Shown here: positions 1 through 64,000 of the stretch, piece after piece
How positions within the stretch are numbered: position 1 is the stretch's first letter
Layout: each line of letters starts with the position of its first letter
Assembly: GCA_035631035.1 (NCBI GenBank)
Contig: DASQJL010000082.1
Coordinates: 62,001 to 126,000, forward strand
Origin: Candidatus Binatia bacterium
GTDB taxonomy: Bacteria; Eisenbacteria; RBG-16-71-46; SZUA-252
Reading direction: 5' to 3'
Length of the DNA stretch: 64,000 bases
Program-made: the position numbers and the translations under genes
The notes under the pieces: model-generated
Database searches by the model: none
Told to the model about the DNA's origin: nothing
The model's input: the letters and a program-made list of their open reading frames with translations, nothing else

Positions 1-995
1 AGCACGCCGGCCTCGACGTCGTAGAACTCGGCGGCCTCGGGCCGCCAGGAATCGCGCGACCAGAGGACGTCGAACTCGGTCGAGGTGACCGCGGTCACCG
101 GCTCCCCTTCCCTGTGGATCTCGAGGGTCAGGCGGTAATGCCCCGCCGCGAGGCCCGAGGCATCGATCGAGATGGCGTGCGGCCAGGCGGTTCCCTCCGT
201 GACGCGAAGCGAGTCGTCGCCGGTCGGGATGGTGTCCCCCTTGGCGTCCACCAGGAGGGAGCGGACGCGATAGCTGCGACCCCCCGGGGGCGGCGGGTCG
301 TCGTAGATCTCGTAGTATCCCGAGACCTCGTCCTTGTAGAGGCCGTAATAGCCGCTCGGGTGGGGATAGACGTCGTAGGGTCCCTTCCGGAACGGAGCGC
401 CCTCTTTCGCCGCGGAGATCTCCCACGCGGGCTCGATGCCGCTCAGCGAGGGATTGCGGAAGAGCCAGGGACCCAGGTCGACGCGCCCCTCCACCTTGCC
501 CTGACGTTTTTGGCTCTTCATCTTGTAGATGAGGCCCATGCGAGCCATGTTCATGTCTTCGACGGTGACCCGGTAGGCGTAGCGGCCCGGCTTGGCGGTG
601 AGTCCCAGCTTGTAGACCTCGCCCAGCAGGGAGTCGCCGGCCGCCGAGGGATCGGTCACCTGCACACGGGCTTCCTGCTGGCGGTATCCGATCCGCTTCT
701 CGGCCGCGTCCCACATCTCCACCGTCACGCGAAGCAACCCCTCGAACAGGCTGTCGGTCTTTTGGATGAACTTGATCTCGCGGTACGGAACCCGGATGGA
801 GAATTCGGCGCGGCCCTCGGAAGGGCTGTGGCGGTACGGGATGGCGCGGGCGTGGAAATGGATCTCGCCCGCGGACGCGGCCGCCTCGCCCGCGGCTACG
901 GAACCGGGGGGAGGTGGCGCCGCGGGAGAGCCCGAGGCCAGGAGCAGCAGGACGAAAACGGCGGCGATGGCCTGGCCGGGTCGGGAGCGCCTCAA
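1..995 (-). CDS. GWxTD-type secreted protein, N-terminal part (runs off window)
   Basis: Reading leftward, a frame opens at a TTG (995) preceded by a clear AAAGGAG ribosome site and stays open to base 1, so the C-terminus lies outside the window. The first ~28 residues are a signal peptide (Arg-rich start, then VFVLLLLASGSPAA). The mature part contains all-beta segments with phrases such as DSLLGEVYKLGLTAKPGRY and SYRVRSLLVDAKGDTIPTGD, and ends near WSRDSWRPEAAEFYDVEAGV. This layout resembles the N-terminal half of GWxTD-domain proteins common in FCB-group genomes; the diagnostic GWxTD motif itself would be outside the window. It follows the PorV-like gene by 22 nt. Function is unknown for this family; the assignment is moderate. 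Confidence 0.6.
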   Translation of the reverse strand, partial: MRRSRPGQAIAAVFVLLLLASGSPAAPPPPGSVAAGEAAASAGEIHFHARAIPYRHSPSEGRAEFSIRVPYREIKFIQKTDSLFEGLLRVTVEMWDAAEKRIGYRQQEARVQVTDPSAAGDSLLGEVYKLGLTAKPGRYAYRVTVEDMNMARMGLIYKMKSQKRQGKVEGRVDLGPWLFRNPSLSGIEPAWEISAAKEGAPFRKGPYDVYPHPSGYYGLYKDEVSGYYEIYDDPPPPGGRSYRVRSLLVDAKGDTIPTGDDSLRVTEGTAWPHAISIDASGLAAGHYRLTLEIHREGEPVTAVTSTEFDVLWSRDSWRPEAAEFYDVEAGV

Positions 996-1017
996 GGCGC
1001 GGACTCCTTTCGCGTGG

Positions 1018-1956
1018 CTAGAACCCGATGTTCACCGAGACCCGGTGCGTCGCCCCCAGGAAGTTCATGTCCTGATAGGCATAGTCCAGGCGCGCGACCG
1101 AGGACTTCACGATGGTCAGCGGGAATTTGACGCCGAAGCCGGCCGTCAGCCCCTGCGTATCGTAGTTGAGCTTGTACCCGCCCCGGAGGAACAGATAGTC
1201 GTGGAAGCCGTACTCGGCGCCCACGTTCAGCTTCTCCGAGTTGTCGGGCGGGTGGGTGAACTCGGCGGCGGCGATCAGCCGGTTCTCACCCTGCTGCATC
1301 ACGTCGAACGAGCCGCCGACGCGGAAGAAGACCGGCATCTTGACCTTCTCGTCGATGAAGGTCATGTCGCTCCCGATGTTCTGGATCGACATGCCGATCT
1401 TCGCGCCCAGCACGCCCACGTCGTAGAGCGTGCCGAAATCGAACGTGGTGGACGAGCCCTTCACGTCGTCGAGGCCGGTCTGGACGTAGTTCACGCTCAG
1501 CCCTGCCGAGAACTTGTCCGTGAGCGCCCGCGCGTAGGAGAGGCCGTAGGCCCACTCCCCGGCGTCGAACGTGTCCCCGGTGCCTTCCGGCAGATAGGTC
1601 GTCCGGACGATATCCCGGCTCATCGTGAGCGCCCGGACGTTCACGCCGAGCATGCCGGGAATCCACTTGATGTTGAAAACGTACGCGGCCTGGTCGAACA
1701 GGATGTCGGCGGGCCAGGACGTGTGGTTCAGCGAGATCGACTGCCCCGACATCCGGGCGATCCCCGCGGGGTTCCAGTAGACGGCCGTGGCGTCGTCCGA
1801 GAGCGCGACGTAGGCGTCTCCCATGGCCGCCGCACGAGCCCCCACGCCGATCTTCAGCGACTGGCCTCCCAGGGTGCCGACCTTCTCGAAGATCTGGGCC
1901 CCTTCCGCCGAGAGCGGGAGCAGCAGTAGAACGGCCAATACGAGCGCGCTTCTCAC
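1018..1956 (-). CDS. PorV/PorQ-family outer-membrane beta-barrel protein
   Basis: This 312-residue protein has a signal peptide (VRSALVLAVLLLLPLSAEG) and a barrel of the UPF0164/PorV-PorQ type: the early GVGARAAAMGDAYVALSDDA and TAVYWNPAGIA phrases are the hallmark of the family, and the chain ends in Phe as outer-membrane barrels do. I chose the GTG at 1956 because GAGGAGGAA lies 5 nt upstream and the signal peptide starts there; an ATG at 2010 that overlaps the stop of the preceding gene would add 18 residues before the signal peptide. In Bacteroidota, PorV is the shuttle that receives type IX secretion cargo. Here it follows a protein with a T9SS-like C-terminus, which fits such a role by inference only. 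Confidence 0.82.
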   Translation of the reverse strand: MRSALVLAVLLLLPLSAEGAQIFEKVGTLGGQSLKIGVGARAAAMGDAYVALSDDATAVYWNPAGIARMSGQSISLNHTSWPADILFDQAAYVFNIKWIPGMLGVNVRALTMSRDIVRTTYLPEGTGDTFDAGEWAYGLSYARALTDKFSAGLSVNYVQTGLDDVKGSSTTFDFGTLYDVGVLGAKIGMSIQNIGSDMTFIDEKVKMPVFFRVGGSFDVMQQGENRLIAAAEFTHPPDNSEKLNVGAEYGFHDYLFLRGGYKLNYDTQGLTAGFGVKFPLTIVKSSVARLDYAYQDMNFLGATHRVSVNIGF

Positions 1957-1960
1957 GAAG

Positions 1961-1969
1961 TTCCTCCTC
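1961..1969 (-). promoter_or_regulatory. Strong Shine-Dalgarno site for the PorV-like gene
   Basis: GAGGAGGAA on the minus strand sits 4-5 nt before the GTG at 1956. It decides the start of the PorV-like gene against the upstream ATG at 2010, which lacks a comparable site. Confidence 0.7.
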
Positions 1970-2006
1970 GGTCCGCCCAGAGCAGGTTGGGTCGTTCCGG
2001 CGGCGT

Positions 2007-4820
2007 TCATCGGATGATCACGAACTTCCCGACCTCCCTGCCGAGGTCGGTGTCCACGGAGAAGAGATAGATTCCGCTCACGATCTTCTGACCGTTGCGC
2101 GAGATCAGGTTCCACGCCACCTCACCCTGCCCCGCCGTCACCGGGTTCTTGCCGTACTGCAGGTCAGGCGGAGCCGTTGCATCGAACGGAAGGTCGCGCA
2201 CCAGATCGCCCGCGAGGGTGAAGATGTGAATCGTCCCCTTGGTGCGCGGGAGATTGTGGAACGTGACCTTGGTTCCGGAGGGATCCTCCTCGCGCGGCAC
2301 CAGGTCCCATTCCGATCGCGCCTTGTAGGGATTGGGCACGACGTACACGTGCTTCTGGTCGTTCTGGGCATCGGTCCGCGGATAAACCACCTGCGCGTTC
2401 GTCGCGCTCGGATTCCCCACCAGGGTGATATCCGCGATCTGCGCGTTCCCGGGCACGACGGAGACCGGAACGATGGAATAGAAGTAGGGGAATCCGTTCA
2501 GGACATGGGTGTCCACGAAGGAGTAGCGGCCCACGGCGAACAGGGTGTCCGCCACGACTTGAGACGTCGTGGTGGTCTTCTTCGTGATCGGATCCCACGA
2601 TACCCGCACCGAATCGATCCGGGTGTACCCCACCGACGGGTCGATCAGCTCCGACAGCGGATGGGCAGCCGTTCCCGTGGGATCGATCCGCCACTCGCCC
2701 AGGAGCGACCACAGATTCTTCCCCGGGGCGTTGGTCCCGAACGGGCGATTCCACCCCGCCGCTTTGTAGATCCGGTACCCGATGAACTCCTTGAGATTGC
2801 CCCGCTGGGCGTCCCGGACCAGCTCGCCGTAGTTGTTCCATTTGAGCGTGACCTTCTTGTCTCCCGGGAAGAACCAGGCGGAGACGCGTGTCGACTCGGC
2901 CTTGGTGTCGTAGGAGTTCAGGAAGTCGCTCGGCTCGTCGCGTCCGTCCACGCCCGAGAAGAAGGGCGCGGGCAAGGGCGATGCGGCCACCCAGTGGACG
3001 AGGTGTTCCTTCCCATCCCGTCCGGTGTTCACGTCGCAGTCCTGGTCGATGTAGACGCAGGCGGGGCTGCTGATCCGCGTCTGGATCGTATCCTGCGAGG
3101 CGCAGTGTCCGGGCCCGTCCGGCAGATCGCTGTCGAGGCACCAGAACCGCCCGCTGCCGCGCACGCAGTCCACGGTCGGGTTGAAGTAGTCGACGCTCGC
3201 AAACCGAGGATCGGTCGAGGGCTCCGGACGGAACCGGATGATGCAGGACGAGTCCGGCCAAACGTTCCCCGGGGGATACTGGAAGAGGATCGACTGCGGC
3301 GAATTGAGACAGGTCTCCTTGCCGCAGGTGCCCGTCCCGAGCCGGCCGTCGAGGTCGGTGTAGAGCCCGTCGAACACCTGCTGGGCGGAGACCGCGTTCG
3401 CGATCAGGCTTCCGCCGATCATGTCCGAGGCGTTCAGGACGGTCGGAGGACCAAGCGCTCCCTCGGGAAGGCCGAATCCAAGCCCCATCACCCATCCCAC
3501 CGAGACGGTCAGCGAAGAATCCGGCAGCAGCGTCCGGAACGGCCCGGTCGCCATGATGAACCGGTAGTCGAGCGGACGGCTGGACTGCTGCTGTCCCGTC
3601 ACGTCGGGGTTGAGCTGCGGGTCGGTCATGAGCTGATAGCGCTGCGCGTCGTTCTCGGGGTCGCCGCCCTGGATGAAGGAACCGGAGCCGGAGAAGAACT
3701 TGAACGACGTGACGCCCACGTGGTTCGGAGCGGTCTGCCCGGACGGATCCACCGTGTGGTTCAGGAACATGCAGCCGAACCAGCCCGGCGCGTCTCCGCC
3801 CTTGGCTTCCTGCGGGTTGTTGGGGTTGTCCGGGTTGTCGTACGCGTAGGCCATCTGGATCCGCCGCTTCACGGTCTGGCCGGTGGCGCCGACGTAGGTG
3901 ATCTGCCGGTCGAAGAGACCCACCTGGTCATCCTGGAAGTAGCCCTGGATGCCTCGATTCCCGATGTCCGGGTCGGCGAAAATCGCCACCATCACGTTTC
4001 GGAGGGTGCGGCCGCTCCGGTTCGTGATCTCGTAGTCCATGCCGACGAAGTCGTTCTGCCCGGGGGTCGCCCAGGCATAGGAGGTCTGGCGCACGCGGAT
4101 GCCGAGCGGCACGTGCTCCGGCAGGATCTGGCGGATGGAAGGGATGTCGTCGAAGTACTCCGTCGCGAACATCTGCTGTCCGACGGCGGCGAAGTCCTCG
4201 TCGCAGAGCCCGTCCCCATCGTCGTCCAGACCGTTCGGAAAGTCCTCGTCCACCCGGCCGTCGCCGTCATCGTCGGGGTCGACGCTCGAGGAGATGACCC
4301 GGTTGCCGCCCGGGATGCCCTCGTAGGATTCCCGCACGTCCGCGATCTGGTCGAGCGGCAGGTTGGCGCACGGAGCGGGCCCGGTGCTGAAGTCCACCTG
4401 GGGCGAGAACTCCCGCTGGTAGAGCGCCGTGGACACGTGCGGGATGCCGCTCGCGTCGATCGCGCCGACCCAGAGGCCGGCGGCGTACAGATAATCGTTC
4501 CCCGAGCCCGCCGGCCACTCCGCGGAGGGCACGGTCGTGCGCGAGGGGTTGTTCTGGTTTCCGGTCTCGCCGAGATTGGTGATCTGGAGCTGGAGCCGGC
4601 CCACGTTGTGGACGAACTTGCCGTCGAGCCGGAACAGGCGCTGGGGATCTCCCTTGCCGCCCGTGCTTCCCGTGCCCTCCGGCGACGTGTGCCACGCCAC
4701 CGTGCCGCCGAACAGGACGATGCCGGCCGCGAGCGCGCCGATCCTCCGCGCCGTCGTGACGACCGAGGGCGCTCCCGATCCTCTCCCTGCCGTGGTTCCC
4801 ACCTTCGCCTTCTTCGTCAT
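2007..4820 (-). CDS. Large secreted surface protein with calcium-loop segment and FlgD/T9SS-like C-terminus
   Basis: A 937-residue secreted protein. An N-terminal membrane or signal segment (about residues 24-44, IGALAAGIVLFGG) follows a basic start. Residues ~182-210 carry DPDDDGDGRVDED and GLDDDGDGLCDED, two Asp-rich loops of the thrombospondin-3/dockerin calcium-binding kind. The centre is beta-rich with scattered cysteines. The last ~90 residues (VVPNPYKARSEWD, ..., GIYLFSVDTDLGREVGKFVIIR-type ending) form an Ig-like FlgD/type A sorting-like domain. It lies 1 nt after the TonB-dependent receptor and its stop overlaps a possible ATG of the PorV-like gene, so receptor, surface protein and PorV-like barrel are likely co-expressed. 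Precise function unknown. Confidence 0.75.
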   Translation of the reverse strand: MTKKAKVGTTAGRGSGAPSVVTTARRIGALAAGIVLFGGTVAWHTSPEGTGSTGGKGDPQRLFRLDGKFVHNVGRLQLQITNLGETGNQNNPSRTTVPSAEWPAGSGNDYLYAAGLWVGAIDASGIPHVSTALYQREFSPQVDFSTGPAPCANLPLDQIADVRESYEGIPGGNRVISSSVDPDDDGDGRVDEDFPNGLDDDGDGLCDEDFAAVGQQMFATEYFDDIPSIRQILPEHVPLGIRVRQTSYAWATPGQNDFVGMDYEITNRSGRTLRNVMVAIFADPDIGNRGIQGYFQDDQVGLFDRQITYVGATGQTVKRRIQMAYAYDNPDNPNNPQEAKGGDAPGWFGCMFLNHTVDPSGQTAPNHVGVTSFKFFSGSGSFIQGGDPENDAQRYQLMTDPQLNPDVTGQQQSSRPLDYRFIMATGPFRTLLPDSSLTVSVGWVMGLGFGLPEGALGPPTVLNASDMIGGSLIANAVSAQQVFDGLYTDLDGRLGTGTCGKETCLNSPQSILFQYPPGNVWPDSSCIIRFRPEPSTDPRFASVDYFNPTVDCVRGSGRFWCLDSDLPDGPGHCASQDTIQTRISSPACVYIDQDCDVNTGRDGKEHLVHWVAASPLPAPFFSGVDGRDEPSDFLNSYDTKAESTRVSAWFFPGDKKVTLKWNNYGELVRDAQRGNLKEFIGYRIYKAAGWNRPFGTNAPGKNLWSLLGEWRIDPTGTAAHPLSELIDPSVGYTRIDSVRVSWDPITKKTTTTSQVVADTLFAVGRYSFVDTHVLNGFPYFYSIVPVSVVPGNAQIADITLVGNPSATNAQVVYPRTDAQNDQKHVYVVPNPYKARSEWDLVPREEDPSGTKVTFHNLPRTKGTIHIFTLAGDLVRDLPFDATAPPDLQYGKNPVTAGQGEVAWNLISRNGQKIVSGIYLFSVDTDLGREVGKFVIIR

Positions 4821-4821
4821 G

Positions 4822-7539
4822 TCAGAACTGGACCCCCAATCCGACGCGGATCACGCGACCCTGCTGGTACACGCGCGGGTCGTTCACGGGGTACCAGTCC
4901 TCGACCCCGTCTCCCGTCTGGTCCGCCGTCAAGAAGGCGCCGCCGGCACGGCCCGTTTCCGTGTAGTAGACCCGATACGACGTGGGATTCACCTGGTTGT
5001 CCGGCCAGAGGCTCGGCTGCAGGTCGCTGATGTTCTTCGCGTCGAGCAGGTTCGAGCCCTGGAGATAGAACGTCACGTTCTGCCCCCACACCCTGAAGAA
5101 GCGCTCCGCCTGGACGGAGAGGGTGGACGTCGAGGGGAGGCGCAGCGAGTTGGTCAGGGTCGGATCCTGCCGCCGCTGCGACCGCTGCTCCGGCGTGTAG
5201 GGAACGCCGGTGCCGAACTGATAGACGAAGGTGGACGCCCAGTCCTTCTCGTTCCCCAGCCGCAGCGTCGCCGAGATGCTGTGCCGCTGATCCCAGTCGA
5301 GCGGCTGCTCGGAGGTCGGCTTGAACTGGTCGCGGAGGTTCCCCGACGAGGCGAGCGCGCGGTTCGGGTCGGACGCCGTTCCGCTCGAGTTCGAATAGGT
5401 GTAGTTGAGCTCGCCCGAGAAGCCGTGGCTGTGCTGCTTGATCAGGGTCACTTCGATCCCCCGCGAGGAGGCGTAGTCGCCGTTCACCCAGGTGGGCACC
5501 GTGACCGAGAAGCCCGGGATCTCCTGATCCACCGTCGTCAGGAGCCCGAAGATGTCTTTGAAGTAGACGCCGAACTGCCCGTAGATCTCCTTGCTGAAGA
5601 GGTGCTGCACGCCCAGCTGGTAGGCGATGGTGGTCTGCGGCTCGAGGTTCGGATTGCCGCGCGCCTCGGCCGAGACGTTCTTGCCCTGATAGATGAAGAG
5701 CCGGTCGGGAACCTGGAAGAGGCGCCCGTAGTGGAAGCTCATCACGTCGCGGTCGGAGATCGGATAGGCAATCCCGATGCGCGGGCTCCACTGCGTCTTG
5801 ACCGGATGGGTCACGAGATTGCGATCGACCTGGTTCCCCACCGAGAAGTTGTCGTAGCGCATCCCCGCGTTCAGGACCATCCCCTCGTACTGCCAGCGAT
5901 CCTGGGCGTAGAAGGACCCCTCGGGGTTGAAGTTCCGGAACTCGTCGCGCGTCGCGCCGTAGTTGCCGGTGGCGTCGAGCACGTTCGGGAACTGCGTCAG
6001 CAGATACTGGAGGTCGTTGTAGTTGAAATCGCCGCCGACCATGAAGTTGTGCTGGCCGAACTTCTTCGAGAGGTCCCCGTTCATGGTGTAGGTCGTCGTC
6101 CGGCGGTTCTCGTAGAACGGGTAGTCCCCGTTCGTGACGTAGTAGGCCCCGTTCAGGCGGTTGAAGGGGTCGTAGTACGCGTTCGGCTGCGCCTGGTACT
6201 CCCAGAGCTGCCGGCCGAGCACGTCCTGGCGGGACTGCCACTCCTGGCGCGAGGCCCGCAGGTTGTAGATCGCTCCGTTGTTCATGACGCTCCGCCAGGT
6301 CAGCGCGATCTGCTCGTAGTCCTCGGTCGTGATCGGGAGATGGTCCGCGGTGTTCATCGGCACGAACGAGGAATCGACCTGGTAGTACGCCCACGTCCCG
6401 TAGCGCTGCGTGATCGTCCCGTCCGTCGGCGCGGTGCTGTCCGAGACCAGCTGCACGAATCCCTTCCGATTCCACCGATTGTGGAAGCGGCTGCTGAGCG
6501 AAGCGTTCCGGATCACCTCGAGATTCATCTTCTGGTTGGGAGTCACCTTCCAGGTCAGCTTGCTCGAGAAGTTGGTCGCGTTGGACTGCTTGTTGCCGAT
6601 CCGGATGAAGTCCAGGAACCGGTGTTCCTTCTGCTCCGAGGTGTTCCGCAGATAGGTGTCGCTGTAGGTCCCCTCGAAGGAGACGTAGTAGTTGGTCTTC
6701 GGGAAGACGAACGGCCCGCCGAAGCCCACGCTGAGCCGCTCGAAATCGTTGAACGACTTGTCCTGCTCGCCGTAGCGGTCGGTGAAGTAGCGGGCCTCGC
6801 CGCCGAACTTGTCGCCGCCCTCGCGCGTGGTGAGCGCGATGACGCCGGAGAGGGCGTTTCCGTACTGCGCGTCCATCCCGCCGAGCACCTGCTCGCTCGA
6901 AGAGACGGCGAGGAGCCCGAGGTCCACGCCCTCGGCGCGCATCGGGTTCCGGCTCGGGATGCCGTTGACGATGGTGAGCACCTCGTCCTCACGGCCGCCG
7001 CGGAAGTGCAGCGCGCCGCCCTGGCTGATGACTCCCGCCTTGAGGGCGATCGCGTCCTTGTAGCTGTCCACGGGCAGCGCGTGCAGGTCTTCGGAGGTGA
7101 CGACCTGCTTGGTCGAAGAGCTCGTCTTGTTGACCGCGATCTTGGCGTTGCTCTTCACTTCGACGGCCCCGATCTTGATCGCGGATTCGACGATCTTGAG
7201 ATTGGCGACGGTGGTGCGGTTGGCGTCCACCTGGACGACCTTGTCGTCCCGCGTGTAGCCGACCTGCATGGCGCGAATGGTGTAGGAACCGACCGGAACG
7301 CGGACGATGCTGTACTTCCCTTCGGCGTTGGTGAACGCCCCCATCTGCTTTCCCAGGATGATGACCGAGACGCCAGACATGGGACCGCCGCTTCCGTCGG
7401 TGACGGTGCCGCTGATGGTTCCAGTCTGCGCGAGCGACTGGGCGGGAAGGATGGACGGCGCGACGACGAACAGCAACGCGGCGACCAGGGGAAGCAGCGC
7501 CCGGGCGCATCCGCGTCGTCGGGAACTCATGCTCGGCAT
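4822..7539 (-). CDS. TonB-dependent receptor with N-terminal carboxypeptidase-regulatory-like domain
   Basis: A 905-residue outer-membrane receptor. Order of parts: signal peptide (ARALLPLVAALLFVVAPSILPAQS), a CarboxypepD_reg-like beta-sandwich (GTISGTVTDGSGGPMSGVSV, about residues 38-120), a plug domain (LHFRGGREDEVLTIVNGIP; YGNALSGVIALTTREGG) and a ~22-strand-type barrel ending in VGLGVQF with terminal Phe. Start chosen at ATG 7539, where AAAGGAG lies 11 nt upstream and the signal peptide follows; longer in-frame starts reach into the promoter. Such receptors import siderophores, cobalamin or glycans using TonB energy; no substrate is evident and no SusD partner is adjacent. It is the first gene after a 324-nt gap carrying a promoter. 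Confidence 0.92.
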   Translation of the reverse strand: MPSMSSRRRGCARALLPLVAALLFVVAPSILPAQSLAQTGTISGTVTDGSGGPMSGVSVIILGKQMGAFTNAEGKYSIVRVPVGSYTIRAMQVGYTRDDKVVQVDANRTTVANLKIVESAIKIGAVEVKSNAKIAVNKTSSSTKQVVTSEDLHALPVDSYKDAIALKAGVISQGGALHFRGGREDEVLTIVNGIPSRNPMRAEGVDLGLLAVSSSEQVLGGMDAQYGNALSGVIALTTREGGDKFGGEARYFTDRYGEQDKSFNDFERLSVGFGGPFVFPKTNYYVSFEGTYSDTYLRNTSEQKEHRFLDFIRIGNKQSNATNFSSKLTWKVTPNQKMNLEVIRNASLSSRFHNRWNRKGFVQLVSDSTAPTDGTITQRYGTWAYYQVDSSFVPMNTADHLPITTEDYEQIALTWRSVMNNGAIYNLRASRQEWQSRQDVLGRQLWEYQAQPNAYYDPFNRLNGAYYVTNGDYPFYENRRTTTYTMNGDLSKKFGQHNFMVGGDFNYNDLQYLLTQFPNVLDATGNYGATRDEFRNFNPEGSFYAQDRWQYEGMVLNAGMRYDNFSVGNQVDRNLVTHPVKTQWSPRIGIAYPISDRDVMSFHYGRLFQVPDRLFIYQGKNVSAEARGNPNLEPQTTIAYQLGVQHLFSKEIYGQFGVYFKDIFGLLTTVDQEIPGFSVTVPTWVNGDYASSRGIEVTLIKQHSHGFSGELNYTYSNSSGTASDPNRALASSGNLRDQFKPTSEQPLDWDQRHSISATLRLGNEKDWASTFVYQFGTGVPYTPEQRSQRRQDPTLTNSLRLPSTSTLSVQAERFFRVWGQNVTFYLQGSNLLDAKNISDLQPSLWPDNQVNPTSYRVYYTETGRAGGAFLTADQTGDGVEDWYPVNDPRVYQQGRVIRVGLGVQF

Positions 7540-7863
7540 GGCTTCATGCGCTCCTTTCCATGGCGGGTTTCGAAATCGTGACAAAGTGGCTGATTCTAGG
7601 CCGTCCTGAGCGGTTCTCGTCAAGGCAAAACCCTTCAAATTTCGAGTGTTCGGGGCATCGCAAGCCGATTCGGCATCTCCCGCCTCCAGGTCAGCCGCAA
7701 TGGACGGCGCGCAGGGCGACAAGGAACGAAGCCGATGGATGGGGGGGGGATTTCCAGAGACGTCCGGCAGGTACTCAACTCGTCTCTACGCCAGGATTAT
7801 ATTCAGGTTCGCGCGGCCCGCAAGGGGTAATTTCACTTTTCCGCCCTTCCGGACGGCCCAAAC
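7540..7863. other. 324-nt intergenic region upstream of the TonB-dependent receptor
   Basis: The largest non-coding gap in the window. Read on the minus strand it holds the end of the TldE transcript, a GC-rich stretch, an uninterrupted run of nine identical bases (G on plus, 7741-7749), and a sigma-70-like promoter close to the receptor. An imperfect 6-bp stem (CCGTCC/GGGCGG) just after the tldE stop lacks a U tract, so I do not call a terminator. No small ORF with a ribosome site was seen. Confidence 0.6.
7593..7623 (-). promoter_or_regulatory. Candidate sigma-70-type promoter for the TonB receptor operon
   Basis: On the minus strand TTGACG (7618-7623) and TAGAAT (7593-7598) are separated by 19 nt, slightly long but otherwise close to consensus. 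The -10 box ends about 53 nt before the receptor ATG, leaving room for a short leader with the AAAGGAG site. Confidence 0.5.
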
Positions 7864-9210
7864 TCAAAATTCCGTCCCGCTGGACATGTGGAACGACCGG
7901 ACGAGGAGTCCCGGGCAGACCACGCCGCCCACCCGCTCCACCGCGGAGAGCCCCTCCACCTCGTTCAGCATCCGGACGACGCTCTGGTTGAAGCGGAAGT
8001 TCTGGACGGCACCCCGGACCCGTCCCCCCTCGATCGCGAAGAGCCCATCGCGGGTCATGCCGGTCAGGGTCGCCGTCATGGTGTCCACGACGTTCGTGTA
8101 CCAGACGCGGGTCACCAGGAGGCCGCGATCCACCCGCGACACGAGGTCGTCCACGCTTCCCGTGCCCCCCTCGAGCACCAGGTGCCCGGCGATCGGGCCG
8201 AACGGATTGGGATACGGAAGCCCGTGCCCCGTGGACGCCTTCCCCTCCTTGGCCGCGGTCTGCCGGTCGTAGACCGGGCTGGCCGCCACCCCGCGGTCCA
8301 CGACGGTCACCGGCGTGACGGGCATCCCCTCGGCGTCGAAGGGGAGGCCGCGGTGGAGCGGATGGTAGGGGTCGTCCCGGATCGTGACGTTCCCGCCCAG
8401 CACCGGCTGGCCGATCTTCCCCGACAGGAAGCTCCGCCCCTCCTGGACCGGCAGCGCCCCGAAGGAGAGCCAGGCGGTGTCGGTGAGGAGGTCCGAGACG
8501 GCGGCCGGCTCGAGCACCACGGTGTAGCGGCCCGGCTCCCACCGCTCCGGCTTCCGCGAACGGACGGCCTTCTCCACGGCGCGCTCCGCGATCGCGTCGG
8601 CGTCCAGATCGCGGCTGGCGTGCGACTCGGAGGAGGCCCAGCCGGAGGCGGCCCCATCCATCGCCGAGATCGTGAAACGCGCCGCGGTTCCCTCGTGGTG
8701 AGCGAAGAGGCCCTTGGTGTTGGCGATGGCGAGCGGCGCGATGGTTCCGTACTCGCCGATCGAGCCCTCGCCGCTCTCGTAGATGCCGGCGGCGTCCACC
8801 CCCGCTTCCCGGCACCGGGCGACGGCGCGCTCCACCGCCGCGGCGCGCGCGTCGGGACCGAGCGAGGCGGTCGCCGCATCGTGCGCGTCGACCTCCCGGT
8901 ACTCCTGCGGGTCCGCGAGCGGAAGGAGGTTCTCGATCTCGGGAGAGAGGCGCGCGGCCTCGTCCGCCCGGCGCACCAGCCGCGCGATGCCGTCGTCGCT
9001 CAGGTCGTTCCCGGTCGCGCGCCCCGTGCGCCGCCCTCGCGCCACGCGCACGGAGAGGACGTAGCGGCGCTCGGAGACGTTCTGGGTGATCTCGTTGTTG
9101 GCGAACCGGGTGAGCTCGGAGCGGCCGCCGCCGAGCACCACTTCCATCTCGAGCCCCTTCGCGGCGGCGAGGGCCCGGCCGAGCACGTCGCGGGCTTCGT
9201 CTCTAGTCAT
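7864..9210 (-). CDS. tldE: TldE/PmbA-family metalloprotease regulatory subunit
   Basis: A 448-residue member of the TldD/PmbA family, of typical length. The N-terminal half has the GGRSELTRFANNEITQNVSE signature and the C-terminal half the YTVVLEPAAVSDLL and NPFGPIAGHLVLEGG phrases. It has no HExxxH metal site, as expected for TldE (PmbA), the non-catalytic partner that forms a heterodimer with TldD; the pair is a cytoplasmic metalloprotease acting on unfolded peptides and on some modified-peptide precursors. Its first bases overlap the end of tldD by 8 nt, supporting a stoichiometric complex. No peptide-modification genes are nearby. Confidence 0.9.
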   Translation of the reverse strand: MTRDEARDVLGRALAAAKGLEMEVVLGGGRSELTRFANNEITQNVSERRYVLSVRVARGRRTGRATGNDLSDDGIARLVRRADEAARLSPEIENLLPLADPQEYREVDAHDAATASLGPDARAAAVERAVARCREAGVDAAGIYESGEGSIGEYGTIAPLAIANTKGLFAHHEGTAARFTISAMDGAASGWASSESHASRDLDADAIAERAVEKAVRSRKPERWEPGRYTVVLEPAAVSDLLTDTAWLSFGALPVQEGRSFLSGKIGQPVLGGNVTIRDDPYHPLHRGLPFDAEGMPVTPVTVVDRGVAASPVYDRQTAAKEGKASTGHGLPYPNPFGPIAGHLVLEGGTGSVDDLVSRVDRGLLVTRVWYTNVVDTMTATLTGMTRDGLFAIEGGRVRGAVQNFRFNQSVVRMLNEVEGLSAVERVGGVVCPGLLVRSFHMSSGTEF

Positions 9211-10651
9211 CGTAGCCGACGCCGACGCGCACCTTACGGAAGCGAGCGGGAGCCGCGCCGTGGGTCATATCGGCGACCTGCCCCGGCTGCCCCTTCCCGC
9301 AGTTCACGACGCCCCAGGGGCGCCACGCATCCTCGCCGCAGACGAAGTCGCAGGAGTTCCAGAACTGCGTCGTGATCCCCTGGTAGGTCGGATTCCGCAG
9401 CATCCGGATCCGCTTCCCCCGGCGGATCTCCCAGGCGATCTCGGTCTTGAACTGGAAGTTGTAGCGGAGCTGGTCGATGCTCCAGCTCCGGTTGGTCTCC
9501 ATGTAGATTCCGTGGTCGGTGTCGCCGAGCAGGTCTTCCAGCGAGCCCGCGCCGGGCATGAGGCTCAGGTTCACCATCCGGATCATCGGGATGTGGTGCC
9601 AGCCGTCCGTGCGCACGCAGCCGCGGCTGCGCGCCTCCCCCACCCGGTGCGCCAGCTCGCGCGAGGTGAGGTACCCGGTGAAGAGCCCCTCCTGCACGAT
9701 CGGCCAGCGCTGCGCCGCCACCCCCTCGTCGTCGAACGCGAACGTGGAGAGGCCGTGCGGCAGGGTGGCGTCGGCGACGAGGGTGACCTGCGGCGATCCG
9801 AAGCGGAGCGTGCGCAGCTTGTCGAGCGTGAGGAACGACGCGCCCGCGTAGTTGGCCTCCATCCCGAGCACCCGGTCGAGCTCCGAGGGATGCCCGACCG
9901 ACTCGTGGATTTGCAGGGCGAGCTGGGAGCCCTCCAGCACGACGTCCATCTCCCCCGACGGGCAGGGTTCCGCCGAGAGGAGCGCGACCGCCTCCTCCGC
10001 CACGCGCGGCGCCTCCTCGACCCAGGGGATCGACTCGATGAACTCCCACCCCATCGTCTGGTGGTGCCCCTCGGCCTGGGGGTAGGAACGGCGCTGCACC
10101 TCGTTCCCGGAGACCGCGGTGGCCGCGTAGCCGCCGCCGGAGCGCGTGACCGTCTGGTCGATGTCGGCGCCCTCCGACGAGAGGAAGCGCTGCCGGCGCC
10201 GGACGAACGTGAGGAAGCTCTCGGCGATGGTGACGCCCTTCACGGAGCGGAGCGCCGCGTCGATCCGGAGCAGGAGATCGAGCTTCCGGTCGAGCGGGAC
10301 GGCGAAGGGATCGACGGCGCAGGGAGAGCTCCAGACCGCGCGATGGGGCGGCTCGGGCGCGAGCCGCACCGGCTTCGCGAGCACGCGGGCGCTGGCGCGG
10401 CCGATCGCCACCGCGTGTGCGGCGCACGCCTGCACGCTCTCGCGCGTGGCGCTGTCGGTGGCGGCGTAGCCCCAGGCCCCGTCCACCAGGACGCGCACGC
10501 CGATGCCGCGCGATTCCGTCTGCTCCAACCCGGCGAGGCAGCCGTCCTTGACGATCAGGTCTTCGCGGAGGGTCTCGAGCAGGCGCGCGTCGGCGTAGCC
10601 GGCGCCACGCGCGACCGCGGTGTCGAGCGCCTCGCGGACGAGCTCGTCCAC
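9203..10651 (-). CDS. tldD: TldD-family metalloprotease catalytic subunit
   Basis: A 482-residue TldD homologue. The catalytic HESVGH (HExxxH, residues 249-254) is intact, followed by SELDRVLGMEANYAG, and the C-terminal GKGQPGQ segment is present. TldD binds zinc and works with TldE, encoded next with an 8-nt overlap. The start is a GTG at 10651, 7 nt after the stop of the preceding outer-membrane gene; no strong ribosome site is visible, so initiation may depend on coupling. The catalytic motif makes the assignment secure. Confidence 0.93.
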   Translation of the reverse strand: MDELVREALDTAVARGAGYADARLLETLREDLIVKDGCLAGLEQTESRGIGVRVLVDGAWGYAATDSATRESVQACAAHAVAIGRASARVLAKPVRLAPEPPHRAVWSSPCAVDPFAVPLDRKLDLLLRIDAALRSVKGVTIAESFLTFVRRRQRFLSSEGADIDQTVTRSGGGYAATAVSGNEVQRRSYPQAEGHHQTMGWEFIESIPWVEEAPRVAEEAVALLSAEPCPSGEMDVVLEGSQLALQIHESVGHPSELDRVLGMEANYAGASFLTLDKLRTLRFGSPQVTLVADATLPHGLSTFAFDDEGVAAQRWPIVQEGLFTGYLTSRELAHRVGEARSRGCVRTDGWHHIPMIRMVNLSLMPGAGSLEDLLGDTDHGIYMETNRSWSIDQLRYNFQFKTEIAWEIRRGKRIRMLRNPTYQGITTQFWNSCDFVCGEDAWRPWGVVNCGKGQPGQVADMTHGAAPARFRKVRVGVGYDD

Positions 10652-10658
10652 GAAGCGG

Positions 10659-12272
10659 CTAGAAGAGGCGGGAGATGGTCAGGACGGCCTGATCCCCCGA
10701 TCCGATTTCCAGCGAGGGGTCGAGCGGCTCGTGATGGAAGTGTTCGTGGGCGTAGGCCGCGTCGACCTGGGCGCCCAGCGCCCGCCAGTAGGTCCCCGCC
10801 CCCACCGAGGCGCGGATCCCCTTGTAGGGCGCGATGGCGTCGCGACGGTCGGGATCGGTGCGCAGGAGCGCGACGCCGGCCCGGACCGGCAGCCAGCGCA
10901 GCACGCGATACTCGGCGCCCAGATGATAGCTCCGCTCGCTCGAGGCGATATCCGGGAACACGCGGAGGAAGTCGTTTCGGAAATCGCGCGTCGCGTGAAC
11001 CTCGACCGCGATCTGGCCGTCGCCGTCCGGAAGATCGAGCGCCAAGCCTCCCGCGGCACGGTAGCCCAGCCGGCGCACGTCCATCGGGAGCGCCATCTGC
11101 AGCACGTCGGGGTTGGTCCGGATCCACTCGTATTCGCGGTAGTAGCCCCACTCGGCGCCCAGGTGGGCGGGAAGCCACGGAAGGGCGGCCATCCAGCGCG
11201 TGCTCGCCTCGTTGTGGCGGTACCCCGAGAGGAACGACGACCACCGCTTCTTGAAGACGTATCGCGGGTCGGTATTGGAGGGGAACGGATTCATGAAGAA
11301 CTGCGGCGCCCAGTTCACCTGGGCCACCTGTTCCCCGTCGTACGAGCGATGCCGCCCATCCACGATGCCGCGGATGCGGCCCGTTCCGATGAGGAGCTCG
11401 GCTCCGTAGGCGATGGTGGGACGCTTCCAGTCGAAGACGTCGTCGTTCAGCGGCGACTGGCTGTGTGCCTTGACATCGTCCTTCACGTACTGGCCGAAGC
11501 CGCCCAGACGCACGGCCGTGCCGAGGTGCGGGAGCCGGATGACGGCGCCCGCGGTGTACTCGGTGGCGCGGGCCGAGTTGTCGAGGTTGTAGGGATCGGC
11601 GATGCGCCGGTCCTCACTCTCCTGGCGGTATCCGATCCGTCCCCCGAGCGTGATCCAGGACAGAGCCGGAGCGCGCCGGGCGTACGTCACGGCCACGCCC
11701 GGGTACACGACGCGCGCGCCGATCGTCCGGTCGCCGGTGATCGGCTGGTACGAGCTGGCGAAGGGAATGTCGAAATCCCTCATGAAGCGGCTGTTGTCGG
11801 GGGTTCCGATCAGGTCGTGCCGGCTCGCGTCCAGGGAGGCGTAGATCAGATCCACGCCCATCGCCCACTTCGTCTGCTGCACCGCGCCCCGGATCCCGCT
11901 CTTCCGGGAGACGGCGCTGTGGTTCTCGCCGTAGTAGTCGTCGGCGAAATCCTGGTACTCGGAGCCCTGCTCCGCCCATGAGGTGTCGCGGAGCCCGAGG
12001 AGCCCGGCGGGATTCATGCCGTACTCGTAGGCGTTCAGGCGGCTGAAGCGGTCCTCGGCCGAGACGGTGAGACCGCCCATGGCCGTCAGGCGCGCCGACT
12101 GCCAGATGTCCAGCGCTTCGATCGGAGTGGCGTGCACCCAGGCCTCGGCCACCTGGCCCGCGGCGGCGCGCGCGACCATCAGCGGCGCGAGCGATAGAAG
12201 AAGGGCGGAAACCACGGCCACGGCGGAGCCGCGGCCGGTCGGAATCGTTCGATGAGGCGTCGATCGGGACAT
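10659..12272 (-). CDS. Predicted outer-membrane beta-barrel protein of unknown function
   Basis: A 537-residue protein with a signal peptide (GSAVAVVSALLLSLAPLMVARAAAG). The rest alternates short amphipathic strands rich in Tyr, Trp and Arg, for example IGYRQESEDRRIADPYNL and HLGAEYRVLRWLPVRAGVALL, and ends TISRLF with terminal Phe; this pattern indicates an outer-membrane barrel. I do not recognise a named family. ATG 12272 was chosen because it begins the signal peptide, 5 nt after the lipoprotein stop; earlier codons in frame overlap the lipoprotein. It is sandwiched between a heme-binding-type lipoprotein and tldD. Confidence 0.7.
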   Translation of the reverse strand: MSRSTPHRTIPTGRGSAVAVVSALLLSLAPLMVARAAAGQVAEAWVHATPIEALDIWQSARLTAMGGLTVSAEDRFSRLNAYEYGMNPAGLLGLRDTSWAEQGSEYQDFADDYYGENHSAVSRKSGIRGAVQQTKWAMGVDLIYASLDASRHDLIGTPDNSRFMRDFDIPFASSYQPITGDRTIGARVVYPGVAVTYARRAPALSWITLGGRIGYRQESEDRRIADPYNLDNSARATEYTAGAVIRLPHLGTAVRLGGFGQYVKDDVKAHSQSPLNDDVFDWKRPTIAYGAELLIGTGRIRGIVDGRHRSYDGEQVAQVNWAPQFFMNPFPSNTDPRYVFKKRWSSFLSGYRHNEASTRWMAALPWLPAHLGAEWGYYREYEWIRTNPDVLQMALPMDVRRLGYRAAGGLALDLPDGDGQIAVEVHATRDFRNDFLRVFPDIASSERSYHLGAEYRVLRWLPVRAGVALLRTDPDRRDAIAPYKGIRASVGAGTYWRALGAQVDAAYAHEHFHHEPLDPSLEIGSGDQAVLTISRLF

Positions 12273-12277
12273 GGCGC

Positions 12278-13477
12278 TCAGCTTCTCGGCTTGATGTAGA
12301 GGGGGAGAATCGGGGACACGCTGCTCCGCGTCTTCGACGCGTTGTAGATGCGGATCCGAACCCCGTACGTGCGGCCGCTGTGAAGCTCGATGTCGTCCAG
12401 GTGGGGCGCGCCGCGCGTGGTCGTGCCGTCGGGATCCCGCGACTGCATCAGGCGCCGCAATTCGAGCGACCACTTGCCGCGCTCCCAGCCGCCGCGCGAG
12501 ACCACGTCCGCCTGGCTGCCGGTCGGCATGCCGCTGATGTACGAGGGCACGTAGTCGCCCGGATTCCAGGTCTTCTCCCGCACCGACGCGTCGTCGGAGC
12601 GGACCGGGTTGATGCTGTCGCAGGCGCCGAGGAGCGACGCGACGTACCGCCAGATGAGCCGGGACGTCGGCTTGCCGCGATTCAAGCGGATGTCACGCGT
12701 CCCCTTGCCCGCGATGTAGACGGGAACGTAGGTGCCCCCGCCGAAGTTCGGCTGGTACGTGACCTGGCCGGCGTCGCGCACCCAGCCGGCCCCGGAGTTG
12801 TAGAAGTCCTCGGACCAGCCGCCCGTCGGATGGAGCGCCGATCCGAAGATCTCCTCCGGAGCGGCCGTCGGAATCTCCGTCGGATTCACGGGCGTCACCG
12901 GATCGGTCGTGCCCGCTCCCCACCGCCAGCGGTCGGCGGGGTAGTCGCCGCTCGCGTCGGTGTAGAGCTCCAACTCGACCTGATCTTCATGGAGGGTGGT
13001 GTTCTGATGCCAGTTCGCCGGATCGCGAAGCGGATCGCTGGTCTCGCAATCGATGAGCGAGTTCCCGTCATCGTCGGTCCAGTCGACCGACGTGACGAGG
13101 GGCTGCTCGAGGAAATCGGGCCCGGGATCGGACCACTGGACCAGCATGTAGAGCGCGACCGAATCCTGATTGAACGGATTGTAGGTCCAGATCGCGCGCA
13201 CCGAGGCGAAGTAGTCGCCGCCCCGTCCGGTGTCCCCTTTCAGGAGCACCACGGTGGGCGTCCCGGCCACGTTCCACTCGATGTCGGTGGCGCGGCCGTC
13301 GATCAGGAGCTCGCGCGATTCCAGCTGCGGCGAGTTGGCGAAGACGTCCGTGGTCGGCACGGCGACGATGCGGGTCGGAAGGTCCGGCTCGCTGGGCGTG
13401 CGCTGGCCGCAGGAAACGAGAGACAAGGACAACGAGACACAAAGAATCCCACCACGTGCGAGGTTACTGCGGAGCAT
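12278..13477 (-). CDS. Lipoprotein with ethylbenzene-dehydrogenase-type (DOMON-like) heme-binding fold
   Basis: A 399-residue lipoprotein: signal peptide with the lipobox LVSC (Cys about residue 23). The body has ELLIDGRATDIEW followed by VALYMLVQWSDPGPDF, and the C-terminal HSGRTYGVRIRIYNASKTRSS segment; these match the layout of EB_dh domains (cytochrome-associated, DOMON-like) that bind heme b through Met/Lys or His ligands. Whether heme is bound here cannot be read from sequence. An Asp-rich DWTDDDGNSLIDCE loop may bind calcium. GAGG lies 5 nt before the ATG, and a near-consensus promoter sits 45 nt further up, so this gene heads the segment with the outer-membrane protein and tldD. Confidence 0.68.
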   Translation of the reverse strand: MLRSNLARGGILCVSLSLSLVSCGQRTPSEPDLPTRIVAVPTTDVFANSPQLESRELLIDGRATDIEWNVAGTPTVVLLKGDTGRGGDYFASVRAIWTYNPFNQDSVALYMLVQWSDPGPDFLEQPLVTSVDWTDDDGNSLIDCETSDPLRDPANWHQNTTLHEDQVELELYTDASGDYPADRWRWGAGTTDPVTPVNPTEIPTAAPEEIFGSALHPTGGWSEDFYNSGAGWVRDAGQVTYQPNFGGGTYVPVYIAGKGTRDIRLNRGKPTSRLIWRYVASLLGACDSINPVRSDDASVREKTWNPGDYVPSYISGMPTGSQADVVSRGGWERGKWSLELRRLMQSRDPDGTTTRGAPHLDDIELHSGRTYGVRIRIYNASKTRSSVSPILPLYIKPRS

Positions 13478-13521
13478 GTAGTCCTCGGTTGATCAACGAC
13501 GTTCAGGGGGGGAACGGACGT

Positions 13522-13551
13522 AGCCTACGAACGGGCCGCGCCATGTGTCAA
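13522..13551 (-). promoter_or_regulatory. Sigma-70-type promoter with consensus -35 box, overlapping the preceding stop codon
   Basis: TTGACA (13546-13551) and TAGGCT (13522-13527) with an 18-nt spacer on the minus strand. The -35 box includes the TGA stop of the GH57 gene. Predicted start of transcription is ~38 nt before the lipoprotein ATG. Confidence 0.65.
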
Positions 13552-15140
13552 GTGAAAAGCCCCGGATCGAGTTCCGGGAACAGCGGATCGGCCGCTTCCA
13601 GGGCCGCGATCGCCCCCGCCTCCAGCGGCCCCTTCTCCAGCGCCTCGGCCAGCTGCTCGAAGCGCTCGAGATGCGACTCGGTTCGGCGGACGGCGTACGG
13701 GATCAGCGTGCCGGTCTTCATGATGAACGCCCAGTCGCTCGCCTGCGCCAGGAGCAGCTCGCGCCCGGCCTGCCGGAGCGCCCGCCCGCGCAACGCGTCG
13801 CCTCGATCCCCTTCCCGGGCGAGCCGCTGCATCCGCTCGGCGGCGCGAAGCAAGTGCCGGTAGATCCAGTCGTTCACCGGGTCGAGCCACACCGCCGCGT
13901 ATCCTCCGGCGCCCCACGAGGAGGGATGGAGCCGGCCCTCGGGCGTGCGCGCGAGCGCGGCCGAAGCCTCCAGCGGGTCGGCCGCGGCCAGCTCCCCGCT
14001 CGCGGCCACCCCGTCGAGCACGTGGTCCAGCCAGTCGGGCCCCTCGTACCACCAGTGGCCGAACAGCTCCGCGTCGTAGGGAGCAAGCAGCGTCGCCGGC
14101 TGCCCCAGCGCGTCCGAGGCCGCCCGCGCCTGCGCGACGCGCCCCGCGACGAAGTGCGCCGCGTGCTCGGCCACGCGCGCCGAAGCCCGCGCCGGATCGT
14201 ACGCTTCGCGATGCGGGTAGCGCCGGTCGGTGATGCGATGGTACTTGAGCCCCAGGTGCGTGCGGGTGCCGCCCGACGGAAGGAAGTCCCGGACCTCCTC
14301 GATCGGCAGATCGAAGCCCTGGTCGCGGTAGTACTCGCGGTACCACGCGTCACCCGGGTAGCCCTCGGTGCTGCTCCAGACCTGGCGCGAGGATTCGGCG
14401 TCGCGGCCGAACGCGAGCACCCCGGCCTTCGTGCGGAGCGGCGCGTACGTTCCCGGGACGGGCCGCGGGCAGGCGTCCAGGATGCCGTGCGCGTCCACGG
14501 CGAACCAGCGCACGCCGAATTCCGCGAGCACCTCCTCCACGCCAGGCGCGTAGCCGCACTCCGGGAGCCAGAAGCCCTCGGGAGGATGGCCGAGGTGCCG
14601 CTCGAACTCGCGCGCCCCCGCCCCGATCTGCGCGCGCCACGAGGGCGCGCCCAGATCCATGAGCGGAAGGAAGCCGTGCGTGGCGCCGCAGGTGATCAGG
14701 CGCGCCACGCCCGCCCCTTCGACCGCGCGGAATGCCGCGGCCAGATTCCGGCCGTAGCGCTCGTACTGAGCGATGCCGGTGCGGAAACGGTCGGCGTAGT
14801 GGGCCGCCACCGGACCGAAGGGAGATCCCCCGCGGTAGCGGGCGCGGTCGCGCTCGGCCAGCTCGAGCAGGCGCTCCATCCGGAACGCCATGCGCGAGCG
14901 AAGGAGCGGATCCGCGAGCATCGCGAGCAGGGTCGGCGAGAGGGAGATCGTGATCCGCCCGCGCGCGCCGCGGCCGGCGCGCCCCTCGAGCATGCGGAGG
15001 AGCGGCAGGTAGCACTCCACGAGCGCCTCGACCAGCCAGCGCTCCTCGAGGCTGTCTTCGTATTCCGGATGGCGCACGAACGGGAGGTGCGCGTGGAGGA
15101 GGATCGAGAGGAATCCCGCGGGATGCGGGCGGCCGCTCAC
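13548..15140 (-). CDS. GH57 family 1,4-alpha-glucan branching enzyme
   Basis: A 530-residue glycoside hydrolase family 57 protein, the usual length for GH57 branching enzymes. Family motifs appear in order: HAHLPFVRHPE near the start, GATHGFLP, FWLPECGYAPG with the likely nucleophile Glu, and APYDAELFGHWWYEGPDW with the likely acid/base Asp; the C-terminal helical domain follows. The enzyme makes alpha-1,6 branches in glycogen-like glucan in the cytoplasm. Start is the GTG at 15140, which overlaps the stop of the DUF4912 gene as GTGA; the frame stays open further upstream but only with low-complexity Arg/Ala sequence. No glycogen synthase is nearby. Confidence 0.9.
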   Translation of the reverse strand: MSGRPHPAGFLSILLHAHLPFVRHPEYEDSLEERWLVEALVECYLPLLRMLEGRAGRGARGRITISLSPTLLAMLADPLLRSRMAFRMERLLELAERDRARYRGGSPFGPVAAHYADRFRTGIAQYERYGRNLAAAFRAVEGAGVARLITCGATHGFLPLMDLGAPSWRAQIGAGAREFERHLGHPPEGFWLPECGYAPGVEEVLAEFGVRWFAVDAHGILDACPRPVPGTYAPLRTKAGVLAFGRDAESSRQVWSSTEGYPGDAWYREYYRDQGFDLPIEEVRDFLPSGGTRTHLGLKYHRITDRRYPHREAYDPARASARVAEHAAHFVAGRVAQARAASDALGQPATLLAPYDAELFGHWWYEGPDWLDHVLDGVAASGELAAADPLEASAALARTPEGRLHPSSWGAGGYAAVWLDPVNDWIYRHLLRAAERMQRLAREGDRGDALRGRALRQAGRELLLAQASDWAFIMKTGTLIPYAVRRTESHLERFEQLAEALEKGPLEAGAIAALEAADPLFPELDPGLFT

Positions 15141-15706
15141 GGCTTCGGTGCCTGGGGTGAGGCGAGATACCGGGAGGCCGAGGACGGAAGCGGCGTCAGG
15201 GCGCGTCCGCGCTGCCGCTCGGCCTCGCGCTCGAGCCAGGCGCGGCGGACGTCGTCGACGGGCCAGTCGCCCGTCTCGCGGCAGGGGCCGTCGGGCGGGA
15301 CCGGCATCCAGCGCGAAGCCAGGAGCGGCTCGAAGTCTCCGCCCGGGAGGTCGAGCCCCAGCACCGCGCGACAGGACCCGCCCCCGCGCGCCAGCTCGAC
15401 GTACCAGCCCTCCCCTCCGAGCGCGTCGGGAAGCGGGGCGCGCGAGGCGACGCGCGGCGCGCCCTCCGCCTCGCCCCTTCGCTCGATGAGGAGCGCGTAC
15501 CGGGCCGGAGATCCCTTCGACGCGGCGAGCGCCGAGGCGCGGCGCGCGAGCGCTTCGCTCATCTCCCACGCGGCGAACACGCGATGCGGGTCGCGGACCA
15601 GGAGGTGGAGACGGTCCTCGCCATGCCGGCGTCCCCGCCAGGCGGCCGCCGGGGCTTCGGTCGAGACGGCGCTCTCGCGCGGGGCGAGGCGCTCGAGGGA
15701 GCTCAC
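15137..15706 (-). CDS. DUF4912 domain protein
   Basis: A 189-residue protein whose DRLHLLVRDPHRVFAAWEMS segment is typical of DUF4912, a small domain often encoded beside glucan-branching enzymes. The rest is charged and Ala/Arg-rich. It begins at GTG 15706 with CCGGAG 6 nt upstream and ends in a 4-nt overlap with the GH57 gene, so the two are surely translated together. Biochemical role is not established; a glucan-related or regulatory role is inferred from the neighbour. Confidence 0.8.
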   Translation of the reverse strand: MSSLERLAPRESAVSTEAPAAAWRGRRHGEDRLHLLVRDPHRVFAAWEMSEALARRASALAASKGSPARYALLIERRGEAEGAPRVASRAPLPDALGGEGWYVELARGGGSCRAVLGLDLPGGDFEPLLASRWMPVPPDGPCRETGDWPVDDVRRAWLEREAERQRGRALTPLPSSASRYLASPQAPKP

Positions 15707-15737
15707 CGACGCTCCGGAAGCGGCTTCGGGTGCGGGA

Positions 15738-17672
15738 TCATCGGATCAGGAGGACGCGGTGCGTCGCGACGGCGGTTCCGAGCTTCACGACCACGAAATA
15801 TAGTCCCGCGGCCGCGTCACCGCCACCCTTCCCGCGACCGTCCCACCGCCAGGTCAGCACGCCCTCCGCCGGCACCGCCACCGACCAGGTCCGGACGATC
15901 CGTCCGGCAAGGTCCAGGATCGAGGCCGAGCCCGAGGCGCCCGGCGGTCCCGTCAGGCAAAGCCGGGCCTCGCCGCGAAGCGGCGCGGGCGCGGCGACGA
16001 TCCGGGGCGCGGCGGGAGACTGCGCGCCGCCGCCGGGACCTCCGGGCGCGGCGCCGGAGACGTTGAGCGTGGTGCCGCTCGGCACCGGCGCCGTCCGGCC
16101 GCTGGAATTCCAGGCGCGCCATTCCACGATGTGGCTCCCGGTGGAGAGCGGCGGCAGCACCAGCGTGAAGCGCTCCACGCCGGAGTCGCACCGCCCGTCC
16201 CCGCAGGCGATCGGGATCCACGATCCGTTGTCGAGGCGGTATTCGATCGAGTCCACGGTGGCGATCGAGATCGAATCGCCGGCGCCGGAGTGGTACGGAT
16301 TCCGGTTCGGAAACGCGCCTTCGTCCGCCTCGCCGCGGAGCGTGATCGCCTGGCCCGCCCCGGTGCGGTAGTTCGTGGAGTCGGGACGGACGACGGGGCG
16401 CGTCTCGTAGAGGTCCAGGATGCCGCTGCCGTCCAGGTCCACCCAGCCGATCTGATCGGTCGTGAAGTCGCACCAGTCGTCCGGGTAGTTCCCTTTCATG
16501 AGGCAGTGCACCGTCGGAATGCCGCAGTAGCCGTCGGCCGGCACGGAGGCGTTCCGGTTCGGGCGGTTGAAGTAGCCGGTGGTCAGCGTGCAGGCCCACC
16601 ACGCGTTCACCGCCGGATATTCGTCGAGGGCCCAGAACTGGTGCGTGATCTCGTGCTCGAAGTAGTAGTCGAGGGTGGCGCTCCGGGTATTCAGGTTGTT
16701 CACGGGGATGACGAAGTAGGGCCCCCCGAGGTTGGAATGGGCGATGTAGCCGTCGGGGAACGTTCCCGTGGCCGACGTGTCGTTCTGGACGGCGAAGGCG
16801 ATCGCGGCCCACTGAGCGTTCCACCGCGCGCGCGCCGCATTGGCGTAGGCGTAGGCCATCGTGAGGGCGTTTCCCTTCGTCCCGAGCAGGGGCTCGAGCA
16901 CGTCCTCGATCCAGAGCGTCTCCTGCCCGATCGGGCGGTCGATCGGTTCGTACTTGGTCGCGAGCCCGAAGTGCGGCTCGATCAGGAACGTGAGCGGGAT
17001 GTTCCTCGAGGCCGCCAGGACGCTCCATTTGAGGAAGCCGCGCACCGCGGCGTGCAGCACCGAGTCGCGGAGCGCGGGCGTCCAATCGAAGTGATTGGGA
17101 TCCACGGTCCCGTCGCTCTCGGCGAAGAGGATCGGGACGGCGACGCGGCCGATCATGAATTCGCTGGTGTCCTCCCACCGACTGCCGGAGGGAAAGCCGG
17201 GCGGCGGCACCGATCCGGGCGGCGCGATCCCCGCGCGCGCGGCCGTACCCGCGAGGAGCGGGTTCCCGACGGCGGAGCGGTCCACCGGCGGCAGCGCGTC
17301 GGCGCGGCCGCCGAAGGGGTCGACGTCCGAGGCGACAGCGGATGGAGCCGCCGGGTCCGGCCCGATCCGCACCGGAGGCGCGTCGAGGGCGCGGGCGCCG
17401 AGCGGGAGCGTCCGGGCCCCGGCGCTCGCGCTCACGTAATAGGTCGAAGGCAGGAGGGCCACGTGCACGCGGTAGCCGGCCGCCTCCAGCGCGTCGATGA
17501 CGTCCGACGGCGCACCGGGAGCGGAGACGGCGCGCACTTCGGCCGGAGCGGCGCCCGGCGCGGCGCGGCCGGGGGCCGAAAGGGCGGTCGCCGCGAGCAG
17601 AAGCCCCGCGGCCGCGAGCGCCGAGCGCCGAAGCGGCCCCTCAGCGAAGATAGACGACGCGCGTCGTCGCAC
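15738..17672 (-). CDS. Secreted metalloprotease-like protein with FlgD-like C-terminal module
   Basis: A 644-residue secreted protein. After the signal peptide (RSALAAAGLLLAATALSAPG) comes a long domain with a zinc-site motif HEITHQFWALDEY (HExxH at residues 340-344; the following DEY recalls the third-ligand region of M64-like peptidases) and four to six cysteines around it (WWACTLTTGYF, GYCGIPTVHC, WCDFTTDQ). A beta domain and a C-terminal FlgD/T9SS-like module (SASILDLAGRIVRTW ... AAGLYFVVV ... RVLLIR) complete it. The GTG start at 17672 has GGAGGGG just upstream and lies 32 nt inside the preceding gene. Substrate unknown; peptidase activity is inferred from the motif. Confidence 0.75.
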   Translation of the reverse strand: MRRRASSIFAEGPLRRSALAAAGLLLAATALSAPGRAAPGAAPAEVRAVSAPGAPSDVIDALEAAGYRVHVALLPSTYYVSASAGARTLPLGARALDAPPVRIGPDPAAPSAVASDVDPFGGRADALPPVDRSAVGNPLLAGTAARAGIAPPGSVPPPGFPSGSRWEDTSEFMIGRVAVPILFAESDGTVDPNHFDWTPALRDSVLHAAVRGFLKWSVLAASRNIPLTFLIEPHFGLATKYEPIDRPIGQETLWIEDVLEPLLGTKGNALTMAYAYANAARARWNAQWAAIAFAVQNDTSATGTFPDGYIAHSNLGGPYFVIPVNNLNTRSATLDYYFEHEITHQFWALDEYPAVNAWWACTLTTGYFNRPNRNASVPADGYCGIPTVHCLMKGNYPDDWCDFTTDQIGWVDLDGSGILDLYETRPVVRPDSTNYRTGAGQAITLRGEADEGAFPNRNPYHSGAGDSISIATVDSIEYRLDNGSWIPIACGDGRCDSGVERFTLVLPPLSTGSHIVEWRAWNSSGRTAPVPSGTTLNVSGAAPGGPGGGAQSPAAPRIVAAPAPLRGEARLCLTGPPGASGSASILDLAGRIVRTWSVAVPAEGVLTWRWDGRGKGGGDAAAGLYFVVVKLGTAVATHRVLLIR

Positions 17673-20358
17673 GTTCCCCTCCCGATTCCACGGTGATCCA
17701 GTAGACGCCGCTCGCGGCCGGACGGCCCGCGGCGTCGCTGCCGTCCCAGCGCAGCGTGAAGCGGGCGCCCGCGGCGGCGCCGTCCGCCAGCGTCCTCACC
17801 AGCCGGCCCCGCGCGTCCCACACGCGCGCCACGACACGGGCGCCCGGGGCGCCCCCGATCTCGACCGGTGCCGCGAGCGAGGACGAAAAGGGATTGGGCC
17901 GCCCGGGACCGACGCGCGTCGCGCGCGGCGCCGAGACCGGAGGCGGCTCCGGAACGGGGGGCGGATCGTCGGCGCGCGTCGGAGCGAACTGGAACGAGCG
18001 GCCGAGAATGTCGCTTCCGCTGGAGCGCGACCGGAAATCGGTCCAGATCACGACGGCGCGCCCGGAGGTGTCGAAGCCGGCGCACGGGTCGAACTGGTCG
18101 GCCGCCGTGAGATCCTGGTCCACGCGAAGGGGCGGACCCGCGGCCGCGCCTCCATCGAACCGCTGCAGCCAGACGCTCCAGTCGCCCAGCGTTCCCCGCT
18201 CGCCCCAGGTCACGACCGATCCGCTCCCGGCCACCGCGAGCGTCGGCCCCGCCGCGGGCCGCCCCGATTCGGCCTCGACGAGCGTGGCGTCGAGCGCCGA
18301 GAGGATCCCCGGCCCGTAGCTCTCGTGATAGACGTGCCCGTACCCTTCCGCCCCCGTGCCGAGCCAGACGACCTCGACCCTCCCGTCGTTTCCCGCCCCC
18401 ACGGAGGGATGGTCGCGTCCTCCGGGCATCCCCGGCGCGACCGGGAACGGCGCGCCGGCGGGCGCGAGCCCCGCGTCCAGATCGAGGAGCCAGAGGCGCT
18501 GATCGGCCGAGGATCCCTCCGCGTAGGCGAGCCAGTATCCGCCCGCGCCGTCGGACGCGAGATCGAGGGCATAGACCGGATCCTGAGGCTCGAGCGCGAG
18601 CACCGGATGGTTCCCTCCGACCGGCGCGCCCAGCGCCGAGATCCGCTGGCCATACAGTCGAGGCGTCCCGTCGCGTCCGTCGATCCACACGACCGCGAAC
18701 TCCGAGTCCCCTGCCGCCACGGAGGGCGTGGCCTGGGGGCTCGGGAGGACGTCGCCGATCCAGAACGACGAGGTCGGCGGAATCCCCGGCGACCCGTAGA
18801 AGAAGCCGCGGATGTCCCCGCCGTCGGCGAAGTGCGTGATCTGCGCCGCCACCAGGGCGCGTCCCGTTCCCGCGACGGCCGAAGCGAACGCCACCGGACG
18901 GTTGGTCAGGTCGTCGCGCCAGAGCAGGTGGTTCTCGCCGTCACGGGCTCCGGCATCGGTCATCCACTGCGCGTACAGGTCGTCGGACCCGCTCCGCCGG
19001 TCGGTCCAGGCGGCGACGAAGCGCCCCGGGCCGCGCCCCAGGCGCGGAGCGCGCTGGTCGAACGGCGCCGCATCGTCGTTGAGCTGGGTGTCCGAGCCGC
19101 GCCGCGTGCCGTCGGGGAAGAAGGAGATCGCGAAGATGTCGGGAGCGCCGTTCCGTCCGTCCTCCCAAGCTCCGATGAAGGCGTCGCGCCCATCCCACAA
19201 GGCCGCGGGCGCGCCCTGCCGTCCGCCGAGATCGGCGTTCACGCGGAAGTTTGCCCCCGGCGCTCCCGCGTCGTAGGGGACGAGGGCGCCCTCGGCGTTC
19301 GCGTCCACGCCCAGATTCCCCCGGTAGTCCTCCCACACGAGCAGCGCCGCGCCGGGACCGGAGGTCGCGTACACGCTCCGCTGGTCCTTCCCCGCCGCGT
19401 CATCGTTCACGCGAACGTTCCCGCCCACCGGGGCGCCCGCGAGGTCGAAGCGCTGGGCGTAGACGTCGCCGGGGTCGGCGGGAGCGCCCCGGCGGTCGAT
19501 CCACGCCACCACCCAGCCTCGCGTGGAGTCCGCCGCCACGGTGGGCGTCGCGCACTGGGCCGGTCCGGTCGTGCCGTTGATCTTGAAGTTGGATCCGATC
19601 GGGGCGCCGGAACCGTCGAGCCACTGGGCGTAGACGTCGAACGTCGAACCGAAGGCGGAGCCTCCCTCGCGACCGTCCAGCCAGACGACCAGCGTGCGCC
19701 CCCCCGCCCCGGCCGCGGCCGCCGGCGCGCCCTGGAAGCTCCCGGTGGGAACGGGATCGACCGATAGTTTTCGATTCGGACCGAGCGGGGCTCCGGCCGC
19801 GGTGCGGTACGACGCGTCGATCTCCCCCTGGCCCTCGCGGCCGTCGCCCCAGACGACGAGGAAGCGGTCGGAGCCGATCGGCAGGGCGCGCGGAAGCTGC
19901 TGGTCGGCCGAGCCGGCGTCGTCGTTGACGCGAAGGCTCGAGCCGATGCGCGTGCCGATGGAGTCGAGCGCGGCGGCATAGATGTCGCGGTTGCCGCTCC
20001 GCGCGTCCTCCCAGACGCACAGGAACGTGCCGGAGGGGCTGGACGCGATGTCGGGAAAGCCCTGCACGGGACCGGGCGCGTCGTCGTTCACGCGCCGGTT
20101 CAGGGACGAGCCCAGTCCCAGCGGATCGCGCAGGGACATGAGCTCGATATCGTAGTCGATCGAGACGGGGCCGATATTCCGACCGTCCATCCAGACGAAG
20201 AGGAGGGTCCCGTTCGCGCCCAGCGCGGCGCGCGGGGCCCACTGGTTGCGATCGATCCGGTCGTCGTTGACGAGGAATTCATCCTGCGCCGCGGCGCGGC
20301 GGGACGAGGCGCAGAGGAGAACCAACGGAAGCAGGGCGAGGAGCGGCTTCCACCGCAC
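17641..20358 (-). CDS. Secreted repeat protein (propeller-like) with FlgD-like C-terminal module
   Basis: A 905-residue secreted protein with signal peptide (PLLALLPLVLLCASSRRAAAQ). Most of it is a tandem of roughly ten units of ~55-65 residues with the theme RVNDDA..DQ..P..........VVW.DGR.G..DIYAQ; examples are FLCVWEDARSGNRDIYAA, FVAAWTDRRSGSDDLYAQ and AVVWIDGRDGTPRLYGQ. Such units probably build beta-propeller blades. After a Pro-rich linker (DDPPPVPEPPPVSAP), the last ~90 residues (GPGRPNPFSSSL, VRTLADGAAAG, ASGVYWITVE, VVYLR) form a FlgD/type-IX-like sorting module. The GTG at 20358 has GGAGGGGG 7 nt upstream. Ligand and role unknown; probably cell-surface or released. Confidence 0.78.
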   Translation of the reverse strand: MRWKPLLALLPLVLLCASSRRAAAQDEFLVNDDRIDRNQWAPRAALGANGTLLFVWMDGRNIGPVSIDYDIELMSLRDPLGLGSSLNRRVNDDAPGPVQGFPDIASSPSGTFLCVWEDARSGNRDIYAAALDSIGTRIGSSLRVNDDAGSADQQLPRALPIGSDRFLVVWGDGREGQGEIDASYRTAAGAPLGPNRKLSVDPVPTGSFQGAPAAAAGAGGRTLVVWLDGREGGSAFGSTFDVYAQWLDGSGAPIGSNFKINGTTGPAQCATPTVAADSTRGWVVAWIDRRGAPADPGDVYAQRFDLAGAPVGGNVRVNDDAAGKDQRSVYATSGPGAALLVWEDYRGNLGVDANAEGALVPYDAGAPGANFRVNADLGGRQGAPAALWDGRDAFIGAWEDGRNGAPDIFAISFFPDGTRRGSDTQLNDDAAPFDQRAPRLGRGPGRFVAAWTDRRSGSDDLYAQWMTDAGARDGENHLLWRDDLTNRPVAFASAVAGTGRALVAAQITHFADGGDIRGFFYGSPGIPPTSSFWIGDVLPSPQATPSVAAGDSEFAVVWIDGRDGTPRLYGQRISALGAPVGGNHPVLALEPQDPVYALDLASDGAGGYWLAYAEGSSADQRLWLLDLDAGLAPAGAPFPVAPGMPGGRDHPSVGAGNDGRVEVVWLGTGAEGYGHVYHESYGPGILSALDATLVEAESGRPAAGPTLAVAGSGSVVTWGERGTLGDWSVWLQRFDGGAAAGPPLRVDQDLTAADQFDPCAGFDTSGRAVVIWTDFRSRSSGSDILGRSFQFAPTRADDPPPVPEPPPVSAPRATRVGPGRPNPFSSSLAAPVEIGGAPGARVVARVWDARGRLVRTLADGAAAGARFTLRWDGSDAAGRPAASGVYWITVESGGERATTRVVYLR

Positions 20359-20421
20359 GCGTGATCCCCCTCCGGCGAGGAACCGAAGGGACGGCGCTGG
20401 TGCGACCGGAGCTTCGACCGG

Positions 20422-21807
20422 TCAGACCGGAAGCGCGGGGATCGTCACCTCGGGATAGCGCGACAGCACGTCGTAGACTTCCTGCGCGATCGCCGCGAGG
20501 CGCTCCTTCGATGTCGCCTCGAAGCGTACCACAAGGACGGGCTGCGTGTTCGAAGCGCGGATGAGACCCCATCCGTCTCCGAACTGCACCCGCGCGCCGT
20601 CGACGTCCACGACGTCGTGCGTCGCGCGGAAGTGCTCGCGCACCGCGTCCACGATAGCAAACTTCCGGTCGTCCGGGCAATCGAGCCGGATTTCGGGCGT
20701 CGCCACGTACTTCGATTGCGGGAGCGCGTCCACCATCGCGGAGAGCGGCCGGTCCGAAGCCGCGAGCAGCCGGAGCAGCCGTCCCGCGCCGTAGAGGGCG
20801 TCGTCGTACCCCGGGAATTCGTCGGCGAAGAACATGTGGCCCGAGACCTCGCCCCCGAGCGGCGCCTTCGTCTCGCGCATCTTCGCCTTGATCAGCGAGT
20901 GCCCCGCCTTCCACATGATCGGCTGCCCGCCCTTCTGCTGGATCAGCTCGACCAGCCCCTGCGAGCACTTCACCTCGAAGACGATCGGCGCGCCCGGGTG
21001 CGAGGCGAGCACGTCGGCGGCGTAGAGCCCGAGCAGCTGGTCTCCGTAGAGGAGCCGGCCCTTCTCGTCGACCGCGCCCACCCGGTCGGCGTCGCCGTCG
21101 AAGCCGATCCCCACGTCGGCGCCGGTCGCGCGCACGCGTTCCTGGAGCGACCGCATCAGCTCGGGCACCGTCGGATCGGGGAGATGGTTCGGGAAGCGGC
21201 CGTCCGGCTCGGCGAAGATCGCGTCCACGTCGCAGCCCAGCCGGCGGATCAGCTCGGGGCCCAGGATGCTCGCGGCTCCGTTCCCCGGATCCACGACCAC
21301 CTTGAGCTTCCGCTTCAAGCGGAGGCGCCCGACGAGGTCCTCGAGATAGGCGGCGTCGACCGAGACCTGCTCCATGCTGCCGCGCTCAACCGGCAGGCCC
21401 GGCGTCGCCGCGGCCCGCCACAGGGCCTGGATCTCCTCGCCGTGGAGCGAGGCGAGCCCCTCGGAGAGCTTGAGCCCGTTGTACTCGATCGGATTGTGGC
21501 TCCCCGTGACCATGACGCCGCCGTCGGCCTTCTGCTGGAGGATGGCGAAGTAGAGCGCCGGCGTGGGCACCTGCCCCACGTCGATCACGTGCGCTCCGCG
21601 CTCCACCAGCCCCGCCGTGAGGGCCGCGGCGATCCGTGGCGAGGAGAGCCGAACGTCGCGGCCGACCGCGATGCGCGTCTTGTCCCGGTCGCGCATCCGG
21701 TCGGCGAACGCGCGCCCCACGGCGCGCACCGTGTCGTCGGTCAATTCCCTGTCCGCGATGCCGCGGATGTCGTATTCCCGGAAGATCGTCGGAATGAGGG
21801 GGCTCAC
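20422..21807 (-). CDS. Phosphomannomutase/phosphoglucomutase (alpha-D-phosphohexomutase family)
   Basis: A 461-residue phosphohexomutase. The phosphoserine loop is VTGSHNP (Ser 103), the magnesium loop DGDADR (237-242), the sugar loop GEVSGHMFF, and the phosphate-binding SNTQPVLVVRFEA is at the C-terminus. It interconverts hexose 1- and 6-phosphates, feeding sugar-nucleotide synthesis for LPS or polysaccharide. GTG 21807 overlaps the prfB stop as GTGA with GGAG 6-9 nt upstream. Close to AlgC/ManB types by motif order; the exact substrate preference cannot be told from sequence. Confidence 0.92.
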   Translation of the reverse strand: MSPLIPTIFREYDIRGIADRELTDDTVRAVGRAFADRMRDRDKTRIAVGRDVRLSSPRIAAALTAGLVERGAHVIDVGQVPTPALYFAILQQKADGGVMVTGSHNPIEYNGLKLSEGLASLHGEEIQALWRAAATPGLPVERGSMEQVSVDAAYLEDLVGRLRLKRKLKVVVDPGNGAASILGPELIRRLGCDVDAIFAEPDGRFPNHLPDPTVPELMRSLQERVRATGADVGIGFDGDADRVGAVDEKGRLLYGDQLLGLYAADVLASHPGAPIVFEVKCSQGLVELIQQKGGQPIMWKAGHSLIKAKMRETKAPLGGEVSGHMFFADEFPGYDDALYGAGRLLRLLAASDRPLSAMVDALPQSKYVATPEIRLDCPDDRKFAIVDAVREHFRATHDVVDVDGARVQFGDGWGLIRASNTQPVLVVRFEATSKERLAAIAQEVYDVLSRYPEVTIPALPV

Positions 21808-22908
21808 GCCGTCTCCTTTTTGCGAAGGTATGCGTCCACGAAGGGCTCGAGAACGCCGTCCATGACGCCCTGCACGTCGCTCGTCACCACGTCGGTGCGG
21901 TGGTCCTTGACCTGCGTATAGGGCTGGAACACGTACGACCGGATCTGGCTCCCCCAGGAGATGTCCTTCTTCCCGCCCCCCAGGGAATCGCGCTTCTCCT
22001 TCTCCTCCTCCAGCCGGAGCGCGTAGAGCCGGGCCTTGAGCACGCTCATCGCCGCGTCACGGTTCCGGTGCTGGCTCCGCTCGTTCTGGCACTGCACGAC
22101 CAGCCCCGTCGGAAGATGCGTGATGCGGATGGCCGATTCGGTCTTGTTCACGTGCTGGCCGCCGGCGCCGCCCGCCCGGAAGGTGTCGATGCGGATGTCG
22201 CCGTCCTTGATCTCGACGTCGCCGCCCTCTCCGGCCTGCGGATAGACGAAGACCGACGCGAACGAGGTGTGGCGGCGCTTCTGCGCGTCGAACGGCGAGA
22301 TGCGGACCAGCCGGTGCACCCCCCGCTCGGCCTTGAGGTAGCCGTAGGCGTAGGCGCCGTCCACCTGGATCGTGGCGTCCTTGATCCCCGCCTCTTCCCC
22401 CGGCTGGAGATCGAGCACCTGATAGGTCCATCCCATCCGCTCGACGTACCGCCCGTACATGCGGAAGAGCATCTGCGCCCAGTCCTGGGACTCGGTGCCT
22501 CCGGCCCCGGGGTGGATGGAGAGGATGGCGCCGTGGGCGTCGCTCTCGTCGGAGAGGATGCTGACCAGCTCCAGCTGCTGGATCTTGGGGAGCAACTTCT
22601 CCGAGGATTTCTCCAGCTCGGTCGCGATCGACTCGTCGGGCTCGTCCTCGAGCAGGCCGACCATTCCCTGCGTCTCGTCGATCTCGCGGAGCAGCGCGCG
22701 GTAGGGATCGACGATCCGCTTGAGCGACTTGAGCTCGGTCAGGACCCTCTGGGCGGCTTCCGGGTTCTCCCAGAAGTCCGATTCGGCCATGCGGGCCTCC
22801 AGCTCGCCCGCGCGCGCCTCGCGCTGCGCGACGTCAAAGATAGCTCCCGAGGTGGGTCAGGATCCGCCGCCCTTCGTCGAGCCGCTTCTTCGTCGCGTTC
22901 AGGTCCAT
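21804..22908 (-). CDS. prfB: Peptide chain release factor 2, with programmed +1 frameshift
   Basis: Release factor 2 ends translation at UGA and UAA. The main frame (from 22835 downward) holds the GGQ motif (RAGGAGGQHVNKTES) that triggers peptide release. The true start is ATG 22908 (GGAGGA upstream): 24 codons in the first frame (MDLNATKKRL...HLGSYL) end at an in-frame TGA inside CTTTGAC (22833-22839). A +1 shift there restores the long frame (DVAQREARAGELEARM...), giving 367 residues, close to the 365 of E. coli RF2, whose junction is RGYL-DYDAKKERL. Scarce RF2 thus increases its own synthesis. The coordinates span both frames, so a simple conceptual translation will show a false stop. Confidence 0.95.
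22833..22848 (-). promoter_or_regulatory. RF2 programmed frameshift site: internal Shine-Dalgarno plus CTTTGAC
   Basis: GGGAGC (22843-22848) stands 3 nt before CTT TGA C (22833-22839), the same arrangement as the classical prfB recoding element: an SD-like stimulator, a slippery CUU codon, the UGA stop and a following C. The only route into the RF2 frame with good homology on both sides is a +1 slip here. Confidence 0.93.
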
Positions 22909-22926
22909 CCGGGGAATTCCTCCGAG

Positions 22927-23529
22927 TCAGGGTCGCGGCGCGGAGGCGAGCGAGGCGATCTCGCTCCACACCTGATCCGCGCGCGCCCGAAGCGCCGCGG
23001 CGTCCGCATCGTTGACGATCAGCCAGTGCCGCTTCACGGCCGCGAGCGGCGGGAGCGCCTGCCCCCGAACGCGCCGCTCCGCCTCTGCGGCGCCGTAGCC
23101 GCGCGCCGCGCGCAGGCGGGCGATCCGCACCGGCTCGGGCGCCGTCACCTCCACCACGCCGTCCATCTCCCGGTCGAGGCCCCAGCGGGCGAGCATCGCC
23201 GCGTCCAGGATCACCACCGGCGCCGAAGCCTCGTCGAGCGACTGCCGCACCAGCGCCAGGAGCGGCGGCTGGACGATGGCGTCGAGCCGCGCCATCGCGG
23301 CGCGGTCGGCGAAGACCACGGCCCCGAGCCGGACGCGATCCACCGCGCCGTCTCCGGCGATCGCTTCCGGTCCGAACGCCCCGGCGATCCGGTCGCGAAC
23401 GGCGGGGATCCGGAGCGCCTCCCACCCGAGCGCGTCGCCGTCGATCCGGATGGCGCCCCGCTCTTCGAAGCGCCGCGCCACGGTCGACTTTCCCGACGCC
23501 ATGAGCCCGGTCACTCCGATGCGGAGCAT
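22927..23529 (-). CDS. coaE: Dephospho-CoA kinase
   Basis: A 200-residue P-loop kinase catalysing the last step of coenzyme A synthesis (ATP phosphorylation of the 3'-hydroxyl of dephospho-CoA). The Walker A motif GLMASGKST opens the protein (residues 8-16), followed by the IDGDALGWEAL segment (substrate-binding Asp) and the LID-like RRVRGQ region. The ATG at 23529 lies only 6 nt from a strong -10 box, so the messenger is probably leaderless. prfB follows 18 nt downstream. Confidence 0.93.
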   Translation of the reverse strand: MLRIGVTGLMASGKSTVARRFEERGAIRIDGDALGWEALRIPAVRDRIAGAFGPEAIAGDGAVDRVRLGAVVFADRAAMARLDAIVQPPLLALVRQSLDEASAPVVILDAAMLARWGLDREMDGVVEVTAPEPVRIARLRAARGYGAAEAERRVRGQALPPLAAVKRHWLIVNDADAAALRARADQVWSEIASLASAPRP

Positions 23530-23535
23530 GGATCG

Positions 23536-23564
23536 AACCTAGGGGGAGCGTCGTGCGCGGTCAA
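23536..23564 (-). promoter_or_regulatory. Sigma-70-type promoter for coaE-prfB, predicting a leaderless transcript
   Basis: TTGACC (23559-23564), a 17-nt spacer, and TAGGTT (23536-23541) on the minus strand. The coaE ATG begins 7 nt after the -10 box, the usual transcription start position, and no ribosome site precedes it. Confidence 0.7.
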
Positions 23565-23568
23565 GGTC

Positions 23569-26500
23569 TTAGGCGTGGGCGTCGGCCCACGACGTCCCCA
23601 CGCCGCGATGGACCACCAGCGGGACCCGGAGCGGCAGCGCGCGCTCCATCGTCTCGACGACGAGCGGCGTCAGCGTCTCGATCTCCTCCTCGTTCGTCTC
23701 GAAGAGGAGCTCGTCGTGGACCTGGAGGATGAGCCGCGAGCGGAATCCCTTTTCGGCGAGGAGCGCGTCGATCCGGACCATCGCGATCTTGATCAGGTCG
23801 GCGGCCGAGCCCTGGATCGGCGCGTTGATGGCCGCGCGCTCGGCTTCGGCCCGGAGCGCGTCGTGGGGATCGCACAGGTTGGGGAGAGGGCGGCGCCGCT
23901 TCAAGATGGTCTCGACGTAGCCTCGCTCGCGCGCCTGCGCCAGCGTCGACTCCATGAAGGCCGCCACGCCGGCGTGGGTCCGCTTGTACTCGTCGATGAA
24001 CGCCTGCGCCAGGGCCCGGGAGAGCGAGAGCTCGCGCGCGAGCCGCACCGGCCCCATGCCGTACATGATCCCGAAGTTCACGACCTTCGCCTGCGCGCGC
24101 TGCGCCGGCGTCACCAGCTCGGGGGCGACGCCGAAGAGGCGCGAGGCCGTGGAGGCGTGCACGTCGCCGTCCTTGCGGAACGCCTCGGTCAGGGCCGGAT
24201 CGTGCGTCAGGTGGGCGAGGATCCGGAGCTCGATCTGCGAGTAGTCGAAGGAGGCGAGAAGCCCGCCCGGGCCCTCGGCCACGAACGCGCGGCGGATCTC
24301 GCGCCCCTCCTCCGTGCGGATCGGGATGTTCTGGAGGCTGGGGTCGCTCACGGAGAGCCGCCCGGTCGAGGCGATCGTCTGGTGGAACGTGGCGTGCACG
24401 CGTCCCGTCTCGGGGTGGACCAGGCGCGGCAGCGAGTCCACGTAGGCGCTCTTCAGCTTCGAGGCCTGCCGCCATTCCAAGAGGAGCTTCGGCAGCGGAT
24501 GGAGGAGCGCCAGGCGCTCCAGCACCTCGGTGTCGGTCGAGTAGCCCTCGCGCGTGCGCTTCCCCTTCGGCAGCCCGAGCCGCTCGAAGAGCACCTCGGC
24601 GACCTGGCGCGGCGAGTTCACGTTGAACGGGACTCCCGCGGTCTCCTCGATGTTGTGCGCCAGGTCGTCCAGCTGCGACTGGAGCCCCCGCCCCAGCGAC
24701 TCGAGCGCCTCGGTGTCGACCCGCACGCCGGCGCGCTCCATCCGCGCGAGCACCCCCACGAGCGGCATCTCGACGTCCCGGAAGAGCGGGGTCAGCTCCA
24801 GGCTGTCCAGCTCCCGCTGGAGGAGCGGCACCAGGCGCAGCGTGACGTCCGCGTCCTCGCAGCAGTATTCGGCGACGCGGTCGACCGACACCGAGGCCAT
24901 CGTGACCTGCTCGCGCCCGCGGCCCAGCAGCGCTTCGGTCGGGATCTTGGCGATGTTCAGTCGCGCCTTGGCCAGATGATCGAGCGACTTCGGCTGGTCG
25001 GGATCGACCAGGAACGCCGCGACCATCGTGTCGAAGGCGACGTCGCGGACCGGAACGCCGAAGCGGTCGAGCACGTGCCAGTCGTACTTCGCGTTCTGCG
25101 CCGCGCGCAGCGCGTCGGGCCTCGCGAAGAAGGGAGCGATCGCCTCGCGCGCCCGGTCGGGGTCCAGATTCCGCCCCGAAGCGTGCCCCAGGGGAAGGTA
25201 GAAGGCCCGCCCCTCGGCGGTCGCGAGGGCAATCCCGACGGGGTGGGAGCGGAGCGGGTCGAACCCCGTCGTCTCGGTGTCGAACGCGACGGGACCCCGG
25301 GCCTCCGCCAGCTCCCGCGCGAGCGCGTCGAGGTCGGCTCCGCTCTCGAGCACGTGATAGCGGCCGAGCGGCGCGCGTCCCGAGGGAGCGTCGCGCAGCG
25401 GCGACTCCCCTTCGCCGAGAACGTCGAAGATGGTCCCGACCGGCTGCCCCACGGCCGCGGCGGGGACCGCGCTCTTCGCGGCCTTCCCCCGCTTGGCGGC
25501 GGCGCGCCCCGGACGCGTTTCGGGTGGCGTCCCCGGCGGCGGAGCCGGAGGCGTCGGCGCTTCCGCGTTCTCGGCGGGCGCCCCGGCGCCCTCGGCCGGC
25601 GGGCCCGGGGGCTCCGCGGGCGGCGGCGCGGGGCGCGCCGCCTTCGCGATCTCTTCGGGCGGAGGCGCCTCGCTCTCCGGCGCCGGAGCGAGCGGCGCCC
25701 CGCCGCGCGAGGCGTACTCCTCGCGATAGCGGCGGGCCAGCACGCGCAGCTCCAGATCCTCGAGCAGCGCGAGCAGCGGCACGTATTCCACCGGCGCGCG
25801 CACCAGCTCGTACCAGTGGCGCTCCAGGGGCAGGTCGGAGCGGATCGTCGCCAGCTTGTAGGAGAGCCGCGCGCGATCCTCGTTCTGCCGCAGCTTCTCC
25901 CGGATCGAGGGGCGCTCCACCTGGTCGAGCGAGGCGTAGAGCGCGTCCAGGCTGCCGAACTTCTGGATGAGCTGCGCGGCGGTCTTCTCCCCGACGCCGG
26001 GAACGCCGGGGACGTTGTCCGACGCGTCGCCCATGAGCGCGAGCAGGTCCACGATCTGCCCGGGATCGACGCCGTAGCGCTCCCGCACGCCGGCGCGGTC
26101 CACCGTCACCGCTTCGCCGCCCCCGCGCCCGCGCGGTGCCAAGAGCACGATGCGATCGTTCACGAGCTGGAAGAAATCCTTGTCGGAGGTCAGGATGAGC
26201 GTCGTGGCGCGGTCGCGCGCCGCCTCGCAGGCGAGGCTCCCGATCAGGTCGTCGGCCTCCACCCCCTCCTGCTCCACGATCGGCACCCCCAGGAAGCGGA
26301 TCGCGTCGCGGACGCGCGGGATCTGGCAGGCCAGGTCGTCCGGCATCTTCGGGCGATGCGCCTTGTACTCGGCGTAGACCCGGTGGCGGAACGTGGGCGC
26401 GACCGTGTCGAAGACCACGGCCATCCGGTCCGGCTTCTGCTTGTCCAGGAGCGGAAGCAGCGCCTGCAGCATGCCGAAGGTGACGGTCGTCACCTCGCCG

Positions 26501-26616
26501 CGCGAATTCTTGAGCGGGTTCCGGAGGAACGCGAAGTGGCTCCGGTAGAGGAGCGCCGAGCCGTCGACGAGGAGAAGGCTACGTCCGGCGCGTTCGCCGG
26601 CTTCGGTAGAGTCCAT
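23569..26616 (-). CDS. polA: DNA polymerase I
   Basis: A 1015-residue family A polymerase for Okazaki-fragment maturation and repair. Residues ~1-290 are the 5'-nuclease (LLLVDGSALLYRSHFAF; ILTSDKDFFQLV; GDASDNVPGVPGVGEKTAAQL). A Pro/Ala-rich linker (~310-390) follows. The proofreading exonuclease looks active: FDTETTGFD, NAKYDWHVLD and YCCEDADVTL carry the DEDD residues. The polymerase motifs DYSQIELR, QAKVVNFGIMYGMG and VHDELLFE are intact. It is longer than E. coli Pol I (928) mainly because of the linker. ATG 26616 lies 38 nt inside nadD and has no strong ribosome site, so it relies on coupling. Confidence 0.96.
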   Translation of the reverse strand: MDSTEAGERAGRSLLLVDGSALLYRSHFAFLRNPLKNSRGEVTTVTFGMLQALLPLLDKQKPDRMAVVFDTVAPTFRHRVYAEYKAHRPKMPDDLACQIPRVRDAIRFLGVPIVEQEGVEADDLIGSLACEAARDRATTLILTSDKDFFQLVNDRIVLLAPRGRGGGEAVTVDRAGVRERYGVDPGQIVDLLALMGDASDNVPGVPGVGEKTAAQLIQKFGSLDALYASLDQVERPSIREKLRQNEDRARLSYKLATIRSDLPLERHWYELVRAPVEYVPLLALLEDLELRVLARRYREEYASRGGAPLAPAPESEAPPPEEIAKAARPAPPPAEPPGPPAEGAGAPAENAEAPTPPAPPPGTPPETRPGRAAAKRGKAAKSAVPAAAVGQPVGTIFDVLGEGESPLRDAPSGRAPLGRYHVLESGADLDALARELAEARGPVAFDTETTGFDPLRSHPVGIALATAEGRAFYLPLGHASGRNLDPDRAREAIAPFFARPDALRAAQNAKYDWHVLDRFGVPVRDVAFDTMVAAFLVDPDQPKSLDHLAKARLNIAKIPTEALLGRGREQVTMASVSVDRVAEYCCEDADVTLRLVPLLQRELDSLELTPLFRDVEMPLVGVLARMERAGVRVDTEALESLGRGLQSQLDDLAHNIEETAGVPFNVNSPRQVAEVLFERLGLPKGKRTREGYSTDTEVLERLALLHPLPKLLLEWRQASKLKSAYVDSLPRLVHPETGRVHATFHQTIASTGRLSVSDPSLQNIPIRTEEGREIRRAFVAEGPGGLLASFDYSQIELRILAHLTHDPALTEAFRKDGDVHASTASRLFGVAPELVTPAQRAQAKVVNFGIMYGMGPVRLARELSLSRALAQAFIDEYKRTHAGVAAFMESTLAQARERGYVETILKRRRPLPNLCDPHDALRAEAERAAINAPIQGSAADLIKIAMVRIDALLAEKGFRSRLILQVHDELLFETNEEEIETLTPLVVETMERALPLRVPLVVHRGVGTSWADAHA

Positions 26617-27193
26617 GTCGGTCCATGTAGGTCAGCACCGCGTCCGGCACCCAGTATCGCACGCTCGCCCCCCGCGCGACGCGCCGCCGGATCGCGGACG
26701 AGGAGAGCTCGATGCCGGGCATCGGCACGAAGACCACGTGACGCCGGAGCGCCCCGCGGAGCGGGGCGCGCGGCGTCCCCTCCCGGCGCGCCACGGCGAG
26801 ACGGGCGAGCTCGAGGATGCGGCCCGGCTCGCGCCAGGTGCCGAACTCGCGCAGGCTGTCCTCCCCCATCAGGAAGAAGTAGTCGGCGGGCTCGGCGGCG
26901 GCGAGCGCCTCCAGCGTGCGCACCGTGAACGTGACGCCGGCGCCCCCCGCCTCCAGGGTCGAGACCTCGAGGCGCGGATTCGAGCGCGCGGCCAGCCGGA
27001 GCATCGCGACCCGGTCCTCGGCGGGGGCCAGCGCCCGGCGGCGCTTGTGCGCGGGGCGGCCGGCGGGCATGAGCAGGAGGCGGTCGAGGCGAAGATGCTC
27101 CAGGGCGGCTTCGGCCAGGATCAGGTGTCCGAGGTGGACGGGATCGAAGGAGCCGCCGAGGATGCCGACGCGACGCCGTCCGGCGCGTCTCAC
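26579..27193 (-). CDS. nadD: Nicotinate-nucleotide adenylyltransferase
   Basis: A 204-residue NMN/NaMN adenylyltransferase of NAD synthesis. The nucleotidyl-transferase motif GGSFDPVHLGH is at residues ~13-23, followed by LLMPAGRPAHKRR, FLMGEDSLREFGTW and, near the end, ELSSSAIRRRVARG, the ISSTxIR signature. Start is the GTG at 27193 that overlaps the bamD stop as GTGA; the frame is open further upstream but with Arg-rich shadow sequence. It overlaps polA by 38 nt. Confidence 0.94.
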   Translation of the reverse strand: MRRAGRRRVGILGGSFDPVHLGHLILAEAALEHLRLDRLLLMPAGRPAHKRRRALAPAEDRVAMLRLAARSNPRLEVSTLEAGGAGVTFTVRTLEALAAAEPADYFFLMGEDSLREFGTWREPGRILELARLAVARREGTPRAPLRGALRRHVVFVPMPGIELSSSAIRRRVARGASVRYWVPDAVLTYMDRHGLYRSRRTRRT

Positions 27194-27963
27194 GGGGTGG
27201 CGGAGGAGCCCAGCTCCCGGAGCTGGTCGGCCGCGCGCGACTTGACCTCGCCGGTGGCCGACGGCGGAACCCTCCGCAGAGCCGCGATCGCCTCGTCCTT
27301 CCGGCCCAGCTTCACCAGCACGTCCGCGAGGAGCACCGCCGCGTCGCCCGCCCAGCGCGACTCGGGATAGTCGTCGATCAGCTCGCGGAGGTTGATGGCG
27401 GCGGCCTGCGGCTGCTTCAGCTTGGCGTAGAGCCGGCCGTTCCGGAACCGCTTCTCCGCCAGGCGGTCGCGCAGCGCCTGCGTGCGCTGCCGCGCTTCGG
27501 CCGCGTGCGCGTGGTCGGGATAGACGTCGAGGAACTGCTTGTAGCGGTCGATCGCCCGCTGCGTCTCGGTCTGGTCGAGCGGCGCGGGCCGCGAGTCCAG
27601 GTCGTCGCACCGGGCCAGGTAGAACAGGGCGTCGGGCTGGAAGGGAGACTGCGGGAAGTCGCGCGTCAGCCGGTCGAACTGCGTCGAAGCGAGCGCGTAG
27701 TCCTTGGATTTGAAGTAGGCGAGCCCCAGGTAGTAGAGCGCGTCGTCGGTGCGGTCGGTGCCGGGATACTGCTCGACGTAGGCCTTGAGGTCGAGCTGCG
27801 CCTGGACCCAGTCCCCGCGGTCGTAGGCGGACTTCCCCGAGTCGAAGCTGGCCGTGCCGCCGCTTCGCTCCTGGAGCGCCGCGGCGCCGCAGCCGAATAC
27901 GGACAGGAGAAGCGCCAAGAACGGCGCCGCGCGCCGGAGCCGAAAGCGTGCGCGCCGGATCAT
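27190..27963 (-). CDS. bamD: Outer-membrane assembly lipoprotein, BamD family
   Basis: A 257-residue lipoprotein. Signal peptide FLALLLSVFGC gives a lipobox with Cys about residue 24. Five TPR-like repeats follow, including KSAYDRGDWVQAQLDLKAYVEQYPGTDRTDDALYYLGLAY-type units (residues ~45-85) and KQFLDVYPDHAHA; this is the BamD (YfiO) layout, where the protein helps the BAM complex insert barrels into the outer membrane. ATG 27963 overlaps the TPR gene stop as ATGA. A YbgF/CpoB-like TPR protein is a weaker alternative. Confidence 0.85.
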   Translation of the reverse strand: MIRRARFRLRRAAPFLALLLSVFGCGAAALQERSGGTASFDSGKSAYDRGDWVQAQLDLKAYVEQYPGTDRTDDALYYLGLAYFKSKDYALASTQFDRLTRDFPQSPFQPDALFYLARCDDLDSRPAPLDQTETQRAIDRYKQFLDVYPDHAHAAEARQRTQALRDRLAEKRFRNGRLYAKLKQPQAAAINLRELIDDYPESRWAGDAAVLLADVLVKLGRKDEAIAALRRVPPSATGEVKSRAADQLRELGSSATP

Positions 27964-28703
27964 GAAGGGAGCGGGTCCGCGCCCTCTTCGCGCTCCAGCA
28001 TCTCGAGGTAGGCCCGCGAGCGGACGTCCCCGTCGCGCTCGGTGAGACAGCGCTCCCACTCCTCGCGGGCGCGATGCCGCTTGCCCGAGCGGTAGTAGAC
28101 CAGTCCCAGGGTCGTGCGCGCGTCGACGTAGCGCGGATTCTGGGCGAGCGCGGAGCGGAGCTCGGCCTCGGCATCGGCGTAGAGCCCCATGCCGCAGTAC
28201 ACCGTGCCCAGCTTGTTCTTCACGTCCAGGAACTGCGGCGCCAGCTTGAGCGCTTTCCGGTACTCCTGCGTCGCGTCGACGGGCATTCCGAGATCGCGGT
28301 AGGTGTCGCCCAGCAGCACGTGCGAATCGGCGAGGAAGGTGCGCACGTCCGGCGAGAGGTTCTCGTGATCGGGATCGCGCGGACGCTCCACCGCGAACTC
28401 CTCGAGCGCCTCTTCATAGCGCCCCAGCTCGTTGTAGACGATCGCCAGATTCAGCCGCGCCTCCAGGTATTGGGGATTCAGCTCGAGCGCGCGGCGGAAC
28501 GCCGCGACCGAGCGCTCCCGCTCGCCGCTCATGCCCAGCGCCAGCCCGAGCTGATTGTGCAGATCCGGGAAATCGGGCACCAGCGCGAGCGCCTCCTCGA
28601 TCTCGCGGATCGCATCGGCGTACTGGCCGCGGTCGAAGTAGTCCCGCCCGAGCACCTGGTGCTGCCTGGCCGCCAGACTCATGCCGACCCTCCCTGCGTT
28701 CAT
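27960..28703 (-). CDS. Tetratricopeptide repeat protein
   Basis: A 247-residue soluble protein made of about six TPR units (YFDRGQYADAIREIEEALAL, LNLAIVYNELGRYEEALEEF, KLGTVYCGMGLYADAEAELR, TLGLVYYRSGKRHRAREEWE). No signal peptide or membrane segment, so it is probably a cytoplasmic scaffold. Two starts are plausible: ATG 28703 (GGAG 7 nt upstream) and ATG 28682 (GGGAGG 6 nt upstream); the repeats begin after the second. It overlaps bamD by 4 nt. Partner unknown. Confidence 0.85.
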   Translation of the reverse strand: MNAGRVGMSLAARQHQVLGRDYFDRGQYADAIREIEEALALVPDFPDLHNQLGLALGMSGERERSVAAFRRALELNPQYLEARLNLAIVYNELGRYEEALEEFAVERPRDPDHENLSPDVRTFLADSHVLLGDTYRDLGMPVDATQEYRKALKLAPQFLDVKNKLGTVYCGMGLYADAEAELRSALAQNPRYVDARTTLGLVYYRSGKRHRAREEWERCLTERDGDVRSRAYLEMLEREEGADPLPS

Positions 28704-28715
28704 GGAGCCGCTCCC

Positions 28716-29423
28716 TCAGTTCCGGTTGGAGTAGAAGAGAACGACCAGACCGGCCACCACCCCGACCACGATCAGGGGCTCCAGGATTCGGGGCCCCGTG
28801 CCCTGCGGCAGCGGGGGGTTCCATCCGGTCGAGCCTCCGGAGACGTACGCGAGATCGCGCTTTCGGACGACGTCCTGAAGCGAGGCCGTGGCACTCCGGG
28901 CCCAGACCACCCGCCCCGTTCCCTGCTCCAGCATGGTGGCGCTCGCCCGCATGGTGACCAGCCGCTCGTATCCTTTCACCCCGAAGGGGAAGGAGCGGAT
29001 CCGCCGCACGTAGCTGACCCCGGCGCCATCCACCCGGGCGTGCAGCTCGAGCGGCGCCGAACCCGAGTCGGAGGCCGGGACGGCCGGCGGCATGCCGGGC
29101 GGCATCGTCGGGGGCTGGGCGCCGGGCGTCGCCAGCGGCCGCTCCCGGACCCGGACGTCGCTCGTGACGGAGCGGAGCCGCTCGAGGAGCCGCTGCGCGA
29201 GGAGCCCCGACGTGTCCCCCTCCAGCGGAACGACGACCGCCACCGCCCGGTCGCTCGCCTGGCCGCGAAGCAGGTCCGCGGCCACCGTGGCGGCCAGCGA
29301 GTCCAGCATCATCCCATGGGTCGGAAGGTACGCGCGGGCCGGCGAAGCGCCCATTCCGAGCCCGGCCAGCGCGAGCGCCGCGAGCGTGGCGCGAGGCGCG
29401 AATCCGAAAACGCGTCTCCTCAC
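28716..29423 (-). CDS. Secreted protein of unknown function with C-terminal membrane anchor
   Basis: A 235-residue protein: signal peptide (RATLAALALAGLGMGASPARA), a mixed alpha/beta domain (AVAVVVPLEGDTSGLLAQRLLERLRSV region), a Pro-rich loop, a second beta segment, and a final transmembrane helix (ILEPLIVVGVVAGLVVLFY) ending SNRN. The first domain recalls envelope proteins that compute a multi-copy 'AVVVPFxG...L...L' fold such as CsgG-like or FlgT-like proteins, but similarity is too weak to name a family. GTG 29423 overlaps the rimO stop as GTGA. The tail-anchor plus signal peptide suggests an inner-membrane protein with its bulk in the periplasm. Confidence 0.7.
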   Translation of the reverse strand: MRRRVFGFAPRATLAALALAGLGMGASPARAYLPTHGMMLDSLAATVAADLLRGQASDRAVAVVVPLEGDTSGLLAQRLLERLRSVTSDVRVRERPLATPGAQPPTMPPGMPPAVPASDSGSAPLELHARVDGAGVSYVRRIRSFPFGVKGYERLVTMRASATMLEQGTGRVVWARSATASLQDVVRKRDLAYVSGGSTGWNPPLPQGTGPRILEPLIVVGVVAGLVVLFYSNRN

Positions 29424-30844
29424 GTGAGAACCTCCCCGTCCAGGTCGTAGCCCCGCGCGGCGCGGATCCGGACCGTCACCCGGTCGCCCGGCAAAAGCGG
29501 GGCGTGCCCCGCGCGCGTCCGGATCAGCGTCTTCCCGTCCACCTCGTAGCCCTGCTGCTCCACGCGTCCCTCCCACACGCCCGGCTTCGCGCCGGGCCCG
29601 TCCACGCGCGCCGTCACCTCGCGCCCGACCCAGGCGCCCCACACCCGCGCGGCCACCGAGCGCTGCGCCGTGAGGAGCCGCCGCCGCCGCTCGAGCTTCA
29701 CCCGCTCCGGAACCTGCTCCTTCATCCGCCCCGCCGGCGTCCCCTCCTCGCGCGAATAGGCGAAGCACCCGACGTGGTCGTACGCGGCGCGCTCGACCGT
29801 GCGGAGGAGCTCCTCGAAGTCCTCGTCGGTCTCGCCGGGAAAGCCCACGATGAAGTGGGTGCGGATCGCCACGCCGGGCAGCCGGCTCCGGAGCGTCTCC
29901 ATGAGGCGCTCCGTGTCGGCGCGGCGCACCTCGCGACGCATGCGCCGGAGCATCGCGTCGGTGGCGTGCTGCAGCGGAATGTCGACGTAGCGGCAGATCT
30001 TCGGCTCCTCCTCGAAGGCGCGGATCAGCTCCTCGTTCCAGGTCTTGGGATGCGTGTAGTGCACCCGGATCCACTCGATCCCCGGAACGCCCGCGATCGC
30101 CCGCAGGAGCTCGGGAAGGCGCGAGGTCCCGTAGCGGTCGGCGCCGTAGGACGTGGAGTCCTGCGCGATCAGGAGCAGCTCCTTCGTGCCGGCCTCGGCC
30201 AGCCGCCGCGCCTCCTCCACCACCGACTCCAGCGGCCGGCTCCGGAGATCCCCGCGGAGCGTCGGGATGATGCAGAAGGTGCAGCGGAAGTCGCAGCCGT
30301 CGGCGATACGGAGATAGGCCAGGTGCCGCGGCGTCGAGACCGCGCGATGCGCGGCGAGATCGACCGCGGTGCCGGCGGGCCCCACCTCGAGGAGGGGTGC
30401 CTCGGCGCCGCGGCGCACCCGGTGCGCGACGCGCACGATCGCCTCGACCTGCCCGGTCCCGACGACGGCGTCCACTTCGGGAATCTCGCGGAGGATCTCC
30501 CCCTGGAAGCGCTGCGCCAGGCATCCCGCCACGACCAGGCCGCGCAGGCGTCCCTCGCGCTTCAGCGCGGCCATCTCGAGGATCCGGTCGATCGACTCCT
30601 TCTGGGCGGGACCGATGAAGGCGCAGGTGTTCACGATCGCGACGTCGGCCTCTTCGGGCGACGCGGTCGTCGAAAACCCGCCGGAGGCGAGCAACCCCGC
30701 CATGATCTCCGAGTCCACGAGGTTCTTCGCGCAGCCGAGCGTGACCAGGGCCACCCGCACCGTGGCGGCGCCGGCGTCCTCGCCCGGCTCGATGCGCGCG
30801 GGCACGGACGCCCCCGCCGCGGTCAGCCCGATCGGGACGCTCAC
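29420..30844 (-). CDS. rimO: Ribosomal protein S12 methylthiotransferase (radical SAM)
   Basis: A 474-residue methylthiotransferase. The N-terminal MTTase domain has the three cluster cysteines (TLGCAKN, VNTCAFI and VVAGCLAQR); the radical SAM core carries DGCDFRCTFCIIP (CxxxCxxC); a TRAM domain closes the chain (VTARVDGPGAKPGVWEGRVE). RimO adds a methylthio group to Asp 88 of S12. RimO rather than MiaB is preferred from the CAKNLVDSE and IPTLRG phrases. GTG 30844 overlaps the ftsK stop as GTGA; the first ~28 residues are a weakly conserved extension and translation might begin at VRVALVTLG. Confidence 0.92.
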   Translation of the reverse strand: MSVPIGLTAAGASVPARIEPGEDAGAATVRVALVTLGCAKNLVDSEIMAGLLASGGFSTTASPEEADVAIVNTCAFIGPAQKESIDRILEMAALKREGRLRGLVVAGCLAQRFQGEILREIPEVDAVVGTGQVEAIVRVAHRVRRGAEAPLLEVGPAGTAVDLAAHRAVSTPRHLAYLRIADGCDFRCTFCIIPTLRGDLRSRPLESVVEEARRLAEAGTKELLLIAQDSTSYGADRYGTSRLPELLRAIAGVPGIEWIRVHYTHPKTWNEELIRAFEEEPKICRYVDIPLQHATDAMLRRMRREVRRADTERLMETLRSRLPGVAIRTHFIVGFPGETDEDFEELLRTVERAAYDHVGCFAYSREEGTPAGRMKEQVPERVKLERRRRLLTAQRSVAARVWGAWVGREVTARVDGPGAKPGVWEGRVEQQGYEVDGKTLIRTRAGHAPLLPGDRVTVRIRAARGYDLDGEVLT

Positions 30845-33192
30845 GCGTCCTCGTCCAGCGACGCATGGGCCGCGCGCCGCTCGGCCAGCTCATGCTCGGT
30901 GACCAGCACTTCGCGCCCCTTCGCCCCCTCGGACGGCCCGACCACGCCGCGCTCCTCGAGGAGATCGAGGAGCCGCGCCGCGCGCGAGTAGCCGACCTTG
31001 AGCCGGCGCTGGAGCATCGAGGTCGACGCCTGCTGGTGGAGCACCACCAGGCGCATCGCCTCTTCGAACAGCTCGTCGTCGCTCTCCGTCTCCTCCAGGG
31101 CGCGCACCTGCTCCAGTGCGGAGTCGTCCGCCACGACCTGGCCCCCCTGCGATTTCAGGAAGCCCACGACGCGCTCGATCTCCTCGCCCGACACGTAGGA
31201 GCCGTGGATGCGGTAGGGCTCGGGCTTTCCGGCCGGGAGGAAGAGCGAGTCGCCGTGACCGAGAAGGCTCTCCGCGCCGTTCATGTCCAGGATGACCCGC
31301 GAGTCGGTGCGGCTCGCGACCTGGAAGGCGATCCGCGAGGGGAAGTTCGCCTTGATCATCCCCGTGATCACGTCCACCGAGGGGCGCTGCGTCGCAAGGA
31401 TCAGGTGGATGCCCACCGCGCGCGCCATCTGCGCGAGGCGGCCGATCGGCTCCTCGATCTCCGCGGGGAGGAGCGCCATCAGATCGGCCAGCTCGTCCAC
31501 CACCACGACCAGGTACGGGAGCTTGGCGTCCGCCCCGGCGACCGCGGGATCGAGGCCCAGCCGGTTGTACGACTCGATGTTCCGCGCCCCGTGCTTGGCG
31601 AGGAGCTGGTAGCGGGTCTCCATCTGCTTCACGCAGTAGCGGAGCGCCTGCGCCGCCTTCTTGGGCTCGGTCACCACCGGCATCGCGAGGTGCGGGATCT
31701 TGTTGTACGGCGTGAGCTCGAGCATCTTGGGATCGATCATGATGAAGCGGAGCTCGGCCGGCGTGCGCGTCATGAGCAGGCTCATGATCAGCGTGTTGAT
31801 GCAGACGCTCTTCCCGGAGCCGGTCGCCCCGGCGATCAGGAGGTGCGGCATCTTCTCGAGGGACGTCGTGAACGGCTCTCCCGCCACGTCCTTGCCCAGG
31901 GCGAACGGCAGCGCGTCCCCGCTCTCCTGGAACGTCTTCGACGTCACGATCTCGCGGAAGGAGACGAGCGCTTTCTTGCGGTTGGGGATCTCGATCCCGA
32001 CCGCCGCCTTCCCCGGGATCGGCGCCACGATGCGGATCCGCTGCGCCTTGAGCGAGAGCGCGAGATCGTCCTGACGGTTCAGGATCTGGTTCACCTTGAC
32101 GCCCGGCGCGGGCTCGTACTCGAACAGGGTGATCACGGGGCCGGGGTGCACCTCGGAGACCTTCCCCGCCACGTCGAAATCGGCCAGCGTGCGCTCGAGC
32201 ACGCGCGAGAGCTCGAGGAGCTCGGCCTCGTCCACGGCGTGCGTCTTCGACTCGTGGCGGTCGAGAAGGTCCACCGGGGGGAGCGCCGCGTCCATCGCGG
32301 GCGCGGGCGACAGCGAGAGCCCCGCTTCCGGAGCGCCGGCGGAGCCGGGCACGCCCGGGGCCGATCCCAGTCCGCCCACGGTGGCCGGGGCGGTCCGCCG
32401 CTTCTCCGGCGCCGCGGGCGAGGGAGGCGGGAACGGGATCGACATCGATTCCGCGCGCTCGCTCCGCGACACGATGCGCGGCTTGGATTCGCGCCGCGCG
32501 GCGTTCTCGCCGGCCGGAGGCGAGAACGCCGAGGCGAGCGCCTCTTCCTCTTCGACGATCGGGGCCTTCCGGCCGCGTCGCGGCGGCTCGGGCGCGGCGG
32601 CCTCCTCGGCCGGCGCGGCCGCGGCGCGCTTCTTGGGCGCCGGCGCGGGGAGGATGCGGGCGAGGAGTGCGGCGGCCGCGCGGCGGAGCGGCGAGGAGGC
32701 CCCGAGCTCGAACGCGACCACGCCGATCACCACGAGCGCGGTGCCGAGCGCCAGCTCGCTCCCCACGCGGCCGAGGAGCCGGGTGGCGACGAGCCCGATC
32801 CACTCGCCCAGGCGCCCGGCCAGGCCGCGGTTTCCGCCCGAGAGGAGATCGAGAAGTCCCAGCGCGAGCACGGCGCCGCAGAATCCGATCGCGGTGCGCA
32901 GCGCGAGGTCGCCCGCGGGGCGAAGCCGGATCCGGTTCCACCCCCAGGCGAGGAGCGCGATCGGCGCGAGCCAGGCGCCCACGAGGCCGAGGGAGGTGAC
33001 GAGGCCCGAGGCGACGAACGCGCCGACGACCCCGCCCTGGTTCCGGACGGCGCCCGTGGAGAGGAGATCGGCCGTCGTGTCGCGCGCGTCGCGCGTGAAG
33101 AGGGCGAGCGCGACGAAGAGGGCGACCGAGAGAAGGCAGAGCCCCAGGATCTGGTACTTGCGGCGGACGGGCACCCGTCCCAAGAGCCACAT
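30841..33192 (-). CDS. ftsK: FtsK/SpoIIIE-type DNA translocase
   Basis: A 783-residue chromosome-segregation motor. Four to five N-terminal membrane helices (residues ~15-165, e.g. ILGLCLLSVALFVALALF and LVTSLGLVGAWLAPIALLAWGW) are followed by an Ala/Pro-rich linker, then alpha and beta motor domains with Walker A GATGSGKSVCINTL and Walker B LVVVVDELADLM, and a C-terminal gamma winged helix (LQRRLKVGYSRAARLLDLLE) that reads KOPS-like polarity sequences. It resolves chromosomes at the division septum. Starts at ATG 33192, 16 nt after ahcY. Confidence 0.95.
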   Translation of the reverse strand: MWLLGRVPVRRKYQILGLCLLSVALFVALALFTRDARDTTADLLSTGAVRNQGGVVGAFVASGLVTSLGLVGAWLAPIALLAWGWNRIRLRPAGDLALRTAIGFCGAVLALGLLDLLSGGNRGLAGRLGEWIGLVATRLLGRVGSELALGTALVVIGVVAFELGASSPLRRAAAALLARILPAPAPKKRAAAAPAEEAAAPEPPRRGRKAPIVEEEEALASAFSPPAGENAARRESKPRIVSRSERAESMSIPFPPPSPAAPEKRRTAPATVGGLGSAPGVPGSAGAPEAGLSLSPAPAMDAALPPVDLLDRHESKTHAVDEAELLELSRVLERTLADFDVAGKVSEVHPGPVITLFEYEPAPGVKVNQILNRQDDLALSLKAQRIRIVAPIPGKAAVGIEIPNRKKALVSFREIVTSKTFQESGDALPFALGKDVAGEPFTTSLEKMPHLLIAGATGSGKSVCINTLIMSLLMTRTPAELRFIMIDPKMLELTPYNKIPHLAMPVVTEPKKAAQALRYCVKQMETRYQLLAKHGARNIESYNRLGLDPAVAGADAKLPYLVVVVDELADLMALLPAEIEEPIGRLAQMARAVGIHLILATQRPSVDVITGMIKANFPSRIAFQVASRTDSRVILDMNGAESLLGHGDSLFLPAGKPEPYRIHGSYVSGEEIERVVGFLKSQGGQVVADDSALEQVRALEETESDDELFEEAMRLVVLHQQASTSMLQRRLKVGYSRAARLLDLLEERGVVGPSEGAKGREVLVTEHELAERRAAHASLDEDA

Positions 33193-33208
33193 GCCGGTGT
33201 GGTCGCTC

Positions 33209-35674
<2,466 letters not shown>

Positions 35675-35678
<4 letters not shown>

Positions 35679-36658
35679 GAGACTTCGACCTCCGAAGAGT
35701 CTCCGACGTTGAGACGCTGATAGCCGCCGCGGACGACCGTGTTCTCTCCGACCACGGAGAGATCCAGCAGCACGTCCTCGACGATCGCGCCTTCGTTGAC
35801 GATCGAGTTCTTGACCACCGAGCGGCGCACGCGCGCGCGCGCGCCGATGGATGCGTGGGGACCGATGACCGAGTGCATCACGTCCGCCGTCGGGTCCAGA
35901 GCGACGGGAGGCACGATGACCACGCCCGGCCGCTCGACGTGGTTGCCGGCCACGTCCAGGAGCGCGCGGTTCGTCTCGAGCAGGGCGTCGGTCTTGCCGC
36001 AATCATACCAGCCCTCCACCGGGAAGGGGCGAAGGTCCGCGCCGCGCGCGAGCATCTCCGCCAGGCCGTCGGTGAGCTGGATCTCCCCCTTGGTGCGCTT
36101 GCCCGAGCGCTCCACCTGCTGCAGGCAGGAGAAGAGAAGGGGGGAATCCTCGAGATAGTAGAGTCCGACCAGGGCCAGATTCGATTTCGGGTGCTCGGGT
36201 TTCTCCACCAGCGACACGATCCTCCCGTTCTCCAGCTCGGCCACGCCGAACCGCCGCGGGTCTTCCACCTCGCGCACGCCCACTTTCGATCCTCCGGTCA
36301 CGAGCCCGCGCAGGTCAGCGCGGACGATCGTGTCGCCGAGCAGGATCAGGCTCGGCGCCGTCCCCACCGCCTCGGCCGCGCGCGACACGGCGTGTCCCAG
36401 GCCGAGCGGCTCCTCCTGCACGACGCAGGAGACCGCGAGATCGGTCCGCGACGCCGCATACGCCCGGAGCCGCTCGCCGTGCGGGCCCGGCCCGATGACC
36501 AGCACGACGCGCTCCGGGCTCACGAGCGCGATCTGATCCAGGATGTGCCCCAGGATCGGCTTCCCCGCGACCGTGAGCAGCGCCTTGGGGGTGGTGATCG
36601 TGTGCGGCTTCAGGCGCGTTCCCGCGCCCGCGACCGGAATGACGGCGACCGGCCTCAC
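35675..36658 (-). CDS. Sugar-1-phosphate nucleotidyltransferase with beta-helix tail
   Basis: A 327-residue nucleotidyltransferase. The N-terminal Rossmann-type domain has the signature [32 protein letters not shown] (metal Asp) and [11 protein letters not shown]-type segments. After residue ~245, hexapeptide-like repeats ([21 protein letters not shown] and [11 protein letters not shown]) form a short left-handed beta-helix. Members activate glucose-, mannose- or GlcNAc-1-phosphate; dTTP/UTP versus GTP use is not decidable here. GTG 36658 overlaps the isomerase stop as GTGA, so this and the upstream isomerase probably feed one sugar-nucleotide route. Confidence 0.88.
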
Positions 36659-37797
36659 CGGAGGAGGGCTTCTTTCAGCGACTCCACCCCCGGAAGGGCG
36701 CTCGGATCCACTCCATTGGCGAGCGCGAGGTAATAGCTCACGAAATCTCCCAGGGCGGACGCTCCGAGGAGCCGCGCCGCCGCGTCCTCGCCCTCGGCGA
36801 GAACCTCGACCGCGACGACATCCTTCCGCTTCAGATAGGCGCCGAGCCAGGCGAACCGGGCGGCGATCCGCGGGTGCTCCTCCGGCTCGCGGAGCAGCAC
36901 GACCGCGAGGCGCCCCACCGCGGCCTTCGGCCCGGCGAAGCCGTCCACCTCGTTGTGATTCATCTCCGGAAGAACCGAGGCCCACGCGAGCTGCTTGGCG
37001 TTCTCGTTGAGCTGGCCCTTCCAACGCTGCGCGACCGCCGCCAGGCCGCGCTCCCCCCCGATCACCAGGACGGCGCGTCCCGCCAAGCGTATCGCCAGTT
37101 TTTTGGCTAAGTTGCGCGATTGTAGCACACGCGTCCCGCAGGCGGAAACCACCCGCTCCACGGCCTGGGCGGCCCCCTCCATGCGGTCCCCGAGGCCGGG
37201 AACGACGCCCACGTGGGAGGCCACCGCGGCCAGGGTCGCGAAGGAGTACCCGAGCGCCGCGCGGGGGGGATGCCCCGGCGGGAGGTACGCCGCGGGAATC
37301 CCGGCCGCGCCGGCCTGGGCGGCGAGGGTCCCGCCGGTCGAGAGGACGCATCCCCTGGCGCCGATCGAGCGCGTCGCCTCGAAGGCGGAGAGCGTCTCCT
37401 CGGTCTCTCCCGAATAGGAGGAAAAGACGAGAAAATCCTCTGGCGTGAGCCACGCCGGCGGCAGGTAGTGGCGGACCACGTGCACCGGTGCCGTTCCCTC
37501 GCGCTCGGCGACGGCGCGCAGCAGATCGCCGGCGATGGCGGAGCCCCCCATGCCGAAGAGGACGAGCCGTCGCGGCACCCCGGGCGTGAGATGCCGAAGG
37601 GCCGGCGCGGCGATCGAGGCGCCGGCGCGAATCTGCTCCGGGAACGATTCGATGCGCGCCGCCATGCCCCGCGGGTCGAGGCGCTCCCGGCGCCGGGGGT
37701 CGTCCAGCGGGACGGCCGCTCTCGGCGCGGGCCGCTTCCGGCTCGCGGGCTTCCGCGAGGCCGCGCTCCGGCGGGCCGGCTTTCGCGCCGGGCTCAC
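36655..37797 (-). CDS. Bifunctional phosphoglucose/phosphomannose isomerase (SIS domain)
   Basis: A 380-residue double-SIS isomerase. After a ~40-residue Lys/Arg/Ala tail (PARRSAASRKPASRKRPAPR) come LVLFGMGGSAIAGDLLRAVA, VFSSYSGETEETLSAF (sugar-phosphate loop), the ENAKQLAWASVLPEMNHNEVDG signature with the catalytic His/Glu, and AAARLLGASALGDFVSYYLA. These match archaeal-bacterial PGI/PMI enzymes acting on both fructose-6-phosphate partners. GTG 37797 overlaps the ptsI stop as GTGA. The basic N-terminal tail is unusual for the family. Confidence 0.9.
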   Translation of the reverse strand: MSPARKPARRSAASRKPASRKRPAPRAAVPLDDPRRRERLDPRGMAARIESFPEQIRAGASIAAPALRHLTPGVPRRLVLFGMGGSAIAGDLLRAVAEREGTAPVHVVRHYLPPAWLTPEDFLVFSSYSGETEETLSAFEATRSIGARGCVLSTGGTLAAQAGAAGIPAAYLPPGHPPRAALGYSFATLAAVASHVGVVPGLGDRMEGAAQAVERVVSACGTRVLQSRNLAKKLAIRLAGRAVLVIGGERGLAAVAQRWKGQLNENAKQLAWASVLPEMNHNEVDGFAGPKAAVGRLAVVLLREPEEHPRIAARFAWLGAYLKRKDVVAVEVLAEGEDAAARLLGASALGDFVSYYLALANGVDPSALPGVESLKEALLR

Positions 37798-39539
37798 GCC
37801 GAGAAGTACTGCGGGAAGCGGCGGCTCATGAAGTCGGTCACGATGGTGCGCACCTCCGAGGGGGTGGACAGGCTGAGGCAGCGCTGCGCCAGGCTCACCG
37901 CCTCTTCGTACATCGAGGCGCGGAGGATCGTCTTGATCTCCGGAAGAAGGTAGGGGCTGACGCTCAGGTCAGCGACGCCGAGACCGAGAAGGAGCACCGC
38001 GTACAGCGGCTCCCCCGCCATCTCGCCGCAGATCCCCACCCGGATGCCGAACCGCTGCCCCGCCTCGATCACGGTGCGGATGGCGCGGAGCACCGCGGGA
38101 TGGAGCGGCTCGTAGACCTCGGCGAGCGACTCGTTCCCGCGATCGACGGCCAGCGTGTACTGGATCAGGTCGTTGGTGCCGATGCTCACGAAATCCGCCT
38201 CGCGCGCGATCAGGTCGATCGCGAAGACCGACGCGGGCGTCTCCACCATGACTCCGAGCGGCACCTGCTCGGCCATCGGCACCCCCTCGTGCGCGAGCTG
38301 CCGCCGCACGCGCGAGACGATGGCGCGCGCGCGGCGGAAATCCTCGAGACCCACGACCATCGGGAACATGATCCGCACGTTCCCGCAGGCGGTGGCGCGC
38401 AGGATCGCGCGCACCTGGGTGCGGAAGATCTCCTCGTGGCGGAGCGAGAAGCGAAGCCCCCGCATGCCGAGGAAGGGATTCCGCTCGACCGGCGTGCCGA
38501 GGTAGCTGGCGAACTTGTCCCCCCCCACGTCCAGCGTGCGGATGGTGACCGGGCGCGGGGCCATCGCCTCGACGATCGACTTGTAGGTGCCGAACTGCAC
38601 CTCTTCCGTCGGCAGCGAGCGGCGGGAGAGATAGAAGAACTCGGTGCGGTAGAGCCCGATGCCGTCGGCGCCGTTCTCGAGGATGCCCGGGAGCTCCTCC
38701 GGCACTTCGAGGTTCGCGCCCAGCGCGATGACGCGCCCGTCGGGCGTGACGCACCGCTCCTCGCGGAGCACGGCGAGGTTCGCGTTCAGCTCTTCGTAGC
38801 GGCGCTTCTTGCGTCGGTGCTCCTCGAGGATCTCCGGCTCGGGATCGAAAACCGCGACGCCCCGCGTGCCGTCCACGAGCGCGGTGGCCCCCTCGCGCGC
38901 CGCGTCCATCGCGCTCTTCAGGCCGACCACGGCGGGAATCCCCCGGGCGCGCGCCATGATCGCGGTGTGCGAGGTGCGGCCGCCGAGATCGGTCGCGAAG
39001 CCGAGGATCTTGTCGCGCGGCGCCAGCGCCATCTCGCTGGGCGGAAGGTCGGCCGCGACGATCAGCGAAGGAACGCTGAGGTCGCTCAGCGATCGGGAGC
39101 GGACGCCGCCCAGTTTTTCGAGCACGCGGCGGCGCACGTCGCGCACGTCGAGGGAGCGGCCGCGGGTGTACTCCCCGTCCGCCTCCTCCAGGCGCCCGGC
39201 CACCGTGGTCAGGATCCTCCGGTAGCAGAACCCCGCGGTCCGGAGATCGCGCTCGATCGCCTGCAGCGTGCGGGAGATCGCCTCGGGATCGTTCAGGATC
39301 TCGAGCTGGGCGTCGAGGATCCCCGCGTGTTCTTCGCTCGTCTCGGCGGCGATCTTGTCCCGCAGCTCGCGCACCTCGGCCGTGCCGGCGGCGATCGCCT
39401 CGCGGAAGCGGGCCTGCTCGGCCGCGACCTGGTCCGGGGCGATCGGCCCCGCGGGGATCTCGATCTCCTCGGGGTCCACGATGTGGACCGGTCCGATGCC
39501 GATGCCGGGCGAGGCGGCGATGCCGGTGAGGATGTTCAT
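37794..39539 (-). CDS. ptsI: PTS enzyme I (phosphoenolpyruvate-protein phosphotransferase)
   Basis: A 581-residue enzyme I, the usual length. The swivelling domain has the phosphorylated His 191 in GGRTSHTAIMARARG; the PEP-binding C-terminal barrel contains GADGIGLYRTEFFYL, MFPMVVGLEDFRRA and SIGTNDLIQYTLAVDR. It takes phosphate from PEP and gives it to HPr, encoded immediately upstream with a 4-nt ATGA overlap. It stands at the end of the PTS gene run. Confidence 0.97.
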   Translation of the reverse strand: MNILTGIAASPGIGIGPVHIVDPEEIEIPAGPIAPDQVAAEQARFREAIAAGTAEVRELRDKIAAETSEEHAGILDAQLEILNDPEAISRTLQAIERDLRTAGFCYRRILTTVAGRLEEADGEYTRGRSLDVRDVRRRVLEKLGGVRSRSLSDLSVPSLIVAADLPPSEMALAPRDKILGFATDLGGRTSHTAIMARARGIPAVVGLKSAMDAAREGATALVDGTRGVAVFDPEPEILEEHRRKKRRYEELNANLAVLREERCVTPDGRVIALGANLEVPEELPGILENGADGIGLYRTEFFYLSRRSLPTEEVQFGTYKSIVEAMAPRPVTIRTLDVGGDKFASYLGTPVERNPFLGMRGLRFSLRHEEIFRTQVRAILRATACGNVRIMFPMVVGLEDFRRARAIVSRVRRQLAHEGVPMAEQVPLGVMVETPASVFAIDLIAREADFVSIGTNDLIQYTLAVDRGNESLAEVYEPLHPAVLRAIRTVIEAGQRFGIRVGICGEMAGEPLYAVLLLGLGVADLSVSPYLLPEIKTILRASMYEEAVSLAQRCLSLSTPSEVRTIVTDFMSRRFPQYFSA

Positions 39540-39802
39540 TCTTCCCCGAATTTGTCGTTCACGACGCGAACCAGGGCGGCGAGCGCCTCGACCTCATCGT
39601 CCCCCTCGGTCCGGAGGAGGATCTCCGCGCCCCGCTCGGCCGCGAGCATCATGACGCCGAGGATGCTCTTGCCGTTCACCTCGAGGCCGTCGCGTCCCAC
39701 GATGATGTGCGACGCGAACTTGGCGGCCTCCTTGACGAACACGGAACAGGCGCGCGCGTGCAGCCCGAGCCGGTTCTGGATCGTCACCGTCTGTTCGACC
39801 AC
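39536..39802 (-). CDS. ptsH: PTS phosphocarrier protein HPr
   Basis: An 88-residue HPr with both regulatory residues: His 15 in GLHARAC (accepts phosphate from enzyme I) and Ser 46 in NGKSILGVMML (target of HPr kinase). The usual Pro after HAR is replaced by Ala-Cys. The presence of hprK a few genes upstream means both modifications are probably in use. It starts 10 nt after the IID stop and overlaps ptsI. Confidence 0.96.
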   Translation of the reverse strand: MVEQTVTIQNRLGLHARACSVFVKEAAKFASHIIVGRDGLEVNGKSILGVMMLAAERGAEILLRTEGDDEVEALAALVRVVNDKFGEE

Positions 39803-39812
39803 CCGCCCCCCT

Positions 39813-40634
39813 CTAGACCCAGGCCGCCATGACGCACCCCGCGAGCAGCGCGGCGAGCGCGACCTCGACCGGACGCCCCGGCATCGCCTTCCGGCCGGCG
39901 AGGCCCACGAGGGCGCCGAGCGCGACGGGCGTCAGCATCAGCGCCCACGCGGCGCCGCCTTCGTCCGCGCCGCCCCGGACCGCGCCCGCGGGACCCTGCA
40001 CCAGGGCCGCGAGGGCGAGGAACGCACCGAACGCGAACGCGCCGACACGCTCCAGAATCGCGTTTCGTTCGGAGAGTTGAAGCGAGCGGAGGAGCGCGGC
40101 CGGCCGGTCTCCCTCCCGGTAGCCGCGCGCGACGCCGGCGAGCCGGTACGGCAAAGCGACGGCATTGTACGTCAAAAGCAGGAACAGGGGACAGAGCAGC
40201 ACCCGGAGATCCGGAGCGCCCGATGCGGGGGGCGGCAGCACGAGCAGGGCGATCACGCTCAGGAGCCCCGCGAGCGGGCGGAGTGTCACCCAGAAGAGCG
40301 GGTCTCCGAGACCGGCGAGCGGCGTGGCCATGGCGCGCTTCGCGCCGTCGATCGCCGCTTCGGAGATCGGCTCGCCCGACGCCCGGCGCTCCTCGAGGCG
40401 CGCCGCGACCCCCAGGACGTAGCCGGAAAGAATCGGATGCGTGGCGAAATAGGCCAGGTGGCGGCGCAGCGCGGCGCCGCGCTCGGCGGGATCGGCGTAG
40501 AGCCGCCGCAGAAAGGGAATCATCGCGAAGCCGAAGCCCAGCCCCTGCATCCGCTCCGGCTGCAGGAGGGCCTGGATGTGGAACGACCGCGACGTCGCGC
40601 GGCCGAAGTCGGTCTTCGGGAACCGGTCGCTCAC
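39813..40634 (-). CDS. PTS mannose-family membrane subunit IID
   Basis: A 273-residue IID subunit. The N-terminal FHIQALLQPERMQGLGFGFAMIPFLRRLYAD and ERGAALRRHLAYFATHPIL phrases are characteristic (IID opens with an 'SFxxQasfNyermQ' theme), followed by GDPLFWVTLRPL and membrane helices to the end. Start is the GTG at 40634 that overlaps the IIC stop as GTGA. With IIC it forms the sugar channel of a mannose-type permease in the inner membrane. The transported sugar is not evident. Confidence 0.9.
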   Translation of the reverse strand: MSDRFPKTDFGRATSRSFHIQALLQPERMQGLGFGFAMIPFLRRLYADPAERGAALRRHLAYFATHPILSGYVLGVAARLEERRASGEPISEAAIDGAKRAMATPLAGLGDPLFWVTLRPLAGLLSVIALLVLPPPASGAPDLRVLLCPLFLLLTYNAVALPYRLAGVARGYREGDRPAALLRSLQLSERNAILERVGAFAFGAFLALAALVQGPAGAVRGGADEGGAAWALMLTPVALGALVGLAGRKAMPGRPVEVALAALLAGCVMAAWV

Positions 40635-41383
40635 GGAGCCGCCACCTTGAGCCCTTGAAGCAGGAAGGCCACGACCAGCGCCCCGAGCGCGGCCCAGCGC
40701 CATCCGTGCCGCCGCCCGCGGACGTGCGCGTTGAGTCCCGCGGCCGCGGCGGCCCCGAGGAGCACGGCGAAGACCACACCTGCGCGGCGCGCGGTCAGCT
40801 CGCCGGCGAAGCGCGGCAGATAGCTGAGCGCCGCCCAGAGGAGGAGGATGGTTCCCCCCCACGACCACGCCGCGCCGACCAGGAACGTCCGGCCGAGCCC
40901 GGCCCAGTAGAAGCGGTCGAACGAGGCCATGTCCCCCGCCGCGGCGAGGGCCTCGGCGCGCGCCACCGTGGCGCCGCCGGGACGGTGGAGACGCGCGAAC
41001 CAACCCCCCAGCACCGCCGAGAGGAGTCCCGCCCCCACGCCGATCACGACCCACAGGATCCCGCCCGCCGAGACCGCGAGGGCGGGATGGAGGCGCGGAA
41101 GCGCCAGCAGCGCGACGGCGCTCCCCACCACCGACGCGGTCGCCGTGTCGCGCGGCGCCTGCGCCGCCGGGAGCGCGGGATCGGTCAGGAGCAGCTGCAG
41201 AATTCCGCCCACGGCGAGCGGGATCCGGAGCGCCCAGAGCTCCCACTCCGGGCCGGGATTGATCAGGGCGCCGGCCAGGCACGCGCCGACCAGAGGCTGG
41301 CTCAGCATGAGGCTCCAGCCGGCGGCGCGGTCGACGGCGAGGATGCCGCCCACGAGCGAGACGCGGATCAGCTCCCCGACCAC
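40631..41383 (-). CDS. PTS mannose-family membrane subunit IIC
   Basis: A 250-residue very hydrophobic protein of about seven helices. The opening VSLVGGILAVDRAAGWSLMLSQPLVGACLAGALI matches the IIC start, where GDxxxG and RxxxSQPLV-like phrases occur. Start taken at GTG 41383 (GGGGGG four nt upstream), 37 nt after IIB; a later GTG in the same phrase is possible. Partners IIA, IIB and IID flank it. Confidence 0.85.
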   Translation of the reverse strand: MVGELIRVSLVGGILAVDRAAGWSLMLSQPLVGACLAGALINPGPEWELWALRIPLAVGGILQLLLTDPALPAAQAPRDTATASVVGSAVALLALPRLHPALAVSAGGILWVVIGVGAGLLSAVLGGWFARLHRPGGATVARAEALAAAGDMASFDRFYWAGLGRTFLVGAAWSWGGTILLLWAALSYLPRFAGELTARRAGVVFAVLLGAAAAAGLNAHVRGRRHGWRWAALGALVVAFLLQGLKVAAP

Positions 41384-41418
41384 GGCGCCCCCCCGGCGCG
41401 GCCGCCGCGCGCGCGCGC
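41384..41418. repeat. 35-nt run of only G and C, including alternating CG
   Basis: Between IIB and IIC every base from 41384 to 41418 is G or C, with an alternating CG core (41406-41417) able in principle to form Z-DNA or a stable RNA stem. It includes the poor ribosome site of IIC. Confidence 0.5.
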
Positions 41419-41420
41419 CG

Positions 41421-41909
41421 TCACGACGCGCTCCCGGGCAGCAGCTCTTCGAGCGGATGCTCGGGATTGCTGGGCAGGTCCCGCGCCGCGACCCGGACGC
41501 CGAGCGAGGCGAGGCGCGAGAGCCGCGCGCGGTCCTGTTCGTCCAGGAACACGTAGGGCAGCACCGGCGAGCGCCCCGGCGCGTGATGCAGGCCGCCGAC
41601 ATTGAGATCGGGGATCGGAAAGCCTCCCAGGACCAGCCGCAGCGGCTCGTCGAGTCCCGGGAAGAGCATCACCGCGCGCTCGCGCTCCACCAGGGCGCGG
41701 GTCTCCGGCGCGAGCGCCTCGCGCACCGAGACGCAGCGGCCCGCGGCGTCTTCCGGCACGGCCAGCAGATAGAGGTCTCCGCGGGCAGGATCCGCCGCGA
41801 GCTCGTCCGAGACGACGAGGTACAGGGTGGGGCGGAGCGCACGGCCCCATCCGTGGGCGACCTGCCCGTGGACCAGCCGGTCGTCGACGCGCGCCAGGAG
41901 CAGCGGCAC
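41421..41909 (-). CDS. PTS mannose-family subunit IIB
   Basis: A 162-residue cytoplasmic IIB. The signature ARVDDRLVHGQV at residues 6-17 holds the phosphorylated His 14; the C-terminal PDLNVGGLHHAPGRSPVL region matches the family. It receives phosphate from IIA and passes it to the incoming sugar. Its GTG start shares one base with the IIA stop (TAGTG). Confidence 0.93.
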   Translation of the reverse strand: MPLLLARVDDRLVHGQVAHGWGRALRPTLYLVVSDELAADPARGDLYLLAVPEDAAGRCVSVREALAPETRALVERERAVMLFPGLDEPLRLVLGGFPIPDLNVGGLHHAPGRSPVLPYVFLDEQDRARLSRLASLGVRVAARDLPSNPEHPLEELLPGSAS

Positions 41910-42313
41910 TAGTAGAGGACGATCCCCGCCTTCCCCTTGGCTTCCATGCGCGCGAGGAGCTGTTCCAAGGGGATGGCGTCGCGGTTGTAGAAGAACTCGA
42001 GGAGCATGGGAAGGTTCACGCCGGCGATCCGCTTCACGGTCCGCGCGGCGGGTTCGGCGCGGCGCGTGGCGATGCCGCAGCTTCCCGCGGCGAGATCGCT
42101 GAACAGGACGACGGGCGCGCCCTCGGGAAGGCCGGCGATCTCCGCGTCGATCCGGTCCCGGAGGCCGTCGGCGGAGAGCCCGCTGTTGCTGACCGTGATC
42201 ACCGCGGATTGCGCGCCGAGGATCGCCTCCACCGTCCGCACCAGCTCCTCCCCCAGCACGCCGTGCGTGACCAGGATCGCGACCGGTCGCGCGCCTCCGG
42301 CGGGGCCGTTCAT
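41909..42313 (-). CDS. PTS mannose-family subunit IIA
   Basis: A 134-residue IIA. The phosphorylation site is His 17 in ILVTHGVLGEELV; GAPVVLFSDLAAGSC and ITVSNSGLS are further family marks. ATG 42313 has GGAG 8 nt upstream. It sits 5 nt after hprK. Near rpoN such subunits can also serve regulation rather than transport, but full IIB, IIC and IID here favour real uptake. Confidence 0.93.
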   Translation of the reverse strand: MNGPAGGARPVAILVTHGVLGEELVRTVEAILGAQSAVITVSNSGLSADGLRDRIDAEIAGLPEGAPVVLFSDLAAGSCGIATRRAEPAARTVKRIAGVNLPMLLEFFYNRDAIPLEQLLARMEAKGKAGIVLY

Positions 42314-42318
42314 GGCGG

Positions 42319-43302
42319 CTACTCCGTGTCGTCCCGAACGAGCGGGCTCGAGAGGACCTTCATGCGCATCGATTCGAGCAGCCGGTCGTTCAGGGCCCGC
42401 GCGGGATGGTAGCCGTAGACCTTGACCAGGTGGTTCAGCGCGACGACTTCTGCGATCACGGTGATGTTCTTCCCCGGGAAGATGGGAATGGTGACCAGCG
42501 GGATCTCGACCTCGAGGTGCTTCACCGTCTGCTCGTCCATCCCGAGGCGCTCGTAGTCGCGCGCCTCGCTCCAGTCGGTCAGGTGGACCTCGACCTCGAC
42601 GCGCTTCTGCCCGCGGATCGAGCGGATGCCGAAGATCGACTGGACGTCGATGATGCCGAGCCCGCGGATCTCCATCGTGTGCTTCAGGACCTCGTTGCAC
42701 GATCCGATCAGGATGTCGCCGTGGCGGCGCGTGATCCGGACCACGTCGTCGGCAACCAGGCGATGGCCGCGCTCCACCAGGTCGAGCGCGGTCTCGCTCT
42801 TGCCGATGCCGCTCCGTCCGGTGAAGAGCAGCCCCACGCCGTAGACGTCCACGAGGGAGCCGTGGGTCGTGACGTGCGGGGCGAAGACGAAGTCGAGATA
42901 GGCCGTGAGCTGGTGGATGAAGGGGGTCGTGTCCTGCGGCGTGCGGAAGACCGGGACCCCTTCCCCGTTCGCCCGATGGAGGAGGCCGGCGGGAAGGTCG
43001 AGCCCCTTCGCCACGATGATGCAGGGGACGCGGAACTGGAAGAAGCGGTCCAGCGCCTCGGTCTGCTCCTTGGGCCCCAGCGTCTGGAAATAGGCGATCT
43101 CGGTGCGACCGAAGATCTGGATGCGCTCGGCCAGAAAGTTCTCGGTGAAGCCCATGAGCGCCATCCCGGGCCGGTTGATGTCGCTCATGGTGATCGGAAT
43201 CTTCGAATCGCTGGAGTCCGACAGGAGCTCCAGGCTCAGCTGCTCCTTCTGGCGCTCGTAGAGCTGCGCGACCGTGAGGGTCGGCGGACTATTCGAGCTC
43301 AA
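42319..43302 (-). CDS. hprK: HPr kinase/phosphorylase
   Basis: A 327-residue enzyme that phosphorylates HPr on Ser 46 and reverses this. Walker A is GRSGIGKS (162-169), and MEIRGLGIIDVQSIFGI is the HprK signature. The only sensible start is a TTG at 43302 (GGGAGG 9 nt upstream), which overlaps the hpf stop by 14 nt; no ATG or GTG occurs before the conserved region. With HPr Ser 46 in the same operon, this gives a self-contained PTS control circuit. Confidence 0.95.
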   Translation of the reverse strand: MSSNSPPTLTVAQLYERQKEQLSLELLSDSSDSKIPITMSDINRPGMALMGFTENFLAERIQIFGRTEIAYFQTLGPKEQTEALDRFFQFRVPCIIVAKGLDLPAGLLHRANGEGVPVFRTPQDTTPFIHQLTAYLDFVFAPHVTTHGSLVDVYGVGLLFTGRSGIGKSETALDLVERGHRLVADDVVRITRRHGDILIGSCNEVLKHTMEIRGLGIIDVQSIFGIRSIRGQKRVEVEVHLTDWSEARDYERLGMDEQTVKHLEVEIPLVTIPIFPGKNITVIAEVVALNHLVKVYGYHPARALNDRLLESMRMKVLSSPLVRDDTE

Positions 43303-43828
43303 GGAGCGCGACCTCCCGGTCCCCGAGACGATAGGCGACGCGCAGTCCCGCGTTCGTTCCGCGCTCCGAGAAGACGAGCACCGGCTTGTTCCCCTTGAGG
43401 AGCGCGCGGGCCGCCTGCTCCGCCGAGAGGAGCGGCGCGCGCGTCTTCCGGCGGACGACGGAGATGCCGGCCGGGCGCGTGCTCGGGAGCTGGAGCGATT
43501 CCAGCTCGGCCGGCTCGGCGCGCATGGCCGGGGCGCGCTTCTTCTTGTCCTTGAGCCGGTCCTTGTGCCGCGTGAGCGCCTTCTCCTGCTTGGCCAGCAC
43601 CTGGTCCAGAGCCACGAGCGGATCCTGGTCGGTGCCGCGGGTCAGGAGATCGACGGCGTTGCCGTGCAGGCGGATCTCGGCGATGTGCCGGAAGCCCTCC
43701 TTGGTGACGACCAGCTCCGCCCGGATGAGGCTGGGATAGAAGCGCGCGAGCTTCTGGATGCGGGCCTCCGCGGATTCGCGAAACGCGGGGGTGGGCTTCC
43801 AGTGGCGCCCTTTGATCGTGATGTCCAT
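43289..43828 (-). CDS. hpf: Ribosome hibernation promoting factor (long form)
   Basis: A 179-residue HPF/RaiA protein. The N-terminal ITIKGRHWKPTPAFRESAEARIQKL domain docks in the 30S subunit; the C-terminal PLLSAEQAARALLKGNKPVLVF domain is the dimerisation tail of long HPF. The two are joined by a charged linker (KDKKKRAPAMRAEPAELESL). It stores ribosomes as 100S dimers in slow growth. Placement after rpoN is classic. Confidence 0.94.
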   Translation of the reverse strand: MDITIKGRHWKPTPAFRESAEARIQKLARFYPSLIRAELVVTKEGFRHIAEIRLHGNAVDLLTRGTDQDPLVALDQVLAKQEKALTRHKDRLKDKKKRAPAMRAEPAELESLQLPSTRPAGISVVRRKTRAPLLSAEQAARALLKGNKPVLVFSERGTNAGLRVAYRLGDREVALLELE

Positions 43829-43859
43829 GGCTTCCTTTCTGGGATGGATGCGCGCGGGT

Positions 43860-45293
43860 TCAGGCGTACCGGCGCCGGGCCCGGGCGGGCAGGATGCGGA
43901 GGGCTTCGCGATACTTGGCCACGGTGCGGCGCGCGATCTTGAGCCCCGACTCCTGGAGCACCTCCGCGATGCGCTGGTCGCTCATCGGGTCCAGCTTGTC
44001 CTCGCCGTTGATGAGCTGGAGGATCTTGTCCTTGGCCGCCTTCGCCGAGACGTCGTCCCCTTCCTCGGTCGCGAGGCCGCTCGAGAAGAAGTACTTGAGC
44101 TCGAAGACGCCCCGCGGGGTCTGCACGTACTTGTTCGTCGTGACGCGGCTGACCGTGGATTCGTGCATGCCGATCTGGTTCGCGATCTGCTGGAGCGTGA
44201 GCGGCCGGAGCCCTTCGACGCCCTTCTCGAAGAAGTCCCGCTGCTCCTCGACGATGCGCCGCATCACCTTGATCATCGTCTTCCGCCGCTGCTCGATCGT
44301 CTGGATCAGCCACTTGGCCGAGTTGAGCTTCTCCGAGATGAACTTCCGCTCCTCGTCGCCGCCGCTCTTCTTGCGCAGGATGTGCTGGTAGGCGTTGTTG
44401 ATGCGGAGCCGCGGCACGTTCCGGTCGTTCAGCGAGACCACGTAGTCCTCGCCGACGCGCTCGACCACGAGATCGGGCGTGACATAGCGCGTCTCCTCCG
44501 CGGCGACCTCCTGTCCCGGACGCGGATCGAGGGTCGCGATCAGGTCTCCGGCGCCCTGCACCTCTTCCACCGTGCAGCGCATCGCGCGGGCGATCTCGCT
44601 GAAGCGCTTGTTGAGGAGATTGTCGAACTGCTCCTGGACGATCCGGCCGGCCAGCGTGGCCTGGAGGTTCTTCTGCGCGAGCTGGATCCAGAGGCACTCT
44701 TGCAGGTTCCGCGCGCCGACGCCCGCGGGCTCGAACGTCTGGATCTTGGCCAGCACCTCCTCCACCTTCTCGGGAGGCGCGGCCAGCGCCTCGGCCACCT
44801 CGTCCACCGTCGTCTGCAGATAGCCGTTCTCGTCGATGGAGCCGATCAGGTAGTCGCCGATCGAGAGCTCCAGCTCGCCCATGCCCGTCAGGCGGAGCTG
44901 CTCGCCCAGGTGCTCGCTCAGGCTCTTCACCGTGACCGGCACCTTCTCGTAGAACTCCTCGCCCGGATCGTCGGTGCGGGGCGCCACCGGGCCGTCCCAC
45001 GAAGAGTCCGGCCAGAAATCCTCCCACTCCACTTTCTGGTCCTCGGGGGTCGCGTCGGGCGCCTCGGGCTGCTCGGACTCCTTGAGCCCGGTCTCCTCCT
45101 TGGCGTCGTCGATCTCCTGGACCTCTTCCACCTCGTCCACTTCCTCGAGCATCGGATTGCGCTCGAGCTCCGCCTTCAGCGCCTGCTGCAGCTCCAGCGT
45201 CGGCATCTGAAGCAGCTTCAGCGCCTGCTGCAGACGCTGCGTGATGATCAGCGTCTGCCGCATCTGCTGGTGGAGGCCGGCTTTCATTTCCAT
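43860..45293 (-). CDS. rpoN: RNA polymerase sigma-54 factor
   Basis: A 477-residue sigma-54. The Gln/Leu-rich region I (RQTLIITQRLQQALKLLQMPT) binds activators; an acidic stretch (MLEEVDEVEEVQEIDDAKEE) forms region II; region III ends with the helix-turn-helix HESTVSRVTTNKYV and the RpoN box ARRTVAKYRE (454-463). It directs polymerase to -24/-12 promoters opened by AAA+ activators, none of which is encoded in the window. ATG 45293, with lptB 12 nt upstream. Confidence 0.96.
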   Translation of the reverse strand: MEMKAGLHQQMRQTLIITQRLQQALKLLQMPTLELQQALKAELERNPMLEEVDEVEEVQEIDDAKEETGLKESEQPEAPDATPEDQKVEWEDFWPDSSWDGPVAPRTDDPGEEFYEKVPVTVKSLSEHLGEQLRLTGMGELELSIGDYLIGSIDENGYLQTTVDEVAEALAAPPEKVEEVLAKIQTFEPAGVGARNLQECLWIQLAQKNLQATLAGRIVQEQFDNLLNKRFSEIARAMRCTVEEVQGAGDLIATLDPRPGQEVAAEETRYVTPDLVVERVGEDYVVSLNDRNVPRLRINNAYQHILRKKSGGDEERKFISEKLNSAKWLIQTIEQRRKTMIKVMRRIVEEQRDFFEKGVEGLRPLTLQQIANQIGMHESTVSRVTTNKYVQTPRGVFELKYFFSSGLATEEGDDVSAKAAKDKILQLINGEDKLDPMSDQRIAEVLQESGLKIARRTVAKYREALRILPARARRRYA

Positions 45294-45305
45294 CGGGGGG
45301 TTCCT

Positions 45306-46031
45306 CTAATCCAGACGGAATCGCTCGCCCAGATAGATCTGGCGCGCGACCGGGTCGTCGGCCAGCTCCCGGCTGGTGCCCTGGAGCAGGATCCGTCCCT
45401 CGAACATGATGTACGCGCGGTCCGTGGTGCTCAACGTCTCCCGCACGTTGTGGTCGGTGATCAGAATGCCCAGTCCTTTCGCCTGCAGCCGTCCGACGAT
45501 GTCCTGGATCTCGGCCACCGCGATGGGGTCGATCCCCACGAACGGCTCGTCCAGCAGCATGAACTTCGGCTCGGTCACCAGCGCCCGCGTGATCTCCACG
45601 CGCCGGCGCTCCCCGCCCGAGAGGTTGTACCCCTTCCGGTCGGCGAGGTGCGCAATGTTCAGCTCCTCGAGGAGCTGCGCGAGCCGCGACGCCCGCTCCT
45701 TCCGCGAGAGCGGCAGCGTCTCGAGGATCGCGAGAATGTTCTCGCGCACCGTCAGGCGCCGGAAGATCGACGGCTCCTGCGCCAGGTATCCGATGCCCAG
45801 GCGCGCCCGCCGGTGCATCGGCATCCGGGTGATGTCCCGTCCGTCCACCAGGATCTGCCCCGCGTCGGCGCGGAGCAGCCCCACGATCAGATAGAACGTC
45901 GTCGTCTTCCCCGCCCCGTTCGGGCCGAGAAGGCCGACCACTTCACCCTGGTCCACCGTGATCGACACCTTGTCGACCACCTTCCACTGCCCGTAGTACC
46001 GCTCGAGGTCCCGCGCGACCAGCCCGCTCAC
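45306..46031 (-). CDS. lptB: LPS export ABC transporter ATP-binding protein
   Basis: A 241-residue ABC ATPase: Walker [11 protein letters not shown], signature [13 protein letters not shown], Walker [15 protein letters not shown]-loop LITDHNV. The last phrase plus the short length and the neighbour lptC identify LptB, motor for LPS transfer from the inner membrane through LptFG. GTG 46031 overlaps the lptC stop as GTGA. lptA, normally between the two, is missing here. Confidence 0.94.
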
Positions 46032-46666
46032 AGGGAGTCGACGTTCCCCTCGGTATCCGTCACCTCGGCGCGGACCTCGCGCCGGAGGTGGAAGTGGTCC
46101 AGGCTCGGATCGCTCTCGAATCCGTAGCCGGTCACCACGTCGTGCTGCCGCGTCACCTTGACGAAGCCGTCCGAGACGATCTTGCCGGCCGTGTTCTGCC
46201 AGCGCAGGGAATCGGTCTCCATCCGGATGCCGCTCTCGGTCGTCACCACCACGTTGCCCCGCGCCTCCAGATCGTTCGTCCGCTGGTGCACCCGCCCCGT
46301 CTTCGCGACGAGGGTCGAGAACTTCTTGCCTTCCTTGTCGAAGAATTCGATCCGGACCGTCTTCGCGTCGACGAGGCTCTGATCGTTGTACATCGCGGCA
46401 TAGGACGCCCAGAGGGTCCAGTTCTTCTTCCCCTCCGAGCTCTCCGTGAGGGTGAAGTCCCGCGCCTCCTGATCCGGCAGCCGGACATCTTCCCCGGTCG
46501 GGGTCGAGGCCGGACGCGACTGGCACCCGAACGCCGTCAGGACGGCGGCCAGCGCGACCAGGACCGGCGCTCGCGCCAGGACCCGGCTCCGGCGGAGTCC
46601 CGCCGGCGACCCGGAGCGCGACTCTACCACGGCGCTTCGAGCGTGGTCAAACTGTTGCGCCGCCAT
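46028..46666 (-). CDS. lptC: LptC-like LPS export protein, lipoprotein form
   Basis: A 212-residue LptC/OstA-like protein. The signal peptide ends in TAFGC (lipobox, Cys about residue 48) rather than a retained transmembrane anchor. The beta-jellyroll portion includes [28 protein letters not shown] and [23 protein letters not shown], the repeat theme of LptC and LptA. The chain is longer before the signal peptide than usual (about 28 extra residues), so the start may lie inside. It would bridge LptB2FG to the periplasmic LPS path. Confidence 0.88.
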
Positions 46667-46670
46667 GGTC

Positions 46671-47692
46671 TTACCCGGCGCGCACTCCGAGGCAGTCGTG
46701 AAGATGGAGCACCCCGACCGGGGTGCCGTCCTTTTCCAGCACGACCAGGGAGGTGATGGGTCCCCCCGGGTTTTCCTCCATCATCCGGACCGCCCGGGCG
46801 ATCGACGCCTCTGCCTCCACGGTCCGCGGCGTCCGGATCATGACCACGGACACCGGCTGGGCCAGATCTCCGCCGCCGCGCAGGAGGATCCGCTTCAGGT
46901 CGCCGTCGGTGAGGATCCCCGCCAGCTTCCCCGCACCGTCCACGACGGTGGTCATGCCGAGCCGCTTGTTCAGGATCTCGAGCAGCGCCTGGCGAAGCGT
47001 CGCGCCCTCTTCCACCCGGGGGAGCGCCGCGCCCTGGTGCATCAGGTCGCACACCCGGTGCGACGCCGCGTGCCCCAGGACGCCGCCGGGGTGGAGCACG
47101 GCGAAGTCCTCGCGCGTGAACCCCTTCAGCCGGAGAAGGACCACGGCGAGCGCGTCGCCCAGGGCGAGCATCGCCGTCGTGGAAGAGGTCGGAACGAGAT
47201 CCTCGCCGCACGCTTCGCGCGGCGCGCCGATCTCCAGGACGTGATCGGAGACGCCGGCGAGGCTGGATTCGCGGCCCGCCGTCATCGCGACGACGCAGAC
47301 GCCCCTGCGGCGGAACGCGGGAACCAGATCGATCAGCTCGCGCGTCTCGCCGCTCTTGGAGAGGAGCAGCGCCGCGTCCTCGGGAGCGACGATGCCGAGA
47401 TCCCCGTGCACGGCGTCCACCGGATGGACGAACGTGGCCGGCGTGCCCGTGCTGGTCAGGGTGGCCGCGATCTTCTTCGCCACGAGCCCCGACTTGCCGA
47501 CCCCCAGGGTCAGGATCTGGCCGCGCGCTTCCGCAAGCGCCTGAACCGCGGCCTCGAACTCCGTTCCGATCCGCGGCTTGAGCTGAAGAACCGCCGCCCC
47601 TTCGAGGTCGAGCACCTCGCGCGCCCACGCGACGACCTTCGATGCGGTATCGGTTTCGGCCGCCAGGGTCACGCCCTCTCCTCGCGCTCGCG

Positions 47693-47696
<4 letters not shown>
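46671..47696 (-). CDS. kdsD: Arabinose-5-phosphate isomerase (Kdo pathway)
   Basis: A 341-residue SIS-CBS enzyme. The SIS domain holds LTLGVGKSGLVAKKIAATL and LLLSKSGETRELIDLVP; two CBS domains follow (LMHQGAALPRVEEGATL; TPRTVEAEASIARAVRMM). It converts ribulose-5-phosphate to arabinose-5-phosphate for Kdo. ATG 47696 overlaps kdsA as ATGA; the conserved start may be a few residues in. Next to kdsA as in many diderms. Confidence 0.93.
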
Positions 47697-51070
<3,374 letters not shown>

Positions 51071-51111
51071 ATCGCGCTCCGCTCGGGGGGACGGGAGACG
51101 GTGCACGAGTC

Positions 51112-51141
51112 ATGCTAGCAAGGCATGTATGCAGCAGTCAA
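51112..51141 (-). promoter_or_regulatory. Promoter of the kdsB-pyrG-kdsA-kdsD-lpt-rpoN-PTS operon
   Basis: TTGACT (51136-51141), 18-nt spacer, TAGCAT (51112-51117) on the minus strand, in the short gap after the first TonB-domain gene. Transcription would begin near 51105, at or next to an alternative kdsB GTG (51106). Confidence 0.65.
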
Positions 51142-51160
51142 GGCACGAGCCGTGCGAGAT

Positions 51161-53305
51161 CTATTCACTGGGTGGGAACGGAACCGACGCCTCGATCCAG
51201 ACGGCAACCGGCTTGTTGTTGCTCAACGCGGGTTTGTACACCCAGCGGGAGACAGCTTCCGTGGCCGCGGCGTCGAGGCCGTCCACGCTCCGCACCACCT
51301 TCACCTTCCGGACACGGCCGTCGCGTCCAATCAGGAGATGGACCACAACCGTTCCACGGATGCCGGCGGTTCGAGCGGCCTCCGGGTAGACCGGTGCCGG
51401 ACCCTCGAGTTTCACAGGAGGGTCCTCGTAATAGACGAACTCGCCGTGTTCAGGATCTCCGTTGGGGGGAGCACGGAACGTATCGGCGCCGCTCTGCTGG
51501 GGGGGCGGCTTCCATGTTCGTCTTCGGGAAGACGACACCAGAATCTTGAAATCAGTCCAGGCCCCGACCGGGCTTCCGTGGAACACCGACGGACGATATC
51601 GACTTCGGCGCACAACTCTGTTGATCTCCGCGTCGGTGCCCGGAACGCCACGGACGACTTGAACGCTCCGGACCAACCCGTCGATGCCAACGAACACGCG
51701 GACCTGAACCGTATCCCAGGGAGCGCCGCCGGAACGCAGATTTCCGAGAAGCAGCGAGTCGGCCTGCAGGAGCGCAGGGAGCCCTCCGCTGCGCGCCGTG
51801 GCGATAGCCCAGGTCGCAGGGTCGATCCCGCGAGGTGGTGGCTGGTCGTGCGGCACCAGCACGCCCAAGTCGACGCGCGCCGTGATCGGTCGCCCGTCGA
51901 GAAAGGCGGGAAAAAACGTCCACTCGAGAGCCCGTCGCTCGGTCTCATCCACGAGCCCCGGCGTCCGCGGAAACACGCTCTCGACCGTTCCACGGTTCGA
52001 CAGATCGGCCCGATACCAGATGGTATCCGCCGCGGCTCCTTTCGCCTGAAGCGCGCGCGACCCGGCGTCCATCCGAAGCCTCTGCGGAGCTCGGAATCGT
52101 GAAGGCTCTGGAGACTCCAGAACCCGTCCGCCCCAGGTGGACTTGGACAATCCCCGGACAAGCACCCTGAGCCGGTCCGCAATGGGCGCGCAGCCCGCGG
52201 CGATGGGCTGAAGCCCTCGTGAACGCATCGAGATCAGATCGGGCTCGAGATCGAGCACGAGCCGGGTCGAGTCCACGCGATTCTCCGAGCGGACTTCCCA
52301 GAGTTGCGCGTCATCGTAGAGGGTCAGGCTGTCCGTTCCCCTCGCAAAGGCTCCGGGAAGCTCAAGCAAGGCAATCAGGCTCTCCCTCCAGCCGGGAGGA
52401 GGCATGGAAACGGTCCCCAGCAGCTGGGGACGTCGTGCCGTCATGTCCAGACGGAGGGACCTCGGGATCAGGACTTCGATCGCGCGCGCCTGACGCAAGC
52501 GCTCGATGTGGCGCGCGAGGAGATCGCGATCGGGACCCGAACCCGCGAATCCGCTCGCCGCGCTCCCCAGGACAAGAGCGAGGACGGCGCCCAGAATGCC
52601 CGCTGGGGTTCGCTTCCCTCCCGATGGGAACGACGGAGGTCCTTGGCGCAGGCGGCGATGACGGTCGAACCATGCGGCCCATGGCACGAGGAACCACAGC
52701 GCGAGACCAGTCCACGCGATCGTCCGCACCATGTCCGGTCCCGGCGTGGGCGGCGGCCCCGCCACGTCGCCCAGCCAGATCAGGGAAAGAAACGCGAGGA
52801 ACAGGACGAAACCCCACGTTCCCCGCCGGTCGCGCGCCTTGGTCTGCACGGCATAGATCGCTACGGCCGCCACGTACATCGCGGTCTCGATCGTCACCTC
52901 GAGCGCCGGGTGGTTCCAGAGGCCGAGCCCGACGCGGGTGGAAATCCCCGGAGCGAGCTGGAGGTCGGGGCGATGGGTGATCCAGTCCAGGAACCAATGG
53001 CTGAAGACGGCGACGCCAAGCATGAGCGCGCCGATCCGGTATCGCTTCCGCGCCCCATAGACGCCTCCGATGAGCACCGCCCAGACGATCGCCATCAGGA
53101 GACTGTGCGAGATCGGGTAGGCATCGAACGCCAGCGGCGTCGCCTTCGTGGCGGCCACGTCGATGTGGAATCGCTCCAGACCCAGCAGCACGAGCGGCGG
53201 CCAGATGAGGTCGAGGAACTGCGCCCCGAAGATCAGGGTGCCGAGCGACATCTTCGGCGCGACCCGCTTCCCCGCAAGAGCGACCGCGAAGTGTCCGACG
53301 AACAT
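51161..53305 (-). CDS. Fusion: YdjM-like membrane hydrolase domain plus two TonB C-terminal domains
   Basis: A 714-residue protein of unusual build. Residues ~1-235 form six or seven membrane helices with conserved His/Asp (FVGHFAVALAGKR, YPISHSLLMAIVW, FSHWFLDWITHRPDL), as in the YdjM/metal-dependent hydrolase-like family. After a helix at ~240-260, a long extracytoplasmic region carries a first TonB C-terminal domain (~528-590; VQVRVFVGIDGLVRSVQVVR) and a canonical second one at the end (629-714; VYPEAARTAGIRGTVVVHLL, VVRSVDGLDAA, WVYKPAL). ATG 53305 shares one base with the previous stop. Role unknown; coupling of envelope partners is inferred. Confidence 0.75.
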   Translation of the reverse strand: MFVGHFAVALAGKRVAPKMSLGTLIFGAQFLDLIWPPLVLLGLERFHIDVAATKATPLAFDAYPISHSLLMAIVWAVLIGGVYGARKRYRIGALMLGVAVFSHWFLDWITHRPDLQLAPGISTRVGLGLWNHPALEVTIETAMYVAAVAIYAVQTKARDRRGTWGFVLFLAFLSLIWLGDVAGPPPTPGPDMVRTIAWTGLALWFLVPWAAWFDRHRRLRQGPPSFPSGGKRTPAGILGAVLALVLGSAASGFAGSGPDRDLLARHIERLRQARAIEVLIPRSLRLDMTARRPQLLGTVSMPPPGWRESLIALLELPGAFARGTDSLTLYDDAQLWEVRSENRVDSTRLVLDLEPDLISMRSRGLQPIAAGCAPIADRLRVLVRGLSKSTWGGRVLESPEPSRFRAPQRLRMDAGSRALQAKGAAADTIWYRADLSNRGTVESVFPRTPGLVDETERRALEWTFFPAFLDGRPITARVDLGVLVPHDQPPPRGIDPATWAIATARSGGLPALLQADSLLLGNLRSGGAPWDTVQVRVFVGIDGLVRSVQVVRGVPGTDAEINRVVRRSRYRPSVFHGSPVGAWTDFKILVSSSRRRTWKPPPQQSGADTFRAPPNGDPEHGEFVYYEDPPVKLEGPAPVYPEAARTAGIRGTVVVHLLIGRDGRVRKVKVVRSVDGLDAAATEAVSRWVYKPALSNNKPVAVWIEASVPFPPSE

Positions 53306-54225
53306 CAGGGAAGATGAAACTCCACGGGCACGTCGATCCAAACCGGCACCGGAGTGCCGTGAAGGAGCGCGGGCTTGTAGACCCAGCGCCCGACGGCATC
53401 CGCCGCGGAGGCGTCGAGATAGTTCACGCTACGGACCACCTTTACATCCTGGACTCTTCCGCTCGCAGCGACCAGGACGCGCAAGAGGACCGTCCCTTCG
53501 ATCTTTGCCTCCCGGGCCATCTCGGGATAGACGGGGGTGATCCGCGAGACGACTTCCGGCGGCGTGTCGTACGCCTGCTTGCTGGTGGCCTCAGGTATCG
53601 ATCGATTGGCGATCCCCTGCACGAACCAGATGTCGGGTGGAGGCGCCAGCGATGGCGCCAACCCCCGGTGACGCATCGCGCTCTCGACGACGGGGAGCGC
53701 CTCCGGGTTTTGCGGATCGTAAGCCCACAGACACCAGGCCAGATCCGTCCGGAGCGTATCCGGTAGCCGGGCGGAAAGGGCGCCCTCCCCGGGCTTGAAG
53801 AGTGCTGCCGAAGACCCCTCGAGGGATACGAGCAGATCGATGCCGAGCGAGTCCTCCGACCAGTGGAGACGCAGCGTCGGCGGCGCTGCGCCGGGCCAGC
53901 CCGGGACGCGCACCCAGGAGCAGCCCGCGAGCATGCCCAGCAGACGGCGCAGCGCCTTGTCGGGTCGGGTGCGAAGCGGGACGACGTTTCGGAATGAGTC
54001 GGAGCCGACAACGAAGATCGTGCCCGTGTCGGAGCCGGCGGTCGTCAGTCGGTAGGCTGTCGGCGGCCTGCGGAGGAGTTGTGAAAACAGGTCTGGATCG
54101 GTGAGGTGGATCGAGCTGGATTTCGCCGGTTCCGGAGCCGCTGCCTTCTCGGGAGCGCAATTCCCCGTTCCGGCCGTCCCAAGGCCGATCACAGCAATGG
54201 CGAACGCGGTACGCAGCCCTTTCAT
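53305..54225 (-). CDS. TonB C-terminal domain protein with a second conserved region (copy 2)
   Basis: A 306-residue secreted protein: signal peptide (LRTAFAIAVIGLGTAGTGNC, a non-canonical lipobox-like end), a middle domain (about 65-200) containing DLLVSLEG, PGEG, and LAWCLWAYDPQN (162-173), and a TonB C-terminal domain (220-306; VYPEMAREAKIEGTVLLRVLV, VVRSVNYLDA, RWVYKPALLHG). The middle part is clearly shared with the next gene upstream, so the two are tandem paralogues. It lacks the membrane anchor and Pro-rich spacer of ordinary TonB. ATG 54225 overlaps the preceding stop as ATGA. Confidence 0.75.
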   Translation of the reverse strand: MKGLRTAFAIAVIGLGTAGTGNCAPEKAAAPEPAKSSSIHLTDPDLFSQLLRRPPTAYRLTTAGSDTGTIFVVGSDSFRNVVPLRTRPDKALRRLLGMLAGCSWVRVPGWPGAAPPTLRLHWSEDSLGIDLLVSLEGSSAALFKPGEGALSARLPDTLRTDLAWCLWAYDPQNPEALPVVESAMRHRGLAPSLAPPPDIWFVQGIANRSIPEATSKQAYDTPPEVVSRITPVYPEMAREAKIEGTVLLRVLVAASGRVQDVKVVRSVNYLDASAADAVGRWVYKPALLHGTPVPVWIDVPVEFHLP

Positions 54226-55163
54226 TGCCGCAAATAGTGATCCGGCGGCAAGTCCCGGAGCGAGAAGGTCACGGGGACTTCGACCCAATCTTCGATCGCT
54301 GCGCCTCCACGCATCGCGGGGCGAAAGGTCAGGACGCTCACTGCGGCCCGGGCGGCCGTGTCGAGGCCGGGGACCGAGTGGACCACTTCGATCGCGCCCA
54401 CCCGTCCGTCGGGGTCGACCCGTACGCGCAGGACGACGGTTCCTTCGATCCCAGCCATGCGCGCAAAGGGCGGGTATTCGGGCGAGACCTGACGGTCGAG
54501 CCGGGCATGCACGGTGGGAGGCTCGCTCTCCGTTGGTTGCGAAGACTGCAGCTCCAGAACCTGATTCAGGAACGCCAGAAAATCCGCCGGGGGCGTCATG
54601 GTGGGCTGCATCCTCAGGCGACGGAGCTCGTCGTGAACGAACGGCTGGACGTCCGCGTTTTCGGGGTCGAGGCCCCACAGGCACCAGGCGAGTTCCCCGT
54701 AGTCGCGGTCGGGAAGATCGCAGGCCGCGGTGCCTTCCCCGGGCACGGTCATCGTCGCCTTCATGGCCCGGAGCGAGATCAACAGATCGGCGCGGATGGA
54801 GTCGCTTTCGACCGAGAGACCCAGGGCGGGTGTCTCGGGTGAGGTCCAGCCGCGTGGCCACCGCATCCACGTGTACCTGGAAAGATCATCCACAAGGACG
54901 AAATAAGCCGCGGACGTTTCGATCGGCACCTCGCCCGTGATGACGAAGCAGTCGAGAGCCGATCCCCCGGCGAGGATCGCGGAATCGCACTGCGCGCTCC
55001 ATGAGCCTTCCACGCGGAAGGCGTGCACATCGCCGATCGCCAGACTGTCGAACAGCCCTGGCGCCTTGAGCGTGCGCAACGGGGCGGCGGAAGCCGGCGC
55101 CGCCCAAGTAGCGACCGCCAGAGCCATGAGGGCTGTCCGGAGCGATAACGAAGCCGAACTCAC
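54222..55163 (-). CDS. TonB C-terminal domain protein with a second conserved region (copy 1)
   Basis: A 313-residue secreted protein: signal peptide (TALMALAVATWAAPASA), a middle domain with DLLISLRA, PGEG and LAWCLWGLDPEN (158-169) matching the next gene, two cysteines (CDSAILAG; DCFVITG) and a TonB C-terminal domain at 220-313 (EYPPFARMAGIEGTVVLRVRV, VVHSVPGLDT). GTG 55163 has GGAG 7 nt upstream. First gene after the double hairpin, so it probably heads a three-gene transcript. No exbB or exbD is present in the window. Confidence 0.75.
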   Translation of the reverse strand: MSSASLSLRTALMALAVATWAAPASAAPLRTLKAPGLFDSLAIGDVHAFRVEGSWSAQCDSAILAGGSALDCFVITGEVPIETSAAYFVLVDDLSRYTWMRWPRGWTSPETPALGLSVESDSIRADLLISLRAMKATMTVPGEGTAACDLPDRDYGELAWCLWGLDPENADVQPFVHDELRRLRMQPTMTPPADFLAFLNQVLELQSSQPTESEPPTVHARLDRQVSPEYPPFARMAGIEGTVVLRVRVDPDGRVGAIEVVHSVPGLDTAARAAVSVLTFRPAMRGGAAIEDWVEVPVTFSLRDLPPDHYLRQ

Positions 55164-55376
55164 GGGTGCTCCTTGAAGACGTTGGGGGGATTACGTGGAG
55201 TCTAGCGCTTCCCAGGTTCAACGGGGACACGAATCGGGGTGTGAATATGACACTGCGCGGGTGAAATCGACGACGCCCGTCGCCCGGCATGGACGAGTGA
55301 TCGCTCTCAAACGAACTCGCCCCGGGGCGAGTTAACTTAAAGATTAACTGCCCTCGGGGCGATTCCGCTACCTGAG
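55164..55376 (-). promoter_or_regulatory. 213-nt leader/terminator region between mdh and the TonB-domain genes
   Basis: It contains the double hairpin (55314-55361), a TAGACT -10-like box with no convincing -35 box, and the ribosome site of the first TonB-domain gene. I could not settle on a promoter, so expression may be by read-through from mdh past the hairpins. Confidence 0.4.
55314..55361 (-). terminator. Overlapping inverted repeats downstream of mdh (terminator or attenuator)
   Basis: A perfect 20-nt palindrome (55314-55333, centre CCCCGGGG) overlaps the 3' arm of a larger hairpin: 55344-55361 pairs with 55318-55335 (CGCCCCG...GTTAA arms, two single-base bulges, 8-nt loop CTTAAAGA/its complement). 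The two structures exclude one another. The following bases on the minus strand are only modestly T-rich (TTCGTTTG), so an intrinsic terminator is likely but not certain. Confidence 0.5.
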
Positions 55377-56315
55377 CTAGTGCGCGACCGGCTCCAGCGA
55401 GAGGTCCGCAATGCCCTTCTTCACTTCCTCCGCCGACTTGGCGAGCGCCGCCTTCTCGTCGGGCAGGAGCTCCAGCTCCACGATCTTCTCGAGGCCGCGC
55501 GAGCCGAGGATGGCGGGCACGCCGAGGAAGACGTCGCGGAAGCCGTATTCGCCCTGGAGGTGGCAGGCGACCGGGAGGAGCCGCTTCTTGTCGCGCAGGA
55601 TGCCCTCGGCCATCTGCACCGCCGAGGCCGCCGGCGCGTAGAACGCGCTGCCGGTCTGGAGCAGCTTCACGATCTCGGCGCCGCCGTCGCGCGTGCGCTG
55701 CACGATCTCGGCGAGCCGCTCCTTGCCAATGAATTTCTCGACCGGGATGCCGGAGACGGTCGTGTAGCGGACCAGCGGCACCATCGTGTCGCCGTGGCCG
55801 CCCAGCACCATCGCCTGCACCTCTTCGATCGAGACGCCGATCTCCTGCGCGAGGAACGTGCGAAAGCGGCTGGAGTCGAGCACGCCCGCCATCCCCAGCA
55901 CCCGCTCGCGCGGGAAGCCGGTGATCCGGAACGTGAGGTAGGCCATCACGTCGAGCGGGTTCGTGACCAGGATCACGAACGCGTTCTTCGCGTGATCGCG
56001 GATCGCCTCGGCCACGCCGCGGATGATGTCGGCGTTCGCCTTCAGCAGATCCAGGCGCGACATGCCCGGCTTCCGCGGAAGCCCGGCCGTCACGATGATG
56101 AGGTCGCTGCCGGCCACGGCGCGGATGTCGCCGCTGCCCTCGATCAGGGAGTCGTAGTGCCGCACGGGGCCGGCCTCGAGCAGATCGAGCGCCTTCCCCT
56201 TCGCGACGCCCTCGATGATATCGATGAGGGTGACGTCCCCGAGCTGGGCCTCGGCCGCGTACAGCGCGGCCGACGCGCCGACGTTGCCCGCGCCGACCAC
56301 GGTGATCTTAGGCAT
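55377..56315 (-). CDS. mdh: Malate dehydrogenase (LDH-like type)
   Basis: A 312-residue NAD-dependent enzyme linking malate and oxaloacetate. NAD motif [14 protein letters not shown] at the start; Arg-rich substrate loop [16 protein letters not shown] (the Arg pair favours malate over lactate); catalytic [19 protein letters not shown] 56315 overlaps the rpmA end by 8 nt. It is the last gene before the hairpin region. Confidence 0.95.
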
Positions 56316-56613
56316 GGGCCGCCTCGGTGGGCGCTCCGCCCGCGACCGCGGCGATGCCGCCGGCCGGCTCGATGGAGACCGTGACGTTGCCCTTGCCCCG
56401 GCGGCGGTACACCACCACGCCGGTCGCCAGGGCGAACAGCGTGTCGTCCTTGCCGCGCCCGACCAGAAGCCCCGGGCGATACACCGTGCCGCGCTGCCGG
56501 ACGAGGATGCTCCCCGCCTTGACGCTCTCGCCGCCGAATCGCTTGACCCCCAGCCGCTGGGAATGCGAATCGCGACCGTTCTTGGAGCTGGATACGCCTT
56601 TCTTGTGAGCCAT
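56308..56613 (-). CDS. rpmA: 50S ribosomal protein L27
   Basis: A 101-residue L27: [21 protein letters not shown] start and [15 protein letters not shown] core, both highly conserved; the protein reaches the peptidyl-transferase centre. A hydrophobic Ala/Gly tail ([18 protein letters not shown]) of ~20 residues extends beyond typical L27. 20 nt from rplU. Confidence 0.97.
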
Positions 56614-56633
56614 CTGCTTCTCCTTCCCTCCTG

Positions 56634-56951
56634 CTAGCCGACGATGTCGAGGATGCGCACGCGCGTGAGCGTATCCCGATAGCCGGTCTTCTTGCGGAAC
56701 TTCTTCCGGCGCTTGAACACCCCGATGGTGACCTTCTTGCCGCGCTCCCTGCGGACGACCTCGCCCGTCACGGACGCGCCTGCCACGAGAGGCTGCCCGA
56801 CCTGCACACCTGCCTCGTCGCCGATCAGGAGCACGCGGTCGAACGTGACCGGCGCCCCCGGCTCGAGGTCCATGTTGGGCAGGACGTGCTCCTCGCCCGG
56901 AAGAACCCGGTACTGGAGACCCTGTGCCTGGATGATCGCGTAACGGCTCAT
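56634..56951 (-). CDS. rplU: 50S ribosomal protein L21
   Basis: A 105-residue L21: [21 protein letters not shown] and the [15 protein letters not shown] 23S-binding stretch. AAAGGGGG lies 10 nt before ATG 56951. Precedes rpmA as in most bacteria. Confidence 0.96.
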
Positions 56952-56975
56952 GACGTCAATACCCCCTTTGGCTCC

Positions 56976-56992
56976 CTGAGGCCGGACCTCAG
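56976..56992 (-). other. Short perfect hairpin between rng and rplU
   Basis: CTGAGG-CCGGA-CCTCAG (6-bp stem, 5-nt loop) spans the rng stop codon and precedes the rplU ribosome site. It could attenuate or mark L21 control of its own messenger, but nothing in the sequence proves it. Confidence 0.3.
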
Positions 56993-58542
56993 CGTTCGTA
57001 CTGCTTGGTGATTTCCTCGTACGTCCGGCCCCGGAAGAGCCGAATCTCGTTTCGGCGAAGCGACGGATCGTCCCGGATCTCGACGCGGTACCGGTACTGC
57101 TTCTCCAGCCGCCCCAATCGGTCGGCGTTCTGCTCCACCAGGTGGACCGCCACGTCCGGGTGCACGCGCAGGATCAGCTGCTTCTCCTTCGATCGCTGTC
57201 CCACGCGGCGCAGCATCCGCTCGATCTTCAGCGCGGCCGACTGCAGCGAGAGAACCTTCCCCAGCCCCTCGCACTCCGGACAGTCCTCGTTGAAGTAGTT
57301 CGCGAGGCTCGGCCGCTGGCGCTGCCGGGTCATCTCGATCAGGCCCAGCTCGCTCACGGCGAACGACTTGGTGCGCGAGCGGTCGCGCTTCAGGTGCTGG
57401 CGGAGCAGGTCGGACACCTGCTTCCGGTTCCCCTCGTCCTCCATGTCGATGAAGTCGAGGACGATGATCCCGCCCAGATCGCGAAGCCTGAGCTGGCGCG
57501 CGATCTCCGCCGCGGCCTCCAGATTCGTCTTCACGATCGTCTCTTCCTGGCTCTTCTTCCCGGTGAACCGCCCCGTGTTCACGTCGATCGCGACCAGAGC
57601 CTCGGTCTGGTCGATCGTGATGTAGCCCCCCTTCTTGAGCCACACCTTGCGGTCCATCGCCTTCTCGATCTCCGACTCGATTTCGAAATGGTCGAAGATG
57701 GGCGCCTCGCCCCGGTAGAGCTTCACCCGCGGCCGGAGCTCCGGCGCGTAGGTCGCGAGGTACTTCAGGATGCTCTTGTGCTCCTCTGGCGAGTCGATGA
57801 CGAGCTGGTCCACGTCCTCGGTGAAGATGTCCCGGATCAGCCCCGTCGTGAACTCCATCTCCTGGTGGAGCAGCGCCGGCGCGCGCACGCGCTGGGCCTG
57901 CTTCTCGATCTTGGCCCAGAGCTGCTCGAGATACCGGATATCGCTCTGGAACTCCTTCTTCCCCTGCTCGGCCCCGACGGTGCGGACGATCACGCCCGCG
58001 TCCTTGGGGTGGATCTCGCGCATCAGCGTCTTCAGCCGGGCGCGCTCGGCGCGGTCCTCGATCTTCCTCGACACGCCGATGTGCTCGTGTCCCGGCATCA
58101 GCACCAGGAACCGTCCCGGCAGGGAGACCTGCGTCGTGACGCGGGGTCCCTTCGTCCCGATCGGCTCCTTCGTGATCTGGACGAGGACCTCCTGCCCCTT
58201 CTTCAGGGCATCCTCGATCCGGATCACCGGCTCGTCCCGGCGGCCGCCGCGTCCGCCTCCGCGGCGCGGCTCCTCCGCGTCCTCCTCTTCCTCGAACAGG
58301 TCGAGGTCCGATTCGGACGGCGTCAGATCCGAGGCGTGCAGGAACGCGCTCTTCTCCAGGCCCAGGTCCACGAAAGCCGCCTGCATGCCCGGGAGCACGG
58401 CGTTCACGCGCCCCTTGTAGATGTCTCCCACGCGGCGGACGGCTTCGGGCCGCTCCACCATGACTTCGACCAGCTGCTTCTCTTCGAGCAGCGCGATGCG
58501 CGTCTCAGACTTGCTCGCGTTGATGATGATCTCGCGGCGCAT
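56989..58542 (-). CDS. rng: Ribonuclease G/E
   Basis: A 517-residue endoribonuclease. S1-like domain (MRREIIINASKSETRIALLE; GRVNAVLPGMQAAFVDLGLEKSAFLH) with an acidic and Gly/Arg-rich insertion (DLDLFEEEEDAEEPRRGGG), the catalytic ALVAIDVNTGRFTG with magnesium Asp, IIVLDFIDM, and the zinc-link CPECEGLG. No long RNase E scaffold is present, so RNase G-like. ATG 58542 overlaps the radical SAM gene by 38 nt with GGAG upstream. Conserved neighbour of rplU-rpmA. Confidence 0.94.
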   Translation of the reverse strand: MRREIIINASKSETRIALLEEKQLVEVMVERPEAVRRVGDIYKGRVNAVLPGMQAAFVDLGLEKSAFLHASDLTPSESDLDLFEEEEDAEEPRRGGGRGGRRDEPVIRIEDALKKGQEVLVQITKEPIGTKGPRVTTQVSLPGRFLVLMPGHEHIGVSRKIEDRAERARLKTLMREIHPKDAGVIVRTVGAEQGKKEFQSDIRYLEQLWAKIEKQAQRVRAPALLHQEMEFTTGLIRDIFTEDVDQLVIDSPEEHKSILKYLATYAPELRPRVKLYRGEAPIFDHFEIESEIEKAMDRKVWLKKGGYITIDQTEALVAIDVNTGRFTGKKSQEETIVKTNLEAAAEIARQLRLRDLGGIIVLDFIDMEDEGNRKQVSDLLRQHLKRDRSRTKSFAVSELGLIEMTRQRQRPSLANYFNEDCPECEGLGKVLSLQSAALKIERMLRRVGQRSKEKQLILRVHPDVAVHLVEQNADRLGRLEKQYRYRVEIRDDPSLRRNEIRLFRGRTYEEITKQYER

Positions 58543-61462
58543 TCGACTCCAAGTTGGGGTCCGTGGCGTCCGCCGGGGGCTCGTCCGCTGGGACGGGCCG
58601 CCAGAACGCCGACTCCTCGAGCGCCTCGAGAGGCGTGAGGAGCGAGGTGCCGCGCTCCACCCACATGGCCTCGCGCGAGACCAAGAGGAGGCGCGGATCG
58701 AATTCGAACGAAGGCAGGAGGCTCTTGAACAGGAGATCCGGACGCAGGTAGCCGGGCGCCTGGAGCCGCGACGAGAGCCGGACCCCGAGCGTCGCTCCAT
58801 CCTCCAGGAGGTCCAGCCCCCCGACGGCCGGGCGCGCGTTCACGGTGCGCCCCTTCTGCATGTGGCTGGACTTGAGGACCGGCCAGTCGGATGCCGCGCG
58901 GAAGCGCGCCACGCTCTCCTCCAGCTCGCGGCGCACGCGGTGCACCTCCTCGCCCCGGGCCAGGCGGTCCATGAGATAGCCCGTCAGCGCCACGTTCCAG
59001 TCGGCGCGGCCGATCGCGGCCATCAGCGATTCCGACGACTTCGCGAAGGGACGGCCGTCGACGATCGTGATCCCCTCCGGCAGGATGTCGTTCATCGCGA
59101 GGACGGCCGACCAGGGGCAGGCCTGGGCCAGCTCCAGGTCGAAGTACTCCCCGCGGCTCGTCGCGCCCAGCGGGAGCGGCGGTCCATAGGCGATCTTGGC
59201 GTGGCGGTTGAACCCCTGCGAATAGGCGATCGGCACCTTGGCCACGCGGATCGCGCGATCGAAGATGCGGACCAGGTCGAGATGCGACGTGAAGCGGGCG
59301 ATGCCCATCTTCTCGAACGCCACACGGTAGCGGGTCCCCTGCGTTCCGCGCGCGGCCACCGTGGGCCAGGCGCGCCGGCGGCGGCCGTAGCGGAGATCCG
59401 ACGGGGCGTAGCCGTTGCCGTTGCCATTGCCGGCCGCGGGCTTCGCCGGTTCGGACGCGGGCGGCGCTGCCGGTTCCGGCGCCGGCGGGGCCTTCATGGC
59501 TTCGATCGGAGCCGACTGCAGCTCCTGGACGCGCGCCTCGATGTCGGCGGTCGTGATCTCGGCCGGCACCGCGAACGCGAGCGAGTCGGGATCCTTCCCC
59601 TGGCCCGGCGCGAGCTGGAGCGAGACCCGCCGCCCCTCGCGCGCCTTCGGCGTGAAGCAGGGCGCGCCGCAGCGGTAGCAGGCGTGGTCGCGGCAGTCGG
59701 GCGTGAGGGCGGCCGCGTAGGCCTTGGCGCGCTCGGCGATCAGGAACTTCTTCACCACCGGGGTCCGGATGTGGTCCCAGGGGAGCGTCTCCTCCAGGTC
59801 GCGCGGGCGCAGGTAGACGGCGGGGTCCATGCCGACCTGCTCGAACGCGCGCATCCAGAGGTCGAAGTCGAAGCACTCCGACCAACCGTCGAACCGCGCG
59901 CCCAGGCGCCACGCCGCCTCCAGCGCGTCGGCGGTGCGCACGTCCCCGCGCGCGAAGACCCCCTCGAGGAACGCGGTCTTCGGGTCGCGCCACTTGAGGC
60001 GCACGTTGCCCATGCCCCGGAAGCCCGTCTTCAGCCGGTCGATCTTCCGCCAGAGGGTCTCCATGTCGTCCTGGATCTCCCACTGGAACGGCGTGTGCGG
60101 CTTCGGAACGTGCGGCGAGATCCCCACGTTGAAGTGCATGCGCTTGTTCCCGCCGCGCGCCCACTCCTGGGACTTCCGAAGCGTCTCCGCGATCCCGTCC
60201 ACGTCCTCGTCCATCTCGGTGGGCAGGCCGATCATGAAGTAGAACTTGATGCCGCCCCACCCCTGGTCGCGCGCGAGCTTGACCGAGTACTCGAGCTCCG
60301 CCTCGTCGATCCCCTTGTTGATCACGTCGCGCATCCGCTGGGTGCCCGCCTCGGGGGCGAAGGTGATGCTGCCCTTCCGTCCCTGGCCGATCTTGTCGGC
60401 CACCGACGGCGCGAGCGTGCCCACGCGCGTCGAGGGGAGCGACACCGAGACGCCCAGCTCGTTCGTGAAGCGGTCCAGCTCGTGCAGCACCACGGGGAGC
60501 TGCTTGTAGTCGGTGGTCGACAGCGAGAGGAGCGAGACCTCGTCCCATCCCGCGTGCACGATCCCGCACTGCACTTCCTTCGCCACCTGGTCCGCGCGCT
60601 TCTCGCGCAGCGGGCGGTTCATGTAGCCGGCCAGGCAGAAGCGGCAGCCGCGCGTGCAGCCGCGCATCACCTCGACGCCGAGGCGGTCGTGCGTGATCTC
60701 GGTCGGGGAGATGAGCGGCTTCTCCGGGACGTAGCTCGGATCGAGCGAGGGAACGAAGCGGAAGCGCGGGCGCGCGACCGGCGTGCCGGGGAGCGGCTCC
60801 CGCGCGACGAAGCCCCAGGGATTGCGCACCTCGGCGAAGAGCGCGGGCACGTAGACACCCTCGAGCGCGGCCATGCGGCGCAGCGCCTCGGCGCGCGGCA
60901 TCTTCGTCCGGCGGCGCTCGGCGGCGATGTCGCAGAGCTCCATCATGACCTCTTCGCCGTCGCCCACGACGAAGGCGTCGATAAAGGGCGCGATCGGCTC
61001 CGGGTTCACCGTGCAGAGGCCCCCCGCGATCACGATCGGATCGTCCTCGCGGCGGTCCTTCGTGCGGAGCGGCATCCCGGCGAGGTCGATCATCGTGAGC
61101 ACGTTGGTGTAGGCCAGCTCGTACTGCAGCGAGAAGCCGATCAGGTCGAACGCGCGCGCGGGCGTGCGCGACTCGAGCGAGTAGAGGGGAATCCCCTCCG
61201 CGCGCATCAGCTTCTCCATGTCGCCCCACGGCGTGAAGCAGAGCTCCGCGAGCCCGTCCTCGCGGCGGTTGATCAGGTGGTAGAGGATCTTCAGCCCGAG
61301 ATAGGACATCCCGATCTCGTAGAGATCCGGGAAGCAGAGGAGCACCCGGACCGAGGCCTTCGAGGGGTCCTTTCGGAGGGCGTGGAGGAAGCTACCCGTG
61401 TACCGGCTCGGCTTGGTGACCGTCGGCAGGTAGGCCTCGTCCAGCAGTCGCAGTTTTTCCAT
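58505..61462 (-). CDS. B12-binding radical SAM protein fused to a DUF2344 domain
   Basis: A 985-residue protein. Residues ~40-200 form a cobalamin-binding-like domain; the radical SAM core has GCTRGCRFCLAGYMNRP (CxxxCxxC) and FMIGLPTE; a cysteine cluster CRDHACYRCGAPC follows (~600-615). An Ala/Pro/Asn-Gly linker joins a C-terminal domain (TRYRVAFEKMGIARFTSHLDLVRIFDRA, YSQGFNRHAKIAYGPPLPLG) of the DUF2344/TIGR03936 type. ATG 61462 has GGAGGGGG upstream; a TTG at 61504 lacks one. Reaction unknown; strict linkage to rng-rplU-rpmA suggests RNA or ribosome modification. Confidence 0.88.
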   Translation of the reverse strand: MEKLRLLDEAYLPTVTKPSRYTGSFLHALRKDPSKASVRVLLCFPDLYEIGMSYLGLKILYHLINRREDGLAELCFTPWGDMEKLMRAEGIPLYSLESRTPARAFDLIGFSLQYELAYTNVLTMIDLAGMPLRTKDRREDDPIVIAGGLCTVNPEPIAPFIDAFVVGDGEEVMMELCDIAAERRRTKMPRAEALRRMAALEGVYVPALFAEVRNPWGFVAREPLPGTPVARPRFRFVPSLDPSYVPEKPLISPTEITHDRLGVEVMRGCTRGCRFCLAGYMNRPLREKRADQVAKEVQCGIVHAGWDEVSLLSLSTTDYKQLPVVLHELDRFTNELGVSVSLPSTRVGTLAPSVADKIGQGRKGSITFAPEAGTQRMRDVINKGIDEAELEYSVKLARDQGWGGIKFYFMIGLPTEMDEDVDGIAETLRKSQEWARGGNKRMHFNVGISPHVPKPHTPFQWEIQDDMETLWRKIDRLKTGFRGMGNVRLKWRDPKTAFLEGVFARGDVRTADALEAAWRLGARFDGWSECFDFDLWMRAFEQVGMDPAVYLRPRDLEETLPWDHIRTPVVKKFLIAERAKAYAAALTPDCRDHACYRCGAPCFTPKAREGRRVSLQLAPGQGKDPDSLAFAVPAEITTADIEARVQELQSAPIEAMKAPPAPEPAAPPASEPAKPAAGNGNGNGYAPSDLRYGRRRRAWPTVAARGTQGTRYRVAFEKMGIARFTSHLDLVRIFDRAIRVAKVPIAYSQGFNRHAKIAYGPPLPLGATSRGEYFDLELAQACPWSAVLAMNDILPEGITIVDGRPFAKSSESLMAAIGRADWNVALTGYLMDRLARGEEVHRVRRELEESVARFRAASDWPVLKSSHMQKGRTVNARPAVGGLDLLEDGATLGVRLSSRLQAPGYLRPDLLFKSLLPSFEFDPRLLLVSREAMWVERGTSLLTPLEALEESAFWRPVPADEPPADATDPNLESNAPRDHHQREQV

Positions 61463-61513
61463 GTCCCCCTCCGGGAGGAAGCGGTCAGCAAGCAGTTGGG
61501 TCAACGAAGTTTA

Positions 61514-61546
61514 TGGCAAACCGGGCGCACCCGGCCCAATTTGCCA
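61514..61546 (-). other. Inverted repeat in the leader of the radical SAM gene
   Basis: TGGCAAA (61514-61520) pairs with TTTGCCA (61540-61546), and CCGGG/CCCGG inside with loop CGCA and a 5-nt bulge. Located between comF and the radical SAM start; no U tract on the minus strand, so regulatory or operator-like use is as likely as termination. Confidence 0.35.
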
Positions 61547-61560
61547 AGTCGCAGAATCTA

Positions 61561-62373
61561 TCACACCGGCGGGGCAGCCGCAACCCGCGTCGAGAACGCG
61601 GGTTCCGGGGCGCCGGGAAGCCCTCCGTGGGCGAAGGCGAGCGACAGGATCCAAGAAGGGGCGGCCACCTCGAGCGCGGAGGCGGCTTCGAGGAGGGTGC
61701 TCCCCGTCGTGGCGACGTCGTCCACGAGCAGAACGGCGCGGGAATGAAGGAACGGCGCGGCGCCGGGCGCGAGGGTGAAGGCGCCCTCCACGTTCTTATG
61801 GCGCGCGCTCGCATCGGTCCGGGCTTGCGGCGGCGTGTCGAGCCGGCGCACCAGCGCCGGAAACACCGGAATCCCCCACGTGACGCCGGCGGCCCCGGCG
61901 AGGAGGGACGCCTGATCGAAGCCGCGCCACGCGCGCCGCGCGGGATGGAGCGGCGCGGGCACGAGCGCGTACTCCCGCCACGCCGGCGTGCCGCGCCCGG
62001 GCGGCTCCGGCAGAAGAGACGCCAGCCAGCGATGGGCCTCGCGCGCGCCCGAGTACTTGAAGGCCCGGACGATGCGATCGAGCGGCGGCTCGAAGGCGGG
62101 CCCCGCCAGAAGGAGCCGCTCCGATCCGTGGCGCGGGCAGCCTCCGCCCGGACGCGCGGCCTCGATTCCGTCCCCCTCCTGCATGCAGCGAAGGCAGAGC
62201 ACGGTCCCCGTGCGCGGTACCCGCGCGTCGCAGGCGTCGCACACCGCGGCGCCGCGCGGGAGCGGGCCGCCGCATCCCAGGCAGGAGCGGCCCACGAGGA
62301 AGTCGAGGGCGTCCCCGGCGAAGGCCCGAAGCGCAGTACCCCCGCCGCCCGGCCGAGGGCGCACCGAAGTCAT
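61561..62373 (-). CDS. comF: ComF-family phosphoribosyltransferase-like protein
   Basis: A 270-residue protein: two CxxC zinc pairs near the start (CLGCGG; CDACDARV; CLRC) and a phosphoribosyltransferase fold ending in AVLLVDDVATTGSTL (PRPP loop). In transformable bacteria ComF helps natural uptake of DNA; elsewhere its role is unclear. ATG 62373 overlaps aroE as ATGA. No other competence gene is seen here. Confidence 0.9.
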   Translation of the reverse strand: MTSVRPRPGGGGTALRAFAGDALDFLVGRSCLGCGGPLPRGAAVCDACDARVPRTGTVLCLRCMQEGDGIEAARPGGGCPRHGSERLLLAGPAFEPPLDRIVRAFKYSGAREAHRWLASLLPEPPGRGTPAWREYALVPAPLHPARRAWRGFDQASLLAGAAGVTWGIPVFPALVRRLDTPPQARTDASARHKNVEGAFTLAPGAAPFLHSRAVLLVDDVATTGSTLLEAASALEVAAPSWILSLAFAHGGLPGAPEPAFSTRVAAAPPV

Positions 62374-63212
62374 CCGAGCGCCTCGCGCATCGCGCGGCGC
62401 GGCGCGGGGTCCCCCGTCCAGAACTCGTAGGAGAGAGCCCCCTGCTCCACCAGGAGCGCGAGCCCGTCTTCGAACCGGATTCCCATCGTCCGCGCCTCCT
62501 CGCGCGCGGCCCGCGCGCGCGAGCCGTAGTTCAGGTCGAGAACCGCGCCGCCGGGCGACACCCTTCCCCACCAGCGGCGCTCCTCCGCCGCGACCTCCTC
62601 GACGGAGACCGCGCGCACCAGGAAATCGAACACGCCCGAGGACTCGCCGGCGCCGCCCCAGGGGGCGGTGTCGACGCGAGCGTCGGGGCCCGCGACCTGG
62701 CGCGCCGCCGCGGCCACCGCGGCCGCGCGCTCCGGCGTGCGGTTCACGATGGTGACCGCCGCGGCGCCTCCCGAGGCGAGTGCTGCGGCGACGCTCCGCG
62801 AGGCGCCTCCGGCGCCCGCGACGAGGACCCGCGCGCCGGCCGCCGGAATCCTCAGGGCCGCGAGCCACGCGAGCAGGCCGGGCCCATCGGTCGCGTCGGC
62901 CTCCCAGCCCTCCGCCGCCCATCGCAGCGTGTTCGCGGCCCCGGCGGCGCGAGCCCCGGCGGTCGCCGAGATCGAAAGGCGGAGCGCCTCCTCCTTGTGC
63001 GGGAGCGTCACGTTGAGTCCGGCGAAGCCCGCGGCGTGGAGCCCGGCCAGCGCCTCGGCCAGCCGCGGGGGCGGAACGTCCAGCGCCACGTAGGCGGCGT
63101 TACGCCCCGCCGCGCGAAACGCGGCGTTCTGCATGGAGGGGGAGAGCGAGTGGGCGACGGGGTGCCCGATCACGGCGTAGAGCCGCGTCGCGGCGTCGAT
63201 CGGCTTCTTCAG
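62370..63212 (-). CDS. aroE: Shikimate dehydrogenase, probable CTG start
   Basis: A ~280-residue NADP enzyme of aromatic amino-acid synthesis. Substrate lysine and Asp: NVTLPHKEEAL and ATDGPGLL; NADP loop VLVAGAGGASRSVAAAL and NRTPER; the N-terminal LYAVIGHPVAHSLSPSMQN is typical. No ATG, GTG or TTG precedes that conserved start in reasonable range; the CTG at 63212 overlaps the lgt stop as CTGA, as neighbouring genes do with ATGA/GTGA. The next canonical start (GTG 63173) would cut the first strand. Confidence 0.85.
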   Translation of the reverse strand: MKKPIDAATRLYAVIGHPVAHSLSPSMQNAAFRAAGRNAAYVALDVPPPRLAEALAGLHAAGFAGLNVTLPHKEEALRLSISATAGARAAGAANTLRWAAEGWEADATDGPGLLAWLAALRIPAAGARVLVAGAGGASRSVAAALASGGAAAVTIVNRTPERAAAVAAAARQVAGPDARVDTAPWGGAGESSGVFDFLVRAVSVEEVAAEERRWWGRVSPGGAVLDLNYGSRARAAREEARTMGIRFEDGLALLVEQGALSYEFWTGDPAPRRAMREALG

Positions 63213-64000
63213 ACCGGGGGAGGCGTCCCGGCGGGCTCGCCCGCGGCCGGCACGGCCGGGGACTCGGGAGCGAAGCCGCTGACCGGCTCGGACTCCAGCC
63301 CGCCCGCTCCGGCCTCGGGATGCCGCTTCGCCCGCACCGCGAGGATCCGCAGCATCGCGAGCGAGACCGCGATCAGCGCCACGCTCAGGAGCTGGTTGAT
63401 GTTGAACGTAAGCCCGCCGAGCGTGCCCAGCACGGCGGTCTCGTCGTAGTAGCGCGTGAAGTCGATCAGGAACCGAAGTCCCGCGTCCATCGCGATGTAG
63501 CTCCAGAAGAGCCAGCCGTCGAAGCGGTGCCTCTTGTCCAGGGCGAGCAGAACGAAGAAGAGGAGAAAACCCGCCCCCGACATATAGAGCTGCGAGGGGT
63601 GGAGCGCTTCGTGCGGAAAGACCGCGCTGGAGTAGGACTCGGGCGGGAACGTGATCCCCCACGGAAGCTTCGTCGGAAGCCCGTAGCAGCAGCCGTTCAT
63701 GAAGCAGCCGAGGCGGCCGATGCCGACGCCCAGCGCCATGCTCGGCGCGGCGGCGTCCCCCACCCTCCAGACCGAGAGCCCCGCGCGCCGCACATAGAGG
63801 ATCCCGCCGGCGATCGCGAGCGCGTAGCCGCCGTACAGGATCAGCCCCCCCTCCCACAACCGGAAGATCGCGATCGGGTCGGTCTTGTACTCGTCCCAGT
63901 GGGTCGCCACGAACAGGAGCCGCCCGCCCACGATGGCGAGAACGAGGAGCCAGAGCGACAGCGTGCTCAGCTTGTCTTCGGGAAGCCCTCGCGCGCGGCC
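63209..64000 (-). CDS. lgt: Prolipoprotein diacylglyceryl transferase (5' end outside window)
   Basis: The frame is open through base 64000, so the start is beyond the window; 263 residues are visible. Lgt adds diacylglycerol to lipobox Cys in the inner membrane. Marks: ALGVGIGRLGCFMNGCCYGLPTKLPWGI (family signature region with Arg and Gly), HPSQLYMSGAGFLL, and several membrane helices. An Ala/Pro/Glu-rich tail follows. Needed for the lipoproteins encoded in this same window (LptC-like, BamD-like, heme-type). Confidence 0.93.
   Translation of the reverse strand, partial: GRARGLPEDKLSTLSLWLLVLAIVGGRLLFVATHWDEYKTDPIAIFRLWEGGLILYGGYALAIAGGILYVRRAGLSVWRVGDAAAPSMALGVGIGRLGCFMNGCCYGLPTKLPWGITFPPESYSSAVFPHEALHPSQLYMSGAGFLLFFVLLALDKRHRFDGWLFWSYIAMDAGLRFLIDFTRYYDETAVLGTLGGLTFNINQLLSVALIAVSLAMLRILAVRAKRHPEAGAGGLESEPVSGFAPESPAVPAAGEPAGTPPPV

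Follow-up and report, generated by a model that had tools for sequence, protein, structure and literature searches.

What do TonB C-terminal (TonB_C) domains do in proteins whose genes have no motor beside them? With this domain the energy-transfer protein TonB holds on to outer-membrane transporters. The 64,000-nucleotide stretch of DNA analysed here (the window) carries three consecutive genes, A, B and C, that encode such domains in the interval between mdh and kdsB, and no exbB or exbD gene was found in that slot. We give an even chance to the reading that the trio forms an operon in a variable slot, with translational coupling between its genes, and that its products are TonB_C proteins that face the periplasm and have no motor.

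Gene organization and domain content

All three genes lie on the minus strand and overlap head to tail (Table 1), by 4 bp between A and B (ATGA) and by 1 bp between B and C (TGATG). The likely starts are GTG 55163 for A, which follows AAGGAG, ATG 54225 for B and ATG 53305 for C; the TTG at 53341 that opens the raw reading frame of C is not needed. The trio has mdh upstream and kdsB/pyrG downstream, and a strong terminator-like hairpin after mdh, matched in stability by none of 200 shuffled sequences, sets it apart from mdh. The sequence-only reading, an earlier model-made annotation of the window, had placed the genes between mdh and the LPS/PTS operon, after a double hairpin. Scans for promoters and terminators gave nothing useful. 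A promoter-like site, TTGACT-18-TAGCAT with a TG, is present on the minus strand at 51112–51141 of the window, just before kdsB, and is possibly the LPS operon's own promoter.

Table 1 Features of the trio and its surroundings (window coordinates; amino acids numbered within each protein).
Feature	Coordinates	Strand	Description
Gene A	54222..55163	-	313 aa; AxA signal peptide, ~175-aa N-domain, TonB_C aa 223-302
Gene B	53305..54225	-	306 aa; hydrophobic N-terminal export segment, N-domain, TonB_C aa 220-305
Gene C	51161..53305	-	714 aa; YdjM-like aa 1-222, seventh segment aa 235-253, three TonB_C modules
YdjM-like part of C	52640..53305	-	aa 1-222, six hydrophobic segments; PF04307 32.6 bits
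C module 1	51866..52024	-	cryptic partial TonB_C, aa 428-480; 11.7 bits in whole protein
C module 2	51545..51712	-	partial TonB_C, aa 532-587; 32.4 bits (relatives-only profile)
C module 3	51176..51427	-	complete TonB_C, aa 627-710; 100.7 bits (relatives-only profile)
Terminator-like hairpin after mdh	55290..55376	-	MFE -44 kcal/mol, z -6.1

A profile search with PF03544 (cut-off 24.6 bits) placed all three proteins above the cut-off, with 63.2 bits for A, 76.9 bits for B and 103.3 bits over two stretches of C. TonB C-terminal domains in three consecutive genes, as the sequence-only reading had proposed, are present, and its count of four is slightly low. With a TonB_C profile built from relatives, from which the window sequences were kept out, we counted five modules, one in A (88.9 bits), one in B and three in C, of which three are whole and two partial. 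The complete modules of A, B and C (module 3) keep the YP motif. Modules 1 and 2 of C cover only positions 26–81 of the 86 in the profile and miss the N-terminal part that contains YP.

Module 1 of C, when excised alone, scored 16 bits against a maximum of 8.3 among 5000 shuffles, and structure prediction gave no resolved fold for it. Module 2, which scored 24.7 bits with the Pfam profile and has no YP motif, has a predicted beta-beta-alpha-beta core (pLDDT ~50–69). Module 3 is preceded by GEFVYYED-PPV, as in the TonBs of the family, and reached pLDDT ~83–94 across most of its length. The structure models are modest overall (mean pLDDT 65 and 48); in the model of A, the TonB_C domain reached pLDDT ~80–85 and matched the fold of the FoxA-bound TonB 6i97 with an E value of 1.2e-4. 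The best matches in both sequence and fold are solved TonB domains, receptor complexes among them.

A and B are paralogues, and their N-domains are 33% identical (E 4e-23). In a Pfam search up to E 1, A and B matched nothing but PF03544, which leaves this N-domain with no family there; its model had no confident structural match. Signal peptides and topology were assigned by hydropathy and by eye. A has an AxA-type signal peptide and no Pro-rich spacer, and B begins with a hydrophobic segment without a proper lipobox. In C, a seventh hydrophobic segment follows the six YdjM-like ones, and an unassigned stretch of ~170 aa (aa 254–425) lies between this segment and the modules; it has no significant similarity to the N-domains of A and B. 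Two secreted proteins and one multi-pass fusion, as first described, remain the best assignment by inspection.

Kinship of the modules and comparison with known systems

In a tree of TonB_C modules, which is based on 87 columns and resolves few forks, the B module forms a pair with the ExbBD-linked TonB of its own genome (support 87/94), and C module 3 lies inside the ExbBD-linked TonB clade of the family (support 100/100). Both share 53–62% identity with the family's motor-driven TonBs. Their nesting in this clade suggests that a working TonB was the source of the surface that faces the outer membrane. The A module and C module 2 fall loosely outside the family TonB clade; as so few forks are resolved, we did not use their positions as evidence of origin.

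A survey of the phylum covered 96 TonB_C frames at 77 loci, in which the domain has recombined with many unrelated N-domains. Exported TonB_C proteins whose genes are not linked to ExbBD are common in it: by inspection of hydrophobic segments, at least 25 more, with a signal peptide or of lipoprotein type, were counted in 13 other genomes sampled. Their N-domains are mostly not homologous to those of A and B; only one, in the genome G046, is related, and weakly. One locus, L069 (G024:C501, 632–4231), has three successive exported TonB_C genes without ExbBD; its N-domains are unlike those of the trio and the row is an independent parallel. Double TonB_C proteins occur at L072, L073 and L074, and also at L113, where no export segment was found. 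A TonB-dependent receptor (Plug and barrel) with an N-terminal TonB_C, a layout named MxcH in NCBIfam, is encoded at L092 (560–3256). Fusions of M56 to TonB_C are found in relatives at L094 and L097. BlaR1–TonB_C fusions and tandem C-terminal domains were reportedly described by Chu et al. in 2007. Like the BlaR1/MecR1 (M56)–TonB_C fusions, C is a multi-pass membrane protein with a C-terminal TonB_C; unlike them, it has a YdjM-like part with no M56 match and three modules instead of one. By its match, aa 1–222 of C belongs to the YdjM family (PF04307) of membrane proteins, but in C this part runs on in frame into a periplasmic TonB_C tail.

The pairing of TonB_C with so many unrelated N-domains would also suit a general module that adds beta-strands or binds the cell wall in these proteins and never touches TonB boxes, the function being carried by the N-domains. 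The loose placement of the A module and C module 2 is compatible with this, and TonB-like proteins with non-transport roles are known from Anabaena (PMC8262864, PMC8597729). We consider such a general module unlikely, though worth keeping in mind, because B and C module 3 combine the YP motif with 53–62% identity to motor-driven TonBs, which points to the same partners.

A and B can also be compared with VreA (PA0674), an experimentally studied precedent that acts in PUMA3 cell-surface signalling in Pseudomonas aeruginosa. VreA consists of a signal sequence, an N-domain, a short linker and a TonB/TolA-like C-domain and is mostly soluble (PMC2729926), so it is probably periplasmic. By inspection A and B have the same layout, and they might signal in a similar manner, with the N-domain talking to an inner-membrane regulator and TonB_C reading receptor occupancy. 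However, the N-domain of VreA is an STN domain and its gene overlaps an ECF sigma gene, whereas A and B carry another N-domain, in which a Pfam search up to E 1 found no STN, and no ECF sigma or anti-sigma gene lies beside the trio, whose neighbours are mdh, kdsB and pyrG. Signalling of the VreA type is thus quite doubtful.

The slot between mdh and kdsB

The mdh–kdsB interval is a variable slot in the family and holds different genes in each relative. It is empty in G040, with about 95 bp from kdsB to mdh, holds one exported protein in G041 and contains other genes in G044. In G043, a transposase frame (L163, 1502–2716) follows right after mdh, and kdsB is on another contig. The slot of G039 contains a lone YdjM and a membrane protein resembling a CAAX-type protease. 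This YdjM is a separate 221-aa protein encoded directly after mdh; it is 50% identical to aa 1–222 of C and scores 25.8 bits, below the PF04307 cut-off of 29 that C itself passes. The slot of G046 contains an A-like lipoprotein–TonB_C (N-domain E about 3e-5) together with an exported protein. Both the A-type gene and the YdjM part of C thus have a relative at this position, and C looks, from these comparisons, as if the ydjM of the slot had been joined in frame to a gene for an exported TonB_C protein.

GC3 in C is 0.82–0.95 over the YdjM-like part and 0.60–0.88 beyond it, with a step near the junction. We rejected the possibility that C is two genes misread as one: there is no stop codon and no ATG, GTG or TTG between aa 208 and 260, so C is one frame as assembled. 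The fusion rests on one sequence in one assembly, which together with the GC3 step leaves a small chance that it arose in sequencing or assembly. Neither the whole trio nor the C fusion was found in any other genome among 47 of the phylum (its own included). Two scans of GTDB contigs, one with the A/B N-domain alignment and one with the middle of C, gave no relative, although remote ones may have escaped patterns as short and strict as those used. The trio is ordinary in kind; what is new is the fusion C, which had no counterpart in any genome that we searched.

The occurrence of the whole set in a single genome of those searched, together with a GC3 of 0.77–0.79 in the trio (0.96 in mdh), two degenerate modules and a slot content that changes from relative to relative, might mean that the genes gathered recently in an unstable slot, are weakly selected or decaying, and have no settled function. 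Yet the three frames are long, intact and overlapping, A and the ydjM part have intact positional relatives in G046 and G039, and B and C module 3 are well conserved, which leaves mere accretion a slim chance.

Motor linkage and proposed role

In TonB and TolA, the single membrane helix carries an SHLS motif that binds the motor (PMC12204202). In the window's own family, f1, we found the pattern [SA]xxxH in the membrane helix of 21/21 ExbBD-linked TonBs and in none of seven unlinked TonB_C frames, namely the trio and L071, L075, L084 and L131; L130, a frame at a contig edge, was left out. The S-x3-H motif is absent in A, in B and in the seventh segment of C. In the families f10 and f11, the ExbBD-linked TonBs are without a His in the membrane helix (L102, L104, L107, L110, L115, L117, L120, L133 and L138), so a missing His is no proof of a missing motor. 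The His position in linked TonBs of these two families often reads S-x-x-W or SAALN. The His motif is diagnostic within the window's family, not everywhere.

The three proteins resemble TonB in their PF03544 matches and their YP motifs. They differ from it in having neither the motor-binding helix motif nor linkage to ExbBD and, in C, in having seven membrane segments and three modules, so that the plans are indeed unlike that of a normal TonB. The genome is a 135-contig assembly in which MotA_ExbB was found on contigs C61 and C90, with four ExbD in total. On C61, ExbB is accompanied by two ExbD and two TonB; on C90, it is accompanied by two ExbD and a single TonB. These loci rule out a genome without ExbBD: the absence of ExbB/ExbD noted in the sequence-only reading is true of the slot and not of the genome, which has two ordinary ExbB/ExbD/TonB loci. 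Elsewhere, the genome has TolA/TolB/Pal-like genes on C3 and six Plug proteins. That reading had also suggested an energised or signalling envelope module apart from ordinary TonB–ExbBD. A role apart from the ordinary energised TonB holds up; the energised part does not, as the motif present in every linked TonB of the family is missing in the trio, and energisation appears unlikely on the evidence of the sequences. Energisation in trans by the ExbB/ExbD of C61 or C90, which both exist and for which segment seven of C, preceded by a positive loop, could sit N-in like a TonB helix, is very improbable, given that no export or anchor segment has S-x3-H, that A has by inspection a typical cleavable signal peptide and that the motor genes are unlinked to the trio.

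That the trio are motor-less periplasmic binders of outer-membrane partners is the reading we prefer, and we judge it about equally likely to be right or wrong. With the ExbB-binding helix motif missing, the proteins are most likely not force transducers. Binding is suggested by the kinship of the domains and by the solved TonB domains and receptor complexes among their best matches. A and B would be exported two-domain proteins, each joining a lineage-specific N-domain to a TonB_C in which the YP motif is retained, as is the edge strand where TonB boxes add. C would be a YdjM-like inner-membrane protein joined to a periplasmic TonB_C tail, in which the partial modules 1 and 2 probably act as spacer and module 3 is of the resident TonB type. 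C would act as an inner-membrane tether, provided that segment seven is not cut as an internal signal peptide. Together, the three could act as passive binders, that is, as adaptors, sensors or competitors at outer-membrane proteins that bear TonB boxes. A more specific version, rather speculative, is that C is a passive trans-envelope tether clamping a YdjM-type inner-membrane protein to TonB-box outer-membrane proteins through a TonB_C acquired from the cell's own TonB, and that A and B are soluble and compete with or gate the motor-driven TonB. The same window encodes a receptor-like protein (4822–7722, ~44 kb from the trio) with a carboxypeptidase-like N-domain, a Plug and a barrel, and it is a possible candidate for a TonB-box partner.

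The name "energy transducer TonB" is often given to TonB_C proteins regardless of their layout. In this one family, ExbBD-linked proteins, which have the His motif, and unlinked ones, which are mostly exported and do not have it, part cleanly, and some exported TonB_C proteins appear to carry a domain taken from a working TonB. Whether motor-less TonB grips regulate or compete with the motor-driven TonB is now a testable question.
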